Source: Gammaproteobacteria bacterium (GTDB taxonomy: Bacteria > Pseudomonadota > Gammaproteobacteria > UBA4575). Taken from it: 64,000 nt of DNA. Of the stretch, positions 1 through 64,000 are shown in pieces. The position numbers and the translations under genes were made by a program. The notes under the pieces were generated by a model that ran no database searches, had not been told where the DNA came from, and worked only from the letters and a program-made list of their open reading frames with translations. The stretch lies in assembly GCA_011523795.1 (NCBI GenBank), contig WTFY01000003.1:62001-126000 (forward strand), written 5' to 3'. How positions within the stretch are numbered: the stretch's first letter is position 1; every line of letters begins with the position of its first letter.

Positions 1-1
1 A

Positions 2-748
2 GAAAGCGGGTTCTTGGGCGCCGGATCGGCGAAAAGCAGTTACTTGCAAGTTGCTTCGGCAAATTGGCTGGGAAGTGCAGCTTTTGTTGCATCCCAGGTA
101 GAGGATGCGCTTTTTTTGGATATAGGGAGTACGACCACAGATATTGTAGCCGTTAAAAATAATCGGGTTATGAACGAAGGACGCACAGATTCTGAGAGAT
201 TGTACACACAGGAGATGGTTTATTGCGGTGTAGTACGAACACCAGTTTTCGCGCTGTGCAGAGCCGCACCTGTTGGAAACCGGCTCATCCCGGTTATAAA
301 TGAATATTTTTCTAATGCTGCTGACCTGTATAACTTAACGGGAGAGTTGCCGAGCTGGGCAGATATGTGCAGAACTCCAGACAATCGAGGAGCTGATGAC
401 GGATCCTGTGCAGCTCGTTTGGCAAGAACATTTGGATACGATTCAGTGCCGGAAGACTTGACCATGTGGCGAGAAGTTGCAGAGTACATACGTGAGCAAC
501 AGATCCAGACAATAATTAACGCATGTCGGAAACGCTTGTCTAGGCTGGGACCGTCTCTTGAGATTCCGATAATCGGTGGGGGTGCAGGACGGTTTCTTGT
601 GAAAGAAATTGCACAACGTCTGAACCGACAGTACGTGGATGCTGCTAGCTTGTTTGAATTTGAAAGCAAGAAAAAGGGTTTTGATCCAGGAGCTTGTGCA
701 CCTGCCGCATCCATTGCCTGCTTAGGTTTTCAGAGATTCTGCAGATGA
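2..748 (+). CDS. H4MPT-linked C1 pathway protein, hydantoinase/oxoprolinase-like (5' end missing)
   Basis: The reading frame is open to the left edge, so the true start lies outside the window; the in-frame TTG at 14 is not a credible start. The visible part carries LFLDIGSTTTDIVAV, the phosphate-binding signature of the ASKHA/hydantoinase A fold, and a second glycine-rich stretch, IPIIGGGAGRFLV, near the C-terminus. Proteins of this type occur in the H4MPT gene clusters of methylotrophs as a conserved protein of unknown reaction. The flanking pabB, amino acid kinase, mfnB, DUF447 and dihydropteroate-synthase-like genes support that reading. The stop TGA overlaps the ATG of pabB (ATGA at 745-748), implying translational coupling. 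The biochemical activity is not known; the family assignment is from motif and context. Confidence 0.75.
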   Translation, partial: ESGFLGAGSAKSSYLQVASANWLGSAAFVASQVEDALFLDIGSTTTDIVAVKNNRVMNEGRTDSERLYTQEMVYCGVVRTPVFALCRAAPVGNRLIPVINEYFSNAADLYNLTGELPSWADMCRTPDNRGADDGSCAARLARTFGYDSVPEDLTMWREVAEYIREQQIQTIINACRKRLSRLGPSLEIPIIGGGAGRFLVKEIAQRLNRQYVDAASLFEFESKKKGFDPGACAPAASIACLGFQRFCR

Positions 749-2136
749 CAGCACTTACGTACGTTGATCTTCCATACAAGGAAGACAGCACGTTGCTCTT
801 CGACAGAATTGCTGCAGAACCATGGTCAGTGTTTATCGACAGCAACCATCCCGGCAGCACACTTGGCCGCTACGACATCATGGTAGCAAGACCTGACGTG
901 CGTGTAATTACGCAAAACTTTGACACGAAGATACACACCTGCTCGCAATCTTATTCTGTATTGGATGGACCTTTTACGGTTCTGAAAGAACTGCTCTCGG
1001 AAGACAGGCAATTCGCATGCGATCTTCCATTTGTGGGTGGCGCACTTGGCTTCTTGAGTTATGACCTGTGTCGTTATATGGAGAGTATACCTTCCATAGC
1101 TGAGAGTGATGGGGCTATACCCGACATGGCTATGGGCATCTACTCTTGGGCTATAGTTGTTGACCATAAGAAAAAGAAATCAGTTTTGGTGGGGGACCTG
1201 TCCAGTTCAAGGACCAGAAGAAATTGGAATGAATTAATCAGGTTGTTTAAATGTCCTGTCGGCTACAAGAACTCTCAAGGGTTCAGGGTTGTAACTCCTA
1301 CTCGTTCCAATATGACTCATGACTACTATTCTCATGCGTTCAGAAAAATAAAAAAATATATTATTGAAGGCGATTGTTACCAAGTAAATCTTGCCCAGCG
1401 ATTTACTACTGAGGTCGAGGGGGATCCTTGGTCGGCTTACCGGATTTTGAGAAGAATTAACCCGTCACCATTCAGTGCCTACATGAGCTATCCCGACTTC
1501 AAGATTTTGAGTAATTCACCTGAGCAATTTTTGTCAGTCAAAGGCGGTATTGTGCAGACAAAGCCGATAAAGGGAACTCGCCCACGTTCTTCAGATCAAG
1601 ATAGAGATCGGAATTTAGTTCAGGAGTTAGTAGACAGCATAAAGGATCAAGCAGAAAACCTTATGATCGTAGATCTGTTGCGCAACGATATCAGCAAGAA
1701 TTGCGCGCTGGGGTCCGTGCAAGTGAAGAAGCTTTTCGACATAGAAACTTTTCCAAATGTTCACCACATGGTGAGTACCATTACAGGCAAGCTGAAAGCT
1801 CAACGCTCAGCAGTGGATTTGCTACGCGGCTGTTTCCCTGGTGGTTCAATAACTGGTGCCCCAAAAGTTCGTTCAATGCAGATCATCGAAGAACTTGAGC
1901 CACACCGGCGTGGAATCTATTGTGGATCGATCGGGTACATCGGATTTGATGGAAACATGGATATTAATATTGCAATCCGTACGATCTTACATCGAAACAA
2001 TCAAATGTATTTTTATACAGGTGGGGGAATCGTGTCTGATTCTGATGTAGATGCAGAGTATCGGGAGACATTTGACAAAGCGAAAGCCATGATGAGTCTG
2101 CTTAGTAAAGATAATGTCTATGCCTTGGGTAGTTAA
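745..2136 (+). CDS. pabB: Aminodeoxychorismate synthase component I (PabB)
   Basis: 463 residues starting at the ATG that overlaps the previous stop; an upstream in-frame start at 694 would run inside the preceding gene and is less likely. PabB converts chorismate with ammonia to 4-amino-4-deoxychorismate, leading to p-aminobenzoate (pABA). The C-terminal chorismate-binding domain is complete. It has the PIKGTRPR motif with Lys near residue 276; this lysine marks aminodeoxychorismate synthases, where anthranilate synthases have Ala. It also has VDLLRNDIS and the GCFPGGSITGAPK motif. pABA is needed both for folate and as the substrate of beta-ribofuranosylaminobenzene 5'-phosphate synthase in H4MPT synthesis, which fits its location between C1 cofactor genes. 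No pabA or pabC is adjacent. Confidence 0.93.
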   Translation: MTALTYVDLPYKEDSTLLFDRIAAEPWSVFIDSNHPGSTLGRYDIMVARPDVRVITQNFDTKIHTCSQSYSVLDGPFTVLKELLSEDRQFACDLPFVGGALGFLSYDLCRYMESIPSIAESDGAIPDMAMGIYSWAIVVDHKKKKSVLVGDLSSSRTRRNWNELIRLFKCPVGYKNSQGFRVVTPTRSNMTHDYYSHAFRKIKKYIIEGDCYQVNLAQRFTTEVEGDPWSAYRILRRINPSPFSAYMSYPDFKILSNSPEQFLSVKGGIVQTKPIKGTRPRSSDQDRDRNLVQELVDSIKDQAENLMIVDLLRNDISKNCALGSVQVKKLFDIETFPNVHHMVSTITGKLKAQRSAVDLLRGCFPGGSITGAPKVRSMQIIEELEPHRRGIYCGSIGYIGFDGNMDINIAIRTILHRNNQMYFYTGGGIVSDSDVDAEYRETFDKAKAMMSLLSKDNVYALGS

Positions 2137-2734
2137 AATTGGTGGCAGCTTGTATGAAAGCAGGTACCTCAAGGAGTGGCTTGAAATTCTCGCTGTTTGC
2201 CAGGCACACCAACTTGTGATTGTTCCGGGAGGAGGCCCATTCGCTGAGATGGTGCGTACTGCCGATAGACAATTCAATCTGGACGCTACACATGCACATA
2301 ATATGGCGGTTCTGGGCATGCAGCAATTTGCATACATGATGGCATCACTGTCTCCTAGCATGTGTTTGGCTAACTGCATGGAACAGATCAGGTGTTGCTG
2401 GAACGATAATAGGGTAGTTATTTGGGAGCCTTATAACATGGTAAGCCAACATTGCAGGTTCGAGAGAACGTGGGACGTGACATCAGACAGTCTTGCTGTT
2501 TGGCTGGCAGAATATCTGTCGATCAAACAGGTCTTGTTCGTCAAATCTGCACCGATAACACTCTCACAAACGACAATTCCTGAGCTACAAGTGCATAATT
2601 GCATAGATCCTGTGTTACCAGGTCTGTTAGCTGATTTGGATATCAGGGCGCACTTCATGCACAAGTCAGAGGCAAAAAAATTCAGGACGTTGATTCAGAA
2701 AAATTCTGAAAACTTGACCGATACTCAGTTTTGA
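2114..2734 (+). CDS. Amino acid kinase family protein of the methylofuran/H4MPT cluster (MfnE-like)
   Basis: 206 residues, overlapping the end of pabB by 23 bases; a second ATG at 2120 is an alternative start. The N-terminus VVKIGGSLYES and the loop IVPGGGPFAEMVR are the nucleotide-binding and substrate loops of the amino acid kinase fold. Archaeal MfnE of this fold phosphorylates 5-(aminomethyl)furan-3-methanol phosphate on the way to methanofuran. Bacterial homologues sit in methylotroph C1 clusters and are presumed to act in methylofuran synthesis. Presence of mfnB on the opposite strand 3 kb away supports this. The C-terminal half is cysteine- and histidine-containing and weakly conserved to my eye, so the exact substrate is inferred. 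Confidence 0.72.
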   Translation: MSMPWVVKIGGSLYESRYLKEWLEILAVCQAHQLVIVPGGGPFAEMVRTADRQFNLDATHAHNMAVLGMQQFAYMMASLSPSMCLANCMEQIRCCWNDNRVVIWEPYNMVSQHCRFERTWDVTSDSLAVWLAEYLSIKQVLFVKSAPITLSQTTIPELQVHNCIDPVLPGLLADLDIRAHFMHKSEAKKFRTLIQKNSENLTDTQF

Positions 2735-2776
2735 GTTTTGTGTTAGTCTAGAAATCGTGCGAATTTAGTCAGCCTT

Positions 2777-5305
2777 ATGATGCTTCACAAACTTGTGAGA
2801 ACCCCACTGTATGCTGTTATACAGCATCCGTATCTCATCATTCTGAGTATTCTGGTCTTTGTAATCGCTGTAACACCGCATATCAGAAATCTCTACATTG
2901 ACGCTTCAGCTGATTCGCTGATGCTGGAAAATGATCCTGATCTTGAGTATTACCGGGAAGTGCATCGTCACTTTGGGTTGGATGACTTTATTGTTGTCGG
3001 GTTTAAGCCTCATACTGGCATTCTGGACGAGACCACAATCAGTTTGGTTGACAGCCTTTCAAGGCAGTTTGAGCAAATCGAGGGCATTGCCGATGTAATT
3101 TCTATTGTCAGTGTTCCATTGCTCACACAACCTCAAGAGGACGAGGACACGGGTGAAATTACTTATCCGACCTTACTGTCTCCACAAGTGGATGTGAACA
3201 AGGCGTTTCAGGAATTTACTACCAGCCCGCTATATGTCGAAAATCTCGTAAGTAAAGATCTCAGTCTGACTGCCCTGCAGGTAGCCGTTGAGAAGAACGA
3301 GAAACTTGCAAGTTTACTGGAACGGAAATTTACCCTGATAGAAAAGAGCAATAGCGGGTTTCTGAATGAGGAGGAACAGTCCGAGCTAGAGTCAATCAGA
3401 CAGGAGGTCAGCACTCAGAAAAAGCTTAACAGTGAGAGATTTGAACAAATTCTTACCTCAGTACGGACTGTACTTTCCGGTATCGAAAAAGAGGGCAAGT
3501 ATTTTCTGGCAGGTACACCTTTGATTATCAATGATGTGAAAGTATTTGCCATGAATGATCTGGAAACATTCGGTATTGCCATTGCAGCAATCATGGTAAT
3601 TGTATTGTTTGTGTTTTTCAGGAATCCGGCCTGGATTTTCCTTGCATTGACATGTGCCGTATTAAATGTGTTGATTGTTTCCGGGATAGTCGGTTTGCTC
3701 GGGTATCAGCTAACAGTAATTTCATCAAACTTTATTGCATTACTTATTATATTTTCTATCGCTTTGTCTATACATGTCATTATCCGTTATCAGGAGGTCC
3801 AGTCACTTAATCCGGACGAGAGTGTAGAGGAAAATACGAAATCAGCAGTTTTGCAGATTGTTACTCCATGCTTTTACATGGTGTTGACTTCAGCCGTGGC
3901 ATTTTTTTCATTGACACTGAGTGACATCAGGCCTGTTATTACATTTGGCTATATGATGGTATTTGGCCTTGTTAGTGCATTTGTTCTTACATTCACTGTG
4001 TTACCTGCACTTATCAGAATGATCTCACCTAAACCCAGAAAATTACGCAAGGATACTTCATCAGCATTTCTAGACGGAGTGCTTCACCTGGTCATGGGAC
4101 ACAAAAAATCAGCAGTAGCCGTATTGATAGTGATGTTCCTGGTAAGCATGGCAGGAATCAGTCAGCTTACAGTAGAAAACAGGTTTATAGACTACTTCAA
4201 GAAGTCCACAGATATCTATCAGGGGCTTGAAATTATAGATTTAGAACTGGGTGGCACCGTGCCGCTGGAGGTTATGCTTGAGTTTATTCCAGATTCCGAA
4301 GAAAAATTAACTGAGGATGATGAGGTTGATGAGTTTGATGACTATTTGGCAGAACTTGAAGATACTCAAGATGACTTTACGGCCAAGAGCTACTGGTACA
4401 ATCGCAGCGGCATAAAGCAAATAGACAAAGTACATGATTACCTGGAAAGTCTGCCCCAGGTTGGGAAAGTCCTGTCGCTTTCTAGTATAGAGGAAGTGTT
4501 CCGTACCGTGAACGATGGTGAGTCTTTGGAAGACTTTCATCTTTCACTGATTTTTTCAAAAATACCAGAGGATATGAAACAGTCCATAATCTTCCCTTAC
4601 GTCTCGGTCGAGGGAAATCAAGCAAGAATACTAGCGCGCATCAAAGATTCAGACCCCTCGCTAGTAAGAAACGATTTGTTGAATAAAATTCGCGCAGACA
4701 TCCAGGGCAGTTTCATCAGAGATAACGAGGAAGTAAAGCTAACCGGGGTCAGTGTGCTTTACAACAATCTCCTGCAAAGCCTGTTCCGTTCCCAGATTCT
4801 GACGCTAGGCACAGTGTTTGCCTGCATTTTCATTGTGTTGGCCGTGTTGTTTCGTAGTCTGAAACTGGCACTGGTAGGTGCCTTGCCTAATGCATTTACT
4901 GTTCTGTTCATACTGGGTCTTATAGGTCTTGTAGGGATTCCGCTTGATATCATGACAATCACAACTGCAGCAATAACTGTTGGGGTAGGTGTAGACTACG
5001 CAATTCACTATATTCATAGGTACAAAAGAGAATATGCGCAGGTGGGTGACCACTATAAAGCCTTGCGTACAGCGCAAACAACAGTAGGCAAGGCGCTTTA
5101 TTTTACTTCCATTACGATAGCGTTAGGCTTTCTTATCCTAGTCCTGTCCAATTTCATACCTTCTATCTATTTTGGACTTCTTACAAGCCTTGCTATGCTG
5201 ATTGCCCTTTTTGCAACTTTCAGTGTAATTCCTTTATTACTAGCGGCAACGCCCACACAGCCTTTCAAAAATTTCCTGAAGCCTGATTTTGCTCAGCAAG
5301 GATAG
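2777..5305 (+). CDS. MMPL/RND-superfamily exporter
   Basis: 842-residue inner-membrane protein with the two-fold RND layout: an N-terminal helix (about residues 17-33), a large periplasmic loop, a block of five to six helices (about 262-415), a helix near 450, a second periplasmic loop, and a C-terminal helical block. The GVGVDYAIHYIHRY stretch in the last block is the characteristic MMPL-type motif. The second loop contains a strongly acidic insert (about residues 510-540, rich in D and E). Relatives export hydrophobic lipids, including hopanoids (HpnN type), so a lipid or isoprenoid substrate is possible, but none is demonstrated. Its 3' end overlaps the 3' end of convergent mfnB by 41 bases. 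The start is the first of two adjacent ATGs; no strong ribosome site is visible. Confidence 0.85.
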   Translation: MMLHKLVRTPLYAVIQHPYLIILSILVFVIAVTPHIRNLYIDASADSLMLENDPDLEYYREVHRHFGLDDFIVVGFKPHTGILDETTISLVDSLSRQFEQIEGIADVISIVSVPLLTQPQEDEDTGEITYPTLLSPQVDVNKAFQEFTTSPLYVENLVSKDLSLTALQVAVEKNEKLASLLERKFTLIEKSNSGFLNEEEQSELESIRQEVSTQKKLNSERFEQILTSVRTVLSGIEKEGKYFLAGTPLIINDVKVFAMNDLETFGIAIAAIMVIVLFVFFRNPAWIFLALTCAVLNVLIVSGIVGLLGYQLTVISSNFIALLIIFSIALSIHVIIRYQEVQSLNPDESVEENTKSAVLQIVTPCFYMVLTSAVAFFSLTLSDIRPVITFGYMMVFGLVSAFVLTFTVLPALIRMISPKPRKLRKDTSSAFLDGVLHLVMGHKKSAVAVLIVMFLVSMAGISQLTVENRFIDYFKKSTDIYQGLEIIDLELGGTVPLEVMLEFIPDSEEKLTEDDEVDEFDDYLAELEDTQDDFTAKSYWYNRSGIKQIDKVHDYLESLPQVGKVLSLSSIEEVFRTVNDGESLEDFHLSLIFSKIPEDMKQSIIFPYVSVEGNQARILARIKDSDPSLVRNDLLNKIRADIQGSFIRDNEEVKLTGVSVLYNNLLQSLFRSQILTLGTVFACIFIVLAVLFRSLKLALVGALPNAFTVLFILGLIGLVGIPLDIMTITTAAITVGVGVDYAIHYIHRYKREYAQVGDHYKALRTAQTTVGKALYFTSITIALGFLILVLSNFIPSIYFGLLTSLAMLIALFATFSVIPLLLAATPTQPFKNFLKPDFAQQG

Positions 5306-5978
5306 GGATACTCCTTCGAACCTTCATGAAAGTGTTTCTGTCAATATAACTAGTCCTTTCTTTTCTTGAACAAAGTGCAGTACGAAACCCTATGTAATGT
5401 GGGTCAGCCTTAATGAGTTCGGGTATATCTTCTATTGTCAGTGAGCCTGCAAGTCCTGTAAGAAGGCCTTTTTGCCTTGAGTGATTCACAAACTGCTTAA
5501 GATGCTGAAGATTTACATGCTTTAACAGGCTGCCCGATCCCTTACGTGCAGTATCCAGCATAACTCCTTTCAAGCCGGCATGCTTTACGTCATCAATAGT
5601 GCTGCCCAAGTCAGAATTCAAGTCAGCGAACATTACAGCAATGATGGAGATCCCTCTGCTAGCACAAGAGGCGAGGCGAGGAAGGCAACTTTCTAAATGG
5701 TGTTTGCTGAACATGCCGACCTTCACATAGTCGACACCAGTTTCAGCAGTTTTCAAAATCTGCTCTTCAATGGTAGTAGCGTCAGCAGGCAAGTCACCAG
5801 TTGTTGCGCTGATCAGACATTTTTCCCACAGGGTATCGACAATGCAGTGCATCATATCAAGTGGAATAGCACCTAGCGCCCCATGCTTTGGCTCCTTAAG
5901 GTCTATAATATCTGCTCCACATTCATAAACCACTTTTGCTTCTTCCAGATTACGAACACTTGCGAGCATACCTGTCAT
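5265..5978 (-). CDS. mfnB: (5-formylfuran-3-yl)methyl phosphate synthase
   Basis: 237 residues, the usual length for the family (formerly DUF556/UPF0264). The enzyme makes 4-(hydroxymethyl)-2-furancarboxaldehyde phosphate from two glyceraldehyde 3-phosphates, the first committed step to methanofuran or methylofuran. The TIM-barrel motifs are present: GADIIDLKEPKHGALGAIP near residue 20-38 with the Schiff-base-type lysine, SATTGDLP, and VDYVKVGMF around residue 80-88 with the second conserved lysine. The ATG overlaps the TAA of the DUF447 gene (TAATG), so it is the last gene of a three-gene minus-strand operon. Methylofuran is the C1 carrier partner of H4MPT in formaldehyde oxidation. Confidence 0.92.
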   Translation of the reverse strand: MTGMLASVRNLEEAKVVYECGADIIDLKEPKHGALGAIPLDMMHCIVDTLWEKCLISATTGDLPADATTIEEQILKTAETGVDYVKVGMFSKHHLESCLPRLASCASRGISIIAVMFADLNSDLGSTIDDVKHAGLKGVMLDTARKGSGSLLKHVNLQHLKQFVNHSRQKGLLTGLAGSLTIEDIPELIKADPHYIGFRTALCSRKERTSYIDRNTFMKVRRSIPILAEQNQASGNF

Positions 5979-6553
5979 TAGGACTCTCCTTCTTGTGACT
6001 TATGGAAACCGGAGACTTTCAGCATCAACCAGTTCCATGCTTCCCGCTCCCGCGGTCCAGCGGTTTTCTCAATTTTGGGTTTAAGATAGTCTATTTCATG
6101 ATTGATCTTTTCAATGTCCAGCATATGTAATCGACTGACCAGAATTGCAAGCTCGATTACTGCAAACTGCGCGCGGTTGTAACCATGAAAAGGAGCATGA
6201 ATAGCTTCGTGAACAACTTTGCAGAAATATTTAGGTCGGACCTGGTCATCAGTTTTTTGAATTACCTCTACTTCCGTATGTGAGATGCAGTTTGCTAGAC
6301 GTTCTCCTTGAATAATTTTAGTAGTGCGGGTTGGCCAGTCGTTGTGGCCCGTTAAACAACCGGCATAAACGCGCACATCATCGGTGTAGTTGAGAGTCGC
6401 TGTTCCTTGGCTTTCCAGGTTATCCAGAGTTATAGACGGTTTGAATGGCAGTATGACAAGATGCGCTTCGTATTCATGTATTCCCATAGGAGCGGCATGG
6501 ACATTTCCACCTGTGTCTAACGTAGTAAGAATGCACTCCCTTACAAATGGCAT
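5978..6553 (-). CDS. DUF447 family protein of the H4MPT cluster
   Basis: 191 residues starting MPFVRECILTTLDTGGNVHAAPMGI, which is the recognisable N-terminus of the DUF447 family (flavoreductase-like split-barrel fold). Members are conserved in methanogens and in H4MPT-containing bacteria, where they accompany cofactor genes; their reaction is unknown. It lies two bases after the stop of the dihydropteroate-synthase-like gene and overlaps the start of mfnB by one base, a tight operon. The C-terminal half (RLHMLDIEKINHEIDYLKPKI) is helical. Confidence 0.85.
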   Translation of the reverse strand: MPFVRECILTTLDTGGNVHAAPMGIHEYEAHLVILPFKPSITLDNLESQGTATLNYTDDVRVYAGCLTGHNDWPTRTTKIIQGERLANCISHTEVEVIQKTDDQVRPKYFCKVVHEAIHAPFHGYNRAQFAVIELAILVSRLHMLDIEKINHEIDYLKPKIEKTAGPREREAWNWLMLKVSGFHKSQEGES

Positions 6554-6555
6554 AC

Positions 6556-7980
6556 CTAGTTTCTGTTCCTGTTCTTGAGTTTGGCTTTTCGAGCTTTACG
6601 AGTGTGCATGGTTGAGCCTGAAGGTTTTAACTGAGTCAAGTCTTGCTTTTCCTTTCGTATTGCTACGCCCCACTCCAGTTCTTCATCCTGCTCATACCTC
6701 TTTCCTAGTTGCCAGGCTACATGCGCACGGGCATGTTCAACACCAAGATAAAATGCATGGCCGGTATCGTTTTCTATATTCAGGTGAGGATAAATCTCGT
6801 ATGGGTCAGTTGTGGTATTCATGCCATCCCTGTTATATGTGTGGATGCCTTCCTTGCTGACTTGTATTCGGTAATTTGGGTCTTTGACTCCAGCAGCAAA
6901 TTCCTTGATTTCCTCCGTGCTGTATGGGAAAGGGTCACATTCATGCAGTCCCATGAGTCCATGACTGTAGCCTTTCGGCGGGACATTATCGATTTTTGAA
7001 GCATGCATTATACGTCTAGCCAAATCTGCTTCACGCACGGCACATCGGCAATGCCCGCTGACTTCCGTGGTTAGCAAGTGCTGAATTGCCAACTCTGAAA
7101 TCAGTCCTGCTAGCATGGCATTGGTGCCTGCAGAGTCAGCGTGAGTAAGCTCAGTGAGATTTCCAATTCCCATCATTATTTCGATTTCAGGGTAACGTTT
7201 GCGTAGGTTTCGGTACCGGACGATGGATTCCGTGAATCCGAAATGTATCGGGTCAAGGATAGCGTCTGCAATGAACCTCCGGTTCATCCCGAAGAGCTTT
7301 TCGATTGCCCTGTACAAGGACCTGGTGTTACCGGGAGGACTGCCTATGACAATGGGTACAGAATCTACTTTATCCATAATCCATAGGCTTTCTTCACTCA
7401 GGCTTAGGAGGTAATCCGCACCGGCAGTTCCGCCCATGACCAGATCTTCCGGTGCCAGTGAGTCCACACTGACCATGAAGTTTTCTGATTTTAATGCTTG
7501 AACAGCCTCTCTTAGGTGAGGGAATGTGGTTCCTGGCAGGCAGCCAACATCAATGACATCCGCACCGTCCTGCCTATAGATATTTGCACGCTGTATGATT
7601 TCATCTACGGACATGCTGGGGGCGTCAACAATTTCCGCAAAAATCTGTACGTCATGTATGTTCAAATCAGCTTTTTTCTCCACTTGGCCGAGATAGGCAG
7701 GTAAATCTTTAAGTTCATTCGGCCCTCGCTCGACTGGGACCCCTAAAACCTTTGAGAGGCTCTCAATATCACCTCTGCAGCGTCCGGGAATTACGATTCG
7801 GCTGGCATTTCCGATATTCATCAAGCGATTTTCAATAATGTGTGTTGTCATCAATGCTGCCACGCTGACTCCCATCTGGCGTACATCGTAAGTAAAATTC
7901 GCTGGCTGGATGGATTGTAATACGCGACACAGGCTCTTTTCTGCAAGCTTTCCCGTCAGAAATAAAATATGTTCGCTCAT
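6556..7980 (-). CDS. Dihydropteroate-synthase-related protein (DUF6513 plus pterin-binding domain)
   Basis: 474 residues. The N-terminal ~140 residues (LFLTGKLAEKSLCRVLQSI...) form the family-specific DUF6513 domain. The middle part is a pterin-binding TIM barrel: EIVDAPSMSVDEIIQRA, GADVIDVGCLPGTTFP, FMVSVDSL and FIADAILDPIHFG match the conserved strands of dihydropteroate synthases. Relatives occur in methanogens and methylotrophs and are thought to take part in joining pterin and arylamine parts of H4MPT; this is not proven here. The C-terminus is lysine/arginine-rich (TRKARKAKLKNRNRN). First gene of the three-gene minus-strand operon reading toward mfnB; a 183-bp gap separates it from divergent prfB. 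Confidence 0.88.
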   Translation of the reverse strand: MSEHILFLTGKLAEKSLCRVLQSIQPANFTYDVRQMGVSVAALMTTHIIENRLMNIGNASRIVIPGRCRGDIESLSKVLGVPVERGPNELKDLPAYLGQVEKKADLNIHDVQIFAEIVDAPSMSVDEIIQRANIYRQDGADVIDVGCLPGTTFPHLREAVQALKSENFMVSVDSLAPEDLVMGGTAGADYLLSLSEESLWIMDKVDSVPIVIGSPPGNTRSLYRAIEKLFGMNRRFIADAILDPIHFGFTESIVRYRNLRKRYPEIEIMMGIGNLTELTHADSAGTNAMLAGLISELAIQHLLTTEVSGHCRCAVREADLARRIMHASKIDNVPPKGYSHGLMGLHECDPFPYSTEEIKEFAAGVKDPNYRIQVSKEGIHTYNRDGMNTTTDPYEIYPHLNIENDTGHAFYLGVEHARAHVAWQLGKRYEQDEELEWGVAIRKEKQDLTQLKPSGSTMHTRKARKAKLKNRNRN

Positions 7981-8163
7981 GCCTTTAAATTTGAATTTCG
8001 ACCATGCTGATTGTCAATATCGAGTATATATTACATTCAGGCGCATCCTGCGATTTGGAGTGGTCTTGCTATAGTGCCGTTCTCATGTCCAAAATCGCTG
8101 GTATCTACTGCTGGTAATACTTATGCGGTATCATACGCGCCTTAATTTGTCCTGGATATCAAT

Positions 8164-9259
8164 ATGGAAGTCAGTTCATTACACAGCATAATCGAAGACT
8201 TAAGGGTGCGTGTCACCAATTTAAGGGGGTACCTTTGACTACGATGACAAGCAAGCGCGTCTGCAAGAAGTCTGTCTGGAATTGGAAAGCCCTGAAATTT
8301 GGAATCAGCCGGAGACAGTACAGAAGCTAAGCAAGCAGCGTGCAGAACTTGAGAGAGTCGTAGAAGCAATCAAGGGAGTTGTGGCAGGAATAAGTGATGC
8401 TGAAACCCTGCTCGCACTGGCAGCAGATGAAAATGACCAAGAGACGGTACAGTCTGTTACAGATGACCTCTCAAACTTGGAGTCAAAGGTTTATGAGCTT
8501 GAATTCCACCGGATGTTTTCCGGCGAAATGGACCAAGGTAATGCCTTTCTCGATATTCAATCCGGGTCAGGTGGCACAGAAGCGCAAGACTGGGCCGAGA
8601 TGTTATTGCGCATGTACCTGCGCTGGGGGGAACGCAAGAATTTCAAAAGCGAGTTGATTGAGGTATCTCCGGGTGAGGTGGCAGGAATCAAAAGCGCAAC
8701 AATCAGGTTTGAAGGGGACTACGCATTTGGTTGGCTGCGAACTGAAACAGGTGTGCATCGTTTAGTACGCAAATCACCATTTGATTCAGGGAACCGCAGG
8801 CACACCTCTTTTGCAGCTGTCTTTGTATCACCTGAAGTCGATGATGATATCGAAATCGATATTAATCCTGCAGATTTAAGAATTGATGTTTATCGTGCTA
8901 GTGGAGCAGGTGGTCAACATGTGAACAAAACCGAGTCTGCAGTGCGAATTACCCATTTGCCAACAGGGGTTGTCACGCAATGTCAGAATGACCGTTCAAA
9001 GCACAGGAACATGGATACAGCAATGAAGCAGCTCAAAGCCAAATTATATGAGATGGAGTATAAAAAGCGTGAAGGGGAAAGGAAGGCTGTAGAGGACAGC
9101 AAGTCAGACATAGGGTGGGGCAGCCAGATTCGATCCTATGTTTTGGATCAATCCCGCATCAAGGATTTGCGCACTGCCGTGGAGACAGGTAACACGCAGT
9201 CTGTTCTAGACGGCAATCTAGACAGTTTTATTGAAGCAAGCCTGAAAGGTGGGTTGTGA
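8164..9259 (+). CDS. prfB: Peptide chain release factor 2, expressed by programmed +1 frameshift
   Basis: The full protein is 364 residues and needs a +1 shift. The zero frame from ATG 8164 encodes 24 residues ending VTNLRGYL, then an in-frame TGA at 8236-8238. Shifting at CTT-T continues with [22 protein letters not shown], which matches the family. The second frame then contains the GGQ peptide-release loop ([15 protein letters not shown]) and the codon-recognition region with [15 protein letters not shown]2 terminates translation at UGA and UAA. It overlaps lysS by a few bases, the standard prfB-lysS pair. A conceptual start at 8282 would lose the N-terminal domain and is wrong. Confidence 0.96.
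8224..8239 (+). promoter_or_regulatory. prfB programmed +1 frameshift site
   Basis: The run AGGGGG lies just upstream of CTT TGA C, the classic arrangement in which an internal Shine-Dalgarno-like sequence, a slippery CUU codon and a slowly read UGA stop cause +1 slippage. Low RF2 lets the shift win, so the site gives autoregulation of RF2. Reading frames before and after the shift match RF2 on both sides. Confidence 0.95.
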
Positions 9260-10767
9260 AAATCATGTCAGATAAAAAAAGTTTTCATGATGAGAGCAGG
9301 CTGGTAGCACAAAGGCGTGCAAAACTTGAATCACTTAGGCTAAAAGGTGTTGCCTTTCCAAACCGCTTTCGCCGGGACAGCTATGCCCAAGACCTTCAGG
9401 AAAACTTTCATGGCAGGTCCAGAGACGAGCTGGTGGAATCGAATCATTGTGTAGCAGTAGGTGGTCGAATCATGGCGATACGAAGTTCATTCCTGGTGCT
9501 GCAGGACATGACAGGGCGTATACAAGCTTACATTGATCGTAAAAATTCCGAGGAATCTCTAGTCAATGATACGGACACTTGGGATGTTGGCGATATCGTA
9601 GGTATCACTGGGCCTGTACAAAAGTCCAAAAAAGGTGATTTATACGTGAGGGTTCAGTCTGCTGTACTTCTCACAAAATCACTGCGGCCTTTGCCCGAAA
9701 AATTTCATGGTCTTGTCAATCAGGAACAAAGGTATCGGCAACGATATGTTGATTTGATGATGAATGCCGATACGCGAAGTGTATTCAGAAGACGAACTGA
9801 GATACTTCAGTGTTTGAGGAGGTTCCTGGTTGATCGCAGGTTTGTTGAAGTAGAGACGCCGATGATGCAATCCATTGCCGGTGGTGCGACTGCCAGACCT
9901 TTCAAGACATATCATAATGCCTTGGGCAGAACGCTCTATATGCGAGTGGCACCTGAATTATATTTAAAGCGTTTGGTAGTAGGGGGTATGGAACGGGTTT
10001 TTGAAATCAATCGAAATTTCCGCAACGAAGGATTGTCTCCGCAGCATAATCCAGAGTTCACAATGCTTGAGTTCTATCAAGCATACTCAGATTTTCATGA
10101 TCTAATGGGTCTTACTGAAGAGATGATTCGTTGGGTTTGTTATGAGGTCTTGGGTACCACATCAGTTCAGTATGGTGATGAATCTTATGACTTGGCGGAT
10201 CCTTTTCCTCGCATGACAATGAAGGAATCAATTCTGCATTTCAACACTGGTATAGTTGAGGAAGACTTGGATACTCTCGAAGGTGCAAGGTCTTTGGCCG
10301 AAGAGCTCTGTATACCTATTGAATCAAGCTATAGGCTTGGGAAAGTGCAAGCAGAAATATTTGAGAAAACCGTTGAAGGCAAACTCAGGAACCCTACCTT
10401 CATTACAGCATTTCCTTGTGATGTTTCCCCACTAGCACGAAGGAATGATCACGATCCATTTGTCACAGACCGCTTTGAACTCTTTGTGGGCGGTAGAGAA
10501 ATTGCAAACGGATTTTCTGAACTGAATGATCCTGAGGATCAAGCAGAACGGTTCAGGTTGCAGGCCGCAGAGAAGCAAACGGGCGACAATGAAGCCATGA
10601 GCTATGATGCAGATTATATTCGCGCACTGGAGTACGGGCTTCCCCCGGCCGCAGGTGAGGGCATAGGGGTTGATCGTTTAGTAATGTTACTGACTGGCTC
10701 CAACAATATTCGCGATGTAATCCTGTTTCCGCAAATGCGCCCGGAGTCTGGTGATCATGAAAGATAA
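9256..10767 (+). CDS. lysS: Lysyl-tRNA synthetase, class II
   Basis: 503 residues from GTG 9256, or 500 from ATG 9265; the ribosome site AAAGGTGG at 9245-9252 is three bases from the GTG and twelve from the ATG, so the start is not settled. The enzyme charges tRNA-Lys. An N-terminal OB-fold anticodon-binding domain (about 60-150) is followed by the class II catalytic core: motif 2 in [20 protein letters not shown] and motif 3 in [20 protein letters not shown]. Its start overlaps the end of prfB, as in many proteobacteria. Confidence 0.96.
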
Positions 10768-10785
10768 TCTTCAGAATCCGGTAGG

Positions 10786-10823
10786 CCAGCTTGCTGTGTA
10801 AATGTATAAGAATTACAAGCTGG
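10786..10823. other. Inverted repeat between convergent lysS and ygfZ
   Basis: CCAGCTTG (10786-10793) and CAAGCTGG (10816-10823) are exact reverse complements separated by 22 bases, sitting in the 58-bp gap between two convergent genes. It could form a bidirectional terminator hairpin, but no T-run follows on either strand, so the function is uncertain. Confidence 0.4.
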
Positions 10824-10825
10824 AT

Positions 10826-11932
10826 TTAAACTGATTGAACTAGAAGCGAGTAGGGCAGCTTTTGAATAGAAACGTCTGGACCTGTTGTCGATTGAATATG
10901 TAAATCCGGACTTTGGTGCATTTCTGACCGCAGCACGACCAATGCGATGGCACTGCCTTTAGATACCATCTGTGATACTACAACTTTTCCTATAGCCTGA
11001 TTTCCCGTAGTAAGGGAAAAAATGTTGGTGCCAGGCTCAGGGGCTTGGCCTGCTGTTATGGCAGCTCGGTACATACGGCGATTGGGTTTTCCTAAATAAT
11101 GAGTTCGTGCAACTACTTCCTGCCCTGGATAACAGCCTTTTGTGAAGCTTACTCCATTGACAAGTTCCAGGTTAGTCATTTGCGGAGTGAAAGTTTCCAT
11201 GGTGTTTGCAGTGACCTGTGGAATGCCACTGAGAATGTCATGCTGGTCCCATACGCGATATGTCATGCATGGCAGTACATCTGAAAAACTTTTCCAGAGA
11301 GAGATAGCTCGTTCTGGAGTACAAACGAACAATGCTCTCGTAGATACACCTGGCACACGAATTACGGTTACCCTATCATCCGTGAGGCACTCATCATCGT
11401 TTTCTGGAAAATCTATTCCCATGTGATTAAGGGCAGATTCGGTTTCTGGTCCGGCAATTCCGAACAGAACCAATTGATCTGATTTGTCAAATAATTCAAC
11501 CCTGGATCTGAGTTTGTACAGAGTCAGTTTTTGCAATGCCAGTTGTAGCACGTCTTTCGGTAAAATCAGGTAATAATCCTCATCTCGTTTGAAGATCCGG
11601 AAAATGCATAATATCCTGCCCTTTGGATTGCAATAGCTGCTGAGTTGACTGAGGTGTGTAGTAACCTGATGCAGGTCATTTGTGAACTGGCTATGCAGAA
11701 AACTTTCTGTGTCGTCACCTGACGCATGAATCAAGCCTAGATTCGTGAGTTCACACAGGCAGGTTCGCCCCGTTTCATCACCTGGGTTTGTAAATGAAGT
11801 GAAGGAAATCACCCTGTCGTGTTCAACAACGGCACCAGAATTTTTTAGGAATTCAAGCCATGAGACAGTCATTGTAGTCGTCTCGGAATTTGAAAAATCA
11901 TTTGCACTTAGGCTGGGTTTTGTTTTGGTCAC
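10826..11932 (-). CDS. ygfZ: Folate-binding protein YgfZ (Fe-S cluster/tRNA modification factor)
   Basis: 368 residues with the GcvT-like folate-binding fold. The family signature KGCYPGQEVVARTHYLGK, near residues 262-279, contains the conserved redox-active cysteine. YgfZ helps repair or assemble certain [4Fe-4S] enzymes such as the tRNA thiolase MiaB in a folate-dependent way. The N-terminus may begin at the ATG at 11932 or at an internal ATG about 20 codons later (MTVSWLEFLKNSGAVV), since the first residues (TKTKPSLSANDFSNSETT) look unstructured. It neighbours the sdh operon, divergently. Confidence 0.9.
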   Translation of the reverse strand: MTKTKPSLSANDFSNSETTTMTVSWLEFLKNSGAVVEHDRVISFTSFTNPGDETGRTCLCELTNLGLIHASGDDTESFLHSQFTNDLHQVTTHLSQLSSYCNPKGRILCIFRIFKRDEDYYLILPKDVLQLALQKLTLYKLRSRVELFDKSDQLVLFGIAGPETESALNHMGIDFPENDDECLTDDRVTVIRVPGVSTRALFVCTPERAISLWKSFSDVLPCMTYRVWDQHDILSGIPQVTANTMETFTPQMTNLELVNGVSFTKGCYPGQEVVARTHYLGKPNRRMYRAAITAGQAPEPGTNIFSLTTGNQAIGKVVVSQMVSKGSAIALVVLRSEMHQSPDLHIQSTTGPDVSIQKLPYSLLVQSV

Positions 11933-12126
11933 GCCTCATATTGCTGAAACAATTTGACTCCGGTCTGCACTAACTGTTTGTTATAACAAGTAATTTTCAG
12001 TGAATATGTTAAATGTACAGCTAATCAGGTAGTATTTGATGGTTAGCATAAAACATTTGGATGACCTGTGTACACATGTCGCAAGCCGCTTTTTGTGTGT
12101 ATTTCCTAGGCAGAGTGCGGGAGTAA

Positions 12127-12513
12127 ATGGTGGATCAAAATAGGCCTCTCTCTCCACATTTGCAAATTTATCGATGGCCTCTCTCAATGGTCATTTCAAT
12201 ACTGCATCGGGTTACTGGAGTCGTTTTGGCCTTAGGAGCGGTGATGCTGGTTGTTGTGCTGGTTTCAGTTGCAGCCGGTCCTGATGCCTTCGAGACGGTT
12301 AGGAATGTTGCATCGGGTACCTTGGGTCAGCTATTTCTGGTGATGTGGACCGCGGCCCTGTTTCTGCACTCGTTCAACGGACTGCGTCATCTCGTTTTTG
12401 ATGCAGGCTACGGATTTGGTCTGGAAGCTAACAGGTATTCCGGGATTATGATTTTGCTTGCAACACTGTTTTTCACAGTTGCTGTCTGGATAGTTGCCTG
12501 GTTCATCAGTTAA
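12127..12513 (+). CDS. sdhC: Succinate dehydrogenase cytochrome b556 subunit
   Basis: 128 residues with three transmembrane helices. The N-terminus RPLSPHLQIYRWPLSMVISILHRVTG carries the SdhC signature, and HSFNGLRHLVFDAGYGF supplies the conserved haem-ligand histidine region. With SdhD it anchors the complex and forms the quinone and haem b site. A ribosome site CGGGAG lies six bases before the ATG. First gene of sdhCDAB-sdhE. Confidence 0.96.
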   Translation: MVDQNRPLSPHLQIYRWPLSMVISILHRVTGVVLALGAVMLVVVLVSVAAGPDAFETVRNVASGTLGQLFLVMWTAALFLHSFNGLRHLVFDAGYGFGLEANRYSGIMILLATLFFTVAVWIVAWFIS

Positions 12514-12516
12514 TGC

Positions 12517-12894
12517 ATGAATGTGAATATGTTACGGCGAAATCGATTTTCCGGGATTATTCCTCTTGGCAAGGGGGCTGTTGTACATTGGTGGATGCAG
12601 CGACTTACTGCCGTGGTGTTGTTGCCGATAGCAATTTGGTTTGCATTTGCTGTGGCCATGCTGGCAGGTGCTAGCTATGAGACTGTGGTTTCCTGGTTAC
12701 AGTCACCAGTTGTTACAGCACTTCTGTTCCTTTTCGTAGTAGCCACTTTTTATCATATCAAGCTTGGTATGCAGGTAATAATAGAAGATTATGTAAGGGG
12801 ATGGCTGAAATCAGCTTCACTGCTTACATCAAACTTAGCCTGTATTCTGCTAACAGTTGTAGGGATTGCCGCACTCCTCAGAGTCGTGCTTTAG
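12517..12894 (+). CDS. sdhD: Succinate dehydrogenase membrane anchor subunit
   Basis: 125 residues, three predicted helices. The conserved N-terminus [24 protein letters not shown] and the region [21 protein letters not shown] (haem/quinone-site histidine and the end of helix II) identify SdhD. It begins three bases after the sdhC stop and ends eight bases before sdhA. Confidence 0.95.
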
Positions 12895-12902
12895 AAGCTG
12901 CA

Positions 12903-14693
12903 ATGGGCAAAGCATATAAGTTGGTTGAGCATACTTTCGATGTTGTAGTGGTAGGTGCTGGCGGAGCTGGGTTGAGAGCTACGCTAGGCATGACAGCCAG
13001 TGGTCTTTCTACTGCATGCATCACAAAAGTGTTTCCGACAAGGAGCCATACTGTGGCTGCACAGGGCGGGATGAGTGCTGCTCTTGCAAACATGGGTGAA
13101 GACGATTGGCGCTGGCACATGTATGACACGGTCAAAGGCTCAGACTGGCTGGGTGACCAAGATGCGATCGAATACATGTGTCGTGAGGCTATTCCCGCTG
13201 TCGTAGAGCTAGAGCATTTTGGTGTTCCATTCTCACGTACCGAAGACGGGCGCATTTATCAGCGGCCTTTTGGAGGAATGACCACACACTATGGTGAGGG
13301 GATTGCACAAAGGACCTGCGCTGCAGCTGACCGAACTGGCCATGCGATCTTGCATACCCTTTATCAGCAGTCCCTAAAACACAATGCAGAATTCTTTATT
13401 GAGTATTTTGCGATTGACTTGCTTATGGATAATGATGGTACTTGCAAGGGTGTACTAGCTTGGGATCTTGCTTCTGGTGAACTGCATGTCTTTCGTTCCC
13501 ATATTGTCTTGCTTGCCACAGGTGGCTATGGGCGTGCCTACTTTTCTTGCACGTCTGCACATACCTGTACCGGGGATGGCAACGCGATGGTGCTTCGCGC
13601 AGGATTGTCCCTGCAGGATATGGAGTTTGTCCAGTTTCACCCTACAGGAATCTATGGATCAGGCTGCTTGATTACGGAGGGAGTTCGGGGCGAAGGAGGG
13701 TTTTTGACAAATTCTGATGGTGAGCGTTTCATGGAGCGGTATGCACCTAACGCTAAAGACCTTGCATCACGTGACGTGGTAAGCCGTTCCATGACCATTG
13801 AAATTAACGAAGGTCGGGGGGTTGGAGATCAAAAGGATCATATACATCTACATTTGGAGCACCTAGGAGCAGACTTGATTCATGCAAAGCTCCCGGGCAT
13901 TGCAGAGTCTGCAAGGATATTCGCAGGAGTTGATGTAACCCGGGAGCCGATACCTGTGATACCGACTGTCCATTACAACATGGGTGGAATACCCACAAAT
14001 TATCAAGGTGAAGTGGTGACCCTGAAAGGTGATAATCCGGACCATGTGATTCCTGGGCTAATGGCGATTGGTGAGGCAGCCTGTGTTTCTGTTCATGGTG
14101 CAAACCGGTTGGGCTCGAATTCCTTGCTGGACTTGATTGTATTTGGCAGGGCAGCTGCCATGCGTGCAGTGGAACTGGTTCGGCCGGGGCAAGGACATGG
14201 TGCTCTCAGGTGTGATTCAGTTGACAAAGCGTTGGACCGGTTTGACAGATTGCGCCATTCGGATGGTGACACTCCTACCGCCAAGCTGCGTGCCGAGATG
14301 CAAAAAACCATGCAAAACCATGCTGCAGTATTCAGAACAGGAGAGTTAATAGGAAAAGGACTGATAAAACTCAGAGAATTGTTTTCTTGCTTGAGCAACA
14401 TAAAAGTTACAGACCGCTCGATGATTTGGAATACGGACTTGATAGAAGCCATAGAGCTGACTAATTTAATGCCACAGGCTATCGTTACAGCCCAATCAGC
14501 ATTGAACCGGACTGAAAGTCGTGGTGCACAGGCACGTGACGATTTTCCAAAGCGTGATGACAAAAACTGGCTAAAACACTCTTTGGCATCTATAGATGAA
14601 AGTGGGAATGCATCTATTCTGTATCGGCCAGTTCATATGTACACGCAAACCGATGCTGTAGAAGTTATTCCACCCAAAGCCAGAGTTTATTAA
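12903..14693 (+). CDS. sdhA: Succinate dehydrogenase flavoprotein subunit
   Basis: 596 residues from ATG 12903 ([21 protein letters not shown]). The open frame reaches back to 12801, but that part lies inside sdhD and is not expected to be translated. The dinucleotide fold GAGGAGLRA is followed by [18 protein letters not shown], where His about 49 is the covalent FAD site. The catalytic region includes [21 protein letters not shown] and [15 protein letters not shown]. The subunit oxidises succinate to fumarate on the cytoplasmic side of the membrane. Confidence 0.97.
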
Positions 14694-14703
14694 GGAGGTA
14701 CAT

Positions 14704-15492
14704 GTGGCGCAATTCAACCTTCCTGCAAACTCCGTCGTCAGGTCGGGTAAAAAGTACCCGGCGCCAGCCCCTGTCCCCGGTCACAGCGTAAAAAGAATAG
14801 TTGTTTATCGCTATGATCCAGATCAAGATGAGAATCCGCGCATTGATACCTACGAACTGGACCTGGATACATGTGGTCCAATGGTCCTGGATGCGTTGAT
14901 CAAGATAAAGGATGAAATAGATTCGACTCTTGCGTTCCGTCGTTCATGCCGTGAAGGGATATGCGGCTCCTGTTCAATGAATATTAATGGCGCAAATACT
15001 CTGGCATGTATTAAAGCGATCAAAGATATCAAGGGTGACCTCAAGATTTATCCGTTACCCCATATGCCCGTAGTCAAGGATTTGGTAGTGGATTTGAGCC
15101 AGTTCTACAAGCAGTACTCATCCATCCAGCCTTGGATGAAAACCAGGACGGAGCCATCTTCAGGTCGGGAACGCTTGCAATCTGAGGAAGATCGAAAAAA
15201 ACTTGATGGACTCGAAGAATGCATTTTGTGTGCATGTTGCTCTACGAGTTGTCCAAGCTATTGGTGGAACAGTGATCGCTATCTGGGTCCTGCAGTATTA
15301 CTTCAGGCCTATCGTTGGATTGCTGATAGCAGAGATGAGGCCACTGATGAACGCCTGCAAGAGTTAAAGGATTCATTCAAACTCTACCGTTGCCACACAA
15401 TTATGAACTGCACGAATACTTGCCCAAAAGGGTTAAATCCTGCAAAAGCGATTGCAGAAATCAAGAAGCTAGTTGCAACGAGAGGCAGTTGA
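14704..15492 (+). CDS. sdhB: Succinate dehydrogenase iron-sulfur subunit
   Basis: 262 residues, GTG start preceded by a strong AAGGAGG at 14693-14699 that settles the start. Cluster motifs are complete: [2Fe-2S] ligands in [21 protein letters not shown], then [12 protein letters not shown] and [11 protein letters not shown] for the [4Fe-4S] and [3Fe-4S] clusters. It carries electrons from FAD to the quinone. The N-terminal extension (~28 residues before the ferredoxin domain) is slightly longer than in E. coli. Confidence 0.97.
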
Positions 15493-15500
15493 AGGAGTTT

Positions 15501-15731
15501 ATGGAAAATCCAAACAAGCTGCTATGGCGATGCCGCAGAGGCACTAAGGAACTGGACATGCTGACACGGAAATTTCTTGATACTCACTATCTTAACGTCG
15601 ATCCTGAACTGAAACGTGCATTTGAATCCATGCTGGATATGCAAGACACGGAATTGTATGCCTTGTTGATAGGAAATCAGACGTCCCATGATCACAATAT
15701 AAATAAGGTAATCCAAATCATTCAAGACTGA
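15501..15731 (+). CDS. sdhE: FAD assembly factor SdhE
   Basis: 76 residues from ATG 15501 with GAAGGAG just upstream; the longer open frame from 15390 lies inside sdhB. The RGxxE motif appears in WRCRRGTKELDML, the signature of the protein that promotes covalent flavinylation of SdhA. It follows sdhB by eight bases, so it is co-transcribed with its target. Confidence 0.93.
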   Translation: MENPNKLLWRCRRGTKELDMLTRKFLDTHYLNVDPELKRAFESMLDMQDTELYALLIGNQTSHDHNINKVIQIIQD

Positions 15732-15820
15732 CCCTATATATTGACCATTACGTGTATGCCAGCCGTTGAAGTCGTTTCAGTTTATATGTCAATATTAGTC
15801 AGGCTTGGACTGCAAACCCA

Positions 15821-16366
15821 GTGAAAGACACATTCAGAAATATAAGAATTCCGGCTCCTCCTCGACCTAACTCTTTTGCCGGCCTGATGGATTTGTACGA
15901 GGCGAACTACATTCGTCTTCGGAAACTATGTGGCCAAAAGGGATCAATGCCACCTGTAGCAGTATCACGTATTACCCAAGGGATGGATCTCTATCTGCAG
16001 GTTTTGGAACAGACCCGCTATACTTCAACCATTGCATTGACACATTATTTTGTTGATGCACAACAGGGTCTACTGGCTTATCCTGATCTCAGGCTGAGAA
16101 TCTATTATGATGCATTGCAGGCTGAGGTGATTGGCCAATCATTCAGGTTTGAGAATTCAGATTTACCTACGTGTAGTAACCCGGCACACTCATCTTTACA
16201 ATTCAGATGGAGGGTTAACCGGTTTTTATTTAAATGGCTGTCATTTTGTGTTCAGCAAGGGCATTCTTTTGTAGTTGATCGCGAGTTCCAGCAAAACTGC
16301 CTGCTTACTGAAGATATCAAGATGCCGTTAAAGGATCACGCTCTCCCCATCAATCTTTTTCAGTGA
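15821..16366 (+). CDS. DUF1249 family protein (YqiB-like)
   Basis: 181 residues from a GTG. The stretches LMDLYEANYIRLRKL, LEQTRYTSTIAL, YPDLRLRIYYDALQAEVI and NRFLFKWLSFCVQQGHSF match the conserved blocks of the YqiB/DUF1249 family, which is widespread in gammaproteobacteria and of unknown function. The usual partners (nudF, cpdA, parE) are not here. Start choice is the earliest in frame; no clear ribosome site is seen. Confidence 0.85.
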   Translation: MKDTFRNIRIPAPPRPNSFAGLMDLYEANYIRLRKLCGQKGSMPPVAVSRITQGMDLYLQVLEQTRYTSTIALTHYFVDAQQGLLAYPDLRLRIYYDALQAEVIGQSFRFENSDLPTCSNPAHSSLQFRWRVNRFLFKWLSFCVQQGHSFVVDREFQQNCLLTEDIKMPLKDHALPINLFQ

Positions 16367-16378
16367 ATGGCTAGCGCA

Positions 16379-16413
16379 TAACCAGAGATTCGGAGAGTTG
16401 TCTCCGTCCTGGT
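16379..16413 (+). other. Stem-loop downstream of the DUF1249 gene
   Basis: AACCAG and CTGGTT form an outer stem, and CGGAGA-GTTG-TCTCCG forms an inner six-pair hairpin with a four-base loop. It starts about 12 bases after the stop codon. No T-run follows, so it may be an mRNA-stabilising or Rho-associated structure rather than an intrinsic terminator. Confidence 0.45.
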
Positions 16414-16657
16414 TTCAGACAGTCTAAATTGCATGAAGTCAGATATGTAGATGGATTGCAGTCAGCCTGTTTTGATCGTAACCCCATTCTGACATGACCG
16501 TTTGCAGCACAAAATGGCAGTCGTGTACTGGTGTTGCATGGTGCCCACAATACTGTTAGCTTGAAATATGGCCGTAAATTTTTTCTGCTATTTTATTTCA
16601 GGCGAATACCTGATCCTGTACTATCATAACTTGCGTTTTTAAGTTGAGGAGTGACAT

Positions 16658-17521
16658 ATGAAGCAACAAGTTACAGTTGATGGAGTCAAGTTGGACATCA
16701 ACATTGAACAAAAAGGCAGCTCAGGTCAGGAAATTTTAATGGTTCATGGGATCCCAACCAACGCGCGTTTGTGGCGACACGTCCAAGGCTACTTGGAAGA
16801 CCGCTATCAAACCTATGCCATGGATATGATTGGCTATGGTCAATCCGATATGCCGCTGGATGATGTTAAACACACCTTGACCAATCAGGCAGAGGCCATT
16901 AAAGGGGTAATTGAAGGACTTGGTTTAAAAGGTAAGGTTGTTCTTGTGGGGCATGATCATGGTGGGGGTGCCTGCCAGATTTTTGCTTCAAAGTACTGTG
17001 ACCACATTAGCCGTTTAGTATTAATCAATCCGGTGGCATTTGATTATTGGCCAGTTCTGGAAGTAGAAGCTTTCAATGCCTTGGTAGGTGCACCTGACGA
17101 AGTGTTGCAGGTGGCAATGGGACAGGCAGCTGCTGCATTCCCTGCACTGTTAAGAACAGGGAGCTACGATAAGATTGCGTTTACGGATCAAAATGTTAAG
17201 CAGAACTATCTGTCACACTGGGCGCGCGGCCCAGGTTTGCATGGATTCAAGTCTCTGGTGAAAGTCTGTAGTGACCCTTCCAATTCGGAGACTCTTGGCG
17301 TTGATCATAGCCAGATTACGTGTCCGACCATGGTGTGCTGGGCGCTCCATGATGCCTGGATGCCAGTAGAGTCAGGTCGAAGACTGAAGGCAGCTATTAA
17401 AGGCCCAACCCGCTTTCATGTTATTGAACGTGCAGGCCACTATGTCCCGGAAGACAGGCCTGATGTGGTAGCCGACTACATAGATGACTTTATCACTGAG
17501 TGGGCGGGAGTAAGCGTCTAG
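16658..17521 (+). CDS. Alpha/beta hydrolase, aspartate-nucleophile type
   Basis: 287 residues with a clear ribosome site (GAGGAG) before ATG. The fold is shown by [15 protein letters not shown] (oxyanion region), the nucleophile elbow [12 protein letters not shown], an acid in ALHDAWMP and the histidine in [13 protein letters not shown]. Asp rather than Ser in the elbow is typical of epoxide hydrolases and haloalkane or haloacetate dehalogenases. The residue after Asp is His, where dehalogenases have Trp and fluoroacetate dehalogenases Arg, so I cannot assign a substrate. Its stop overlaps the mdh stop on the opposite strand by four bases. The 291-bp region upstream contains a stem-loop but no gene I recognise. 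Confidence 0.85.
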
Positions 17522-18495
17522 AGCAAGGCCTTTACAGCATCCCGCTCCTCTAACAGCTCTTTTTCTGTTATCTTGGTCTTCTCCGTACTGAAGTCGTCCA
17601 TGTGTAAATCATGGACGACTTCATAGCTGCCATTTTTGCAGCGTACAGGGAAGGAATACATCAATCCTTCCGTAATGCCATAATCGCCAGCAGACGGAAT
17701 CCCCATGCTAGTCCAGTCATCTTCTGGTGTGCCAAATATCCAATTTCGCATGTGATCAATTGCAGCAGAGGCGGCAGAGGCGGCAGAAGATGCTCCTCTA
17801 GCACTGATGATTTCTGCTCCTCGATTTTGTACGTTAGGTATGAACGTCTCTTTGTACCAGGAAATATCTACAACTGAGGTGGCATCTTGGCCGTCAATTC
17901 TGCAGTGGCTAATATCTGGATACTGAGTGAGAGAATGATTTCCCCATACTGTAAGACGTGTAATGTCTGCAATCTTAGAGCCGGTCTTCAACGAGAGCTG
18001 GTTCAGGGCACGGTTGTGATCAAGCCTCATCATGGAAGAGAATTGTGAAGGTGACAAGTCAGGGGCATTGTTCATGGCTATCAGAGCATTGGTATTGGCT
18101 GGATTCCCTATTACTAGGACCTTGACATTGCGTGAGGCGTGATTATTGATAGCACGTCCCTGTGGCCCAAATATTTTCCCGTTATCTCCCAGCAAGTCAC
18201 TTCGCTCCATGCCTTTAGTGCGTGGTTTGGAACCAACTAACAATGCGTAATCGGTATCCTTGAAACCAGTTTCGATGTCTGATGTGGTAATGACGTTTTC
18301 TAGCAATGGAAAAGCACAGTCAAGCAATTCCATTTCTACGCCTTTCAATGCTTGCAATGCGGGCTCGATTTCGACTAACTGCAGGATAATCGGTTGGTCA
18401 GTCCCGAGCATCCCTCCTGCAGAGATACGGAACGCTGCTGCATATCCAATATTCCCCGCGGCGCCTGTTATGGCAATTCTTACGGCTGGTTTCAT
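17518..18495 (-). CDS. mdh: Malate dehydrogenase (NAD)
   Basis: 325 residues of the dimeric, cytosolic-like MDH group. It has the NAD-binding [15 protein letters not shown], the substrate arginine segment [18 protein letters not shown], the NPANTNAL loop and the catalytic histidine in [13 protein letters not shown]. It interconverts malate and oxaloacetate. It lies 21 bases downstream of zapE on the same strand, so they probably form one transcript. Confidence 0.95.
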
Positions 18496-18516
18496 GTGTC
18501 CTTCCTTGTCAAAAAA

Positions 18517-19614
18517 TTAATTTGGGTTGTGTTGCTTTTCCAGATACTCAAGCGATTGCATTTCAGTAAGCCTGCTTGTGGTACGCATGAACTCATCGCT
18601 GAGTCGTGAGCCTCGATACAATGAATCCGGGCTGGCTTCAGCAGACAGGATTAACTTTACATTACGATTGTAAAACTCGTCCACAAGATTTATGAATCTT
18701 CTAGCCTGATCATCCTTGTTTTCAAGAACCGGTACATGCGAAATTAATATAGTATTGAATCGCTTCGCAAGTTCAGCATAGTCGGATGTGCTGCGTGGGC
18801 CCGCACAAAGTTCATTGAAATCAAACCAGGCAATTTTTGCTGAGTGGCGGATGGTCTGTAGGGTTCTGCCGCCGATCTGGATTGTACCCCATGATCCATC
18901 ATTTTTTTCAGAACTGAGACTTAAATAATGATGTTCCAGCCAGCCCAAAGATTCTTCATCAACAGGCGTGTTGTACACACCTTCAATCTGCATGGATTCA
19001 AACCTGTAGTCAGTCTCACCACCCAGTTGAATTATATCGGTATGCGTTTGAAGTAAATCAATTGCAGGTAAAAAACTTTCACGTTGCAATCCGTTTTTGT
19101 ATAACTGGCGCGGTTTAATATTGGAGGTAGTGACTAGGACAGTCTTATTTTTGAAGAGTCCATGTAAGAGTCCTGAAATGATCATTGCATCACCAATGTC
19201 ATTGACGAGAAATTCATCAATACACAGCACCGTAGCCTTTTCAGAAAATTCCTGGGCAACCCACTTGAGAGGGTTTCTCTTGTTGCTGTGTATTCTCATC
19301 AGCTCGTGGGATTCGTTCATGAATTGATGGAAGTGAAGGCGTAATTTTTTCTTGACGTGAAGACCAGAGAAGAATAAGTCCATCAGAAATGTTTTCCCAC
19401 GTCCAACTCTGCCCCAGATGTATAAACCCTTTAAGTTTTCTGTGTCAGATTTTCTAGACAGGATTGTTGTGATACGGCTGAAAATAGATTCATTTGGGTG
19501 ATATTGTTCAAGCTTGTGTCGCAATTCCTGCAATGCCTTCAACGTTTCCTTTTGATAAGGGTCCAGCACGATCTGTCCAGCATCAAGGAGTTTAAGGTTA
19601 TTTGGCTCAATCAT
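18517..19614 (-). CDS. zapE: Cell division ATPase ZapE (AFG1-like)
   Basis: 365 residues, the typical length. The Walker A motif is GRVGRGKTFLMDLFF and Walker B is VLCIDEFLVNDIGDAMI. The N-terminal DPYQKETLKALQEL and C-terminal DEFMRTTSRLTEMQS are recognisable family blocks. ZapE acts with FtsZ during constriction. It is first in a likely two-gene unit with mdh. The 270-bp region upstream, shared with divergent nagZ, is AT-rich with no gene. Confidence 0.92.
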   Translation of the reverse strand: MIEPNNLKLLDAGQIVLDPYQKETLKALQELRHKLEQYHPNESIFSRITTILSRKSDTENLKGLYIWGRVGRGKTFLMDLFFSGLHVKKKLRLHFHQFMNESHELMRIHSNKRNPLKWVAQEFSEKATVLCIDEFLVNDIGDAMIISGLLHGLFKNKTVLVTTSNIKPRQLYKNGLQRESFLPAIDLLQTHTDIIQLGGETDYRFESMQIEGVYNTPVDEESLGWLEHHYLSLSSEKNDGSWGTIQIGGRTLQTIRHSAKIAWFDFNELCAGPRSTSDYAELAKRFNTILISHVPVLENKDDQARRFINLVDEFYNRNVKLILSAEASPDSLYRGSRLSDEFMRTTSRLTEMQSLEYLEKQHNPN

Positions 19615-19884
19615 TGCTGTAATTTGATGAAAGCTACGAATTCTGCCCTACCCAAGCTTTGTATTTATTAACCATGCTGACGATACTATATACTGTGATG
19701 AGTTTGTGTAGCTTCATTGATCTTCACACAAGTAGATTGCGAGATGATGTAGAGCTGGAATACATGTGGAACTGACGTGGGGAATATTTAAGCTCTTTAT
19801 TTAGGCGATCAGTGTATAGGTTTCGTTTCTTGAATAGAATTTCATCGGCTTAAAGAAGTTGATTTAATTGACGTATAGGCAGGC

Positions 19885-20934
19885 ATGTCACTTGGTCCGC
19901 TCATGGTAGATCTCGCTGCTGACTCACTGTCGGTACAAGAGCGTGACCTTTTGAACTCACCAAGGGTTGGAGGTGTGATCCTCTTTAGCCGTAATTTTAC
20001 TTCAATTTCTGGTCTGGCTGAGTTGATTAGTGAAATTCATGCTTTGAGGCACCCGAGGTTGCTGGTGGCTACAGATCAGGAGGGAGGTCGTGTTCAGCGT
20101 TTTCGGGAGGGGTTTACACGACTTCCAGCAATCGAAGAGCTTGGAAAAGTCTATGACATGGACCCGATAAGAGCTTGTAGGCTGTCGGAGGTTACTGGCT
20201 GGCTGATGGCGGCTGAGCTTAGATCAATTGGAGTGGATTTCAGTTTTGCTCCAGTATTAGATTTAAATAGCAAAATGAGCAGAGTTATAGGCGAGCGTGC
20301 ATTTCACAAAAATCCAGAAATCGTCGCGGAGTTGGCTTTACATTATATTCGTGGCATGCGCAGAGCCGGGATGCAGGCAGTAGCCAAGCATTTCCCTGGG
20401 CATGGCAGTGTGGCTGCAGATTCGCACACTGACCTACCAGTTGATTCGCGTCGCTACCAAGATATATTAATGCGGGACATGGAGCCGTTTCGCAGCGTGA
20501 TTGATAAGGGTATAGCAGGAATAATGGTTGCCCATGTTGTCTATGAGAGAATAGACAAGAGTATTGCCACCTATTCAAGCAAGTGGCTAGGGGCGGTGTT
20601 GCGTGAGCATCTTGATTTCAGGGGGGTCATATTCAGTGATGACCTTAGTATGAAGGCTGCTGCAATTGATGACGAGTATGTAGTGCGGACACAACTGGCA
20701 TTGCGTGCAGGGTGTGACATGGTTTTGATTTGTAATGCTGGTGAACAGGCTGCCCTGGTAGCTGAAAGGCTCGAGAACGGTAGCAGTCCAACATCCCAGA
20801 TACGCCTGACGCGCATGCACGGGGGCAGGGGTCCAATATCCTATACAGAACTCCGCAACAGTGATGTGTGGCAATCTGCAGTATTGCAAGTAGAATCATA
20901 CCGAAATCTTCCTTATGAAGATTTGCTGGTCTAG
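19885..20934 (+). CDS. nagZ: Beta-N-acetylhexosaminidase NagZ
   Basis: 349 residues of glycoside hydrolase family 3. The motif KHFPGHGSVAADSHTDLP carries the Asp-His acid-base pair of the flexible loop, and GVIFSDDLSMKAA carries the nucleophile aspartate. The enzyme removes GlcNAc from muropeptides in the cytoplasm during peptidoglycan recycling. The start is the ATG of MSLGPLMVDLAADSL, which aligns with the family N-terminus. Confidence 0.95.
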   Translation: MSLGPLMVDLAADSLSVQERDLLNSPRVGGVILFSRNFTSISGLAELISEIHALRHPRLLVATDQEGGRVQRFREGFTRLPAIEELGKVYDMDPIRACRLSEVTGWLMAAELRSIGVDFSFAPVLDLNSKMSRVIGERAFHKNPEIVAELALHYIRGMRRAGMQAVAKHFPGHGSVAADSHTDLPVDSRRYQDILMRDMEPFRSVIDKGIAGIMVAHVVYERIDKSIATYSSKWLGAVLREHLDFRGVIFSDDLSMKAAAIDDEYVVRTQLALRAGCDMVLICNAGEQAALVAERLENGSSPTSQIRLTRMHGGRGPISYTELRNSDVWQSAVLQVESYRNLPYEDLLV

Positions 20935-20971
20935 AGATGTGTTGAGATAACGGGCAAGAAGTATAGAGAGC

Positions 20972-22078
20972 ATGAAAATTTCTGAGCTCCTTGGATATCA
21001 GGGTTCACATGATTTTGCGGGCACTTGGGTAATACAAGTGTTTGCCGTAGTGTTTACAGCCCTGCTGTTTAATTTTCTTGTCAGCCTGCTTATGCGCAGA
21101 CTAGCCAAGAAGGCTCAGCAATCCATGAACCCTTGGGATGATGCGTTTGTTCACGCTGTGCAAAAACCTCTTCAGGTATTGATATGGGTTATCGGAATTT
21201 TGTTTGCTGCAGAAATTGTAGCGGGACGTACTGAAGCAGAAATATTCAGGGCCATCGATCCTGTTCGAAACGTTTCGATAATCGTAGTACTTACTTGGTT
21301 TTTGATCCGTTTTGTCAAAGGATTTGAAAAAGCCTTGATCAGGACTCATTCGGAGAAGGGCAGCAGTATTGATGTAACTACTGCAAATGCCCTGGTCAAG
21401 CTGGTCAACGCATCCATTTTCATTACTGCTGCATTGGTTATGCTGCAGACACTAGGATTCAGTATTTCAGGGATTTTGGCATTCGGGGGAATCGGAGGAA
21501 TTGCTGTAGGATTTGCTGCTAAAGATCTGTTATCGAATTTCTTTGGCGGACTCATGATCTATTTGGATCGGCCCTTCAAAGTTGGCGACTGGATATGTTC
21601 GCCTGACATGGATATCGAGGGAACAGTCGAGGAAATAGGTTGGCGTCAGACAAGAATTCGTACGTTCAGCAAACGACCTCTTTATGTTCCCAATTCAGTC
21701 TTTGCAAATATCGTTGTCGAAAATCCGTCCCGCATGTCACACAGAAGAATCTATGAAACGATTGGCATACGGTACGATGATATCCATGTAATGAAAGATA
21801 TCGTGAAGGAAGTCAAGGAGATGCTGATAAGCCATGATGAAATAGACAAGTCCCAGACCATGATTGTTAATTTCAATCAGTTCAGCGAATCTTCAGTCGA
21901 TTTTTTTGTGTATACATTTACAAAGACGACGAATTGGATAAGGTTTCATGAAGTCAAGCAGGATGTCTTGCTGAAGATATCCGACATTATTGAGAATAAT
22001 CATGCAAGCATTGCATACCCAACTCATGTTCTACAGCTTGACAATGCAGACGATACGATATCTTTTGGTGGGCAATGA
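20972..22078 (+). CDS. Small-conductance mechanosensitive channel (MscS family)
   Basis: 368 residues: four predicted N-terminal helices (about 22-42, 65-85, 97-117, 145-165) followed by the pore helix and beta domain. GGIGGIAVGFAAKDLLSNFFGG matches the glycine/alanine-packed TM3, and RPFKVGDWI begins the beta domain. The C-terminal alpha/beta domain (about 255-350) is present. It opens under membrane tension to release solutes in hypo-osmotic shock. Confidence 0.93.
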   Translation: MKISELLGYQGSHDFAGTWVIQVFAVVFTALLFNFLVSLLMRRLAKKAQQSMNPWDDAFVHAVQKPLQVLIWVIGILFAAEIVAGRTEAEIFRAIDPVRNVSIIVVLTWFLIRFVKGFEKALIRTHSEKGSSIDVTTANALVKLVNASIFITAALVMLQTLGFSISGILAFGGIGGIAVGFAAKDLLSNFFGGLMIYLDRPFKVGDWICSPDMDIEGTVEEIGWRQTRIRTFSKRPLYVPNSVFANIVVENPSRMSHRRIYETIGIRYDDIHVMKDIVKEVKEMLISHDEIDKSQTMIVNFNQFSESSVDFFVYTFTKTTNWIRFHEVKQDVLLKISDIIENNHASIAYPTHVLQLDNADDTISFGGQ

Positions 22079-22264
22079 AACTTGCAAACAGCAATCTGCC
22101 ATCGACATACAGTCAATGAACGCCTGATTGATCACAATTTCTAATTCAGGGGAAATACATGCTTTTGACATCCTGAGTCTGTGATCATTTATGATTCATG
22201 CAGGCTGATTCTGTAATTTAACAATAAAAAACCAGAGTTACCTTTTACATAAAATAATTTCGTA

Positions 22265-23011
22265 ATGACAACAAAACGCCTTGCAATAATTGGCGGATCA
22301 ACTGCGATAGGCGAACTTGAAGTAATTAACAAACTTGAAGTCGATACTCCATTTGGCTCATGCAGCAGCGCATTGTCCACAGTTAAGCTGGACGGTAAAG
22401 AAGCTATATATATGTACAGGCATGGTGATGGTCATACCATCCCCCCACATAAGATTAATTATTGTGCCAATATTTGGGCTTTGCACAGTGTCGGAATCAC
22501 TCATGTTATTGGTTTGGCAGCCGTAGGAGGTATTGCAAGTGCCAGCCAGCCAGGAAAGATCATCATTCCCGATCAAATAATTGACTATACCTACGGTCGC
22601 AAGCACACGTTTTTTGAGTCAGCCCTGAATCCGGTGACCCATATTGATTTTGTTGAACCATATTGCGATGAGCTTCGGAAAGCTTTGATTAAGGCGGCGG
22701 CCAACATTGATCTTATGGTTTTAGATAGTGGTACATATGGGGTCACGCAAGGCCCACGGCTGGAAACTGCAGCGGAAGTGATACGTCTAAAAAATGATGG
22801 ATGTGACTTGGTAGGGATGACGGCTATGCCTGAGGCGGCGTTGGCCAGGGAGCTAGGCCTTTGTTATGCAACATGTGCGCATTGTGTAAATTGGGCAGCA
22901 GGCTTGGAAACCAGCAAGCATCAAATTGATCTGTCAGCGATGCATGAAAACATTGTCCAGGGACAGCATTCAGTCAGACGGTTAATTATAGCTATGGTCA
23001 AGTGCTTGTGA
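22265..23011 (+). CDS. S-methyl-5'-thioinosine phosphorylase (MTAP/MTIP family)
   Basis: 248 residues of the MTA/purine nucleoside phosphorylase fold: AIIGGSTAI (phosphate loop), YMYRHGDGHTIPPHKINY and GVTQGPRLETAAEV. The specificity segment reads MTAMPEAALARELGLCYATC. The pseudomonad enzyme of this type cleaves methylthioinosine, made by deaminating MTA, in methionine salvage; I favour MTIP on gammaproteobacterial context, but MTA or other nucleosides are possible. Convergent with csiV. Confidence 0.8.
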   Translation: MTTKRLAIIGGSTAIGELEVINKLEVDTPFGSCSSALSTVKLDGKEAIYMYRHGDGHTIPPHKINYCANIWALHSVGITHVIGLAAVGGIASASQPGKIIIPDQIIDYTYGRKHTFFESALNPVTHIDFVEPYCDELRKALIKAAANIDLMVLDSGTYGVTQGPRLETAAEVIRLKNDGCDLVGMTAMPEAALARELGLCYATCAHCVNWAAGLETSKHQIDLSAMHENIVQGQHSVRRLIIAMVKCL

Positions 23012-23032
23012 AGCCCAAAGTCTGAGACAGCA

Positions 23033-23731
23033 TTAATCCTCGTTTTCAGCAGACCGGATCTCTACCAGAATTCCGAACAGTGGATGATCAATATAATGCA
23101 ATTCCTCACTTCGCATTTTCCTGTGCGCTTTGAGTGCATGTTCCGTTAAATGCAAGTCTCGTCCTGACGAATCGAATTCTGTACTGGGCAGCGCCTCGCT
23201 ACCGCTAGGTCTCCTGTAGATCAAATCTGTGAATATATGAAGATAACGAGCTAAAAATACTTTGACTGTGCCATCCAATTCACGGACCGAAATCTTACCC
23301 AGCTCTGCGGCATTGCTTGAATCGACTTGAATTGGTTTTAGTTCTTTGAATGTGTCATTAAAATCTTTGCCTGCCTGAATGCGTACAGGGATTGCAGCTT
23401 CTTTCGCAAGGCCAGGTTGTAGCCAGGCAACATGCTGCATAACCCTGTATTTTCCTGACGTTGTTAACAGATTGGCAAGATCATGCAGCCGAAACTCATT
23501 TTCTGATAAAGGTAAAAAATCATAGAAGACCGCACTGTCATTCAACGGGATAGCGCTTTGAATATCAGGCTGGTGGGGAGATTGTTTTTGGGCATGAACG
23601 GATGGTTCCCAGTTATTCCCTTCATGTGCAAAAAAGATCATTTCCACTATGTAATCGTCTGCTAATGCAAGTGGGCAGGCCCAGAGTGCAGACAGGAACA
23701 CTATACGTCGGAAAATGTTGAGATAATGCAT
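23033..23731 (-). CDS. csiV: CsiV family protein (peptidoglycan/outer membrane associated)
   Basis: 232 residues with a signal peptide (FLSALWACPLALADD) and the family opening DDYIVEMIFFAHEGNNWEP. It lies 17 bases downstream of mfd on the same strand, the arrangement found in Pseudomonas, Alcanivorax and relatives. CsiV in Alcanivorax binds peptidoglycan and was tied to fatty-acid-related growth. The rest of the sequence is divergent, so the assignment leans on N-terminus and position. Confidence 0.75.
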   Translation of the reverse strand: MHYLNIFRRIVFLSALWACPLALADDYIVEMIFFAHEGNNWEPSVHAQKQSPHQPDIQSAIPLNDSAVFYDFLPLSENEFRLHDLANLLTTSGKYRVMQHVAWLQPGLAKEAAIPVRIQAGKDFNDTFKELKPIQVDSSNAAELGKISVRELDGTVKVFLARYLHIFTDLIYRRPSGSEALPSTEFDSSGRDLHLTEHALKAHRKMRSEELHYIDHPLFGILVEIRSAENED

Positions 23732-23748
23732 GTACGGAAGGCAATAAT

Positions 23749-26700
23749 TCAGGCTGCTACTTTCTGTTGCAAGTTGCTGAGCAATCCTGCAATCGTTTCC
23801 AATCGTTTTTCGGCGCTGTCCATTTCAGAATATACAGTAAGTTTTTCAGTGCTTCCCAGTTTATAGCTCGTTGGTTCGTTCTGTATAAGTGTCAGCAATT
23901 TGCTTATGTCGATATTAGGCGATTTTGAAAAGAACAGGTGTGCATATTTGTTTCCTGCCTGAATCCGGGTAACATCGTACTGCTTGGCCGTCAGTTTCAA
24001 TTGAGTAGCCAAAAAAAGATTTTTGGTGAATTCTGGCAACAGTCCAAATCGATCTATCAGTTCCACTTCAATATCATCTAGGTCATCCATATTTTTGGCA
24101 TTTGCTATACGCTTGTACAGCACAAGTCTCGTATGCACATCAGGCACATAATCTTCCGGCAGTAAGGCAGGCACTCCAAGATCCACTTCAGTACCGTGCT
24201 CAGGTGACAGGTCGGTGGATGGAATTTTTCCCTCCCTGAGGGCAGCAACAGTTCGTGCTAACAGTTGATTGTACAGGCTAAAGCCGATTTCATGGATTTG
24301 TCCGCTTTGTTCAGCACCAAGTAGTTCGCCGGCCCCCCTGATTTCCAAGTCATGGGTTGCCACGGTAAATCCTATACCCAGATCTTCCAGTGCCTCGATT
24401 GCTTCCAGACGCTTCAGGGCATCTTCGGTAATCAATGATTTAGGAGGTGTAATCAGATAGGCATAGGCCCGGTGATGTGATCTGCCAACCCTTCCACGGA
24501 TTTGATGAAGTTGTGAAAGCCCGAGCTTGTCAGCACGGTTGATGATAATCGTGTTAGCGGACGGGATATCAATCCCATTCTCTATGATTGTTGTACACAC
24601 GAGAAGGCTGAATCGCTGGTGATAAAAATCAAGCATGACTTGTTCGAGATTCCTTTCAGGCATCTGTCCATGTGCAATACCAATTTTGATGTCGGGCAGA
24701 AGTCGTTGTATGTCTTTGGCAGTTTTATCGATACTTCTTACTTCGTTGTGCAGAAAAAAGATTTGCCCGCCCCGCCTCAGTTCACGTATACAAGCCTCCT
24801 GTATCAGGTTTGGATTCCATGTGTTTATGAAGGTTTTTATGGAATGGCGGTGGTTGGGAGGGGTAGAAATGATGGATAAGTCCCGCAACCCGCTTAACGA
24901 CATATTCAGAGTTCTTGGAATAGGAGTTGCAGTTAAAGTCAGCACATCCACGCTGGAGCGCATTTTTTTCAGTGTTTCTTTCTGGCGAACTCCAAAACGC
25001 TGTTCCTCATCAACAATTATCAAACCCAAGTCCGAGAATTTCATGTCTGAATTGAGCAACCTGTGTGTCCCGATGATAATATCGATACTCCCGTCCTTTA
25101 GGCCATGCTTAAGTGCATCTTGACGCTTGGCTGGAACAAATCGTGAAATCTGTTCAATTTGAATTGGCCAGTCGGCAAACCTTTCACTGAAGCTTTGATA
25201 GTGTTGGAGTGCAAGCAATGTAGTAGGTACAAGCACTGCGACTTGTTTCCCTGCTGATGTCGCCACAAAGGCAGCCCGCATAGCGACTTCTGTCTTGCCA
25301 AATCCAACGTCTCCACATACCACACGGTCCATTGGTTTATTTGATGCCATATCAGCAATGACATCCTCTATGGCTGTTAGCTGATCGGGAGTTTCTTCAT
25401 ACGTGAAGGTTGACCCAAACAGGTTTAGTTCCTGGTGGTCAATGTTGTACTGATAGCCTTTTATGGCTTCACGTCTGGAATAGATGTCAAGAAGTTCAGC
25501 GGCAACATCATGCGTACATGAAACGGCACGGCGCTTAATGTTTTTCCAGACTGTACCACCAAGGCGATGTAAAGGTGCGTTTTCTTGCGTAGCACCAGTG
25601 TAACGACTTACCAGATGCAGAGAAGATACAGGAACGTACAATATGTCACTGTTAGCGTATTCGAGAACCAGAAATTCTGTTTCAGTGCCGCTAAGATTCA
25701 ATGTCTTCAAACCACGGTATCGGCCGACACCATGGTCTTCGTGTACGACAGGCGACCCTTCGTTGAGTTCTGCCAGATTTCGGATCAAGGCTTCCGCATC
25801 TCTGATCTGTCTTCTACGCCAGCGTTTTTGTTTGATTCGTGTCCCGAACAGATCGCTTTCAGTGATAATTGCAGTCCTGCAATCTGAAAGCACCAAGCCA
25901 AGATCAAGTGGACCTACTGAAATTGCCAGAGTCGAATTTAGTTCTCTGAACTCCTGCCAATTGGCTATATCTGATGGGTGCAAATCAAAGCCTTTCAGCA
26001 CGTCAAGCAGATATTCTTTTCTGCCATGAGATTCGGCAAGAAAAAGAATTTTGCATTCACTATTCTCAATGAATTGCCTGAGTTCTGCTGCCGGGTCGGT
26101 TACACGTGAATTAATGAAGAGGGCGGGCAGAGGACTCGCGCCAAGGTTAAACTGGTTACGGCTGGGACGTTCTAGTTCATATTGCTGCAACCGTATTGTG
26201 CTGAGATTACTCAGACTTTTCTCAAGCTCTCTGACAGAGATCCACAACAGTTCCGGGCGCAGGGGCGGCCGCATGTGATCATTTTTTCGTTGCGTGTACC
26301 TTGAAAACGCTTCATTTTCAAAGTTTCTGGCTATTTGAAAAATGTCTTCAATCAAAACCAGCTGGAACTTGTTTGGGAAGAAGTCAAGCAAAGTGCTGGT
26401 TTTTGTGCAAAACAGTGGCATGTAATTTTCAATTCCACGGGGCAGGTTGCAATTGCTGACATCCCGATAAATGCAGCTATTGTTCGGGTCACCTTCAAAC
26501 TCAATCCTGTAATTTTGTCGGAAGCGCCTTATCGCGCATTCATCGGTTGGAAATTCTTTTGCAGGCAAGACTCGAATTTCTCGAGTCGTGCTGCTGGAAA
26601 TCTGGTTTTCAGGGTTAAAGGTACGAATCGAGTCAATTTCATTATGGAACAAATCAATTCTATATGGATGGCTGCAGCCCATAGGGTACAAGTCAACTAT

Positions 26701-27213
26701 TGAACCACGTACAGCAAATTGACCATGCAATGTGACTTGCGAGACGTATTGATAGCCCGAGCTCACAAGAGTTTCCTTGAACCAGCTCAAGTCGAGTTGA
26801 CTACCTGTCGACAGGTCCAGGGTTTGATTGGCGATAAAAGATTTCGACGCAAGCCGTGTCATGAAAGTGGTTACCGGGACGATTAATACAAAACAGTTGG
26901 TATCCAGCAGTGACCTCAAGGCGTGTAGTCGGTCAGAGATGATATCTTCATGGGGTGAAAATTCATCGTACGGGAGTGTTTCGTAATCCGGAAACAAAAG
27001 GATTTTTTTGGACGGCTTGCAAAAGAATTTCAGCTCGTTTTCCAGTTGTTGTGCAACCTGAATACCTGGAGTGATAATCAGGGTTGGACCCGAAATTTTT
27101 TCCACTGCACTAGCCAGGGCAAGACTTTTGCTGCAACCATAGGCTTGCCCCCAGGTGACTTGGGGATTGCTCTCGCTTGGAAGATTGGGCTGAAAAAATT
27201 TCATAAACGACAA
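23749..27213 (-). CDS. mfd: Transcription-repair coupling factor
   Basis: 1154 residues, full length. Domains in order: UvrB-like module (about 1-340); RNA-polymerase-interacting domain with VVHEDHGVGRYRGL and YVPVSSLHLVSRYTG (about 480-560); RecG-like translocase with Walker A GDVGFGKTEVAMR, DEEQRFG box and GRVGRSHHRAYAYL; then the C-terminal autoinhibitory domain. Mfd removes stalled RNA polymerase and recruits UvrA to the lesion. Confidence 0.97.
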   Translation of the reverse strand: MSFMKFFQPNLPSESNPQVTWGQAYGCSKSLALASAVEKISGPTLIITPGIQVAQQLENELKFFCKPSKKILLFPDYETLPYDEFSPHEDIISDRLHALRSLLDTNCFVLIVPVTTFMTRLASKSFIANQTLDLSTGSQLDLSWFKETLVSSGYQYVSQVTLHGQFAVRGSIVDLYPMGCSHPYRIDLFHNEIDSIRTFNPENQISSSTTREIRVLPAKEFPTDECAIRRFRQNYRIEFEGDPNNSCIYRDVSNCNLPRGIENYMPLFCTKTSTLLDFFPNKFQLVLIEDIFQIARNFENEAFSRYTQRKNDHMRPPLRPELLWISVRELEKSLSNLSTIRLQQYELERPSRNQFNLGASPLPALFINSRVTDPAAELRQFIENSECKILFLAESHGRKEYLLDVLKGFDLHPSDIANWQEFRELNSTLAISVGPLDLGLVLSDCRTAIITESDLFGTRIKQKRWRRRQIRDAEALIRNLAELNEGSPVVHEDHGVGRYRGLKTLNLSGTETEFLVLEYANSDILYVPVSSLHLVSRYTGATQENAPLHRLGGTVWKNIKRRAVSCTHDVAAELLDIYSRREAIKGYQYNIDHQELNLFGSTFTYEETPDQLTAIEDVIADMASNKPMDRVVCGDVGFGKTEVAMRAAFVATSAGKQVAVLVPTTLLALQHYQSFSERFADWPIQIEQISRFVPAKRQDALKHGLKDGSIDIIIGTHRLLNSDMKFSDLGLIIVDEEQRFGVRQKETLKKMRSSVDVLTLTATPIPRTLNMSLSGLRDLSIISTPPNHRHSIKTFINTWNPNLIQEACIRELRRGGQIFFLHNEVRSIDKTAKDIQRLLPDIKIGIAHGQMPERNLEQVMLDFYHQRFSLLVCTTIIENGIDIPSANTIIINRADKLGLSQLHQIRGRVGRSHHRAYAYLITPPKSLITEDALKRLEAIEALEDLGIGFTVATHDLEIRGAGELLGAEQSGQIHEIGFSLYNQLLARTVAALREGKIPSTDLSPEHGTEVDLGVPALLPEDYVPDVHTRLVLYKRIANAKNMDDLDDIEVELIDRFGLLPEFTKNLFLATQLKLTAKQYDVTRIQAGNKYAHLFFSKSPNIDISKLLTLIQNEPTSYKLGSTEKLTVYSEMDSAEKRLETIAGLLSNLQQKVAA

Positions 27214-27466
27214 CTGCTATGAATGGATTTCAAGAAGTCTTGGCCTGCATCATGAGTTGCTAGAGACTATCATATAGCAGATACCACGATTTACCATGTA
27301 GTTACCTTTTCCGAAACCAGGACACGCCGAGGCAGAGTGGACGTATTGTCTGAAGAATTTCGTTCGTTGTATTTGGAATGCTGCATGTTAAGATTTCATT
27401 TCAATAAATGAATTACTCTCCTGAGCCTTATTTTACCTAATCGAACCCAAAGAGAAGCACACTCAG

Positions 27467-28087
27467 GTGACAAGCATGCTTAAAGCACATGGCTTGAAAT
27501 GTGTCAGAGGTGACACGGAACTCTTTTCCAACTTAGAGTTCTCAGTCAAATCGGGAGAAGCTTTGGTAGTTAAAGGCGACAATGGGAGCGGCAAGACAAG
27601 TCTATTAAGGATATTGTGCGGATTCAGTCATCCGGTTGAGGGTGATGTTACCTGGTGTGATGAATCCATATTTCGTCACGATAGTTTCAGGCAGCAGATC
27701 TCGTATGTCGGGCACCAGTCTGGTGTGAAAATGGACCTTACTGTACTTGAGAATCTATCGTTTATGCAGCGTCTGGCAGGTGAGGGTAGTGATGCGTCAA
27801 AGCTGAAGGAGCTTGCACGATATGTGGGCCTTTTCAAGCAGAGAAATGTTCTGACCAGAAAGCTTTCTGCTGGACAGGTTCGCCGTGTGGCCCTGGCGAA
27901 ACTGTTGCTGGAACAAAGATCAATCTGGGTTTTGGATGAACCTCTTACTGCATTGGACAAAGAATTTATTGTCAAGTTTGAACTGGATTTGAAAAATCAT
28001 TTGGATAAACTGGGATTGCTCGTTGTTACTACACATCGAGAGTTAAAACTTCCGGAATTCCGAGTCAAGCAGATTACCCTCTCATAA
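27467..28087 (+). CDS. ccmA: Haem exporter ATP-binding protein CcmA
   Basis: 206 residues. Walker A GDNGSGKTSLLRILCG, ABC signature LSAGQVRRVALAKLLL and Walker B IWVLDEPLTALD are complete. The start may be GTG 27467 (MTSMLKAHG) or ATG 27476. CcmA powers release of holo-CcmE from CcmC. It opens a nine-gene maturation operon with gaps of seven bases or less or short overlaps throughout. Confidence 0.95.
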   Translation: MTSMLKAHGLKCVRGDTELFSNLEFSVKSGEALVVKGDNGSGKTSLLRILCGFSHPVEGDVTWCDESIFRHDSFRQQISYVGHQSGVKMDLTVLENLSFMQRLAGEGSDASKLKELARYVGLFKQRNVLTRKLSAGQVRRVALAKLLLEQRSIWVLDEPLTALDKEFIVKFELDLKNHLDKLGLLVVTTHRELKLPEFRVKQITLS

Positions 28088-28090
28088 ATT

Positions 28091-28759
28091 GTGCTGAATG
28101 TACTCCTGACTGTCATACATCGCGATTTGCTGGTGGCATTTCGGCGTCGTGCTGAATTGATGAACCCGGTACTGTTCTATGCAATTGTGGTAACTCTTTT
28201 CCCGCTCGGTGTAAGTCCGGATGTTAGTTTTCTAAGCAAGTTGGCACCTGGTGTGGTATGGGTTACAGCTTTACTTGCTGCCCTGATTTCCGTAGAAAGA
28301 ATCTTCAAGCAAGATTTTGAAGATGGCAGTATTGAGCAGCTGTTTTTAAGCCCGTACCCAGTCTCGCTGCTAATCTTCGGTAAAGTGGTTGCACACTGGA
28401 TAATAACGGGTGTGCCTATGCTGGGAATTGTGCCTATTATGGCCATGCTCCTGCATATACCTGGACAGGTTCTTCCTGTATTGTGGATTTCGGTTCTGAT
28501 TGGCACCCCTATACTGAGCCTGGTTGGTGCTATTGGTGCAGCGCTCACGGTAGGTTTGGGAGGTGGTGGCATGTTAATTGGCCTGCTTGTATTGCCACTT
28601 TATATTCCAGTGTTGATATTCGCATCGTCCGCAGTGAGTGCTGCAATGGATGGGCAAGCGGTTTCAGGCCAGCTAGCTATGCTGGGTGCAGGTTTGATTC
28701 TAGCCCTAATTTTGGCCCCTTTGGCAATCAGTGCCTCACTGAAGGTGAGTATGGATTGA
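28091..28759 (+). CDS. ccmB: Haem exporter permease CcmB
   Basis: 222 residues, six predicted helices. VIHRDLLVAFRRRAELMNPVLFY at the N-terminus and EQLFLSPYPVSLLIFGKV are strong CcmB blocks. It forms the CcmABCD complex in the inner membrane. Three bases separate it from ccmA and its stop abuts ccmC. Confidence 0.96.
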   Translation: MLNVLLTVIHRDLLVAFRRRAELMNPVLFYAIVVTLFPLGVSPDVSFLSKLAPGVVWVTALLAALISVERIFKQDFEDGSIEQLFLSPYPVSLLIFGKVVAHWIITGVPMLGIVPIMAMLLHIPGQVLPVLWISVLIGTPILSLVGAIGAALTVGLGGGGMLIGLLVLPLYIPVLIFASSAVSAAMDGQAVSGQLAMLGAGLILALILAPLAISASLKVSMD

Positions 28760-29503
28760 ATGATGTGGAAATTCCTGCATAGATTATCTTCATTAAAATA
28801 TTTTTACGAGTGGTCCGGAAAATGGATTCCTTGGCTTACAGGTTTGACCATCGTGCTGATGGTTGCAGGATTCTACTGGGGATTATTCATTGCACCTGCA
28901 GATTATCAGCAAGGCGAGACCTACAGGATAATATTTGTTCACGTGCCTGCGGCTTGGATGTCGATGTTTGTGTACGTCATTATGGCAATAGCCGGATTTA
29001 CAGCATTGATCTGGCGGACCAAGGTTTCTGAAATTGTAGTGTCTGAATGTGCAGTCATTGGTGCAATGTTTACAGCACTTGCACTGATTACGGGTATGCT
29101 GTGGGGAAAGCCGACCTGGGGCACTTACTGGCAGTGGGATGCGAGGCTTACTTCCGAACTGATATTGCTGTTTTTATACTTAGGGGTTGTTGCCATTCAC
29201 TCGGCAATTGAAGATTCCCGAACCGCGTCTAGACTATCAGGTATCTTGGCTGTCATAGGCGTGATTAATATACCTATCATTCACTTTTCAGTAACGTGGT
29301 GGAATTCTCTGCACCAACCGAATATGCAGCTTGTTTCAGCATCTCCATCGGTTCATCCAAGTATGTTGTATCCTCTGTTGGTTATGGCTGCAGCATTTCA
29401 GGCCTATTTTATAGTACTGTTGATCATTCGCATGCGAAATCAAATTTTGTACCGTGAGAGAAGGACGAACTGGGTGAAACAGCTATTAGTGGAAGTAAAC
29501 TAG
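28760..29503 (+). CDS. ccmC: Haem exporter protein CcmC
   Basis: 247 residues with six helices. The tryptophan-rich WD-type segment GTYWQWDARLTSELILL and flanking periplasmic histidines (HVPAAWMSMF, HFSVTWWNSLHQP) are the haem-handling elements. CcmC attaches haem to CcmE. Confidence 0.96.
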   Translation: MMWKFLHRLSSLKYFYEWSGKWIPWLTGLTIVLMVAGFYWGLFIAPADYQQGETYRIIFVHVPAAWMSMFVYVIMAIAGFTALIWRTKVSEIVVSECAVIGAMFTALALITGMLWGKPTWGTYWQWDARLTSELILLFLYLGVVAIHSAIEDSRTASRLSGILAVIGVINIPIIHFSVTWWNSLHQPNMQLVSASPSVHPSMLYPLLVMAAAFQAYFIVLLIIRMRNQILYRERRTNWVKQLLVEVN

Positions 29504-29652
29504 TGCAGGAAATAACTTACCTGGAGGGAAGGGCTTTGTTTGTATGGGGTGCATACGGTATTACTGTAGTTGTTCTCGTGTTGAGCATAGTCTTTACCAG
29601 CCTGCGCAAAAATAAAATCCTCAAGGAAATAAAACAAGCTCTTGAACAGTAG
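29503..29652 (+). CDS. ccmD: Haem exporter protein CcmD
   Basis: 49 residues from a GTG whose G is the last base of the ccmC TAG. Sequence: one helix (LFVWGAYGITVVVLVLSIVF) followed by a basic tail SLRKNKILKEIKQ, exactly the CcmD pattern of a tyrosine-containing helix plus charged cytoplasmic end. CcmD is needed to free holo-CcmE from CcmC. The gene is short enough to be missed by automated calling, but its place between ccmC and ccmE is decisive. Confidence 0.92.
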   Translation: MQEITYLEGRALFVWGAYGITVVVLVLSIVFTSLRKNKILKEIKQALEQ

Positions 29653-29658
29653 TATTCA

Positions 29659-30111
29659 ATGCGTGCTAAAAGAAAACAACGTCTGATTTTCGTGGTCGTA
29701 CTACTTGTAGGGTTCAGTGTCGCTGTGGCACTGTCTTTGTATGCCATGCGTCAAAATATCATGTTATTCCATACGCCTTCTCAGGTAATTTCGGGCGAGG
29801 TGCCGGAAAACAGGCTATTCAGGGTTGGTGGCATCGTTGTTTCGGGTAGTGTGATAAAGGCTGAGGATGGGCTGACAACAGAATTTGGTCTAACTGATCT
29901 GAATCATTCCATTACAGTGCGTCATACGGGGTTGCTGCCTGACCTGTTCAGGGAAGGTCAGGGTATTGTTGCGCAAGGATCATTGAATGAAGGAGGTATT
30001 TTTGTCGCTCAGGAGGTCTTGGCAAAGCACGATGAAAACTATATGCCCCCAGAAGTCGCAGCCAGCCTGAATAAGCAGGGTACTTTTCGTCCAAATCAAC
30101 CTCAAGGATGA
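29659..30111 (+). CDS. ccmE: Cytochrome c maturation haem chaperone CcmE
   Basis: 150 residues: N-terminal anchor helix (LIFVVVLLVGFSVAVALSLY), OB-fold beta barrel, and the haem-binding region VLAKHDENYMPPEV with the covalent-haem histidine at about residue 124. VRHTGLLPDLFREGQGIVA is the other family block. It carries haem from CcmC to CcmF. The stop TGA overlaps the ccmF ATG. Confidence 0.97.
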   Translation: MRAKRKQRLIFVVVLLVGFSVAVALSLYAMRQNIMLFHTPSQVISGEVPENRLFRVGGIVVSGSVIKAEDGLTTEFGLTDLNHSITVRHTGLLPDLFREGQGIVAQGSLNEGGIFVAQEVLAKHDENYMPPEVAASLNKQGTFRPNQPQG

Positions 30112-32126
30112 TAAAAATTGCGATGATCCCAGAAGTTGGAAACTTTGCACTGATAATTGCGCTTTGCCTAGCACTTGTACAGGGCATCGTTCCGATACTG
30201 GGTGCACAGACCCGCACTTTCCAATGGATAGCCATTGCAAAACCTGCAGCACGCGCACAGCTTCTTTTTATCCTAATTTCCTATATCTGTTTGACATACA
30301 GCTTTATCACTAATGATTTTTCCGTGTTGTATGTCGCAAACAACTCCAATTCTGCCTTGCCAATCTATTACAAGTTTTCAGCAGTTTGGGGGGCACACGA
30401 AGGGTCGTTGCTGCTTTGGGTGCTCATGCTAGGCATCTGGACATTTGCGGTAACAATTTTTTGTCGCAGTCTGCCGAATGATATGGTTGCTCGTGTTTTG
30501 GGGGTTATGGGTTTGGTAAGTTCTGGTTTCCTCCTGTTCATGCTTCTCACCTCAAATCCATTCGAGCGAATTTTTCCATCTCCCATGGAAGGTCAGGACT
30601 TGAACCCATTGCTGCAAGACCCAGGCCTCGTGATCCACCCGCCGATGCTATACATGGGATATGTTGGATTTTCGGTTGCTTTTTCATTTGCTATTGCAGC
30701 TTTGTTGGGGGGTAAGCTGGATTCTATTTGGGCAAGATGGTCAAGGCCTTGGGCAATCTTTGCATGGGTGTTTCTCACCATAGGCATAACACTTGGAAGT
30801 TGGTGGGCCTATCACGAACTTGGCTGGGGAGGCTGGTGGTTCTGGGACCCTGTTGAAAATGCATCATTCATGCCTTGGCTGGTAGGTACAGCACTTGTTC
30901 ATTCATTAGCCGTCACTGACAAAAGGTCGAGCTTTAAAAGCTGGACCGTATTGCTGTCAATACTTACATTTTCACTATGCCTACTGGGTGCCTTCTTGGT
31001 GCGTTCAGGTGTCCTGGTGTCTGTTCACGCGTTTGCCAATGATCCGGCCCGTGGTCTGTATATTCTTGTATTTCTGGCAGTAGTCATTGGTGGGTCATTG
31101 CTGCTTTATGCGATTCGCACACCACACATAAAGTCTTCGGGGCAATTTGATATCTTTTCTCGTGAGACCGCCTTGCTGGTTAACAATGTCTTACTACTGG
31201 TTGCTATGTTGACAATTCTTGTTGGAACCCTTTATCCATTGTTTGTTAGCGCCTTTGACTTGCCATCATTATCCGTTGGAAAGCCATATTTTGATTTTGT
31301 ATTTTCTGTATTGACTTTGCCGCTTGTACTGGTCGTTGGCATAGGACCATTCATGCGTTGGAAGAGTGCGGTGATGAGCAAGGTATTAATCAGGTTGATC
31401 AAAGTGGCAGTTGCCGGGATAGTCATTGGTATCGCTTTACCTTTTATTGTTGCTGGCAAAACCTCGATTCTGGTATCTCTAGGCGTGGCACTGGGTGGAT
31501 GGTCCATTTCATCTGCAGTGTATTACCTGTTTAAAAATGCAATCAGCTCCGGATTTGGCATACGTGGATTTCGCCGAATCGTAAAAATTCCTCAAGCAAC
31601 GTGGGGAATGTCGATTGCACATTGCGGTATAGGTATTTTTGTTCTTGGCGTGACGTTTGTGAGTGCATTCGAGCAAGTGAGGGAATTACCAATGCAAGTT
31701 GGCCAGAAAACTGAAATGGCAGGGTACGAATTTCAATTTGAAGGAATCGAGAATGTTAGGGGTCCAAACTACGCCTCAAAACAAGCCTCTGTGCGTGTAT
31801 CTAGGGAGGGTAGATTGGTAGCTACACTTTTCCCTGAAAAGCGCACATATCTTGTCCAGCAAAACCCGATGACAGAGGCAGGAATTGATTCTGGATTTTT
31901 ACGTGATGTATATGTCGCGTTGGGTGAGCAGGTTGATGAAAAAACATGGGGAATGCGGCTGTACTACAAACCCTTTGTACAATGGATATGGCTTGGTGCC
32001 ATGCTTATGGCTACCGGTGGAATTTTGGCTGCACTGGATCGTCGTTACCGAATCCGGTTCAAACGTGGAGGGGGGCAGCATGTGAAGGAGAAAATGTACA
32101 GCAAGCGCTTTGCGATTCCTTCATGA
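30108..32126 (+). CDS. ccmF: Haem lyase CcmF
   Basis: 672 residues with about 14-15 helices. The tryptophan-rich WGGWWFWDPVENASFMPWL motif and the haem-ligand histidine regions (WGAHEGSLLLWVLML, LVRSGVLVSVHAFANDPARG) are intact. CcmF joins haem to the CxxCH motifs of apocytochromes c in the periplasm. Confidence 0.97.
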   Translation: MIKIAMIPEVGNFALIIALCLALVQGIVPILGAQTRTFQWIAIAKPAARAQLLFILISYICLTYSFITNDFSVLYVANNSNSALPIYYKFSAVWGAHEGSLLLWVLMLGIWTFAVTIFCRSLPNDMVARVLGVMGLVSSGFLLFMLLTSNPFERIFPSPMEGQDLNPLLQDPGLVIHPPMLYMGYVGFSVAFSFAIAALLGGKLDSIWARWSRPWAIFAWVFLTIGITLGSWWAYHELGWGGWWFWDPVENASFMPWLVGTALVHSLAVTDKRSSFKSWTVLLSILTFSLCLLGAFLVRSGVLVSVHAFANDPARGLYILVFLAVVIGGSLLLYAIRTPHIKSSGQFDIFSRETALLVNNVLLLVAMLTILVGTLYPLFVSAFDLPSLSVGKPYFDFVFSVLTLPLVLVVGIGPFMRWKSAVMSKVLIRLIKVAVAGIVIGIALPFIVAGKTSILVSLGVALGGWSISSAVYYLFKNAISSGFGIRGFRRIVKIPQATWGMSIAHCGIGIFVLGVTFVSAFEQVRELPMQVGQKTEMAGYEFQFEGIENVRGPNYASKQASVRVSREGRLVATLFPEKRTYLVQQNPMTEAGIDSGFLRDVYVALGEQVDEKTWGMRLYYKPFVQWIWLGAMLMATGGILAALDRRYRIRFKRGGGQHVKEKMYSKRFAIPS

Positions 32127-32132
32127 TTTCCC

Positions 32133-32666
32133 ATGTTCAAGTACTTCATTCCAGTTATTGTTTTTTTCGCTTTAGCCGGATTTTTGGTGACCGGGTTATA
32201 TAAAGATCCTACTGCAGTTTCGTCTCCCCTGGTTGGGAAACCAGTGCCTCAATTTACTTTGCCAAAACTCTGGGATAATGAAATCGAATTTTCGGAATCG
32301 GAGTTTGCAGGAAAGGTATCCTTATTCAATGTTTGGGCGACATGGTGTCTGGCTTGTCGCCAGGAGCATCCTCTGCTCGTTGAACTGTCTAATTCAAAGG
32401 TAGTGACAGTGTACGGTTTGAATTACAAGGATGAAATCTCTGAAGCAAGGCGTTATTTGGTAGAACATGGTGATCCCTTTGAAGCTAGTGCTGTGGACGC
32501 AACTGGCCGGGTAGGTATTGACTGGGGTGTATATGGTGTACCCGAGACATTCATCATAGATAAGCAGGGAGTGATTCGTCATAAGCATATCGGGGTTATC
32601 ACCCAAAATGATGTACAACTGACTTTGCTGCCCTTGATTCGGCAATTGCATAACGAGAGCATGTGA
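32133..32666 (+). CDS. ccmG: Thioredoxin-like reductant CcmG/DsbE
   Basis: 177 residues with an N-terminal anchor and periplasmic thioredoxin fold. The active site reads WATWCLACRQEHP: Cys-Leu-Ala-Cys instead of the common Cys-Pro-Thr/Ser-Cys. The cis-proline loop YGVPETFIIDKQGVIRHKHIG is normal. It keeps apocytochrome cysteines reduced. Confidence 0.95.
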   Translation: MFKYFIPVIVFFALAGFLVTGLYKDPTAVSSPLVGKPVPQFTLPKLWDNEIEFSESEFAGKVSLFNVWATWCLACRQEHPLLVELSNSKVVTVYGLNYKDEISEARRYLVEHGDPFEASAVDATGRVGIDWGVYGVPETFIIDKQGVIRHKHIGVITQNDVQLTLLPLIRQLHNESM

Positions 32667-32667
32667 G

Positions 32668-33123
32668 ATGAATCGAGCCTGCAGCATTGTTCTCGGATTC
32701 GGATTATTGATTTGTATAACCGTTTCAGCAAAGCCATTGACTGCTGTATCAGACTTTGAAGACCGTTATCACTCTATTCTGAACGAGTTGCGCTGCCTGG
32801 TTTGTCAAAACCAGACGATTGCAGAATCCAACGCAGATTTGGCTAAGGACCTGCGGGCTGAAGTCAAGAAAATGCTACTTGAAGGTGCTACAGATTCCGA
32901 GATTATTGATTTCATGGCAAGCAGATATGGCGATTTTGTGTTGTATAGACCTCCTTTAAAACCCAGAACTCTACTGCTCTGGTTTGGCCCATTTATTTTT
33001 CTGGGCATTGGACTTCTGGTTTTGGCGCTAGTTTTGAGAAGCCAGCGAAGCGTGGGCAGCATGCCTCTTACAGAAGAAGAGAAGATGCAAGTCAATGCTA
33101 TCCTCGACAAGTCTGAAGATTAG
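32668..33123 (+). CDS. ccmH: Cytochrome c maturation protein CcmH
   Basis: 151 residues: signal sequence, then LRCLVCQNQTIAESNADLAKDLR with the LRCxxCQ redox motif, a three-helix bundle, and a C-terminal anchor (LLWFGPFIFLGIGLLVLALVL). It is the short CcmH form; the TPR half is the separate ccmI. Confidence 0.96.
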   Translation: MNRACSIVLGFGLLICITVSAKPLTAVSDFEDRYHSILNELRCLVCQNQTIAESNADLAKDLRAEVKKMLLEGATDSEIIDFMASRYGDFVLYRPPLKPRTLLLWFGPFIFLGIGLLVLALVLRSQRSVGSMPLTEEEKMQVNAILDKSED

Positions 33124-33129
33124 ATTCTC

Positions 33130-34377
33130 ATGTTGGTTTTCTGGTTGATTTGTTCGCTGTTGCTTGCAGCTGCCCTGTTACTTATTTTGCCACCGCTGTT
33201 GGGAAAAAGTTCTAAACGGGAAATCAGTCATCAGTCTGTGAACAAGGCAGTTTTTGAAAGGAAGCTTGTAGAACTGGAGGAAGATTTCGAACGTGGACTC
33301 ATTGATGCCGAGCAGCTAGAAGCTGCTCGTACAGACTTGCAGCGTGCGCTGATTGATGATCTTGAATACTCCAACAAGCCTCTAGAGAAAGGCAGCGGCA
33401 GATTTTTGCCTGTGCTGATCCTGATTGCTGTTCCAGCATTGTCTGTATTTTTATACCTTAAGATCAGCAATGGCTTGGTTTTGCTGTCAGATGATTCGCG
33501 GTCGATGCTTGTTCAGCAAGGGGACATGTCATCCACACAGCAGGCGATTATGAATCTAGAACGAAAGCTGCAAGCTGATCCTGCGAATCTTGAGGGCTGG
33601 CTCATGTTGGGCAGGTCCTTCATGGCATTGGGGAGGTCAGGGCAAGCCGTATCAGCATTTGAGCGGGCATACGAATTGTCAAACGGTACCGATCCGGATG
33701 TAGTGGTTGCTTATGCCGAGGCGCAAGTATTTGCTTCAGGACACCAATTCAGCAGAGAAGTTATGACTCTGTTCACCCAGGCTTTAAAAGTTGATCCTGG
33801 ACATGAGCGTGCTTTGTGGTTTGCAGGATATGCTGCATATCAGCTTCATGACTATGAAAGTGCTTTGACACACTGGGATAAACTGCTGCAGCAAATACCG
33901 AGTGGCCAAGAAGAGGCACGTGCCGCTTTGCTTGTGTATCTAAATGATGCAAAACAAAAAGCCATGACACAAATTAGCGCTGCACAGGGTGTTGAGCAGG
34001 AGTTGTATCCGAATAAGGAAGCAAAAGGAAATGCTTCCATAGTCGTACAAGTATCGATCAATGAATCTTTACAGGAATATGTGCAAAAATCCGATACGCT
34101 TTTCGTTTATGCCCGGGCAGTAAATGGGCCCCAAATGCCATTAGCGTTAGCCAAGATGACTGCTGCAAGTTTGCCTGCAACCGTTACTCTGGATGATTCC
34201 ATGGCAATGATACCAGGCATGACCTTGTCTGGTGTCGAGCAGGTGGAAGTAATAGCTAGAATCTCGAAGTCCGGGAAAGCAATTATGCAGACTGGTGACC
34301 TGTATGGTAGTGCAGGGGCGGTTAATACCCAGAGTACAACACCCGTGACCGTATTGATCAGTACGATTGCACCTTGA
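33130..34377 (+). CDS. ccmI: Cytochrome c maturation TPR protein CcmI
   Basis: 415 residues: two N-terminal helices (about 2-22 and 95-113), a TPR region (about 130-280, e.g. NLEGWLMLGRSFMALGRSGQAVSAFERAYEL), and the conserved C-terminal beta domain containing VYARAVNGPQMPLALAK and MIPGMTLSGVEQVEVIARIS. It binds apocytochrome C-termini and delivers them to CcmF-CcmH. Last gene of the ccm operon. Confidence 0.93.
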   Translation: MLVFWLICSLLLAAALLLILPPLLGKSSKREISHQSVNKAVFERKLVELEEDFERGLIDAEQLEAARTDLQRALIDDLEYSNKPLEKGSGRFLPVLILIAVPALSVFLYLKISNGLVLLSDDSRSMLVQQGDMSSTQQAIMNLERKLQADPANLEGWLMLGRSFMALGRSGQAVSAFERAYELSNGTDPDVVVAYAEAQVFASGHQFSREVMTLFTQALKVDPGHERALWFAGYAAYQLHDYESALTHWDKLLQQIPSGQEEARAALLVYLNDAKQKAMTQISAAQGVEQELYPNKEAKGNASIVVQVSINESLQEYVQKSDTLFVYARAVNGPQMPLALAKMTAASLPATVTLDDSMAMIPGMTLSGVEQVEVIARISKSGKAIMQTGDLYGSAGAVNTQSTTPVTVLISTIAP

Positions 34378-34479
34378 ATTTCTTGCATCAGAGTAGCCGC
34401 ATGTAGTTCGGCACTATCAAACAAAGCAATTGTGGAGCACGTTATTCAAATTAACAGTCAGATCATGCAATTTGTAACG

Positions 34480-34495
34480 GACAGGCGGTCCTGTC
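34480..34495 (+). promoter_or_regulatory. Hairpin abutting the start codon of the following gene
   Basis: GACAGG (34480-34485) and CCTGTC (34490-34495) pair perfectly around the loop CGGT, ending one base before the ATG at 34496. The only Shine-Dalgarno-like bases (AGGCGG) lie in this stem and loop, so initiation may be structure-sensitive. Function inferred only. Confidence 0.4.
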
Positions 34496-34738
34496 ATGGA
34501 CTTTGACCATGTGCGTCATGTACTGGGCTGGTGTGCGTTGACCAATTTTGGCGTGCTGGCAGTCTGGTTCTTGGTATTCATAACTGCACATGACTGGATT
34601 TACAGTTTTCATGCCAAGTGGTTTCAAGTGCCCGTGGAAGATTTTGACAGGGTGTGCTACTTGTTGATGGGGATGTACAAGCTAGCCACAGTGCTGTTAT
34701 ATCTTGTCCCTTATCTTGTCATGCTAGGTATGAGTTAG
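34496..34738 (+). CDS. Small membrane protein, DUF6868-like
   Basis: 80 residues with two predicted helices (about 10-30 and 55-75) separated by a conserved-looking loop DWIYSFHAKWFQVPVEDFDRV. This pattern resembles the DUF6868 family of small bacterial membrane proteins, function unknown. The adjacent second small membrane gene reads in the same direction. Confidence 0.65.
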   Translation: MDFDHVRHVLGWCALTNFGVLAVWFLVFITAHDWIYSFHAKWFQVPVEDFDRVCYLLMGMYKLATVLLYLVPYLVMLGMS

Positions 34739-34743
34739 TCCAG

Positions 34744-34971
34744 ATGCTATTCAAGGGAGTCATACATATACTTGTCTGTGCGTTGTTCGTTTCACGTTTG
34801 GTGCCAAAATATTTCCACTATCGTGAAACTGATCAAGTCGACTTATTCGGGCATGCTCTGAAAGGAAGTTCAGGACTGCTTGTACTGATTGTCATTGCAC
34901 TTGTCGCACTTGGATTACTCGTTTTGAGTGTAAGTAATTTCAAGGCGTGGATTTCTTCACATAGGGATTAA
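34744..34971 (+). CDS. Small membrane protein of unknown function
   Basis: 75 residues from ATG 34744 (MLFKGVIHILVCALFVSRLVP); the frame is open further upstream, but that part overlaps the previous gene. A hydrophobic N-terminus and a strong C-terminal helix (GLLVLIVIALVALGLLVLSV) flank a charged loop with KYFHYRETDQVDLF. I do not recognise a family. It begins six bases after the DUF6868-like gene and may work with it. Confidence 0.5.
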   Translation: MLFKGVIHILVCALFVSRLVPKYFHYRETDQVDLFGHALKGSSGLLVLIVIALVALGLLVLSVSNFKAWISSHRD

Positions 34972-34981
34972 GGGCATGGGA

Positions 34982-35869
34982 TCACTCGTCAATTAGCCTC
35001 TTTTCGAGGCCCTGGTAAGCGTCAATTCGCCTGTCCCGCAAATAAGGCCAAGTCTGTCTGAGGTATTCGCTATGTGCCATGTCTACTCTGGCGTACTGTG
35101 TTTCAGCACAATTTCCAGAACACTGGACGATAATATTTCCTGCCGAGTCAGTGCCAAATGACTGTCCCCAGAAGTTGATTCCCTTGGTTTGTCCTGATGG
35201 GTCAGGTTCATATCCAACGCGGTTTACGCAAAGAACCGGTACATTATTCGCGATTGCATGGCTTTGTTGGATAATCCTCCAGGAGTCAGACTGGCGGTAT
35301 TTATCATCTTCCGGACCCTCGCAGCCCCAGCCAATGGCAGACGGGTAAATCAGCATTTCTGCTCCTGCCAGGGTCATCAGACGTGCTGCTTCAGGAAACC
35401 ACTGGTCCCAGCAGACCATGACACCCAGCTTTCCTATCGAAGTTTGTATTGGCTTGAATCCTGAGTCTCCAAAAGCAAAATAGTATTTCTCATGGTAACT
35501 TGGGCCATCTGGTATATGCATTTTCCTGTAAGCTCCCGCCAGACTTCCGTCCTGGTCTAGAACGACGGCAGTATTGTGATATAGACCCCTGGTTCGCTTT
35601 TCAAACACGGAACCCACTACAACTATGCTGTTTTGCTTTGCTGCAGAAGCAAGCTGGTCTGTAAGCGGTCCAGGTATTGTTTGAGCAAGCCTGAAATGCT
35701 CAGTTGATTCTTCCTGGCAAAAATACAGGCTTGTATGCAATTCGCACAGCACAACCAGTTTGGCACCCATATTTGCAGCCGCCTGTATTTCCTTCAGGCT
35801 TGTTTCAAGATTGTGCTGGTAATCAGCATTCATGCACTGTTGTACCAAAGCGGCATGAATGAAGCTCAT
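34982..35869 (-). CDS. aguB: N-carbamoylputrescine amidase
   Basis: 295 residues of the nitrilase/carbon-nitrogen hydrolase family. The Glu-Lys-Cys triad is visible in VVLCELHTSLYF, YRKMHIPDGP and VMVCWDQWFPEAARL. The enzyme converts N-carbamoylputrescine to putrescine, CO2 and ammonia. It overlaps aguA by four bases, which fixes the substrate assignment. Confidence 0.95.
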   Translation of the reverse strand: MSFIHAALVQQCMNADYQHNLETSLKEIQAAANMGAKLVVLCELHTSLYFCQEESTEHFRLAQTIPGPLTDQLASAAKQNSIVVVGSVFEKRTRGLYHNTAVVLDQDGSLAGAYRKMHIPDGPSYHEKYYFAFGDSGFKPIQTSIGKLGVMVCWDQWFPEAARLMTLAGAEMLIYPSAIGWGCEGPEDDKYRQSDSWRIIQQSHAIANNVPVLCVNRVGYEPDPSGQTKGINFWGQSFGTDSAGNIIVQCSGNCAETQYARVDMAHSEYLRQTWPYLRDRRIDAYQGLEKRLIDE

Positions 35870-36903
35870 GTCATGAACCCTTCAGGTATTTGCATGGTGG
35901 CACAGTGTAACCCGCCGTATTGTCGAATCAAAGTACAGCATTCAATATCAAATATGTCTCTGTCAGGAAACAGTTCGTCAAAGAGCTTGAGAATTTGACA
36001 ATCTTGCTTGTCATTAAACACAGGAACCAGTACAGAACCATTTGTAATAAGAAAATTTGTATACGTTGCAGGCAGTTGTTGGCCTGAAAAATACAGTGGC
36101 TCAGGCAGTGGCAGAGGGATGAGTTCAAATCGGTTATGACTTTGTCGCTTTATTGCCTGCAGTTGCGCTACCAGTTGGTTTGTCGCATCCCGGTTAGGGT
36201 CATCGCAATTGCTAGAAATGGCGTGTACGATGATGTCGTCAGAGCAAAATCTGGCAAGCGTGTCCACATGCCCAAAAGTATCGTCACCTGCAAGCCGGAC
36301 ATTTTCCAGCCAGTAAATTTTGCCGCATCCTAACCAGTACTCGAGTTGTTCTTCGAGCCTGTGAATCTCTGTCCTGGGTATGTAGCTGTTTTGTATGAAA
36401 CAGTTTTTTGAACACAGCAGTTCACCATGACTGTTTATTTCAATGTTACCGGCCTCAAGGATTTGACTGACCGGTGTGTATGCAGCCTTGAAATTCAGAT
36501 GTTTGATTAACTGGGCATTGAATGAATTATCAAGTGAGTAGTTGAACTGCCTATGTCCCCAGCCATTGAATTCAAAATCCAGTAAGCATTGCCTGTTTCC
36601 ATCACTGATGCAGAAAGGTCCATAATCGCGCACCCAGGTGTCATTAGTGGGAATTGCTACAAATGTAATGTTATCGGCACAAGCTGAAACATAACTTAAC
36701 CTTTTTTCTATATGAGATCTGTGTGCATCATCATAGGCAACGATTACGACAAGCTGTCGTTTGCAGATGTATTTGCACAGGTCCAGATAGGTTGCTTCTA
36801 TCTTATTGATGATGCTTGCCCAGTCAGAATGCAGATGGGGCCAGACGATAATTATGGCGTCTTGTCGTTCCCACTCGGGGATCAACTTGCTAGGGTGCAC
36901 CAC
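35866..36903 (-). CDS. aguA: Agmatine deiminase
   Basis: 345 residues of the guanidino-modifying (pentein) fold. Motifs NDTWVRDYGPFCI, FGHVDTLARF and the catalytic cysteine in YGGLHCATMQIP are all present. It hydrolyses agmatine to N-carbamoylputrescine; with aguB it forms the ADC-derived putrescine pathway. No speA (arginine decarboxylase) is in the window. Confidence 0.95.
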   Translation of the reverse strand: MVHPSKLIPEWERQDAIIIVWPHLHSDWASIINKIEATYLDLCKYICKRQLVVIVAYDDAHRSHIEKRLSYVSACADNITFVAIPTNDTWVRDYGPFCISDGNRQCLLDFEFNGWGHRQFNYSLDNSFNAQLIKHLNFKAAYTPVSQILEAGNIEINSHGELLCSKNCFIQNSYIPRTEIHRLEEQLEYWLGCGKIYWLENVRLAGDDTFGHVDTLARFCSDDIIVHAISSNCDDPNRDATNQLVAQLQAIKRQSHNRFELIPLPLPEPLYFSGQQLPATYTNFLITNGSVLVPVFNDKQDCQILKLFDELFPDRDIFDIECCTLIRQYGGLHCATMQIPEGFMT

Positions 36904-36958
36904 TTGTAATTCAGGAGGCCTGGATGTTGAAAAAAATTTTCAAGGATGCAGTCTGTTG

Positions 36959-37477
36959 TTACAGTCTAGGCATCAATTCGACCAGATTGCATGGGCGGGT
37001 TCGGTAGTCTAGCTGCTGGGCAAGAAGCTTGTCCCACGCATCGGCACACGCACCTGCAGAACCAGGCAGACAGAATATGTATGTTCGGTTTGCAACTCCA
37101 GCCACGGTACGTGACTGCAAGGTAGAGGTTTTTATTGCCTCAAAAGACAATACTCGGAACATTTCGCCAAACCCGGAAATTTCCTTGTCCAGAAGGGGCC
37201 TGATTGCTTCAGGGGTTCCATCTCGACCGGTAACTCCGGTACCCCCAGTAGTTATGATGACATCAGGCTTGGGTTCGGCAATCCAAGGCGATACAATAGC
37301 CCTGATTTTGTACATGTCATCGGGGACAATCATCTTTTCAAAGACCTTGTGACGGCCGCGTTGTAGTTTTTCACACAGGATTTTCCCTGACTGGTCATTG
37401 TCTTCTGTACGTGTGTCAGAAATTGTCAGGACAGCAATTTCCAAAGGAATAAATTCACGTTTTTCTTCCTTCTCCAT
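36959..37477 (-). CDS. moaB: Molybdopterin adenylyltransferase-family protein MoaB
   Basis: 172 residues with the MoCF-binding motif ITTGGTGVTGRDGTPEAIRP. The start is supported by GGAG seven bases upstream of the ATG. The family adenylylates molybdopterin before metal insertion, though E. coli MoaB itself is not essential for this. Divergent from moaE. Confidence 0.92.
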   Translation of the reverse strand: MEKEEKREFIPLEIAVLTISDTRTEDNDQSGKILCEKLQRGRHKVFEKMIVPDDMYKIRAIVSPWIAEPKPDVIITTGGTGVTGRDGTPEAIRPLLDKEISGFGEMFRVLSFEAIKTSTLQSRTVAGVANRTYIFCLPGSAGACADAWDKLLAQQLDYRTRPCNLVELMPRL

Positions 37478-37496
37478 TCTTGCTTCTCCATGGATG

Positions 37497-37524
37497 ATTA
37501 TGATTCATAATGTACAGTATTATG
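37497..37524. promoter_or_regulatory. Palindromic operator-like repeats between moaB and moaE
   Basis: ATTATG-ATT-CATAAT (37497-37511) is a perfect inverted repeat, and the same CATAAT arm pairs again with ATTATG at 37519-37524. Alternating copies of one hexamer between divergent genes look like a regulator-binding region. A CGTTATATA at 37529-37537 resembles one half of an E. coli ModE box. No regulator is identified. Confidence 0.4.
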
Positions 37525-37568
37525 TATACGTTATATAGGGAACTGTTTTTGGGGTGATGCGCTAGATC

Positions 37569-38015
37569 ATGAAAGTAGAGATACGGGATGCCAAATTTGA
37601 TCCTTGGCAGGAAGTCAAGAGCTATCAGGACCTGCAACTGAATAAACCTGGGAAGTTTGGGGCTACTGCAGTATTTATCGGTACCATGAGAGATTTCAAT
37701 AAAGGTAATGAAATATTTTCAATGTACTTGGAGCATTATCCTGAAATGACCCAAAACCACTTGCTCCAGATTGCACAGGAGGCTGCTGACAGGTGGGAAA
37801 TCCTGGATGTCTTGTTGCTGCACCGCACTGGCCGTGTATTTCCCGGTGAACCCATTGTATGTATTGCAGTATGGTCGGCGCATCGGGCAGCTGCGTATGA
37901 GGCCAATCTTTTTATCATGGAAGATTTAAAGTCCAAGGCACCGATATGGAAGAAGGAAAACTTGAAGACACAGGAACGCTGGGTACCTGGAAAACAAGGC
38001 AAGCCAATCCTATAA
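37569..38015 (+). CDS. moaE: Molybdopterin synthase catalytic subunit
   Basis: 148 residues. VFIGTMRDFNKGNEI, LEHYPEMTQNHL, HRTGRVFPGEPIVCIAVWSAHR and the catalytic lysine segment LKSKAPIWKKE identify MoaE. It inserts sulfur from MoaD thiocarboxylate into precursor Z. No moaD is adjacent, so its partner must be encoded elsewhere. Convergent with moeA. Confidence 0.95.
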   Translation: MKVEIRDAKFDPWQEVKSYQDLQLNKPGKFGATAVFIGTMRDFNKGNEIFSMYLEHYPEMTQNHLLQIAQEAADRWEILDVLLLHRTGRVFPGEPIVCIAVWSAHRAAAYEANLFIMEDLKSKAPIWKKENLKTQERWVPGKQGKPIL

Positions 38016-38102
38016 GATCCGAGAATATCCTGTGTTTCTCTTACAGGTGCATGGGGTTCTAGGAGTCCACTTGGTCTAGTTCAGAAATATTTCGGGGTCG
38101 GC

Positions 38103-39389
38103 TTAGACTACTGCCTCGAATGGCAGCACTTGGACTGCATCACCCGCATCAATACCGGAAGAATCAACAGGCAGTATGATGAAACAGTTTGCTTCTGTCA
38201 TGGAACGCAAGACACCCGAGCCCTGCGGCCCCGTTTTAGATACAGTGTACTCTGATTCATCTGCCGAGGTATTGTCTGATCGTGTCAAGATACCTCTTTG
38301 GTATTCAACGCGCCCAGGCCTCTTCCTTAATCTGGAAGAGCAAGTTGCAGTGATTGTGAACGGTTCATTGTAGATACCGCCCATGATTTTTTTTAACGCT
38401 GGTTTCACGAATAGATAAAATGTGACCATGACAGAAACTGGATTGCCTGGAAGCCCAAAAAACCAAGCGTTGCTGATACTTCCAAATGCTAGAGGTCTAC
38501 CGGGTTTCATGGCGACTTTCCAGAAATTCACTGTACCAATTTTCTGCACGGTTTCTTTTACAAAGTCCGCTTCACCAACAGATACACCGCCTGAGGTAAT
38601 GATGACATCAGCCTGATTCGCTGCATCAGAAAAAGCCTTTTCTATCGCGTTTCTTTCATCCTTAACTACGCCCATGTCATGAATTTCGACCCCTAAACGA
38701 GACAACATCCCGTAGAGGGTATAGCGGTTGCTGTCATATATCTGGCCCTTACTCAGCTTTTCTCCCACCTGGCGAAGTTCGTTACCAGTCGAAAAGAAAG
38801 CAACCTTCAATTTTCTGAAAACAACCACTTCATTGACACCGATGGAAGCCAGCAACCCTAGCTCTGCTGGACCAATGTGCTTTCCCTGGCTTAGCACTGT
38901 ATCACCAGTCTTGATATCTTCACCCGCAAGCCGTACGTTCTGACCAGGCGAATTGTTGGAGTCAATATAGATCCTGTTTTCTTGTATTCTGACGCGCTCC
39001 TGTATCACTACGGTATCTGATGAATCAGGCAGAGCAGCGCCCGTCATGATTCGAACACATTCGCCACTCTCGATAGGTCCTTGGTAAGGCTGGCCTGCCC
39101 ACGAGGTACCTATGACTGTCAAGGCATGTTGATTTTGGGCAGGAATATCTGTCCCCCGGATTGCGTAGCCATCCATAGCTGAATTTGTATGGCCTGGCAC
39201 ATTGATTCTTGAGCGAATAGTGCCTGCGGCCAAACATCCCAATGCTTTTCGAATTGGTACAGTTTCAGTTTGCTGAATGACTTGTACTGTATTCAATATT
39301 TGTGACAGGGCTTGTTCGGCATCCAGTGATGCTGGATCAAAGTCATCCATGCAGCTGGAACCGTGGTTTGGGTCTGTTATTACCATCAA
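38103..39389 (-). CDS. moeA: Molybdopterin molybdenumtransferase
   Basis: 428 residues from the first ATG; a start at the internal MDDFDPASLDAEQAL, 13 codons later, fits family alignments better. Motifs: HTNSAMDGYAIR, IMTGAALPDSSDTVV, IITSGGVSVGEADFVKE and FGLPGNPVSVMVTFYLF. It inserts molybdate into adenylylated molybdopterin. Confidence 0.94.
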   Translation of the reverse strand: MMVITDPNHGSSCMDDFDPASLDAEQALSQILNTVQVIQQTETVPIRKALGCLAAGTIRSRINVPGHTNSAMDGYAIRGTDIPAQNQHALTVIGTSWAGQPYQGPIESGECVRIMTGAALPDSSDTVVIQERVRIQENRIYIDSNNSPGQNVRLAGEDIKTGDTVLSQGKHIGPAELGLLASIGVNEVVVFRKLKVAFFSTGNELRQVGEKLSKGQIYDSNRYTLYGMLSRLGVEIHDMGVVKDERNAIEKAFSDAANQADVIITSGGVSVGEADFVKETVQKIGTVNFWKVAMKPGRPLAFGSISNAWFFGLPGNPVSVMVTFYLFVKPALKKIMGGIYNEPFTITATCSSRLRKRPGRVEYQRGILTRSDNTSADESEYTVSKTGPQGSGVLRSMTEANCFIILPVDSSGIDAGDAVQVLPFEAVV

Positions 39390-39658
39390 ATATCCCTCGG
39401 CTATTCTTCTGCCTATTATAATTACGAGCTGCTGGGTACGAAATCTCTTTTCAGTGAATGCCCGTTCAATGCCCCATTATAGGGCGTTCAAGTTAATCGG
39501 TAGTGGTTGTCTGCATTTTGCATAGCCTTGCTGTATTGATGTTGGAGGGTTCTCAACGGGTGACGGTTCGACTAGGCAGGAGAACTGTCGCGGCCAATTG
39601 CATTACAATATTGTCAATTCATGTGAGCTAAGTTAGGACACGGTTCAAGGAGTTACTG

Positions 39659-42082
39659 ATGACCCTTATAATTTGGGTGTTAGCCGTAGGCAGCTTGATC
39701 TTCGGACTTGCTAAGGCCGGGTGGTCATATCTCATATGGACTTTGGTCGTAGGCAGTGGCCTATTGGTTCTAACACTGACAGGCTGTTTATCAGTAATTT
39801 TCGGGATTTTTATTTGGGCTTTGTATGTTCTTCTTGCATTGCTCAATGCACAAGAGCTGCGCGTCAGAATTTTGAGCAAGCCAATGCTTGCTTATATCCG
39901 AAGGGTATTACCGCCGATGTCAGATACCGAGCGCGAGGCAGTCGAGGCGGGTACTACTTGGTGGGAAGCAGAGTTATTTCGGGGAAACCCGGACTGGCAC
40001 AAGCTTCTTGTTCATAAGACATCTGAGCTTTCCCCAGAAGAACAGGCATTTTTGGACGGACCAGTCGAAGAATTTTGCCAGATGATTGATGACTGGGAGA
40101 TTACTAACGATCTCAATGACTTGTCAGATAAATCTTGGGAATATCTCAAGAAGAACAAGTTTTTTGGAATGATCATTCCGAAAAAATACGGTGGCTTGGA
40201 GTTTTCCGCAGTCGCTCATTCGTCAGTAGTGATGAAAATTTCCTCCCGTAGCAGCAGTGCAGCCGTTACAGTAATGGTACCGAACTCGTTGGGACCTGCA
40301 GAGCTCCTGTTGCATTATGGAACAGATGAGCAAAAAGATTATTACCTGCCTCGTCTCGCCGTAGGAGATGAAATTCCCTGTTTTGCCTTAACTAGTCCTC
40401 ATGCTGGTTCGGACGCAAGCGCCATATCCGATACAGGTGTGGTCTGCAAAGGACAGCATGAAGGGGAAGAGGTTTTGGGTTTACGTCTGAACTGGGCAAA
40501 ACGCTATATAACTTTGGGGCCAGTTGCGACCGTACTCGGCTTAGCATTCAAAGTTTATGATCCTGAACACTTGCTAGGTGACCATGAAGACCTTGGCATT
40601 ACCTGTGCACTGATACCTACGAACCTTTCGGGAATCAGCATCGGCACTCGGCACAACCCTCTCAATTCATCCATTCAGAATGGACCAAACTGGGGTGAGG
40701 ATGTGTTTATTCCGCTTGACTGGGTCATAGGTGGGCAAAAACAAATCGGTAAGGGTTGGCGCATGCTTGTGGAATGCCTTTCTGTGGGGCGTGGAATCTC
40801 ATTGCCTGCATTAGGCGCGGGTGCGGGAAAGTTTTCCAGCTACATGACCGGTGCATATGCCAGGATCCGCAACCAGTTCGGAATTCCCATTGGAAAATTT
40901 GAAGGAGTTGAAGAGGCCTTATGCAGGATTGGGGGTTTGACTTACATGATGGAAGCTGGGCGCAGGCTCACTGCTTCAGCAATTGACCATGGTGAAAGGC
41001 CCTCTGTGGCTACGGCTATACTCAAGTATCACAATACGGAAGGAATGCGCCAGGTGGTCAATGATGCAATGGATGTGCATGGAGGGCGTGGAATCTGCCT
41101 GGGACCAAGCAACTATCTTGGCCGCATGTACCAGTCCATGCCAATCAGCATCACTGTTGAAGGTGCCAACATACTAGTCCGTAGCCTGATTATTTTTGGT
41201 CAAGGTGCGATGCGTTGCCATCCGTATTTGGTTGCTGAAATGAATGCAGCATCCAATTCTGACCGGGAGGCAGGGTTGAAAGAGTTTGATCAGGCTTTGT
41301 TCAAGCATCTTGGATACACGGTTCGAAACGGGGCAAGATCATTCCTGTATGGGTTAACTCGAAGCTGGCTGGCACCGAGTCCGGAGCGAGGGCCTGCAAG
41401 CAGATATTTCAGGTGTTTGGCCAGGATGAGTGCAAGTTATGCATTTGCATCTGATTTAGCCATGTTGTTCCTGGGAGGAAAGCTCAAGCGAAAAGAGAAG
41501 CTGTCAGGCCGTTTCGCAGATGCCCTCGGCCATATGTATCTTTGCTCTGCAGTGCTGAAGTATTATCAGGATACAGGCCGACCCGCAGCGGATTATCCAC
41601 TTTTGGAGTGGAGTGCCAGATATTGCCTTTACAGGGCGCAGGATGCGCTAGATCAAATTTTGCGCAATTTTCCCTCACCTTTCATGGGCCAGTTACTCCG
41701 GGTTATCGTTTTTCCAACAGGCAAAAGCTTGCGTTACCCGGATGACTCGATTGGTCATCTCGTAGCAAAAATTCTTATCGAACCTTCAACTGTTCGGGAC
41801 AGGCTCACAGACGGTATATTTAAATGTACGGACCCACGAGATGCCATAGGGCGGGTGCAGCATGCGTTTGATGCAGTAGTCGCTGCAAAGGGTGTAGAGC
41901 GTAAACTGAAAAAAGCTCGAATTATTCAACCTAAACTGGGTATAACACACAGCTGGTTAGAGGAAGCAGTTGCCCAAGGCGTGATTTCAGAGGAAGAAGC
42001 AGATTTGATGGAGAAGGCGCACATTGCTACTCAATCTGCAATTATGGTTGATGATTTTTCGTATGAAACAAAAATAAGCTGA
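39659..42082 (+). CDS. fadE: Acyl-CoA dehydrogenase FadE
   Basis: 807 residues, close to the E. coli length of about 815. Two N-terminal membrane helices precede the acyl-CoA dehydrogenase core (about 110-510), with CFALTSPHAGSDASA and the region DVHGGRGICLGPSNYLGR. A C-terminal DUF1974-type domain completes the protein. It catalyses the first step of fatty acid beta-oxidation. AAGGAG lies nine bases before the ATG. The IS1595-type transposon begins 63 bases after its stop and does not disrupt it. Confidence 0.95.
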   Translation: MTLIIWVLAVGSLIFGLAKAGWSYLIWTLVVGSGLLVLTLTGCLSVIFGIFIWALYVLLALLNAQELRVRILSKPMLAYIRRVLPPMSDTEREAVEAGTTWWEAELFRGNPDWHKLLVHKTSELSPEEQAFLDGPVEEFCQMIDDWEITNDLNDLSDKSWEYLKKNKFFGMIIPKKYGGLEFSAVAHSSVVMKISSRSSSAAVTVMVPNSLGPAELLLHYGTDEQKDYYLPRLAVGDEIPCFALTSPHAGSDASAISDTGVVCKGQHEGEEVLGLRLNWAKRYITLGPVATVLGLAFKVYDPEHLLGDHEDLGITCALIPTNLSGISIGTRHNPLNSSIQNGPNWGEDVFIPLDWVIGGQKQIGKGWRMLVECLSVGRGISLPALGAGAGKFSSYMTGAYARIRNQFGIPIGKFEGVEEALCRIGGLTYMMEAGRRLTASAIDHGERPSVATAILKYHNTEGMRQVVNDAMDVHGGRGICLGPSNYLGRMYQSMPISITVEGANILVRSLIIFGQGAMRCHPYLVAEMNAASNSDREAGLKEFDQALFKHLGYTVRNGARSFLYGLTRSWLAPSPERGPASRYFRCLARMSASYAFASDLAMLFLGGKLKRKEKLSGRFADALGHMYLCSAVLKYYQDTGRPAADYPLLEWSARYCLYRAQDALDQILRNFPSPFMGQLLRVIVFPTGKSLRYPDDSIGHLVAKILIEPSTVRDRLTDGIFKCTDPRDAIGRVQHAFDAVVAAKGVERKLKKARIIQPKLGITHSWLEEAVAQGVISEEEADLMEKAHIATQSAIMVDDFSYETKIS

Positions 42083-42137
42083 AGTGACAAAATCAGTCAT
42101 GTAATCTACTGTGGAGCCGTTGAGCAGATAAGGGTAG

Positions 42138-42145
42138 AAAATTTA
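42138..42145. repeat. Target site duplication, left copy
   Basis: AAAATTTA immediately before the left terminal inverted repeat, identical to 46353-46360. Eight bases is the duplication length known for IS1595-family elements. Confidence 0.92.
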
Positions 42146-42172
42146 GGGGATTATATATTTTACTAACCGAAC
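42146..42172 (+). repeat. Left terminal inverted repeat (27 bp)
   Basis: Starts GGGGATTATATATTTTAC and ends CTAACCGAAC. The reverse complement is found without mismatch at 46326-46352; matching stops at the next base on the inside and, once the direct target duplication is set aside, at the outside edge. Confidence 0.95.
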
Positions 42173-42178
42173 CCAGCC

Positions 42179-42304
42179 TTAACCCTTCTTCTTGGCAGGT
42201 GGTGTAGACAGCACCAGCTTCGCCAGTTCCTCTGGTTTCAAGGGGATGTGCTCGAAGTGCTCGTTGTACTTTGAGCGTTTTTGTTTGCTGGTGGGTTTAG
42301 TCAT
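42179..42304 (-). CDS. 41-residue protein at the end of the transposase operon
   Basis: Starts MTKPTSKQKRSKYNEHFEHI and ends LSTPPAKKKG. Its ATG overlaps the 139-residue gene's stop by eight bases, and its own stop lies seven bases inside the left terminal repeat. Lysine-rich at both ends with a central PLKPEELAKLV helix, which looks like a selected protein rather than a random frame. I do not know its function; a link to transposition or its control is inferred only from position. Confidence 0.6.
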   Translation of the reverse strand: MTKPTSKQKRSKYNEHFEHIPLKPEELAKLVLSTPPAKKKG

Positions 42305-42716
42305 CAAACAAAAAGTCGCCGATTATTCTTTGACTAAGGATGGAGATGGAAAGAAATTCCCCATCTTCAATATATAAATTACAAGCAAGTGTTTCCTCAT
42401 TCCACTTGGTTTTAATTTCAAATTTCCATTGATCTACACGGCTTGCAATAAGTTTTGAATTCTGTAATTTCAACTCTACAAAATCGTGTGAAAATTCATC
42501 ATCTTTAACCAATAACTGCTTACTATTACGTACAACATACTTTCCTTTGAAAACCCGTATTCCTCCAGAAATTGTCTTTTCAACTTTGAAAAGTTTCTGC
42601 GGCTCCTTTTCTCTGGAAAGTTTATTAAAAGAGCTTACATCTTTGCCAATGATCTTTACTAATTTATCCAAATAATATTTTGGTGTGCATTGATAACGAG
42701 CAGTAATCCAATCCAT
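42297..42716 (-). CDS. 139-residue accessory protein of the IS1595-type transposon
   Basis: Begins one base after the transposase stop and shares its direction, so it is almost certainly co-transcribed. The sequence is soluble and mixed alpha/beta, MDWITARYQCTPKYYLDKLV at the start and a beta-rich middle (SGGIRVFKGKYVVRNSKQLLV). No domain is recognised. It could be a transposition helper, a regulator or cargo. Confidence 0.65.
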   Translation of the reverse strand: MDWITARYQCTPKYYLDKLVKIIGKDVSSFNKLSREKEPQKLFKVEKTISGGIRVFKGKYVVRNSKQLLVKDDEFSHDFVELKLQNSKLIASRVDQWKFEIKTKWNEETLACNLYIEDGEFLSISILSQRIIGDFLFDD

Positions 42717-42717
42717 C

Positions 42718-43644
42718 TTAACTCACCAAGTCCTTATAACTAAGTTTCTTGCCAACAACTTTTTTGGCAATAACTTCCATCTGAGTAATCGTATCCAAAT
42801 CCCTGTCATTATAACGTCCAGAAAATTCACCAACATACCTATCCAAGTGCTTCTCGCTCATGTGGTGATATGTGCCATGGTATCCACGCTTGAGTAGCGA
42901 CCAAAAACTTTCAATGCCATTGACGTGCGCCATACCATTCACATACTGGCTCACACTATGCTTGACTGCTGTATGGTTAGGCAATCCCTGATAAGAGCGA
43001 TGCTCATCTGTGTAGATAGCAGCATTAACACAAGTGTGACTAAGCACAAAATCATGCAGGGTTTCCATAGTGGTATCTTTTACCAATTTGGCACTGATCT
43101 TGTTGGTTTCCCTGTCCTTGATACCTACAACAACTGACTTGCCTACACCACCACGTCCTGCACGGAGCTTTTTATTGGCGTGTTTGTTTTTCTCCAGTCC
43201 ACCGATGAATGTCTCATCAGCTTCAACTGGCCCAGAGAACTTAACCTGACTGTCTGTATAGACCTCTCGTAGTCTATGCAACATGTACCAGGCCGACTTC
43301 TGGGTGATACCCAAGTCACGATGTAGCTTCAAACTTGAAACACCTTTCAGGTTCGTCGTCATCAGGAAAATACCGATCACCCAGTGCTGATAGCCAAGGT
43401 TTGAACCCTCCATGACTGAGCCAGACTTCACAGAGAAAAACTTGCGGCAGGTACGGCATCGGTGAGGCATCTGAGGATGCTTGGCCTTTACCTGAATGTT
43501 GTGTGAGCCACACTTGGGACAAGTGATCTGATCGCCCCATCGCTGCTCTATAAACCATTTCTCTGCTGTCTCGTCGTCAGGGAACTGCTTCATCAAGGAA
43601 GCAATTGAAATACCCTTACGATGTGATTTTCCCGGCCCTGCCAT
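42718..43644 (-). CDS. IS1595 family (ISXO2-like) transposase
   Basis: 308 residues. An N-terminal zinc ribbon (CPKCGSHN...CRTCRKFF, about 40-67) is followed by the ISXO2-like DDE domain. Catalytic acids are seen in VEADETFIGGLEK, AAIYTDEHRSYQGL and HVNGIESFWSLLKRGYHGTYHHM, the last containing the glutamate. All appear intact and the frame is unbroken, so it is probably active. Confidence 0.95.
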   Translation of the reverse strand: MAGPGKSHRKGISIASLMKQFPDDETAEKWFIEQRWGDQITCPKCGSHNIQVKAKHPQMPHRCRTCRKFFSVKSGSVMEGSNLGYQHWVIGIFLMTTNLKGVSSLKLHRDLGITQKSAWYMLHRLREVYTDSQVKFSGPVEADETFIGGLEKNKHANKKLRAGRGGVGKSVVVGIKDRETNKISAKLVKDTTMETLHDFVLSHTCVNAAIYTDEHRSYQGLPNHTAVKHSVSQYVNGMAHVNGIESFWSLLKRGYHGTYHHMSEKHLDRYVGEFSGRYNDRDLDTITQMEVIAKKVVGKKLSYKDLVS

Positions 43645-43683
43645 TTCTGCTCCAAGTCATTGAACGTTGGAGGTATTTTACTG

Positions 43684-43693
43684 GTTCGGTTAG
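43684..43693. repeat. Internal TIR-like sequence
   Basis: GTTCGGTTAG is identical to the inner ten bases of the right terminal repeat and has the same orientation; the next bases diverge. It sits just upstream of the transposase gene, where the right end of a cargo-free element would be expected. Confidence 0.5.
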
Positions 43694-43943
43694 CGAAAGT
43701 AAACAAATTTTATTGTAATATCAAATAATTCTATGGGAAATTATCCCCTTCACTCAAGTGAGGAGTTGCTCACTAGAATTCCCTTTTAATAAGAAAGTAC
43801 TTGTCATTGAATGACTAGCTGAATTACAATTCCGCTTGTCAACTCTACTAAGACCCCAAAGCCGGGTTATCTGCCGAATGCAATACCATTCGAGCAAGAT
43901 AAATAGGCTTATTTTTCTTTGTTCTGTGGAAACAGGCGGAGAC

Positions 43944-43989
43944 TCCACTTTCTTAGTAGACGTTGACAAACGGCCCGGCACCACGCCGG
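43944..43989 (+). repeat. Repeat/hairpin unit upstream of the lipoprotein gene
   Basis: TCCACTTTCTTAGTAGACGT (43944-43963) resembles 45501-45520; over 22 bases (43944-43965 and 45501-45522) 17 match. A small hairpin CCGGC-ACCAC-GCCGG follows at 43975-43989. Together the two units bracket the lipoprotein gene. Role unknown. The rest of the 376-bp gap from 43645 to 44020 shows no gene I can support. Confidence 0.45.
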
Positions 43990-44020
43990 ATAAATGACGT
44001 TTGTTAATGGGAGATCAACT

Positions 44021-45445
44021 ATGAATCTTATCCGACTTGTACCAGTCTTGTTGGTACTTTTCGTGCTGGGCGCATGTGGCGGAGGCGGCAGCAGTGGCCC
44101 TGCACCGATGGCACCAGAAGAACCGATGGAGCCGATGGAGCCTGAGGAACCCACCGAACCTACGGGTCCAACAGAAGAAGAGCAGCAAGCTAAAATCGAT
44201 GGCCTGACAATGGCAATCGCTGATCCAGATGGGGATGGCAAGTTTCCTGAAACCAATGAATTGAACAACCGCAGACCGGACAATGGTGTAACTATCACGT
44301 TTGGTAATGGTGGCTTGGTCACAGTAGATAGCGATAGGCTCGGCATGAACGACCCCACGATCAGAAACACAATGGAATTCCAGCCGAAGACGGAATCCCG
44401 TGCATCCGTATCGGGCTTCACATCAAGTGTTCATGAACGAATGAAAGACGGTAAGACAGATACTCTTACGCTTTACACAAATGCCGATGCACCAAAATCT
44501 CAAGTATGGAATGACTTTTATACAACTACTTACGACACAGCCGGAGTAAGTGCTGCAGCACCAACTACGACAGTCCCTACTGGCACAACGCAATACAACG
44601 TCCTGACAATAGCTGCTGCTACAGGCGGTCTAAATGCAGATGTCGCAGCTCGTATACAAGGGCCTAGGATTGGCAGGGAAATTGGAACTGATGAAGATGC
44701 GGTCAGGGGAACCTATCATGGTGTACCAGGCACATTTTCATGTGCTACTGCATGTACTCTGACTGAAAATACTGATGGCGGTACTAATTTAGACCAAGCC
44801 ATGACTTTTACTCCGAGTAACACAATTGACGACACTCAAGACGCGCACATGATTGAGGGAGTCATATTGGATATGGATTATCTGACATTCGGTTATTGGA
44901 TACAGACCATGCCGATGGGTGACGAAACGAAGTACAGCGTGGGTACATTCTTTGGAGGGCTTCCAGAATTTACAGCTGGTTCTATAAATGCTTTAGCTGG
45001 AACCGCGACTTATGATGGTTCTGCAACTGGCCTTTATGCCCGCAAGGACTTGTCTATAGAAGATGGATCTGTGGTTGGCACACCGGCAGCCGCAGGGCAG
45101 TTTTCAGCAGACGTAAGCCTAACAGCAAACTTTGGTCCACATGCTGACTATGGCACGAGTGAGAACTACATGATCAGCGGAATGGTGGACAACTTCCAAG
45201 ACGCAAGTGGAGACATGATCGATGATTGGGAACTCAAGCTGAATGCTGCAACATTTAACCAATCAGGTTCTGAAAACGCATTCAGTAGCAACACTGGATC
45301 GGGTGACATGATGGGCCAGTGGCGCGGTATGTTCTATGGGTCTGATGCTGATAGTGCAATGCCTAGTGGTGTTGCAGGAGAGTTTACAGGTCACTTCACT
45401 AATGGCCATGTGATTGGTGCATTTGGTGCTACTACCAGCAACTAG
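44021..45445 (+). CDS. Surface lipoprotein with C-terminal beta-barrel-like domain (transposon cargo)
   Basis: 474 residues from ATG 44021 with GGGAG seven bases upstream; an earlier in-frame start at 43994 is less likely. The signal peptide ends in the lipobox VLGAC, followed by GGGGSSG and an acidic proline linker of PMEPMEPEEPTEPTGPTEEE type (about 25-55). The rest is rich in Gly, Thr, Asp and aromatic residues, with no cytoplasmic enzyme motifs. The C-terminus, GVAGEFTGHFTNGHVIGAFG, resembles the last strands of transferrin-binding-protein-B-like and related Slam-dependent surface lipoproteins. A role in ligand binding or surface interaction is inferred only. No iron or haem receptor gene is adjacent. 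Confidence 0.7.
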   Translation: MNLIRLVPVLLVLFVLGACGGGGSSGPAPMAPEEPMEPMEPEEPTEPTGPTEEEQQAKIDGLTMAIADPDGDGKFPETNELNNRRPDNGVTITFGNGGLVTVDSDRLGMNDPTIRNTMEFQPKTESRASVSGFTSSVHERMKDGKTDTLTLYTNADAPKSQVWNDFYTTTYDTAGVSAAAPTTTVPTGTTQYNVLTIAAATGGLNADVAARIQGPRIGREIGTDEDAVRGTYHGVPGTFSCATACTLTENTDGGTNLDQAMTFTPSNTIDDTQDAHMIEGVILDMDYLTFGYWIQTMPMGDETKYSVGTFFGGLPEFTAGSINALAGTATYDGSATGLYARKDLSIEDGSVVGTPAAAGQFSADVSLTANFGPHADYGTSENYMISGMVDNFQDASGDMIDDWELKLNAATFNQSGSENAFSSNTGSGDMMGQWRGMFYGSDADSAMPSGVAGEFTGHFTNGHVIGAFGATTSN

Positions 45446-45455
45446 TGCACAACTA

Positions 45456-45486
45456 ACAAAGGGGTTCGTATGATTTTCCCCTTTGT
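45456..45486 (+). terminator. Hairpin after the lipoprotein gene
   Basis: ACAAAGGGG (45456-45464) pairs exactly with CCCCTTTGT (45478-45486) over a 13-base loop. It lies 11 bases after the stop codon. No T-run follows, so termination strength is uncertain. Confidence 0.5.
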
Positions 45487-45500
45487 ATACGAGTGAAGCT

Positions 45501-45543
45501 CCCACTTTATTCGTAGACATCGCAGGCCCCTTCGGGGGCCTGC
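45501..45543 (+). repeat. Repeat/hairpin unit downstream of the lipoprotein gene
   Basis: CCCACTTTATTCGTAGACAT (from 45501) resembles the unit at 43944. It is followed directly by a GCAGGCCCC-TTCG-GGGGCCTGC hairpin at 45522-45543, a nine-pair stem closed by the very stable UUCG tetraloop. Confidence 0.55.
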
Positions 45544-45649
45544 ACTTTAACATAGGAACGAAAGGGTACTTGTTGGATTTGCTAAATCCTGCCTTTGCCC
45601 CTTTTGTGTGAGTAAACAACCCCCACGTTGAGTATTCACACACTCACAG

Positions 45650-45676
45650 CCAGGCCCCTTCGGGGGCTTGGTTTTT
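45650..45676 (+). terminator. Rho-independent terminator
   Basis: CCAGGCCCC-TTCG-GGGGCTTGG forms a nine-pair stem with one G-U pair and a UUCG loop, followed by TTTTT. It shares the GGCCCC-TTCG-GGGGC core with the hairpin 128 bases upstream, suggesting duplication. It ends the lipoprotein transcript before the next gene. Elsewhere in the 339-bp gap 45446-45784 I see no gene. Confidence 0.8.
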
Positions 45677-45784
45677 ATACGCAAGAAAAAATTCCATAAC
45701 TCGTAGATCGTGCAACAGGCTCGTTGCATGAGCCTATGGAATATCTTCAGGAACTGGAGGAACAATCTTTAGAAGGGGAATAAA

Positions 45785-46090
45785 ATGACTAATGGAAATA
45801 ATACAAAACTTAAGGAGACTCTTAAGAAAATCCGATGTTTCACAATAATTAGAATAAATGTGTTGGCATTATTCTTTATTGCTTTTGGATTCTTGCTCGT
45901 TATCTATTACAACTTGTCAAATTCAATTGAATTATCCCCAGAGTTATTAAAGAAGCTGGAGACAGAAGACGAGACTATAAAACTCGAAAAAATAATGGTG
46001 GGTGCAAAAGAGGCTTTCACCCTTATGAAAGAACTGATGCTTGTCCTAATAACTGGTGTTGTAGCAGTAGTTAAAGACTTGGTTGATTAA
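45785..46090 (+). CDS. 101-residue single-helix membrane protein (transposon cargo)
   Basis: AAGGGG seven bases before ATG supports the start. One long hydrophobic helix (VLALFFIAFGFLLVIYYNL, about 25-43) is followed by a charged segment SPELLKKLETEDETIKLEKI and a second, shorter hydrophobic stretch (LMLVLITGVVAVV). Lysine-rich N-terminus, AT-rich coding sequence compared with the host genes. No family recognised. Confidence 0.6.
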   Translation: MTNGNNTKLKETLKKIRCFTIIRINVLALFFIAFGFLLVIYYNLSNSIELSPELLKKLETEDETIKLEKIMVGAKEAFTLMKELMLVLITGVVAVVKDLVD

Positions 46091-46218
46091 CTAGATAACG
46101 TAAATAATATCCACAACAAATATGAAACAGTGCCACAGAAGAGAATGGCATATAGTGCCTTCAACCAAGGTGGGTCAATACAGTAAAACATTTCTTCTTC
46201 GTTATTTTGATTGTTCAT
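46087..46218 (-). CDS. 43-residue membrane protein, convergent with the previous gene
   Basis: MNNQNNEEEMFYCIDPPWLK followed by one clear transmembrane helix ALYAILFCGTVSYLLWILF. A charged N-terminus, a Pro-Pro-Trp turn and a single helix form a credible micropeptide. Its stop overlaps the 101-residue gene's end by four bases. No ribosome site is evident, which lowers confidence. Confidence 0.45.
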   Translation of the reverse strand: MNNQNNEEEMFYCIDPPWLKALYAILFCGTVSYLLWILFTLSS

Positions 46219-46325
46219 AAGCGTATTTTAATATACTGATATACAATTTAAAACCCCTCTGGTGTGAATTCCCCTGTTAAAATTCCAGATTGAACACTTG
46301 CATGCTCATGCAAGTCTCTGAGGCT

Positions 46326-46352
46326 GTTCGGTTAGTAAAATATATAATCCCC
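46326..46352 (-). repeat. Right terminal inverted repeat (27 bp)
   Basis: Exact reverse complement of 42146-42172, ending TATATAATCCCC at the element edge. Confidence 0.95.
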
Positions 46353-46360
46353 AAAATTTA
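46353..46360. repeat. Target site duplication, right copy
   Basis: AAAATTTA directly after the right terminal repeat, identical to 42138-42145. Removing the element and one copy restores a continuous AT-rich intergenic target between fadE and the ankyrin gene. Confidence 0.92.
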
Positions 46361-46509
46361 GCTGTCTGTCTCACATTTGATTAGACGTCTTGCTTGCGAG
46401 AGGCTATCCTATTAAAGCTTTTCACCCAGTATCCTGATGAGCGGATAGGTGTGCCATAATCTGTGTATTAGAGTTCAATTTTTGGTAGGTTTGATTCAAC
46501 ATAAACGAG

Positions 46510-47007
46510 ATGAAAGATCTTGACTGGAATACGATTGATTTTTTTGAGATTGCAACTGTGGCAGGGGTGACGTCTAGACTCAATTCGGGGGCTGATGTCA
46601 ATGCGCAGGATCAATGCGGCTACACTCCGCTGCATTTTGCAGCTGCATTCAACAGTGATCCAGCTGTTGTTAAGACTTTGCTGAATGCAGGAGCAAATTT
46701 GCAGGCAGCAGACCATGAATGGGGGGCAACCCCCTTGCACTGGGGAGCTTGGTCCAGTAAAAATCCTTCTGTCATCACAGCGTTGCTGGACAATGGTGCT
46801 GACCCAAATGCTCAGGATAAAGGTGGCGGTACACCGCTTCACGCTGCTGCATTTAACAACTCTAATCCAGCAATTGTTAACGTATTGCTGGATGCTGGTG
46901 CTAAAACAGATATACGAGACAAAGAATCAAACAAAACTCCTTTAGACTATGTAGAAGACAACGCTGCATTGAAGGGGACAAATGCGTACAGGCGACTGAT
47001 GAAGTAA
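46510..47007 (+). CDS. Ankyrin repeat protein
   Basis: 165 residues containing about four ankyrin repeats: GADVNAQDQCGYTPLHFAAAF, GANLQAADHEWGATPLHWGAW, GADPNAQDKGGGTPLHAAAFN and GAKTDIRDKESNKTPLDYV. No signal peptide; probably a cytoplasmic protein-protein interaction module. It stands alone 150 bases outside the transposon. Substrate or partner unknown. Confidence 0.85.
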   Translation: MKDLDWNTIDFFEIATVAGVTSRLNSGADVNAQDQCGYTPLHFAAAFNSDPAVVKTLLNAGANLQAADHEWGATPLHWGAWSSKNPSVITALLDNGADPNAQDKGGGTPLHAAAFNNSNPAIVNVLLDAGAKTDIRDKESNKTPLDYVEDNAALKGTNAYRRLMK

Positions 47008-47362
47008 TAAGGTATAGCTGTCCTGATACTGATTTGCCGCAAGTCTAGGTGTGATACAGGGCCGCCATTCTAGTACCTGGGAGACATTTTCAGGACTGCC
47101 CAACGCAATGAAAGTACTTCGTTCCGGTTGAAGTTACTGACCTTAGGCCAGCACAAAATTATTCTATTCCAATTCAGGAAAAGAATATTCTTGCTGGTTT
47201 GGAAATAAAGGTCCAGGTTCGTCAGCAGGCTCAGGGTCCATGTAATCAGTACAGGGACAGCCAAGACCGGCCATCAGCTAGATGCGATTGTAGCCTAGAA
47301 GCAGTGCCTTTCTGGTGCAGCATTGGCTTGGTCTCTAAATTCTATCTGGGTTCCGTTTGGCT
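47008..47362. other. 355-bp gap between the ankyrin and Smr genes
   Basis: No complete gene is supported. One plus-strand frame is open without stop from about 47107 to 47390 (containing AQNYSIPIQEKNILAGLEIK), but it has no convincing start and runs into the Smr gene's 3' end. It may be a decayed fragment. Confidence 0.35.
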
Positions 47363-47920
47363 TCAGGCAATAGATTTCAATAATACATAGACTGCTCCCG
47401 TACCCCCATCAGCAGGTCTAGCAGAGCAAAAAGCCAGTACTTCGCTTCTTTTTCGCAGCCATTGATTGACCATGGGCTTGAGTTTTGGCCCTTTGTTGCT
47501 GGAGCCATGACCCTTGCCATGGATAATCTGGACACAGCGAATGTTGCCCTCGCGAGCAGTTCGCAGGAAGTGTGTGATAGCTGACTGGGCTTCTGTGATT
47601 GTCATACCATGTAAATCAAGCTCGGCTCCGACACTGTATTGTCCTTTTTTAAGTTTTCGAAATGTACTTTTCTGAATTCTGTGCCCACGAAATGACAGGC
47701 TGTCACCAGGTTGAAGATCTTCAAATTCCAGGCTTACATCAAGAGATTCCTCCAATACTTTCATCTGGTCCTTCAGAGTTTCTCTGGGAACCGGAGAGGG
47801 TTTGGGCACACCTCTCTCTTCAACTCGATTTGAATGATTCGAGCCCAGGGGTTTTACATTCCTGATGAGATCTGCAAAACGAGTCTGCTTTCCTGGGTGA
47901 GAGGGGTTCTGCCGAGACAT
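47363..47920 (-). CDS. Smr domain protein
   Basis: 185 residues. The C-terminal Smr domain (about 95-185) has the LDLHGMTITEAQ motif, IIHGKGHGSSNKGPKLKPMV and FCSARPADGGTGAVYVLL. The N-terminal half is basic and probably flexible. Stand-alone Smr proteins are nucleic-acid-binding nucleases or nicking enzymes; the biological target is not certain. Confidence 0.92.
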   Translation of the reverse strand: MSRQNPSHPGKQTRFADLIRNVKPLGSNHSNRVEERGVPKPSPVPRETLKDQMKVLEESLDVSLEFEDLQPGDSLSFRGHRIQKSTFRKLKKGQYSVGAELDLHGMTITEAQSAITHFLRTAREGNIRCVQIIHGKGHGSSNKGPKLKPMVNQWLRKRSEVLAFCSARPADGGTGAVYVLLKSIA

Positions 47921-48014
47921 ATATAAATTCCATTTTGGCGCATTAATTTGCTAGGATTCGTGACATATTTTAGTTTGATTCTACTTCCCACAGTAACAAT
48001 TTTTCACAGTAGTA

Positions 48015-48770
48015 ATGCATCTGTTACTCAGCAATGATGATGGTATAAATTCAGAAGGGCTTAAGGTTCTGGCAAAAGCACTCTCACCCTTGGGCAAGAT
48101 CACTGTAGTGGCTCCAAGCCGAGACCATAGCGCATCCAGCAACTCCCTGACGCTTGACGCACCCATTCGTGCGTATTCAGCTACTGAAAACTGGTATAGC
48201 ATTGAGGGTACCCCCACAGATTGTGTACATCTTGCGATTACGGGCTTGATTGAAGACGAGCCTGACATAGTTATTGCAGGGATCAACATGGGAGCCAACC
48301 TGGGGGATGACGTGATATATTCTGGTACGGTTGCTGCTGCCATGGAGGGTCGTTTCTTGGGTTTGCCAGCAGTAGCCATTTCAGCCACTTCCCGCAGGCC
48401 ATGTAATTTGCCGGTCTGCGCGAAAGTCAGTCTTGAAATTATCTCCAAGCTTGCCACGAAGCAATTACCACAGGATTTGATTATAAACGTCAATATACCC
48501 GATGTGCCAAAACATGAGATACGAGGCATGAAGACTACCCGTCTAGGCAGTCGACACAAGGCCGAACCAGTGATCAAATCTTTTGACCCGCGCGGGAAGC
48601 CCATATACTGGGTAGGTGCGGCGGGACCTGAGCAGGATGCCGGTCCTGGCACAGATTTTCATGCAGTCAAAAACGGGTATGTTTCAGTTACACCTTTGCA
48701 CCTTGACCTTACTCATTACAAAGCTATGAAACCTGTAGAGGAGTGGATATCCGAGTGCAAGATAGCTTGA
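48015..48770 (+). CDS. surE: 5'/3'-nucleotidase SurE
   Basis: 251 residues. MHLLLSNDDGINSEGL supplies the metal-binding aspartates, AGINMGANLGDDVIYSGTVAAAMEG the conserved Asn and Ser. The C-terminal segment GTDFHAVKNGYVSVTPLHLDLT is typical. SurE dephosphorylates nucleoside monophosphates and supports survival in stationary phase. First of surE-pcm-yqaA-nlpD. Confidence 0.96.
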   Translation: MHLLLSNDDGINSEGLKVLAKALSPLGKITVVAPSRDHSASSNSLTLDAPIRAYSATENWYSIEGTPTDCVHLAITGLIEDEPDIVIAGINMGANLGDDVIYSGTVAAAMEGRFLGLPAVAISATSRRPCNLPVCAKVSLEIISKLATKQLPQDLIINVNIPDVPKHEIRGMKTTRLGSRHKAEPVIKSFDPRGKPIYWVGAAGPEQDAGPGTDFHAVKNGYVSVTPLHLDLTHYKAMKPVEEWISECKIA

Positions 48771-48822
48771 TCATCTGGTAACTCAGTAACTCGTGAAGCA
48801 CATGCAACTAGAAGGAAAAGGC

Positions 48823-49464
48823 ATGACTTCGCAGCGCACACGTGATCGTTTGGTTGCACGCCTGAAAGCGCGTGGCATCCAGGACACACGTGTACTGGAA
48901 GCTTTGCGCATGACGCCAAGGCACCTGTTTGTAGACGAAGCCTTGTCTTCACGCGCCTACGAAGACATTGCCTTGCCTATTGGCCACAAGCAGACAATTT
49001 CGCAACCTTACGTTGTTGCCTGTATGACGCAGGCAATAATGTTTGATGACGTGCCAAAAAAAGTTCTAGAGATAGGTACCGGGTCGGGTTATCAAGCAGC
49101 AGTTCTCGCTGCACTGGTTAATCAAGTTTACACTGTTGAACGAATTGAGCCTCTCTATCGGCAGGCACGATTACGGGCAATGCGTCTGGGTTTGCGCAAT
49201 ATCAGGTTCAAGTTGTCGGATGGGGTTATGGGCTGGGAAGGCTATGCTCCATATGATGCGGTAGTGGTGACTGCAGCACCAAGCGAAATTCCATCTGCGC
49301 TTATAGATCAACTGGCAGAAAATGGACGGCTTGTGATTCCTGTAGGTGAGTCACCGGGTTCACAGAACTTGGTTCTGCTACGCAAGGTCCGTGGATGTCT
49401 TGAGCAGGAAAACCTAGGGGGCGTGAGTTTTGTGCCATTGATCCAGGGTATGGTTAATACGTAG
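48823..49464 (+). CDS. pcm: Protein-L-isoaspartate O-methyltransferase
   Basis: 213 residues from ATG 48823 (MTSQRTRDRLVARLKARGIQ), preferred because AGAAGGAA precedes it and this N-terminus matches pseudomonad Pcm; GTG 48793 would add ten residues. Motifs: LPIGHKQTISQPYVVACM and the SAM-binding VLEIGTGSGYQAAVLAAL. It repairs isoaspartyl damage in ageing proteins. Confidence 0.95.
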   Translation: MTSQRTRDRLVARLKARGIQDTRVLEALRMTPRHLFVDEALSSRAYEDIALPIGHKQTISQPYVVACMTQAIMFDDVPKKVLEIGTGSGYQAAVLAALVNQVYTVERIEPLYRQARLRAMRLGLRNIRFKLSDGVMGWEGYAPYDAVVVTAAPSEIPSALIDQLAENGRLVIPVGESPGSQNLVLLRKVRGCLEQENLGGVSFVPLIQGMVNT

Positions 49465-49479
49465 CAACTTGTAATAGTT

Positions 49480-50058
49480 ATGTTTGCAAGCCTCTGGGAA
49501 AAAATGATGGCCTATTCTAAGCATCCTCATGCAAGCTACTATCTGGCTGGATTAAGTTTCATAGAGTCATCTTTTTTTCCGGTGCCACCGGATGTATTGC
49601 TTGCACCTATGTCAGTAGCAAGGCCAGACCGCGCCTGGTGGTTTGCATGCCTTACAACGGTTGCCTCTGTTTTAGGCGGTGTATTCGGATATGCGCTTGG
49701 AGCCTTTGCATATGAGTATATCGAGCCTTGGCTGCAAAGCTCTTCCTATTGGCCAGAATTTGAAACTACGAAAGCTTGGCTTGGTGAGTGGGGAGTATGG
49801 ATAATTTTAGTTGCAGGATTTTCTCCCATTCCATATAAGCTGTTTACAATCACTGCCGGATTCTTATCTCTTGCGATTATCCCGTTTTTAGTTGCATCCT
49901 TTATTGGAAGGGGAGCCCGGTTTTTTCTGGTTGCAGGATTGCTTAAGTGTGCTGGGCCCAAGTTCGAACCCTGGGTTATGAAACATGTAGAAGTGCTTGG
50001 TTGGATAACAGTACTACTACTTGTTTTGGCTCTTAGTTACTCCATGTATTTCCATTGA
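49480..50058 (+). CDS. DedA/VTT family membrane protein YqaA-like
   Basis: 192 residues, about five helices. YYLAGLSFIESSFFPVPPDVLLAPMSVARPDRAW and GYALGAFAYEYI match the YqaA group of the DedA (VTT domain) superfamily, proteins linked to lipid transport and envelope homeostasis. It sits between pcm and nlpD and overlaps the nlpD start codon. Confidence 0.9.
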   Translation: MFASLWEKMMAYSKHPHASYYLAGLSFIESSFFPVPPDVLLAPMSVARPDRAWWFACLTTVASVLGGVFGYALGAFAYEYIEPWLQSSSYWPEFETTKAWLGEWGVWIILVAGFSPIPYKLFTITAGFLSLAIIPFLVASFIGRGARFFLVAGLLKCAGPKFEPWVMKHVEVLGWITVLLLVLALSYSMYFH

Positions 50059-50816
50059 TGTGTGTTCGCGCTCGACTTGTAATCGCAATAATCATCTCAT
50101 GCATTCTGGCTGCGTGCGCGACAGAACCAGACAGGCCAATCTATTACCAGTATGAAAAAAAGTATCATACAGTGCTGAAAGGAGATACCTTGTACTCGAT
50201 TGCTTACCAGCATGGATTAGATTACCAGGAACTGGCTGCATGGAATAAAATTGGAAAGCCGTACACAATTTTTCCGGGGCAAAAGATTCTGCTTAAGCTA
50301 TCCGCCCCATCAAAAGATCGTGGACTCAACTCAGCCACCAGAAAGAGAACTGAAGTGCCTGCAGCTGCAGCAGCCACAAATCGACAGCCAATAAAGCAGC
50401 AAACAAAAGATTCCATCAAACCATCCACCGCAGCAAAACAGGCTCAGCACGGGTGGACTTGGCCAACCAGGGGGAAAGTAATTCGGAAATTCTCTGTGAA
50501 AGGAAGAGGCAATAAAGGAATCGATATTTCAGGGAAGGTAGGCCAGGCAGTCCTTGCAGCTTCTTCAGGGAAAGTCGTATACAGTGGCAGCGGACTACCT
50601 GGATACGGTAACCTGATCATAGTAAAACACAGTGAACAGTTTCTGAGTGCCTATGCACATAACAGCCGGTTGCTTGTCAAGGAAGGGAAAGTGGTTACTC
50701 GTGGGCAAAAGATTGCAGAACTCGGAAGTACAGGAACAAATTCTCCCAGGCTACATTTCGAGATACGCAAGTTCGGCAAGCCTGTTGATCCGTTGCGCTA
50801 TCTTCCGAAAGAATGA
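50058..50816 (+). CDS. nlpD: Murein hydrolase activator NlpD (LysM plus LytM lipoprotein)
   Basis: 252 residues from ATG 50058. Lipobox region CILAACATEP, LysM domain YHTVLKGDTLYSIAYQHGLD to PGQKILL (about 35-78), a linker rich in Ala, Thr and Lys, and a LytM domain (about 130-250). NKGIDISGKVGQ replaces the zinc-binding histidine, as in E. coli NlpD, so it should activate an amidase (AmiC) rather than cut peptidoglycan. GYGNLIIVKHSEQFLSAYAHN and LHFEIRKFGKPVDPLRYLP are diagnostic. rpoS, its usual downstream neighbour, is absent. Confidence 0.95.
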   Translation: MCVRARLVIAIIISCILAACATEPDRPIYYQYEKKYHTVLKGDTLYSIAYQHGLDYQELAAWNKIGKPYTIFPGQKILLKLSAPSKDRGLNSATRKRTEVPAAAAATNRQPIKQQTKDSIKPSTAAKQAQHGWTWPTRGKVIRKFSVKGRGNKGIDISGKVGQAVLAASSGKVVYSGSGLPGYGNLIIVKHSEQFLSAYAHNSRLLVKEGKVVTRGQKIAELGSTGTNSPRLHFEIRKFGKPVDPLRYLPKE

Positions 50817-50821
50817 TGGAA

Positions 50822-51196
50822 TTAATCAGGGAATATGAAAGCAGCTGCTACTCGTCTTCCTTCTGAGACTAAGAAACCAAATGTTCTACAGACAGCTGCA
50901 GTACTCATAGTTTCAAGTCCAATGTTTTGTTTGGCGAACCAAGCCATCGTTACACCCATAGGGCAACACATCTTTTCTCCTGTGCCAATCAGGACAACTT
51001 CCGGTTGCAGGTCGAGCATTACAGACAGTGTACTGGGTTTGAGTTGGTGAATGTGGTGTACGCTCCAGGTGGTGATCAGTCTGTCTGGGCAGACAATGAG
51101 GCTTTTGGAATAAGGCTCATTGTTGATCAGTACCTGACCATTTTGATAGCCAGTAATTACAAATTCAGAATCGCTGAAGTCTCTGGTTATATCCAT
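50822..51196 (-). CDS. Mth938-like domain protein
   Basis: 124 residues. PEVVLIGTGEKMCCPMGVTMAWFAKQNIGLETMSTAAVCRTFGFLVSEGRRVAAAF is the conserved Mth938/NDUFAF3 domain (cut here by segments under the family name DUF498). Homologues are widespread; mitochondrial NDUFAF3 aids complex I assembly, but the bacterial role is unknown. Confidence 0.88.
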   Translation of the reverse strand: MDITRDFSDSEFVITGYQNGQVLINNEPYSKSLIVCPDRLITTWSVHHIHQLKPSTLSVMLDLQPEVVLIGTGEKMCCPMGVTMAWFAKQNIGLETMSTAAVCRTFGFLVSEGRRVAAAFIFPD

Positions 51197-51301
51197 CTAT
51201 GCTACGAGTGGATGAATATAGAGTGCGCGGACATAAAATGATAATGAAGCTTGGAGTCCACGGAGTATTATACCTTGTACTGATAATGATCAGGGAACTT
51301 G

Positions 51302-52480
51302 ATGAATAATTTTGCAAGAATTTCACGTCTTCCTCCCTACGTATTTAATATCGTAAATGAGCTTAAATCCAGTGCCCGGGCTCGTGGTGAGGATATCGTT
51401 GATTTTGGCATGGGCAATCCTGACCAGCCTCCTCCGAAGCATATTTCAGAAAAACTCGCACAAGTTGTTTTGAGGGAGGACACACATCGGTATTCACTAT
51501 CTCGCGGGATTCCGAAGTTACGCAAGGCAATATCCGATTGGTATATGCGGAAATTCAACGTCGTAATTGACCCAGAGACAGAAGCCATCGTGACCATTGG
51601 ATCGAAAGAAGGCCTGGCGCATTTGGCTCTTTCAGTTGTCGGTCCAGGTGATGCAGTATTAGTACCGGATCCTGCCTATCCCATCCACCCATATGGTTGT
51701 GTAATTGCTGGAGCAGAAATTATTTATGTTCCGTTAGCAGAAGATGAAGAATTTTTTTTCGAATTGGAAAAAGCCATAAAAGGGTCTTGGCCTAAGCCAA
51801 AGATGTTGATTTTGAATTTCCCGTGTAACCCAACAACAAAATGCGTAGACTTGGCGTTCTTGGTGAAAATTGTGGAAATTGCCAAAGAACATGCGATATG
51901 GCTGGTCCACGATATTGCATATGCAGAAATCACTTTTGATGGTTATAAAGCCCCCTCTGTATTGCAGGTACCTGGTGCAAAAGAGATTGCAGTTGAATTT
52001 TATTCTATGTCCAAGACATACAGTATGCCCGGCTGGAGAGTTGGGTTTATGTGTGGAAACTCTTCTCTGGTTGAGGCACTGGCACGACTGAAATCCTATT
52101 TGGACTATGGTATTTTCACGCCTATTCAGGTTGCATCCATTACTGCCTTGGACAGTTCTCAGGATGTTATAGAGGAAGTGTGTGCAACCTACAAACATCG
52201 ACGTGATATATTGTGTGAAGGCCTGAACAATGCAGGATGGGAAATTAAGAAGCCTATGGCTACAATGTTTGTCTGGGCCAAGATTCCCGAGCCTTATCGT
52301 CAATTGTGCTCCCTCGAGTTCTCAAAAATATTACTGAAAGAAGCCCATGTTGCAGTGTCCCCTGGAATTGGGTTTGGTCAGCATGGCGACTCGCATGTTC
52401 GGTTTAGCTTGATAGAAAATCAGCATCGTACACGGCAAGCTGTTCGGAATATTCGGAAAATGTTGAAAAAAGGAGCTTAA
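51302..52480 (+). CDS. alaC: Alanine-forming aminotransferase AlaC-like
   Basis: 392 residues from ATG 51302, with AGGGA upstream. Class I fold: [17 protein letters not shown]-terminus, [19 protein letters not shown], and the PLP lysine in [18 protein letters not shown]. This AlaC/YfdZ type transfers amino groups to pyruvate. It lies directly before hom and thrC, an order seen in pseudomonads, so it may be linked to amino acid supply. Confidence 0.88.
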
Positions 52481-52737
52481 TTGCAAAGCCTGCCTAAAAT
52501 ATGCGCTTGTAAAGCTCTTAGCATCAGGTATCACTACACGGCAAAAGGTTCAGGCATGGATGAGTAACTACACATTTCTTACTGTAACATCCTGTGTTTG
52601 CATACTAACAAACGTTAAAACTTTAAGGTCTGGTGAATCAAGTTACTCTTTGAAGCTCGTTTTGGCAGGAGAATAGGGTTTGTTTTTCTTTGCAAAACGA
52701 CAAGTAGAACATCAATACATCAGGTAAAAGCTAGAAA

Positions 52738-54051
52738 ATGTTGGAAGCAGTAAAAGTCGGCGTGTTGGGGTTAGGTACAGTCGGTAGCGGTGCAGCGAGT
52801 ATATTACAGCGCAACGCTGACGAAATTGCGCGCCGAGCTGGTCGAGGTATATGCATATCCATCGCATGTGTACGTGATTTAAAAAAACAGCGCGACTGTG
52901 ATATTGCCGGTATGACACTTACTGCTGACCCTGAAAAAGTAGTAAGTGACCCAGACGTCAAAATAGTACTGGAACTGATGGGTGGGACAGATGACGCACT
53001 TAAACTGGTACTCATGGCCATAGACCATGGAAAGCATGTAGTGACGGCAAATAAGGCTCTAATCGCGTTTCATGGCAATGAAATTTTTCAACGCGCACAA
53101 GACAAAGGTGTAGCGGTTGCATTCGAAGCGGCAGTTGCAGGCGGGATACCTATCATCAAGGCATTGCGTGAAGGCCTGGCCGCAAATGCCATACTATGGC
53201 TTGCAGGGGTAATCAATGGCACCGGGAACTTTATTTTAACCGAGATGTGCGATAAAGGCAGGGATTTTGATGAAGTGCTTAAGGAAGCCCAGCGGCTTGG
53301 TTATGCTGAAGCAGACCCTAGCTTTGACATTCAGGGGACTGATGCTGCCCACAAGCTGACGATACTTGCATCTGTTGCATTTGGAGTCCCCTTGCAGTTT
53401 GAAAAAGTACATACCGAGGGAATTACTGGAATCTCTGGTATTGATGTCGCATATGCATCGGAGCTGGGGTATAGAATCAAACACTTGGGGATCGCAAGAC
53501 GCACTGACTCTGGACTTGAGCTCAGGGTACATCCTGCCTTGATTCCTTGCAGTAGACTGATTGCCAATGTGGATGGAGTTATGAATGCAGTTATAGTCAA
53601 GGCGGACGCCTTGGGACAAAGTCTGTATTATGGTCCAGGTGCTGGAGCTGAGCCTACAGGCTCAGCTGTTGTGGCCGATTTAGTAGACGTTGTGCGGGCG
53701 CTCACAACTGACCCGGAAAATCGCGTGCCGCATTTGGCATTTCAGCCTGATTCGTTATCTGACATACCGGTCCTGTCAATAGATGAAGTTTACACTGCGT
53801 ATTACCTGCGCATACATGTTTTAGACCGCCCCGGAGTGCTGGCAGATGTTACAAGGATATTTGCTGCTCATAAAATTAGTATTGAAGCTATCATCCAAAA
53901 GGAGCAGGACGCTAGAGCTGCCAGCGTGCCGATTATCATTCTTACGCATCGCGTGAACGAGAAGAACATGAAAGGCGCAATTGCAGAGATTGAAGAACTG
54001 GATGTTGTTACGAGCAGGATTACCTTGATTCGATTGGAAACACTTATTTGA
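52738..54051 (+). CDS. hom: Homoserine dehydrogenase
   Basis: 437 residues. NAD(P)-binding VGVLGLGTVGSGAASIL, catalytic core with GIPIIKALREGLAAN and INGTGNFIL, YAEADPSFDIQGTDAAHKL, and a C-terminal ACT domain (about 355-430: LRIHVLDRPGVLADVTRIF) for feedback control by threonine. It reduces aspartate semialdehyde to homoserine. 13 bases separate it from thrC. The 257-bp upstream gap holds no gene. Confidence 0.96.
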   Translation: MLEAVKVGVLGLGTVGSGAASILQRNADEIARRAGRGICISIACVRDLKKQRDCDIAGMTLTADPEKVVSDPDVKIVLELMGGTDDALKLVLMAIDHGKHVVTANKALIAFHGNEIFQRAQDKGVAVAFEAAVAGGIPIIKALREGLAANAILWLAGVINGTGNFILTEMCDKGRDFDEVLKEAQRLGYAEADPSFDIQGTDAAHKLTILASVAFGVPLQFEKVHTEGITGISGIDVAYASELGYRIKHLGIARRTDSGLELRVHPALIPCSRLIANVDGVMNAVIVKADALGQSLYYGPGAGAEPTGSAVVADLVDVVRALTTDPENRVPHLAFQPDSLSDIPVLSIDEVYTAYYLRIHVLDRPGVLADVTRIFAAHKISIEAIIQKEQDARAASVPIIILTHRVNEKNMKGAIAEIEELDVVTSRITLIRLETLI

Positions 54052-54064
54052 ATGATTTTGTGAT

Positions 54065-55201
54065 ATGGATGCGGGTTCATACACTGGTCTGATAGAAAGG
54101 TATCGTTCGGTATTACCCTTGCCCGAGGATTGCAGGGTTATCAGCCTTCATGAAGGGAATACACCACTTGTCCGATGCCTAAATCTTGACACCGTCAACA
54201 GGAAAGAAATCAAGCTGTATCTGAAGCTTGAAGGTATGAACCCTACTGGGTCATTCAAAGACAGAGGAATGACCGTTGCGATCACTCGGGCTGTATCGGA
54301 AGGGTGTCATGCTGTGATTTGTGCTTCAACAGGAAACACGTCGGCTTCTGCTGCTGCCTACGCGGCTAGGGCAGGAATCAAAGCTTTCGTGCTTATACCG
54401 GAAGGCAATATTGCGATGGGTAAGCTCGCGCAGGCGATGATGCATGGAGCCATCATATTGCAGATTCGTGGCAATTTTGATGATGGCATGTCCCTGGTGA
54501 GGAAAGTTGCCGATGAAACTCCTGTCAAAATTGTAAATTCGATTAATCCTTACCGTTTGCAGGGTCAGAAAACTGCCTCATACGAGATCGTGGAAGCATT
54601 GGGGAGTGCGCCGGATTTTCATTGTCTCCCGGTAGGTAATGCTGGGAATATATCTGCACATTGGGTAGGGTATTCCGAACTTGCCGCTGAGAACAATCAA
54701 AATGTCACACAGGCCTGTGGTTTTTGTAATGGCGACTGTACATTTATTTCTCTACCGAAAGTAACATCAAAGCCCAAGATGCTAGGTTACCAAGCATCAG
54801 GTGCTGCGCCATTCATCACTGGCAAAGTAGTTGAAAAGCCTCAAACAGTTGCTACAGCAATTCGTATTGGTAACCCGCAAAGCTGGGATTTTGCTCAAGC
54901 TGCGATAAATGAATCAAATGGGTGGTTTCGATCATTCTCTGATGAGCAGATTTTGAATACACAAAAACTGCTGGCAGCAAGTGAGGGAATATTTTGTGAA
55001 CCAGCTTCTGCTGCTTCGGTTACGGGCGCGCTGCATGATATCGAGTCAGGCAATGTGCCGGATGGTAGCACTGTAGTATGTACCTTGACAGGGCATGGAC
55101 TGAAGGACCCAGATATCGCTATCAAGCAGTGTCATGCTAGGCTTGAGACTATCGATGCAGATTTGGATTCAGTAAGACGGTCGATACTGGATGACTTGTA
55201 A
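54065..55201 (+). CDS. thrC: Threonine synthase with a cysteine-containing insertion
   Basis: 378 residues. PLP lysine in NPTGSFKDRGMTVAIT, phosphate loop PVGNAGNISAHWVGY, and GHGLKDPDIAI near the C-terminus. Between HWVGYSEL and KPKMLGYQASGAAPF there is an extra stretch of roughly 20 residues including CGFCNGDC (about residues 216-223), which I do not recall from other threonine synthases of this class. The reading frame is intact. It converts phosphohomoserine to threonine. Confidence 0.94.
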   Translation: MDAGSYTGLIERYRSVLPLPEDCRVISLHEGNTPLVRCLNLDTVNRKEIKLYLKLEGMNPTGSFKDRGMTVAITRAVSEGCHAVICASTGNTSASAAAYAARAGIKAFVLIPEGNIAMGKLAQAMMHGAIILQIRGNFDDGMSLVRKVADETPVKIVNSINPYRLQGQKTASYEIVEALGSAPDFHCLPVGNAGNISAHWVGYSELAAENNQNVTQACGFCNGDCTFISLPKVTSKPKMLGYQASGAAPFITGKVVEKPQTVATAIRIGNPQSWDFAQAAINESNGWFRSFSDEQILNTQKLLAASEGIFCEPASAASVTGALHDIESGNVPDGSTVVCTLTGHGLKDPDIAIKQCHARLETIDADLDSVRRSILDDL

Positions 55202-55529
55202 CGGCATCGTTATTCTCTAGCAGGGTCTGTAGTTACAGCTGTGGTGAATAGTCTCTTGAAAGGGTTAGTTTCATTCTCAGAAGCTGATAGTATTACGAGT
55301 CGAGAATTTTGTTGCAAAATCAATTTGGTGGAGAAATACATAGTCGGTAATTAGGAATTCGGACAGTCTTACTTGGTTAGCAGGTAGTTCTGGAACTGTA
55401 TATTGTTTGGTGTAAACAGTGTGTTGCTGGGATTCTCTGCATAATTTCTGGATACAATCATTTTACGAAGTCTACCAAAACCGGATCTTCCTACAAATAC
55501 AGCAATTCAGAGCATCTGGTGAGGTTTAA
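55202..55529. other. 328-bp gap upstream of the signalling block
   Basis: AT-rich, no open frame of note, no hairpin with a T-run. It must contain the promoter of the receiver-phosphatase gene, but I cannot pick a convincing -35/-10 pair. Confidence 0.4.
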
Positions 55530-56687
55530 GTGAAAGATAATACTGTACGAATACTAGTAGTTGATGACGAAGTAGATTTGCAGGAACTCATGTTGCAGAA
55601 AATGCGGCGGGAAATACGCCGCAGTCAATACGAGTTTGAATTTGCACACAATGGAGCTGAAGCATTAGAGCTTCTTCGCAAAGACAGCGGATTTGATATT
55701 GTTTTATCAGATATCAACATGCCCGTTATGGATGGGTTGACAATGCTGGCACAAATTTCCGAAGTAAATCCTGATATTCGAGCGGTAATGGTTTCTGCAT
55801 ATGGAGATATGGACAATATTCGCACTGCAATGAACCGTGGTGCATTTGATTTTGTCACGAAACCAATAGATTTCACTGATCTAAAAGTTACGATAGAGCG
55901 CACGGTGGATAACCTCAAGCTTTGGCGAGAGGCACTAGAAACTCGTGACAAGCTGATTGCTCTCCAGAACGAGTTAGGTGTGGCACGGAGAATGCAGCAG
56001 AGTATTCTTCCTACAACCTTCCCAACCAAGAAAGAGTTTGACATGTATGCCAGCATGGTGCCGGCTCGTTCTGTAGGAGGAGATTTCTTCGATATATATG
56101 AATTTACTGACGGAAGGGTTGGTGTGGTTATTGCCGACGTTTCGGATAAGGGAGTACCTGCTGCAATGTTTATGATGGCTAGCCGTACATTGTTGAAGGC
56201 GTGTGCTGCAACCTCCGGGTCTCCTTCTTCTGTTCTCAGCCAAGTGAATAAGATGCTGTCAGAGGACAATGATGCCATGACGTTTGTGACACTTCTATAT
56301 GGCATATATGACCCGAATACTAAAGAACTTGTTTACTCGAACGGTGGGCATAATCCTCCAATCATAGTTAAGCCGGATATGTCTATTGGGCTGCTAGAAA
56401 CAACAGGTGGTATCGCACTTGGTGTAGCAGATGATTTTGAGTACCAAGAAAATACTGTTGTCCTTGAGTCTGGCTCTATGATTGTGTTTTACACAGACGG
56501 AGTATCTGAGGCTGAAAAATCGGATAGCGAACTGTTTGAGATGGAAAGGTTTTGCCAGATTTTCCGGGACGGCACTTTTGGAGATGCTAAAGAAGTGACC
56601 GATATGGTTTTTAATTCTGTCCGGAAATTTGTGGGCGATAGTCCTCAGTCTGATGATATAACGTGCCTCGTGTTACGTGTTACTTGA
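55530..56687 (+). CDS. Response regulator with PP2C/RsbU phosphatase output
   Basis: 385 residues, GTG start. Receiver domain (about 1-125): ILVVDDEVDLQ, phospho-acceptor region VLSDINMPVMDG (Asp about 61), and FVTKPIDF lysine. A helical linker with QNELGVARRMQQSILP leads to a SpoIIE/RsbU-type PP2C domain (about 180-385) with SVGGDFFDIYEF, VIADVSDKGVPAAMFMM and DDITCLVLRV as metal sites. It should dephosphorylate a phospho-STAS protein when the receiver is activated. Confidence 0.95.
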   Translation: MKDNTVRILVVDDEVDLQELMLQKMRREIRRSQYEFEFAHNGAEALELLRKDSGFDIVLSDINMPVMDGLTMLAQISEVNPDIRAVMVSAYGDMDNIRTAMNRGAFDFVTKPIDFTDLKVTIERTVDNLKLWREALETRDKLIALQNELGVARRMQQSILPTTFPTKKEFDMYASMVPARSVGGDFFDIYEFTDGRVGVVIADVSDKGVPAAMFMMASRTLLKACAATSGSPSSVLSQVNKMLSEDNDAMTFVTLLYGIYDPNTKELVYSNGGHNPPIIVKPDMSIGLLETTGGIALGVADDFEYQENTVVLESGSMIVFYTDGVSEAEKSDSELFEMERFCQIFRDGTFGDAKEVTDMVFNSVRKFVGDSPQSDDITCLVLRVT

Positions 56688-56702
56688 TACTTGGATGAAA
56701 GC

Positions 56703-57122
56703 ATGCAAGGTTTCCGCAAAGTAATCGTACCTAACCGTCTAGAAGAAATACGGACGATTGAAATTGTGCTTGCAGAATTTGCTGACGAACAGGAACTTCC
56801 TCCTGAAGCGTTATTTCAAATTCAGCTCTCCTTGGAGGAAATTTTTACTAATGTTGTGAGTTATGCGCACGATGATAACCAAGAGCATGATGTGGAAATT
56901 GTACTTTCAAAAGATGGAAAAGCCGTAACGGTTGAGATTATCGATGATGGGCTTCCATTTGATCCGCTGAAAGATGCTCCTGAGCTAGATGTTGATAGTT
57001 CGCTTGAAGATCGTGGTATTGGCGGGGCAGGAATACGATTGGTGCGGCAAATGATGTCAGAACTGAATTACAAACGTGATAATGCCAGAAATCATTTGGT
57101 GATGGTTAAGAAACTACCTTGA
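56703..57122 (+). CDS. RsbW-like anti-sigma/serine kinase
   Basis: 139 residues from ATG 56703; a TTG at 56691 would add four. GHKL ATPase: the N box ALFQIQLSLEEIFTNVVSYAH, G1 box EIIDDGLPFDP, and GIGGAGIRLVRQMM. Such kinases phosphorylate STAS antagonists and bind a partner in exchange. It follows the phosphatase gene by 15 bases. No sigma factor gene is adjacent, so the partner is unknown. Confidence 0.92.
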   Translation: MQGFRKVIVPNRLEEIRTIEIVLAEFADEQELPPEALFQIQLSLEEIFTNVVSYAHDDNQEHDVEIVLSKDGKAVTVEIIDDGLPFDPLKDAPELDVDSSLEDRGIGGAGIRLVRQMMSELNYKRDNARNHLVMVKKLP

Positions 57123-57132
57123 TTGAAAATAC

Positions 57133-58335
57133 ATGAGCAGGCTCTTAATTAAGAAAGCATTTGCCTTTTTTATTGTGGGAGCTTTTGCAAGTGTTGCATC
57201 TGGCGAAGTAAAGGAAAAAATCACTGTTTCCCCGGGTGTGTCTAGTGAGCGCATCCTGTTTGGGCAGTCAGCTGCATTCAGCGGCCCAGCTGCTGAACTG
57301 GGTAGAAGCATGCGGACTGGCATACTTGCAGCATTTAAGCAGGTTAATGATAGGGGTGGGATAAATGGACGTTATCTGGAACTACAATCCCTGGATGATG
57401 CATACGAGCCAGAAGCTGCAATTCTAAACACTCAACAACTGATAGACATTGGTGTATTCGCACTCATTGGTGCAGTCGGTACACCGACCTCGCAATCAGC
57501 AGTGCCTGTGGCTGAGGCAAATGATGTACCCTACATTGCACCTATGACTGGAGCAGAATACCTGCGCAATTCCGCTCGCCGAACTGTCATCAACCTTCGT
57601 GCCTCATACTATCAAGAAACCGAAGAGATGGTTGAGCGGTTGACGACTGACCTTGGCATCAAGCGAATTGCTGTACTTTACCAGAATGATTCGTTTGGCC
57701 TTGCAGGACTGCACGGAGTATTGAATGCGCTTGCGCGTCGCAATCTTTATGCTGTTGGCATGGGAGTGTTCCCCCGAAATACGGTAGCAGTCAAAACTGC
57801 GCTTATCGACCTGCGTGCGAACAAACCGGAAGCGATTATCATCGTTGGTCCTTACAAGCCTACTGCCACATTTATCAAGTGGGCTCGTCGCCTGGACATG
57901 AATCCTGTTTTCATGACACTTTCATTTGTAGGAAGTAATGCGCTGGCTGTTGAGTTAGGAGACCAAGGGTCTGGAGTACTGGTTACCCAGGTGGTTCCAT
58001 TTCCAACAGGTAATACGCATGCATCTTTATCGTATCGAGCTGCATTAAAAGCATATGAAGCGAAAGCGAGCCCTGGGTTTATATCATTTGAAGGATATTT
58101 GGCAGGGCGACTTGCGATATATGTAGTAGAGCAGTGTGGCGAGCAAGTTGACCGGAAATGTATTGATGATGTACTGAGAACGGGAAAGGATATCAGTCTT
58201 GACGGTTTTATTTTGAGATATGGCTTGAACGATAACCAGGGTTCAGATCGTGTGTTTTTGACAGTCATAGACTCTGATGGCCAGTATGCGCCAATTACTA
58301 CTCTAGATTCCGTACCATCGTTGGCAAAACATTAG
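57133..58335 (+). CDS. Periplasmic binding protein, branched-chain amino acid type (orphan)
   Basis: 400 residues with a signal peptide (about 1-24, ending ASG). Type I binding protein fold: LFGQSAAFSGPAAELGRSMRTGILAAF, GGINGRYLELQSLDD and LIGAVGTPTSQSAVPVA. No permease or ATPase genes lie near; it is placed between the RsbW-like gene and the histidine kinase, which suggests it acts as a ligand sensor for the kinase. Ligand unknown. Confidence 0.88.
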   Translation: MSRLLIKKAFAFFIVGAFASVASGEVKEKITVSPGVSSERILFGQSAAFSGPAAELGRSMRTGILAAFKQVNDRGGINGRYLELQSLDDAYEPEAAILNTQQLIDIGVFALIGAVGTPTSQSAVPVAEANDVPYIAPMTGAEYLRNSARRTVINLRASYYQETEEMVERLTTDLGIKRIAVLYQNDSFGLAGLHGVLNALARRNLYAVGMGVFPRNTVAVKTALIDLRANKPEAIIIVGPYKPTATFIKWARRLDMNPVFMTLSFVGSNALAVELGDQGSGVLVTQVVPFPTGNTHASLSYRAALKAYEAKASPGFISFEGYLAGRLAIYVVEQCGEQVDRKCIDDVLRTGKDISLDGFILRYGLNDNQGSDRVFLTVIDSDGQYAPITTLDSVPSLAKH

Positions 58336-58354
58336 CCTACGCAACGAGATTAAG

Positions 58355-60634
58355 ATGAAGGGAATTTCTTCGAAGCTTTGGACTCGGATATCGACCCAGC
58401 TGTACATAAGCTTTGGAGGCGCAGTAGCACTGGTGTTGATAATAAGCATACTTGCACTTTCCTTTCTATATAACATAGGTGAATTTCAGCGCAGCATTAG
58501 TGAAAAGAATGTTCCAGAGATGACATCGGCTTTTGCTATTGCTCAACAAACTACGGCACTTGTTTCCGCAGCTCCCAGGCTTGCTGCCAGTACACCTGAG
58601 CAGTTCGAAACCATGGCTGCAACGATAGGCTGGCAGGCAGATGAATTTAAAGCGCTACTGTCCATAATGTTGGAAAGCCAAGGACATGATGAACGTGCCA
58701 GGCAGATTCAGGCTGGTGGACTTCGCATTACTGAAAACATAGAGAAAGTCAAAACACTTGTAAGGGAACGTTTTGTACTCCAGCAAAACAATCTCGACCT
58801 GAGAGAACAGCTTCAAGATAATCAAGACAAATTGTCTTCAATTCTGATCAATGAAATTGATGATCAGATGTTCTACACAATTACCGGTTATAGATCTCTC
58901 GATGAAGTTCAATCAGCTCATTCAGATCATTTTTCTGAAAATGAGTTTATGACTTACCGATATCTTGTTGAACTCCGTGAAGCTGCAGCTATAGCTACCC
59001 AATTGCTGGCTGCAACATTCACGGTGATGGACCCGGCTCTCTTGGAACCATTAAGGGAACGGTTTGAGGCTACATCCGGAAGTGTCAGCCGTTCACTTGG
59101 GGCACTTGAAAACAGCCTTCTCTACAGTCGTCTGTCATTGGCTTTTGAAAATTTGCTTTCGATCGGGAAGGGTGAAGGTAACGGGTTCGACCTTCGTACC
59201 AGGGAACTCGAAGTGAGTGATGAGCTTTCTGACTTGCTCAATGACAACCAGGTTTTAGGCATAGATGTGGTAGCAAGAGTGGAAAGCGTTGTAGATGATT
59301 CCAGCTTGGCTACTGAAGAGATAGCGAGTAAAGCCATTGCTGTTACGGACACAGGGGAAAAACTGCTATTAATTGTCAATATTATCAGTATGAGTGGTGC
59401 AATTTTAGTTGGCTGGTTACTTGTTCAAAGACGCTTGATTCGCCGTTTAAGTCGTATATCAAATCAAATGCAACAAATGGCCGATGGTGATTTGGAAGTT
59501 GCCATCAAGGTTGACGGGCAAGATGAAATCGCCCAATTGGCAAAAGCGCTCGAAGTGTTCCGGAATAACGCATTAGAGGTTCAACGTCTAAATCTAGTAG
59601 AAATGCTTGCTGATGAATTGAAAGAAAAAAATGAGCAGTTGGCGGATACAAACGATGAATTGAAGCGTGCGCAGGACCAGATTGTTATGCGTGAAAAACT
59701 TGCTGCGCTGGGGCAGCTGACAGCTGGAGTTGCACATGAAATAAAGAACCCCATGAATTTCATCATGAATTTTTCGGATGTCTCACAAGAGTTACTTGAA
59801 GAACTATTGGAGGAGGTAGCTAAAGCCCAAGATCAAGAAGGCGGTAAGGAGGAATACGACCAAGGCTTGGTAGAAGAAATTGCAGAAGATTTGACAGGCA
59901 ATTTAAAACGCATACATGAACATGGCCAGCGTGCGAATAGAATCGTGATGGACATGCTCAAGATGGGTCGTGGTGGCGGAGAGTGGCAGCCGACAGACCT
60001 AAACGTTTTGCTGAATGAGCATGCCTGGCTTGCATTCCATAGTGCCCGTGCAACGGATACAGAATTTCAACTGGAAATTCAGGAAGACTATTCACCTGAT
60101 ATAGGCGAAATTACAGTGCAGCCACAAGATCTTGGCAGAGTTTTCTTGAACCTTGTGACCAATGCCTGCTATGCCACAGATGAAAAACGTAAGAAGTCGA
60201 CGGCGGGTAGCGATGCCGGCGAGAAGCAAGAGAAAACTGTTCCGTCTATGTCAAGAAAACTTTATCAAGGCGCCCGCAGCCGTGCACTAACTGAAACTGT
60301 GAAAACGAGCTACCAACCCACACTCAAGCTTAGTACACGACGTACAGATGAACATGTGGAAATACATGTTCGTGATAATGGAGGGGGTATTCCCGAGTCT
60401 GCACTTGAACGTATTTTCAATCCCTTCTATACAACCAAGCCACCTGATCAAGGGACAGGACTTGGGTTATCGATGTCTATCGATATTGTGCGTCAGCATG
60501 GTGGCGAAATTCGTGTAGACACTAAAGAAGGGGAATACACAGAGATGATTGTCGTGCTACCCCTCAAACCCGAGGCATATCGAATTGTTGATGAAGAAGC
60601 TGATGCGGGACATGAAGTGGAGGCAGCTTCCTGA
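58355..60634 (+). CDS. Membrane sensor histidine kinase
   Basis: 759 residues. Helix 1 (about 22-42) and helix 2 (about 335-357) enclose a ~300-residue helical periplasmic sensor region. A HAMP domain and coiled coil follow, then HisKA with LTAGVAHEIKNPMNF (His about 461) and a HATPase with FLNLVTNACYATDEK, RDNGGGIPES and GTGLGLSMSIDI. A basic insert (about 610-650) separates N and G1 boxes. It most likely phosphorylates the receiver-phosphatase encoded upstream. Confidence 0.94.
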   Translation: MKGISSKLWTRISTQLYISFGGAVALVLIISILALSFLYNIGEFQRSISEKNVPEMTSAFAIAQQTTALVSAAPRLAASTPEQFETMAATIGWQADEFKALLSIMLESQGHDERARQIQAGGLRITENIEKVKTLVRERFVLQQNNLDLREQLQDNQDKLSSILINEIDDQMFYTITGYRSLDEVQSAHSDHFSENEFMTYRYLVELREAAAIATQLLAATFTVMDPALLEPLRERFEATSGSVSRSLGALENSLLYSRLSLAFENLLSIGKGEGNGFDLRTRELEVSDELSDLLNDNQVLGIDVVARVESVVDDSSLATEEIASKAIAVTDTGEKLLLIVNIISMSGAILVGWLLVQRRLIRRLSRISNQMQQMADGDLEVAIKVDGQDEIAQLAKALEVFRNNALEVQRLNLVEMLADELKEKNEQLADTNDELKRAQDQIVMREKLAALGQLTAGVAHEIKNPMNFIMNFSDVSQELLEELLEEVAKAQDQEGGKEEYDQGLVEEIAEDLTGNLKRIHEHGQRANRIVMDMLKMGRGGGEWQPTDLNVLLNEHAWLAFHSARATDTEFQLEIQEDYSPDIGEITVQPQDLGRVFLNLVTNACYATDEKRKKSTAGSDAGEKQEKTVPSMSRKLYQGARSRALTETVKTSYQPTLKLSTRRTDEHVEIHVRDNGGGIPESALERIFNPFYTTKPPDQGTGLGLSMSIDIVRQHGGEIRVDTKEGEYTEMIVVLPLKPEAYRIVDEEADAGHEVEAAS

Positions 60635-60650
60635 TCTGAAAGGATCTCAG

Positions 60651-61004
60651 TTAACTGGATATTTCGGCTATTGCAATAGACCGGTCATCGCAGACGTCTA
60701 TAACCTTGTCAATGCCAGAGGTCTTAACGACTTGCATGACTGGCTCAGGCAAGGAACATAGCTTGAACTTTTTGCCTGCTTTTCTCAGTTCTTTCGCAAC
60801 CAATAAAACCGTTCTCAATCCTGCGCTATTGATGTAAGTGAGTTCTTTGAAATCCATGACAACATGTTGTACTGGGTCAAGAAATTCTTGGTTTATGGCT
60901 TCATGGAACTCTTGCGCTGTTACTCCATCAATGCGTCCAGCCACGCTTATCACTTTCAAGTCTGAAAGTGCTTCCTCACGCAAGGTAAACCGATTGCTGC
61001 TAAT
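60651..61004 (-). CDS. STAS-domain anti-anti-sigma factor A, probable AUU start
   Basis: 117 residues if started at ATT 61004-61002; 110 from TTG 60983. GGAGAG (61010-61015 complement) lies five bases before the ATT, and the seven extra residues, including RFTL before REEALSDLKVISVAGRIDG, supply the first strand that the paralogue at 61178 also has. The phosphorylatable serine is in LTYINSAGLRTVLL. It is convergent with the histidine kinase gene, 16 bases away. It should be phosphorylated by the RsbW-like kinase and dephosphorylated by the PP2C protein. Confidence 0.88.
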   Translation of the reverse strand: MSSNRFTLREEALSDLKVISVAGRIDGVTAQEFHEAINQEFLDPVQHVVMDFKELTYINSAGLRTVLLVAKELRKAGKKFKLCSLPEPVMQVVKTSGIDKVIDVCDDRSIAIAEISS

Positions 61005-61177
61005 GCTATCTCTCCAGTGAATTTAGCTTAACTTTCCTTAAGGCTGTGTGCCCAAGAGAGGTTGTAAAGGATAATTCCAACGTGAATCAAACAATTTGGG
61101 GATATTGACCTGTCGTAGTGAACCGTGATGTCGCGTTAACTGCAGGCTACAGTAACTGCGTTGATTCTTATGTGATT

Positions 61178-61534
61178 CTAGCCAGTTATTTCAGCTATAG
61201 CCTCAGAACGAGATGTAAGGACGTCTATGATTTTATCAAAACCAGCAATTTCGACAATTTCTTTTATCGGATCAGGTAAGGAGCACAGCATAAATCGTGT
61301 ATTTCTTCCTTTCAGTGTTTTGGCAATAAGCAAGATTGACCGCAACCCTGCACTACTGATGTATGTAAGTTTTTCAAGGTCTAGAATCACTGGGCTATCA
61401 GAACCATCGATCTTCCTGCTGAGGTTATTATAGAATTCCTGAGCATTTACACCGTCAATACGCCCGATTACATTTATCACCAGTGCGGCCTCTTCAGCCT
61501 GATCAACCTGCAGTTCTACGTGACTATTTTGCAA
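61178..61534 (-). CDS. STAS-domain anti-anti-sigma factor B
   Basis: 118 residues from a TTG with GGAGG seven bases upstream. GRIDGVNAQEFYNNL and LTYISSAGLRSILLIAKTL are the STAS core with the target serine. About half identical to the STAS protein downstream by eye (GRIDGV, SAGLR, FMLCSLPDPIKEIVEIAGFDKIIDV), so it arose by duplication. The 173-bp gap between them holds no gene. Confidence 0.92.
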   Translation of the reverse strand: MQNSHVELQVDQAEEAALVINVIGRIDGVNAQEFYNNLSRKIDGSDSPVILDLEKLTYISSAGLRSILLIAKTLKGRNTRFMLCSLPDPIKEIVEIAGFDKIIDVLTSRSEAIAEITG

Positions 61535-62273
61535 TGTGATCCTCCAAGAATATCAACCTAACAGCGGATTATAACAAAGTTTGCCAACCCTAATTCTATT
61601 AAATTTTCGTTATTCTCCAAAGCATTTCGTGCGAACCGTTCAGCAGGCATTCAATGCTCCATATCCATATATTGATACTGGTTGTTGTCTATTAGATGAG
61701 AAGTGCTACTTCGAGCAGATTGGGCCTGCTCATTCACCAACCTTAGCTTGGGTAGGGTACAAACTGGTGTAGTAGAATGCAAGCACAAATTTCTTGTCGG
61801 GCGAGCTGGGTTCAGCTGTGATATTTTCCTAATTAACCTCGAGTTTGCCATTATCATTGTGCGGGAATTTGATCTTCGGACTAGATTCGGACAGATGTCC
61901 AAGCATATGGGTTTGGCAGCAGATTAATCTGAATTTCTGGCAATTCGGGCAGGCAAACTGAACTTCAAGTGATTATGCATCGTAGAGAAGCTATTCTGGT
62001 TCGTGCCCATCTTGCAAGTTATGGGTTAAATGTAGCAATATCACCCGGTAGTCTTGTATATGCCTAGGCTCCAGATTATTTCGGCTTGTCCAGGCTAGCT
62101 ATAACAGTACAGGCAGTTTCTAGTGTGCTCGACATGCTGTGAATATTCCGATAATTGAGGAAGGTTACTGGCAACCTGTTACAAATGAAACAGATATTTG
62201 CTCCAGTTTTCCATCGTTCTGTATAGGTGTAAAATAATTTTGCTCAATAATTGTTCAAAAATTTAAATCATCC
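61535..62273. other. 739-bp region without a recognised gene
   Basis: Several overlapping short frames occur on both strands (up to 83 codons), none with a ribosome site or a recognisable motif. A short frame at 61975 (MHRREAILVRAHLASYG) has a coding-like look but stops after 27 codons. I read this as an untranslated or decayed region upstream of the squalene synthase-type gene. Confidence 0.4.
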
Positions 62274-63341
62274 ATGTCTGTTTCACATGGACTCGAAAAC
62301 AGTAGTGATCTAGCTTTTCAGGCGGAAGCCCTGCAAGGTGTTTCCAGAACTTTTGCCTTAACTATTCCGCAGCTACCTGATGCATTGCGTGATGTAGTAG
62401 GTAATGCTTATTTGCTTTGCCGGATTGCAGACACAATCGAGGATGAACCCACCTTGTCGTTAGAGCAAAAGCAACTATTCTCGAGACAGTTTTTAAATGT
62501 TATTGCAGGAAGTGAGAAAGCAGAGGCTTTTGCACATGATCTCAGCAAATTGCTGTCGCCATCGACTAATGAGAGTGAACATGACTTGATTGCAAACACG
62601 GCCAAGGTTATTCGAGTTACCAAAGGCTTTAGCCCTTTCCAGCAAGATACATTGGAACGTTGTGTAAGAACTATGTCATGTGGAATGGAAGAGTTTCAAA
62701 AAAGAGAAAATTCTTCAGAGGGGCTGGATGACCTACCTCATCTCGACCGATATTGCTATTTTGTAGCCGGAGTAGTTGGTGAAATGCTCACTGAGTTATT
62801 TTGTGACTACTCTTCAAAAATTCATGAACGACGTGAAGAATTACTTAAGCTCTCTGTCTCCTTTGGTCAAGGGTTGCAAATGACTAATATCCTTAAAGAC
62901 ATTTGGGACGACCTGAATCGCGGAGCTTGCTGGTTACCCAGGGATATTTTCCATGAGGCAGGCCATGAATTAAGTTCCCTAACAGAAGTTCATGGATCAT
63001 CAAACTTTACCAATGGCTTGTCAGAACTGATTGCTATTGCTCGCAACCATCTTGAAAACGCATTGCGGTTTATTCTGATAATCCCGACTCATGAAACTGG
63101 AATACGTTTGCACTGTTTATGGGCATTAGGAATGGCTGTACTGACCTTGCGAAAAGTTTATGCCAATCCTGCGTACAAAAGCGGCCAAGAAGTAAAAATT
63201 TCCAGGCGCAGTGTACGAGCTGTTATTTTAGTGACAAATACGCTAGTACGCTCTAACCTAGCCTTGAAACTGCTCTTTTGGGCGTTGACCTACAATCTTC
63301 CCCAAACCAGGAAAAACAACTTGGGCAGGAGAGGTACGTAA
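62274..63341 (+). CDS. Squalene/phytoene synthase family protein
   Basis: 355 residues. GVSRTFALTIPQLPDALRDVV, the first aspartate-rich motif in LLCRIADTIEDE (about 47-56), YCYFVAGVVGEMLTELF, and the second motif in MTNILKDIWDDLNRGACWLP (about 202-221) are complete. The motif style resembles single-enzyme squalene synthases (FPP to squalene), as found in some methanotrophs and eukaryotes, more than HpnC/HpnD pairs. It is not clustered with other hopanoid genes here, so phytoene-type activity is not excluded. Confidence 0.85.
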   Translation: MSVSHGLENSSDLAFQAEALQGVSRTFALTIPQLPDALRDVVGNAYLLCRIADTIEDEPTLSLEQKQLFSRQFLNVIAGSEKAEAFAHDLSKLLSPSTNESEHDLIANTAKVIRVTKGFSPFQQDTLERCVRTMSCGMEEFQKRENSSEGLDDLPHLDRYCYFVAGVVGEMLTELFCDYSSKIHERREELLKLSVSFGQGLQMTNILKDIWDDLNRGACWLPRDIFHEAGHELSSLTEVHGSSNFTNGLSELIAIARNHLENALRFILIIPTHETGIRLHCLWALGMAVLTLRKVYANPAYKSGQEVKISRRSVRAVILVTNTLVRSNLALKLLFWALTYNLPQTRKNNLGRRGT

Positions 63342-63647
63342 TTGCTTGCGTGATTTGGAATTGGAGTACCGCTCAATGATTAATTATAAACCATGAGTAT
63401 CGGCAGAACAGGCAAACGCATTGCTCAAACAGCATATATGCATGATTACACAGGACAGCAGTCTAGTTTACGGATAGGACATTGAAATCAATATAGGGTG
63501 ATGCCCAGAAGGCTTGACTACCAAAAATACTTGTCGTTTGTTGAATGTACTGTTGAAACCTATGTGAGAAGTACTCCTTTGAGAAGCTGTCAGCAAGTAA
63601 AGCTTAATGGTAGTATGTAAGATAGCTTATAACCAATTGGATCTTGG
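63342..63647. other. 306-bp gap before ispH
   Basis: No gene, hairpin with T-run or tRNA is visible. It should contain the ispH promoter; no convincing pair of boxes can be chosen. Confidence 0.35.
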
Positions 63648-64000
63648 ATGAGTAAAAAAACACTCCACATTATCTTAGCTCAGCCTCGTGGGTTTTGCGC
63701 AGGTGTTGATCGCGCCATTTCCATTACTGAAAAAGTACTGAAACTCTATAAAGACCCGGTTTACGTACGGCATGAAATTGTTCACAACAGGCGAGTAGTT
63801 GAAAAATTGAAGGCAAAAGGAGTGCAGTTTGTTGACGAGGTCGAGCAAATTCCCAGCAAATCGACGGTGGTGTTCAGTGCTCACGGAGTGTCTGAAAAAA
63901 TTGGGAAAGATGCATCTGTGCGTGGTTTGCGGACTATAGATGCTACTTGTCCATTAGTATCCAAGGTTCACAAGGAAGGCAAGCGTTATGCTACTGAAGG
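63648..64000 (+). CDS. ispH: 4-hydroxy-3-methylbut-2-enyl diphosphate reductase (3' end missing)
   Basis: The first 117 residues are visible before the window ends. MSKKTLHIILAQPRGFCAGVDRAI carries the first cluster cysteine, then HEIVHNRRVVEKL, VFSAHGVSEKI and IDATCPLVSKVHKE with the second cysteine. The enzyme makes IPP and DMAPP at the end of the MEP pathway using a [4Fe-4S] cluster, supplying isoprenoids to the squalene/phytoene synthase just upstream. GGATCTTGG lies before the ATG, but no strong ribosome site. Confidence 0.95.
   Translation, partial: MSKKTLHIILAQPRGFCAGVDRAISITEKVLKLYKDPVYVRHEIVHNRRVVEKLKAKGVQFVDEVEQIPSKSTVVFSAHGVSEKIGKDASVRGLRTIDATCPLVSKVHKEGKRYATE

Follow-up and report, generated by a model that had tools for sequence, protein, structure and literature searches.

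Why does a gene for a surface-type lipoprotein stand within a mobile element, and what might control it there? The gene lies in a stretch of 64,000 nucleotides (the window) of contig WTFY01000003.1, from a gammaproteobacterial genome assembled to 2.07 Mb in 22 contigs and 97% complete. An earlier note, written from the sequence alone, had read its product as a transposon-borne surface lipoprotein with a TbpB-like C terminus; our work bears out this reading of the protein and revealed, in front of the gene, a leader RNA that the note had missed. We propose, with a probability of about three in four, that the locus is a portable surface-protein module: an IS1595 transposon in which a lipoprotein with the predicted fold of Slam cargo is preceded by a -10 box, a pseudoknotted leader and a ribosome-binding site (Table 1).

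Table 1. Coordinates of the element, its leader RNA and its genes in the window, and of related leader-bearing elements at other loci
Feature	Sequence	Position	Strand	Remarks
Target-site duplication, left copy	window	42138-42145		AAAATTTA
Terminal inverted repeat, left, 27 bp	window	42146-42172	+	GGGGATTATATATTTTACTAACCGAAC
139-aa ORF adjoining transposase	window	42297-42716	-	no Pfam or NCBIfam family above cut-off
IS1595-family transposase, 308 aa	window	42718-43644	-	PF12762 132.8 bits, NF033547 182.5 bits
Internal copy like inner part of right inverted repeat	window	43683-43698	+	GGTTCGGTTAGCGAAA; repeat scan
-10-like box TACAAT	window	43825-43830	+	directly 5' of leader RNA
Leader RNA	window	43832-43998	+	limits are those of the R1 model match
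Helix P1, 5' arm	window	43836-43853	+	
Pseudoknot strand A	window	43861-43868	+	GCCGGGTT
P2/P3 core	window	43870-43940	+	corresponds to RF02221 core in alignment
Core parts	window	43870-43875; 43876-43885; 43935-43940	+	TCTGCC; internal loop GAATGCAATA; then P3 region, AAACA; GGCGGA
Helix P1, 3' arm	window	43951-43969	+	
Pseudoknot strand B	window	43972-43979	+	GGCCCGGC
Strand C (GCCGG)	window	43985-43989	+	alternative hairpin partner of B; 10.5% of shuffles fold as well as the window copy
Shine-Dalgarno-like GGGAG	window	44009-44013	+	
Lipoprotein, 474 aa	window	44021-45445	+	signal peptide with Cys19, Pro/Glu stalk, handle/pedestal region, predicted C-terminal eight-stranded barrel (residues 328-472)
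G+C-rich hairpin 3' of lipoprotein gene, possible terminator	window	45523-45549	+	repeat scan and fold
101-aa ORF, hydrophobic segments by eye	window	45785-46090	+	no Pfam or NCBIfam match
Terminal inverted repeat, right copy	window	46326-46352	-	
Target-site duplication, right copy	window	46353-46360		AAAATTTA
Related element	L032	7004-9374		duplication ATTAAATA; 142-aa protein right behind RNA
Related element	L075	156-3412		duplication AATAAATT; no clear passenger behind RNA
Related element	L076	712-4299		TTTTAGTT on both sides, by eye; lipoprotein behind RNA
Related element	L014	4307-9208		only CAAATTT common, shifted one base; lipoprotein behind RNA

A repeat scan detected inverted arms of 34 nucleotides at 42139-42172 and 46326-46359. 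A second scan, which looked for matching 22-bp termini bordered on their outer side by an 8-bp duplication, resolved the element to 42146-46352, flanked on both sides by AAAATTTA and with 22/22 end positions matching; chance pairs in real loci reach up to 17/22, and five shuffles of another locus yielded two matches, the better one with 16/22 and an imperfect duplication. The element has the features of the IS1595 family, namely an ISXO2-like DDE transposase (cut-offs, 27 for PF12762 and 75 for NF033547), terminal inverted repeats and an 8-bp target-site duplication. Homologues of the 139-aa ORF stand beside a transposase in L039 and beside a lipoprotein in L033, and the internal copy of the repeat is a possible remnant of an older element end.

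Of the five genomes compared within the genus, only this one has the insertion. In all four others examined, the syntenic site lacks the element's genes, and the acyl-CoA dehydrogenase-like gene of the left flank is followed by the right-hand neighbors, ankyrin-repeat and smr-like genes in G002 and the smr-like gene in G001, G003 and G004 (at a contig end). This absence from 4/4 sites excludes a single-copy chromosomal orthologue in all relatives and, with the complete IS1595-type element and its exact 8-bp duplication, sustains the claim that the gene is transposon cargo. Judged by these sequence features, the lipoprotein gene is almost certainly a passenger of a complete IS1595-type transposon. 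Passenger genes occur in the IS1595 family, and the element shares with other such carriers the transposase, the inverted repeats, the 8-bp duplication and the presence of a passenger; it differs from them in carrying a Slam-type lipoprotein that is equipped with a promoter-like box and a structured leader of its own. A small ankyrin-repeat gene (46510-47007 in the window) adjoins the insertion and has a counterpart at the corresponding site of G002 (76% identity), with no match in the stretches compared of G001, G003 and G004.

The 474-aa translation contains each of the sequence features that the note had named, a lipobox (VLGAC with Cys19, read by eye), an acidic Pro/Glu-rich stalk (PMAPEEPMEPMEPEEPTEP) and the C-terminal pattern (GEFTGHFTNGHVIGAFGA). 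Another in-frame ATG lies at 43994, 27 nucleotides 5' of the ATG at 44021, and GGGAG precedes only the latter. The hairpin 3' of the gene has a diverged copy at 45651-45677 and is absent from the output of a pattern scan. Pfam TbpB_B_D (PF01298) matches residues 327 to 471 with 16.7 bits (E-value of 0.011), below its cut-off of 26, and at an E-value of ≤0.1 it matches 2 of the 11 members of set A6, the window protein among them.

The eight-stranded C-terminal barrel foreseen in the note is present in an AlphaFold2 model built on 11 sequences of the genus (mean pLDDT of 65), whose residues 328 to 472 contain eight strands and in which most ten-residue blocks of the last 150 residues have a pLDDT of 70 to 94; the nearest folds are fHbp, NHBA and TbpB. 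A Foldseek search of the PDB at an E-value of ≤0.001 returned a single match, TbpB (3pqs), with low TM-scores. In a second structural alignment, all 50 rows listed were fHbp, NHBA, TbpB or hemophilin (Z of 12.2 to 16.0), with a Z of 16.0 for meningococcal fHbp (rmsd of 3.1 to 3.4 over 195 to 199), 14.7 for NHBA (2.6 over 144) and 14.4 for the TbpB C-lobe (3.7 over 190). The sole match of a PDB sequence-profile search, ketol-acid reductoisomerase (E-value of 0.12), was rejected. On the strength of the model, it is very likely that the protein has the barrel-lipoprotein fold of Slam cargo, and it is a further member of a known protein kind in an uncommon setting. The resemblance to the cargo of type 11 secretion (TbpB, fHbp and NHBA; hemophilin is soluble) comprises the lipobox, the N-terminal handle region, the predicted barrel and a Slam gene beside paralogues, whereas its score under the TbpB_B_D cut-off and its position as orphan cargo within an insertion element set it apart.

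TbpB-, fHbp- and NHBA-type proteins belong to the known cargo of the Slam translocon (excerpts of PMC8406197 and PMC12282271), and cluster 1 T11SS genes co-occur significantly with transposases (PMC12282271); the excerpted text of PMC12282271 contains no mention of a T11SS cargo located inside an IS. Both paralogues and a Slam (DUF560) exporter, which the note had suggested looking for, are encoded in the same genome. Two more genes match the window protein at an E-value of ≤1e-4, C18 (31% identity) and C12 (33%), and a single Slam gene (PF04575, 76.8 bits; 0/14 control genomes match) adjoins the C18 paralogue, 0.9 kb behind this paralogous lipoprotein gene and in the same orientation (L030: 7303-9153 and 5055-6404). 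Likewise, a Slam gene follows a lipoprotein gene in G004 (L036) and G001 (L040); in G001, a contig ending in leader and lipoprotein and a contig starting with a lipoprotein end and Slam share 55 identical end bases. Within the genus, PF04575 was matched in 3/5 genomes, this one included, and was not found in G002 and G003, both of which carry such lipoproteins; in G003, a partial tblastn match to Slam lies behind the first lipoprotein copy (L035). The ORF list of 36 to 54 kb contains no receptor partner, in agreement with the note.

A leader RNA stands in front of the gene. Positions 43836 to 43972 fold at -54.7 kcal/mol, compared with -26.9 ± 4.1 for shuffles (z of -6.8). Sequences upstream of two other lipoprotein genes match the leader with 85% identity over 163 nucleotides and 73% over 162 nucleotides, and the proteins are only about 30% identical; relative to L038, the leader is 78% identical over 185 alignment columns and the protein 28%, and the nearest protein, that of L014 (50%), has a leader with only 48% identity. 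The sequences indicate that leader and protein have different histories.

R1, a covariance model built from three copies with P1, P2 and a 3' hairpin and without P3 and the pseudoknot, found 25 copies in 55 genomes: the five members of the genus have 7, 4, 7, 4 and 3, and the remaining 50 genomes, of which 14 belong to the same family, have none. The refined model R2 gave 29 matches in the genus at an E-value of ≤0.05, the weakest with 21 bits; those found by R2 only (L108, L109, L114 and L115) are left out of the 25 copies. Over a sample of 369 genomes of the class, the only strong additions were G060 (74 bits) and G233 and G332 (65 bits each; G332 also has a 36-bit match), which fall in two other families and alone exceed 35 bits outside the genus, five others at 21 to 24 bits being treated as chance. 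A search of 398 genomes of the phylum added one match of 28 bits. A weak R1 match (27 bits; L030:9180-9341), absent from the R2 matches, precedes the gene of the Slam-linked lipoprotein in this genome and is perhaps a decayed leader. Rfam gave five matches in positions 42000 to 47500 at an E-value of ≤5 (miRNA, snoRNA and cis-regulatory families), all far under their cut-offs and none on the leader, and none was accepted as its family.

The structure was examined in A5, a sequence-only alignment of the 25 copies in which the outer P1 (6 pairs), P2 (6), P3 (3) and a pseudoknot (8) were counted, the latter formed by strand A (GNCGGGUU) before P2 and strand B (GGCCCGGC) after P1. Cells are paired in 92.7%, against 83.4% for shuffled alignments and 28.9 to 43.7% when the partner is slid, and covariation is 0.410 compared with 0.245, with 0/500 shuffles as high; for P1 and P2 the pairing is partly due to selection, because these helices and the 3' hairpin belonged to the R1 model that found the copies, which P3 and the pseudoknot did not. 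Both sides have changed in 6/6 P1 pairs, 3/3 P3 pairs and 3/6 P2 pairs. Within the pseudoknot, no pair has changed on both sides relative to its commonest type and all steps are one-sided; three pairs show both C-G and U-A. The complete P1 arms of the same copy pair at a mean of -22.4 kcal/mol, compared with -10.2 for arms of other copies, and the own arm is best in 17/25. Several pairs are mostly G-U (U-G in 11, 16 and 16 of 25 copies at three pseudoknot pairs and in 15/25 at one P2 pair), and the frequency of such pairs argues for RNA rather than DNA. We have little doubt that the leader is a real structured RNA, and its conserved loop GAAUACAAUA/GAAUA is likely to be a binding site.

Other pairings compete with the pseudoknot. 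A C-rich strand just before A, named Z, forms a Z:A hairpin of -4 kcal/mol or less in 19/25 copies, compared with 22% when Z is shuffled, and the B:C hairpin is better than 95% of shuffles in 11/25 copies; a looser test of B:C with 4 pairs does not discriminate (25/25 versus 83% of shuffles). Since A can pair with B or Z, and B alternatively with C, the leader may adopt two exclusive states, A:B versus Z:A plus B:C.

From 14 nucleotides before to 4 nucleotides after the RNA start, a -10-like hexamer matches at ≥4/6 positions in 23/25 leader copies and at 5/6 in 17/25 (16% and 3% at random positions). A start codon with a Shine-Dalgarno-like motif 10 to 60 nucleotides downstream, opening an ORF of at least 45 codons (or fewer where a contig end truncates it), follows 14/25 copies, compared with 2/25 in the upstream, opposite-strand control and 8.9% of random positions. 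The other 11 copies fail this strict test. As read by eye, 4/25 have no clear gene behind them (L048, L051, L065 and L069); after L051, the copy in L075, comes a hairpin with a T-run.

The genes next behind these copies, assigned to classes by eye and without a signal-peptide program, encode a lipobox in ten cases (L045, L046, which is the window copy, L047, L049, L050, L052, L053 with an ATT start, L061, L062 and L067), a signal peptide in three (L057, L058 and L060), a hydrophobic start truncated at a contig end in two (L059 and L063), a more distant exported or pilus-related protein in three (L066, a Flp pilin; L055, TadG-like; and L064) and a protein that is not exported in three (L054, L056 and L068). 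The R2-only copy L114 precedes a lipoprotein subtilase; outside the genus, the G060 copy lies 13 nucleotides before an outer-membrane barrel gene and the 65-bit copies lie 345 nucleotides before a secretin-like gene. At L079 (G004:C53), a lipoprotein gene begins about 40 nucleotides after the leader, and its sole well-placed start, after GGAGG, is ATT.

Is the leader related to an RNA that is already known? When ten leader loci were compared with Rfam, two matched sRNA-Xcc1 (RF02221) over its full length, with 30.4 and 27.0 bits and below the cut-off of 53; the window region had no RF02221 match at an E-value of ≤5. Copy L068 aligns to model positions 1 to 87 (E-value of 8.4e-4 on 181 nucleotides), and this alignment equates the RF02221 outer helix with the A:B pairing and its internal loop with that of the leader. 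Both RNAs have the core GAAUACAAUA/GAAUA between P2 and P3 and a mobile context. They differ in that the leader has no terminator hairpin between the 5' P1 arm and strand A; the 5' P1 arm lies shortly before strand A, unlike in RF02221, and hence the A:B helix is a pseudoknot in the leader. We regard the leader as a novel variant with kinship to an RNA family already known.

The sRNA-Xcc1 family itself has leader-like traits. Class-wide, RF02221 gave 42 matches in 27/369 genomes (11 of them above the cut-off), of which we used 29, leaving out 12 without a locus and L151, a copy from the own genome. A start codon with a Shine-Dalgarno-like motif lies 16 to 52 nucleotides behind 25/29 of them, compared with 0/29 in the opposite-strand control and 7.4% at random positions. 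In 18/29 loci, a stretch upstream of the match, absent from the Rfam model, equals or surpasses at least 95/100 shuffles in its pairing with the 3' part; pairing is no better than chance in L130, L132, L135, L136, L145, L146 and others, which were kept in the counts. Own arms pair at -30.1 kcal/mol and arms across loci at -23.7, the own arm being best in 10/29 and of rank ≤2 in 19/29, and this weaker contrast is probably due to a shared terminator hairpin that pairs across loci. As seen by eye, many copies among L125-L145 and L152-L154 have a terminator-like hairpin between the upstream arm and strand A, and in several RF02221 copies this hairpin has a loop complementary to strand A (CACCCGAC).

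The title of one paper reportedly calls sRNA-Xcc1 trans-acting. In Xanthomonas, it was detected as a band of about 100 nucleotides, of which 88 were mapped (PMC2996969, excerpt), and it occurs upstream of symE in integron cassettes, for which a divergent regulatory mechanism was suggested (PMC12444791, excerpt); Xylella has seven homologues, five of them clustered (PMC12189769, excerpt). The excerpted literature contains no description of sRNA-Xcc1 as a cis leader. Both RNAs resemble leaders that act in cis and may switch between mutually exclusive helices. We give even odds to the broader proposal that they are two branches of one unrecognized, widespread class of pseudoknotted cis-regulatory RNAs, in which sRNA-Xcc1 would be a prematurely terminated leader and which, in one gammaproteobacterial genus, would have become a portable control cassette for surface proteins spread by IS1595.

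How might such a module work? The IS1595 transposon would carry a complete expression cassette beside its transposase. We infer that the lipoprotein becomes lipidated, that the genome's single Slam brings it to the cell surface and that it is exposed there and would bind a ligand via its handle region. The leader would exist either as the A:B pseudoknot closed by P1 or as local hairpins, Z:A plus, in many of the copies, B:C, and switching in cis would set the expression of whichever gene stands behind. Control of the downstream gene in cis is likely. The frequency of surface and pilus genes behind the leader makes an envelope- or lifestyle-related signal plausible. Riboswitches of the c-di-GMP-I class control surface and pilus genes, and the leaders resemble them as multi-copy elements before pilin and surface-protein genes; they differ in that no Rfam riboswitch family was matched in the window region or the ten leader loci searched. 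Direct sensing of a small molecule by the leader is a tentative idea that we would sooner doubt than assert. Action via a protein or as a temperature sensor has a chance somewhat short of even: the diverse downstream genes suggest no ligand class and the long P1 helices could melt, whereas the conserved unpaired core and the pseudoknot are more specific than a thermometer needs, an argument that does not touch a protein partner.

Could the RNA instead act in trans, as an independent small RNA like sRNA-Xcc1 whose place before genes is incidental? The short RNA found in Xanthomonas, the L075 copy with its terminator-like hairpin and no clear gene and the 11/25 copies that fail the strict start test fit this explanation. 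However, the start-codon spacing recurs in both families and is rare or absent in the opposite-strand control, strand C and the Shine-Dalgarno motif lie within the same transcript, and premature termination of a leader would also leave a short RNA; by eye, a hairpin with a T-run indeed stands just after strand B in the RF02221 copies L125, L127, L143 and L152. We regard the trans-acting explanation as quite improbable, and it is highly improbable that the palindromic stretch is a DNA element, such as an attC-like recombination site or a small mobile repeat. The stretch is multi-copy and partly within transposons, and sRNA-Xcc1 is known from integron cassettes; yet several mostly G-U pairs would be mismatches in DNA, a -10 box stands in front and a ribosome site behind, and only 5/25 copies lie in recognized elements within the stretches scanned. 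The core consensus of attC sites is GTTRRRY; GTTGACA and GTTAGCA do not match this consensus, and an attC site was rejected. Finally, the lipoprotein might be a selfish or neutral passenger that is not exported by Slam, as methyltransferase-like passengers in related IS1595 elements and the two genomes without a PF04575 match would allow. The intact ORF, the predicted cargo fold and the Slam gene beside a paralogue in the same genome speak against this, and we consider it unlikely.

If the cis-acting module is real, an Rfam family filed as an sRNA and described as trans-acting would be a cis-acting regulatory leader whose model is without one helix arm. Insertion elements would mobilize surface proteins and, with them, the RNA that controls their genes; Slam-type lipoproteins, which are chiefly known from pathogens, would extend to orphan transposon cargo in an uncultured lineage.

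Besides the window copy, four leader copies lie inside IS1595-type elements (L032, L075, L076 and L014), the others being outside recognized elements in the stretches scanned; the transposases of the leader-bearing elements are 35 to 58% identical to that of the window. The copy at L075:2138-2400 (G002:C64), followed by the hairpin with a T-run, is possibly a stand-alone short RNA. In two related elements, L034 and L039, no leader was found, and both carry DNA methyltransferase-like genes, as read by eye. The first (L034:9888-12864; G003:C17), with a transposase, a DNA methyltransferase/HNH-like ORF and the target duplication ATTAGGAT, seems to disrupt a sibling lipoprotein gene in its N-terminal part. 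The second (L039:2685-6243; G002:C17) is of the window's type, with a transposase of 80% identity, a methyltransferase-like ORF and a 306-aa ORF, and adjoins a 1,102-aa ORF (L039:6721-10029) that we take, by eye, to resemble Cas9. Genes that resemble those of integrative-conjugative elements, again judged by eye, lie near the leader copy at 226881 of G000:C18 (locus L074) and near the sibling lipoprotein gene of L034.
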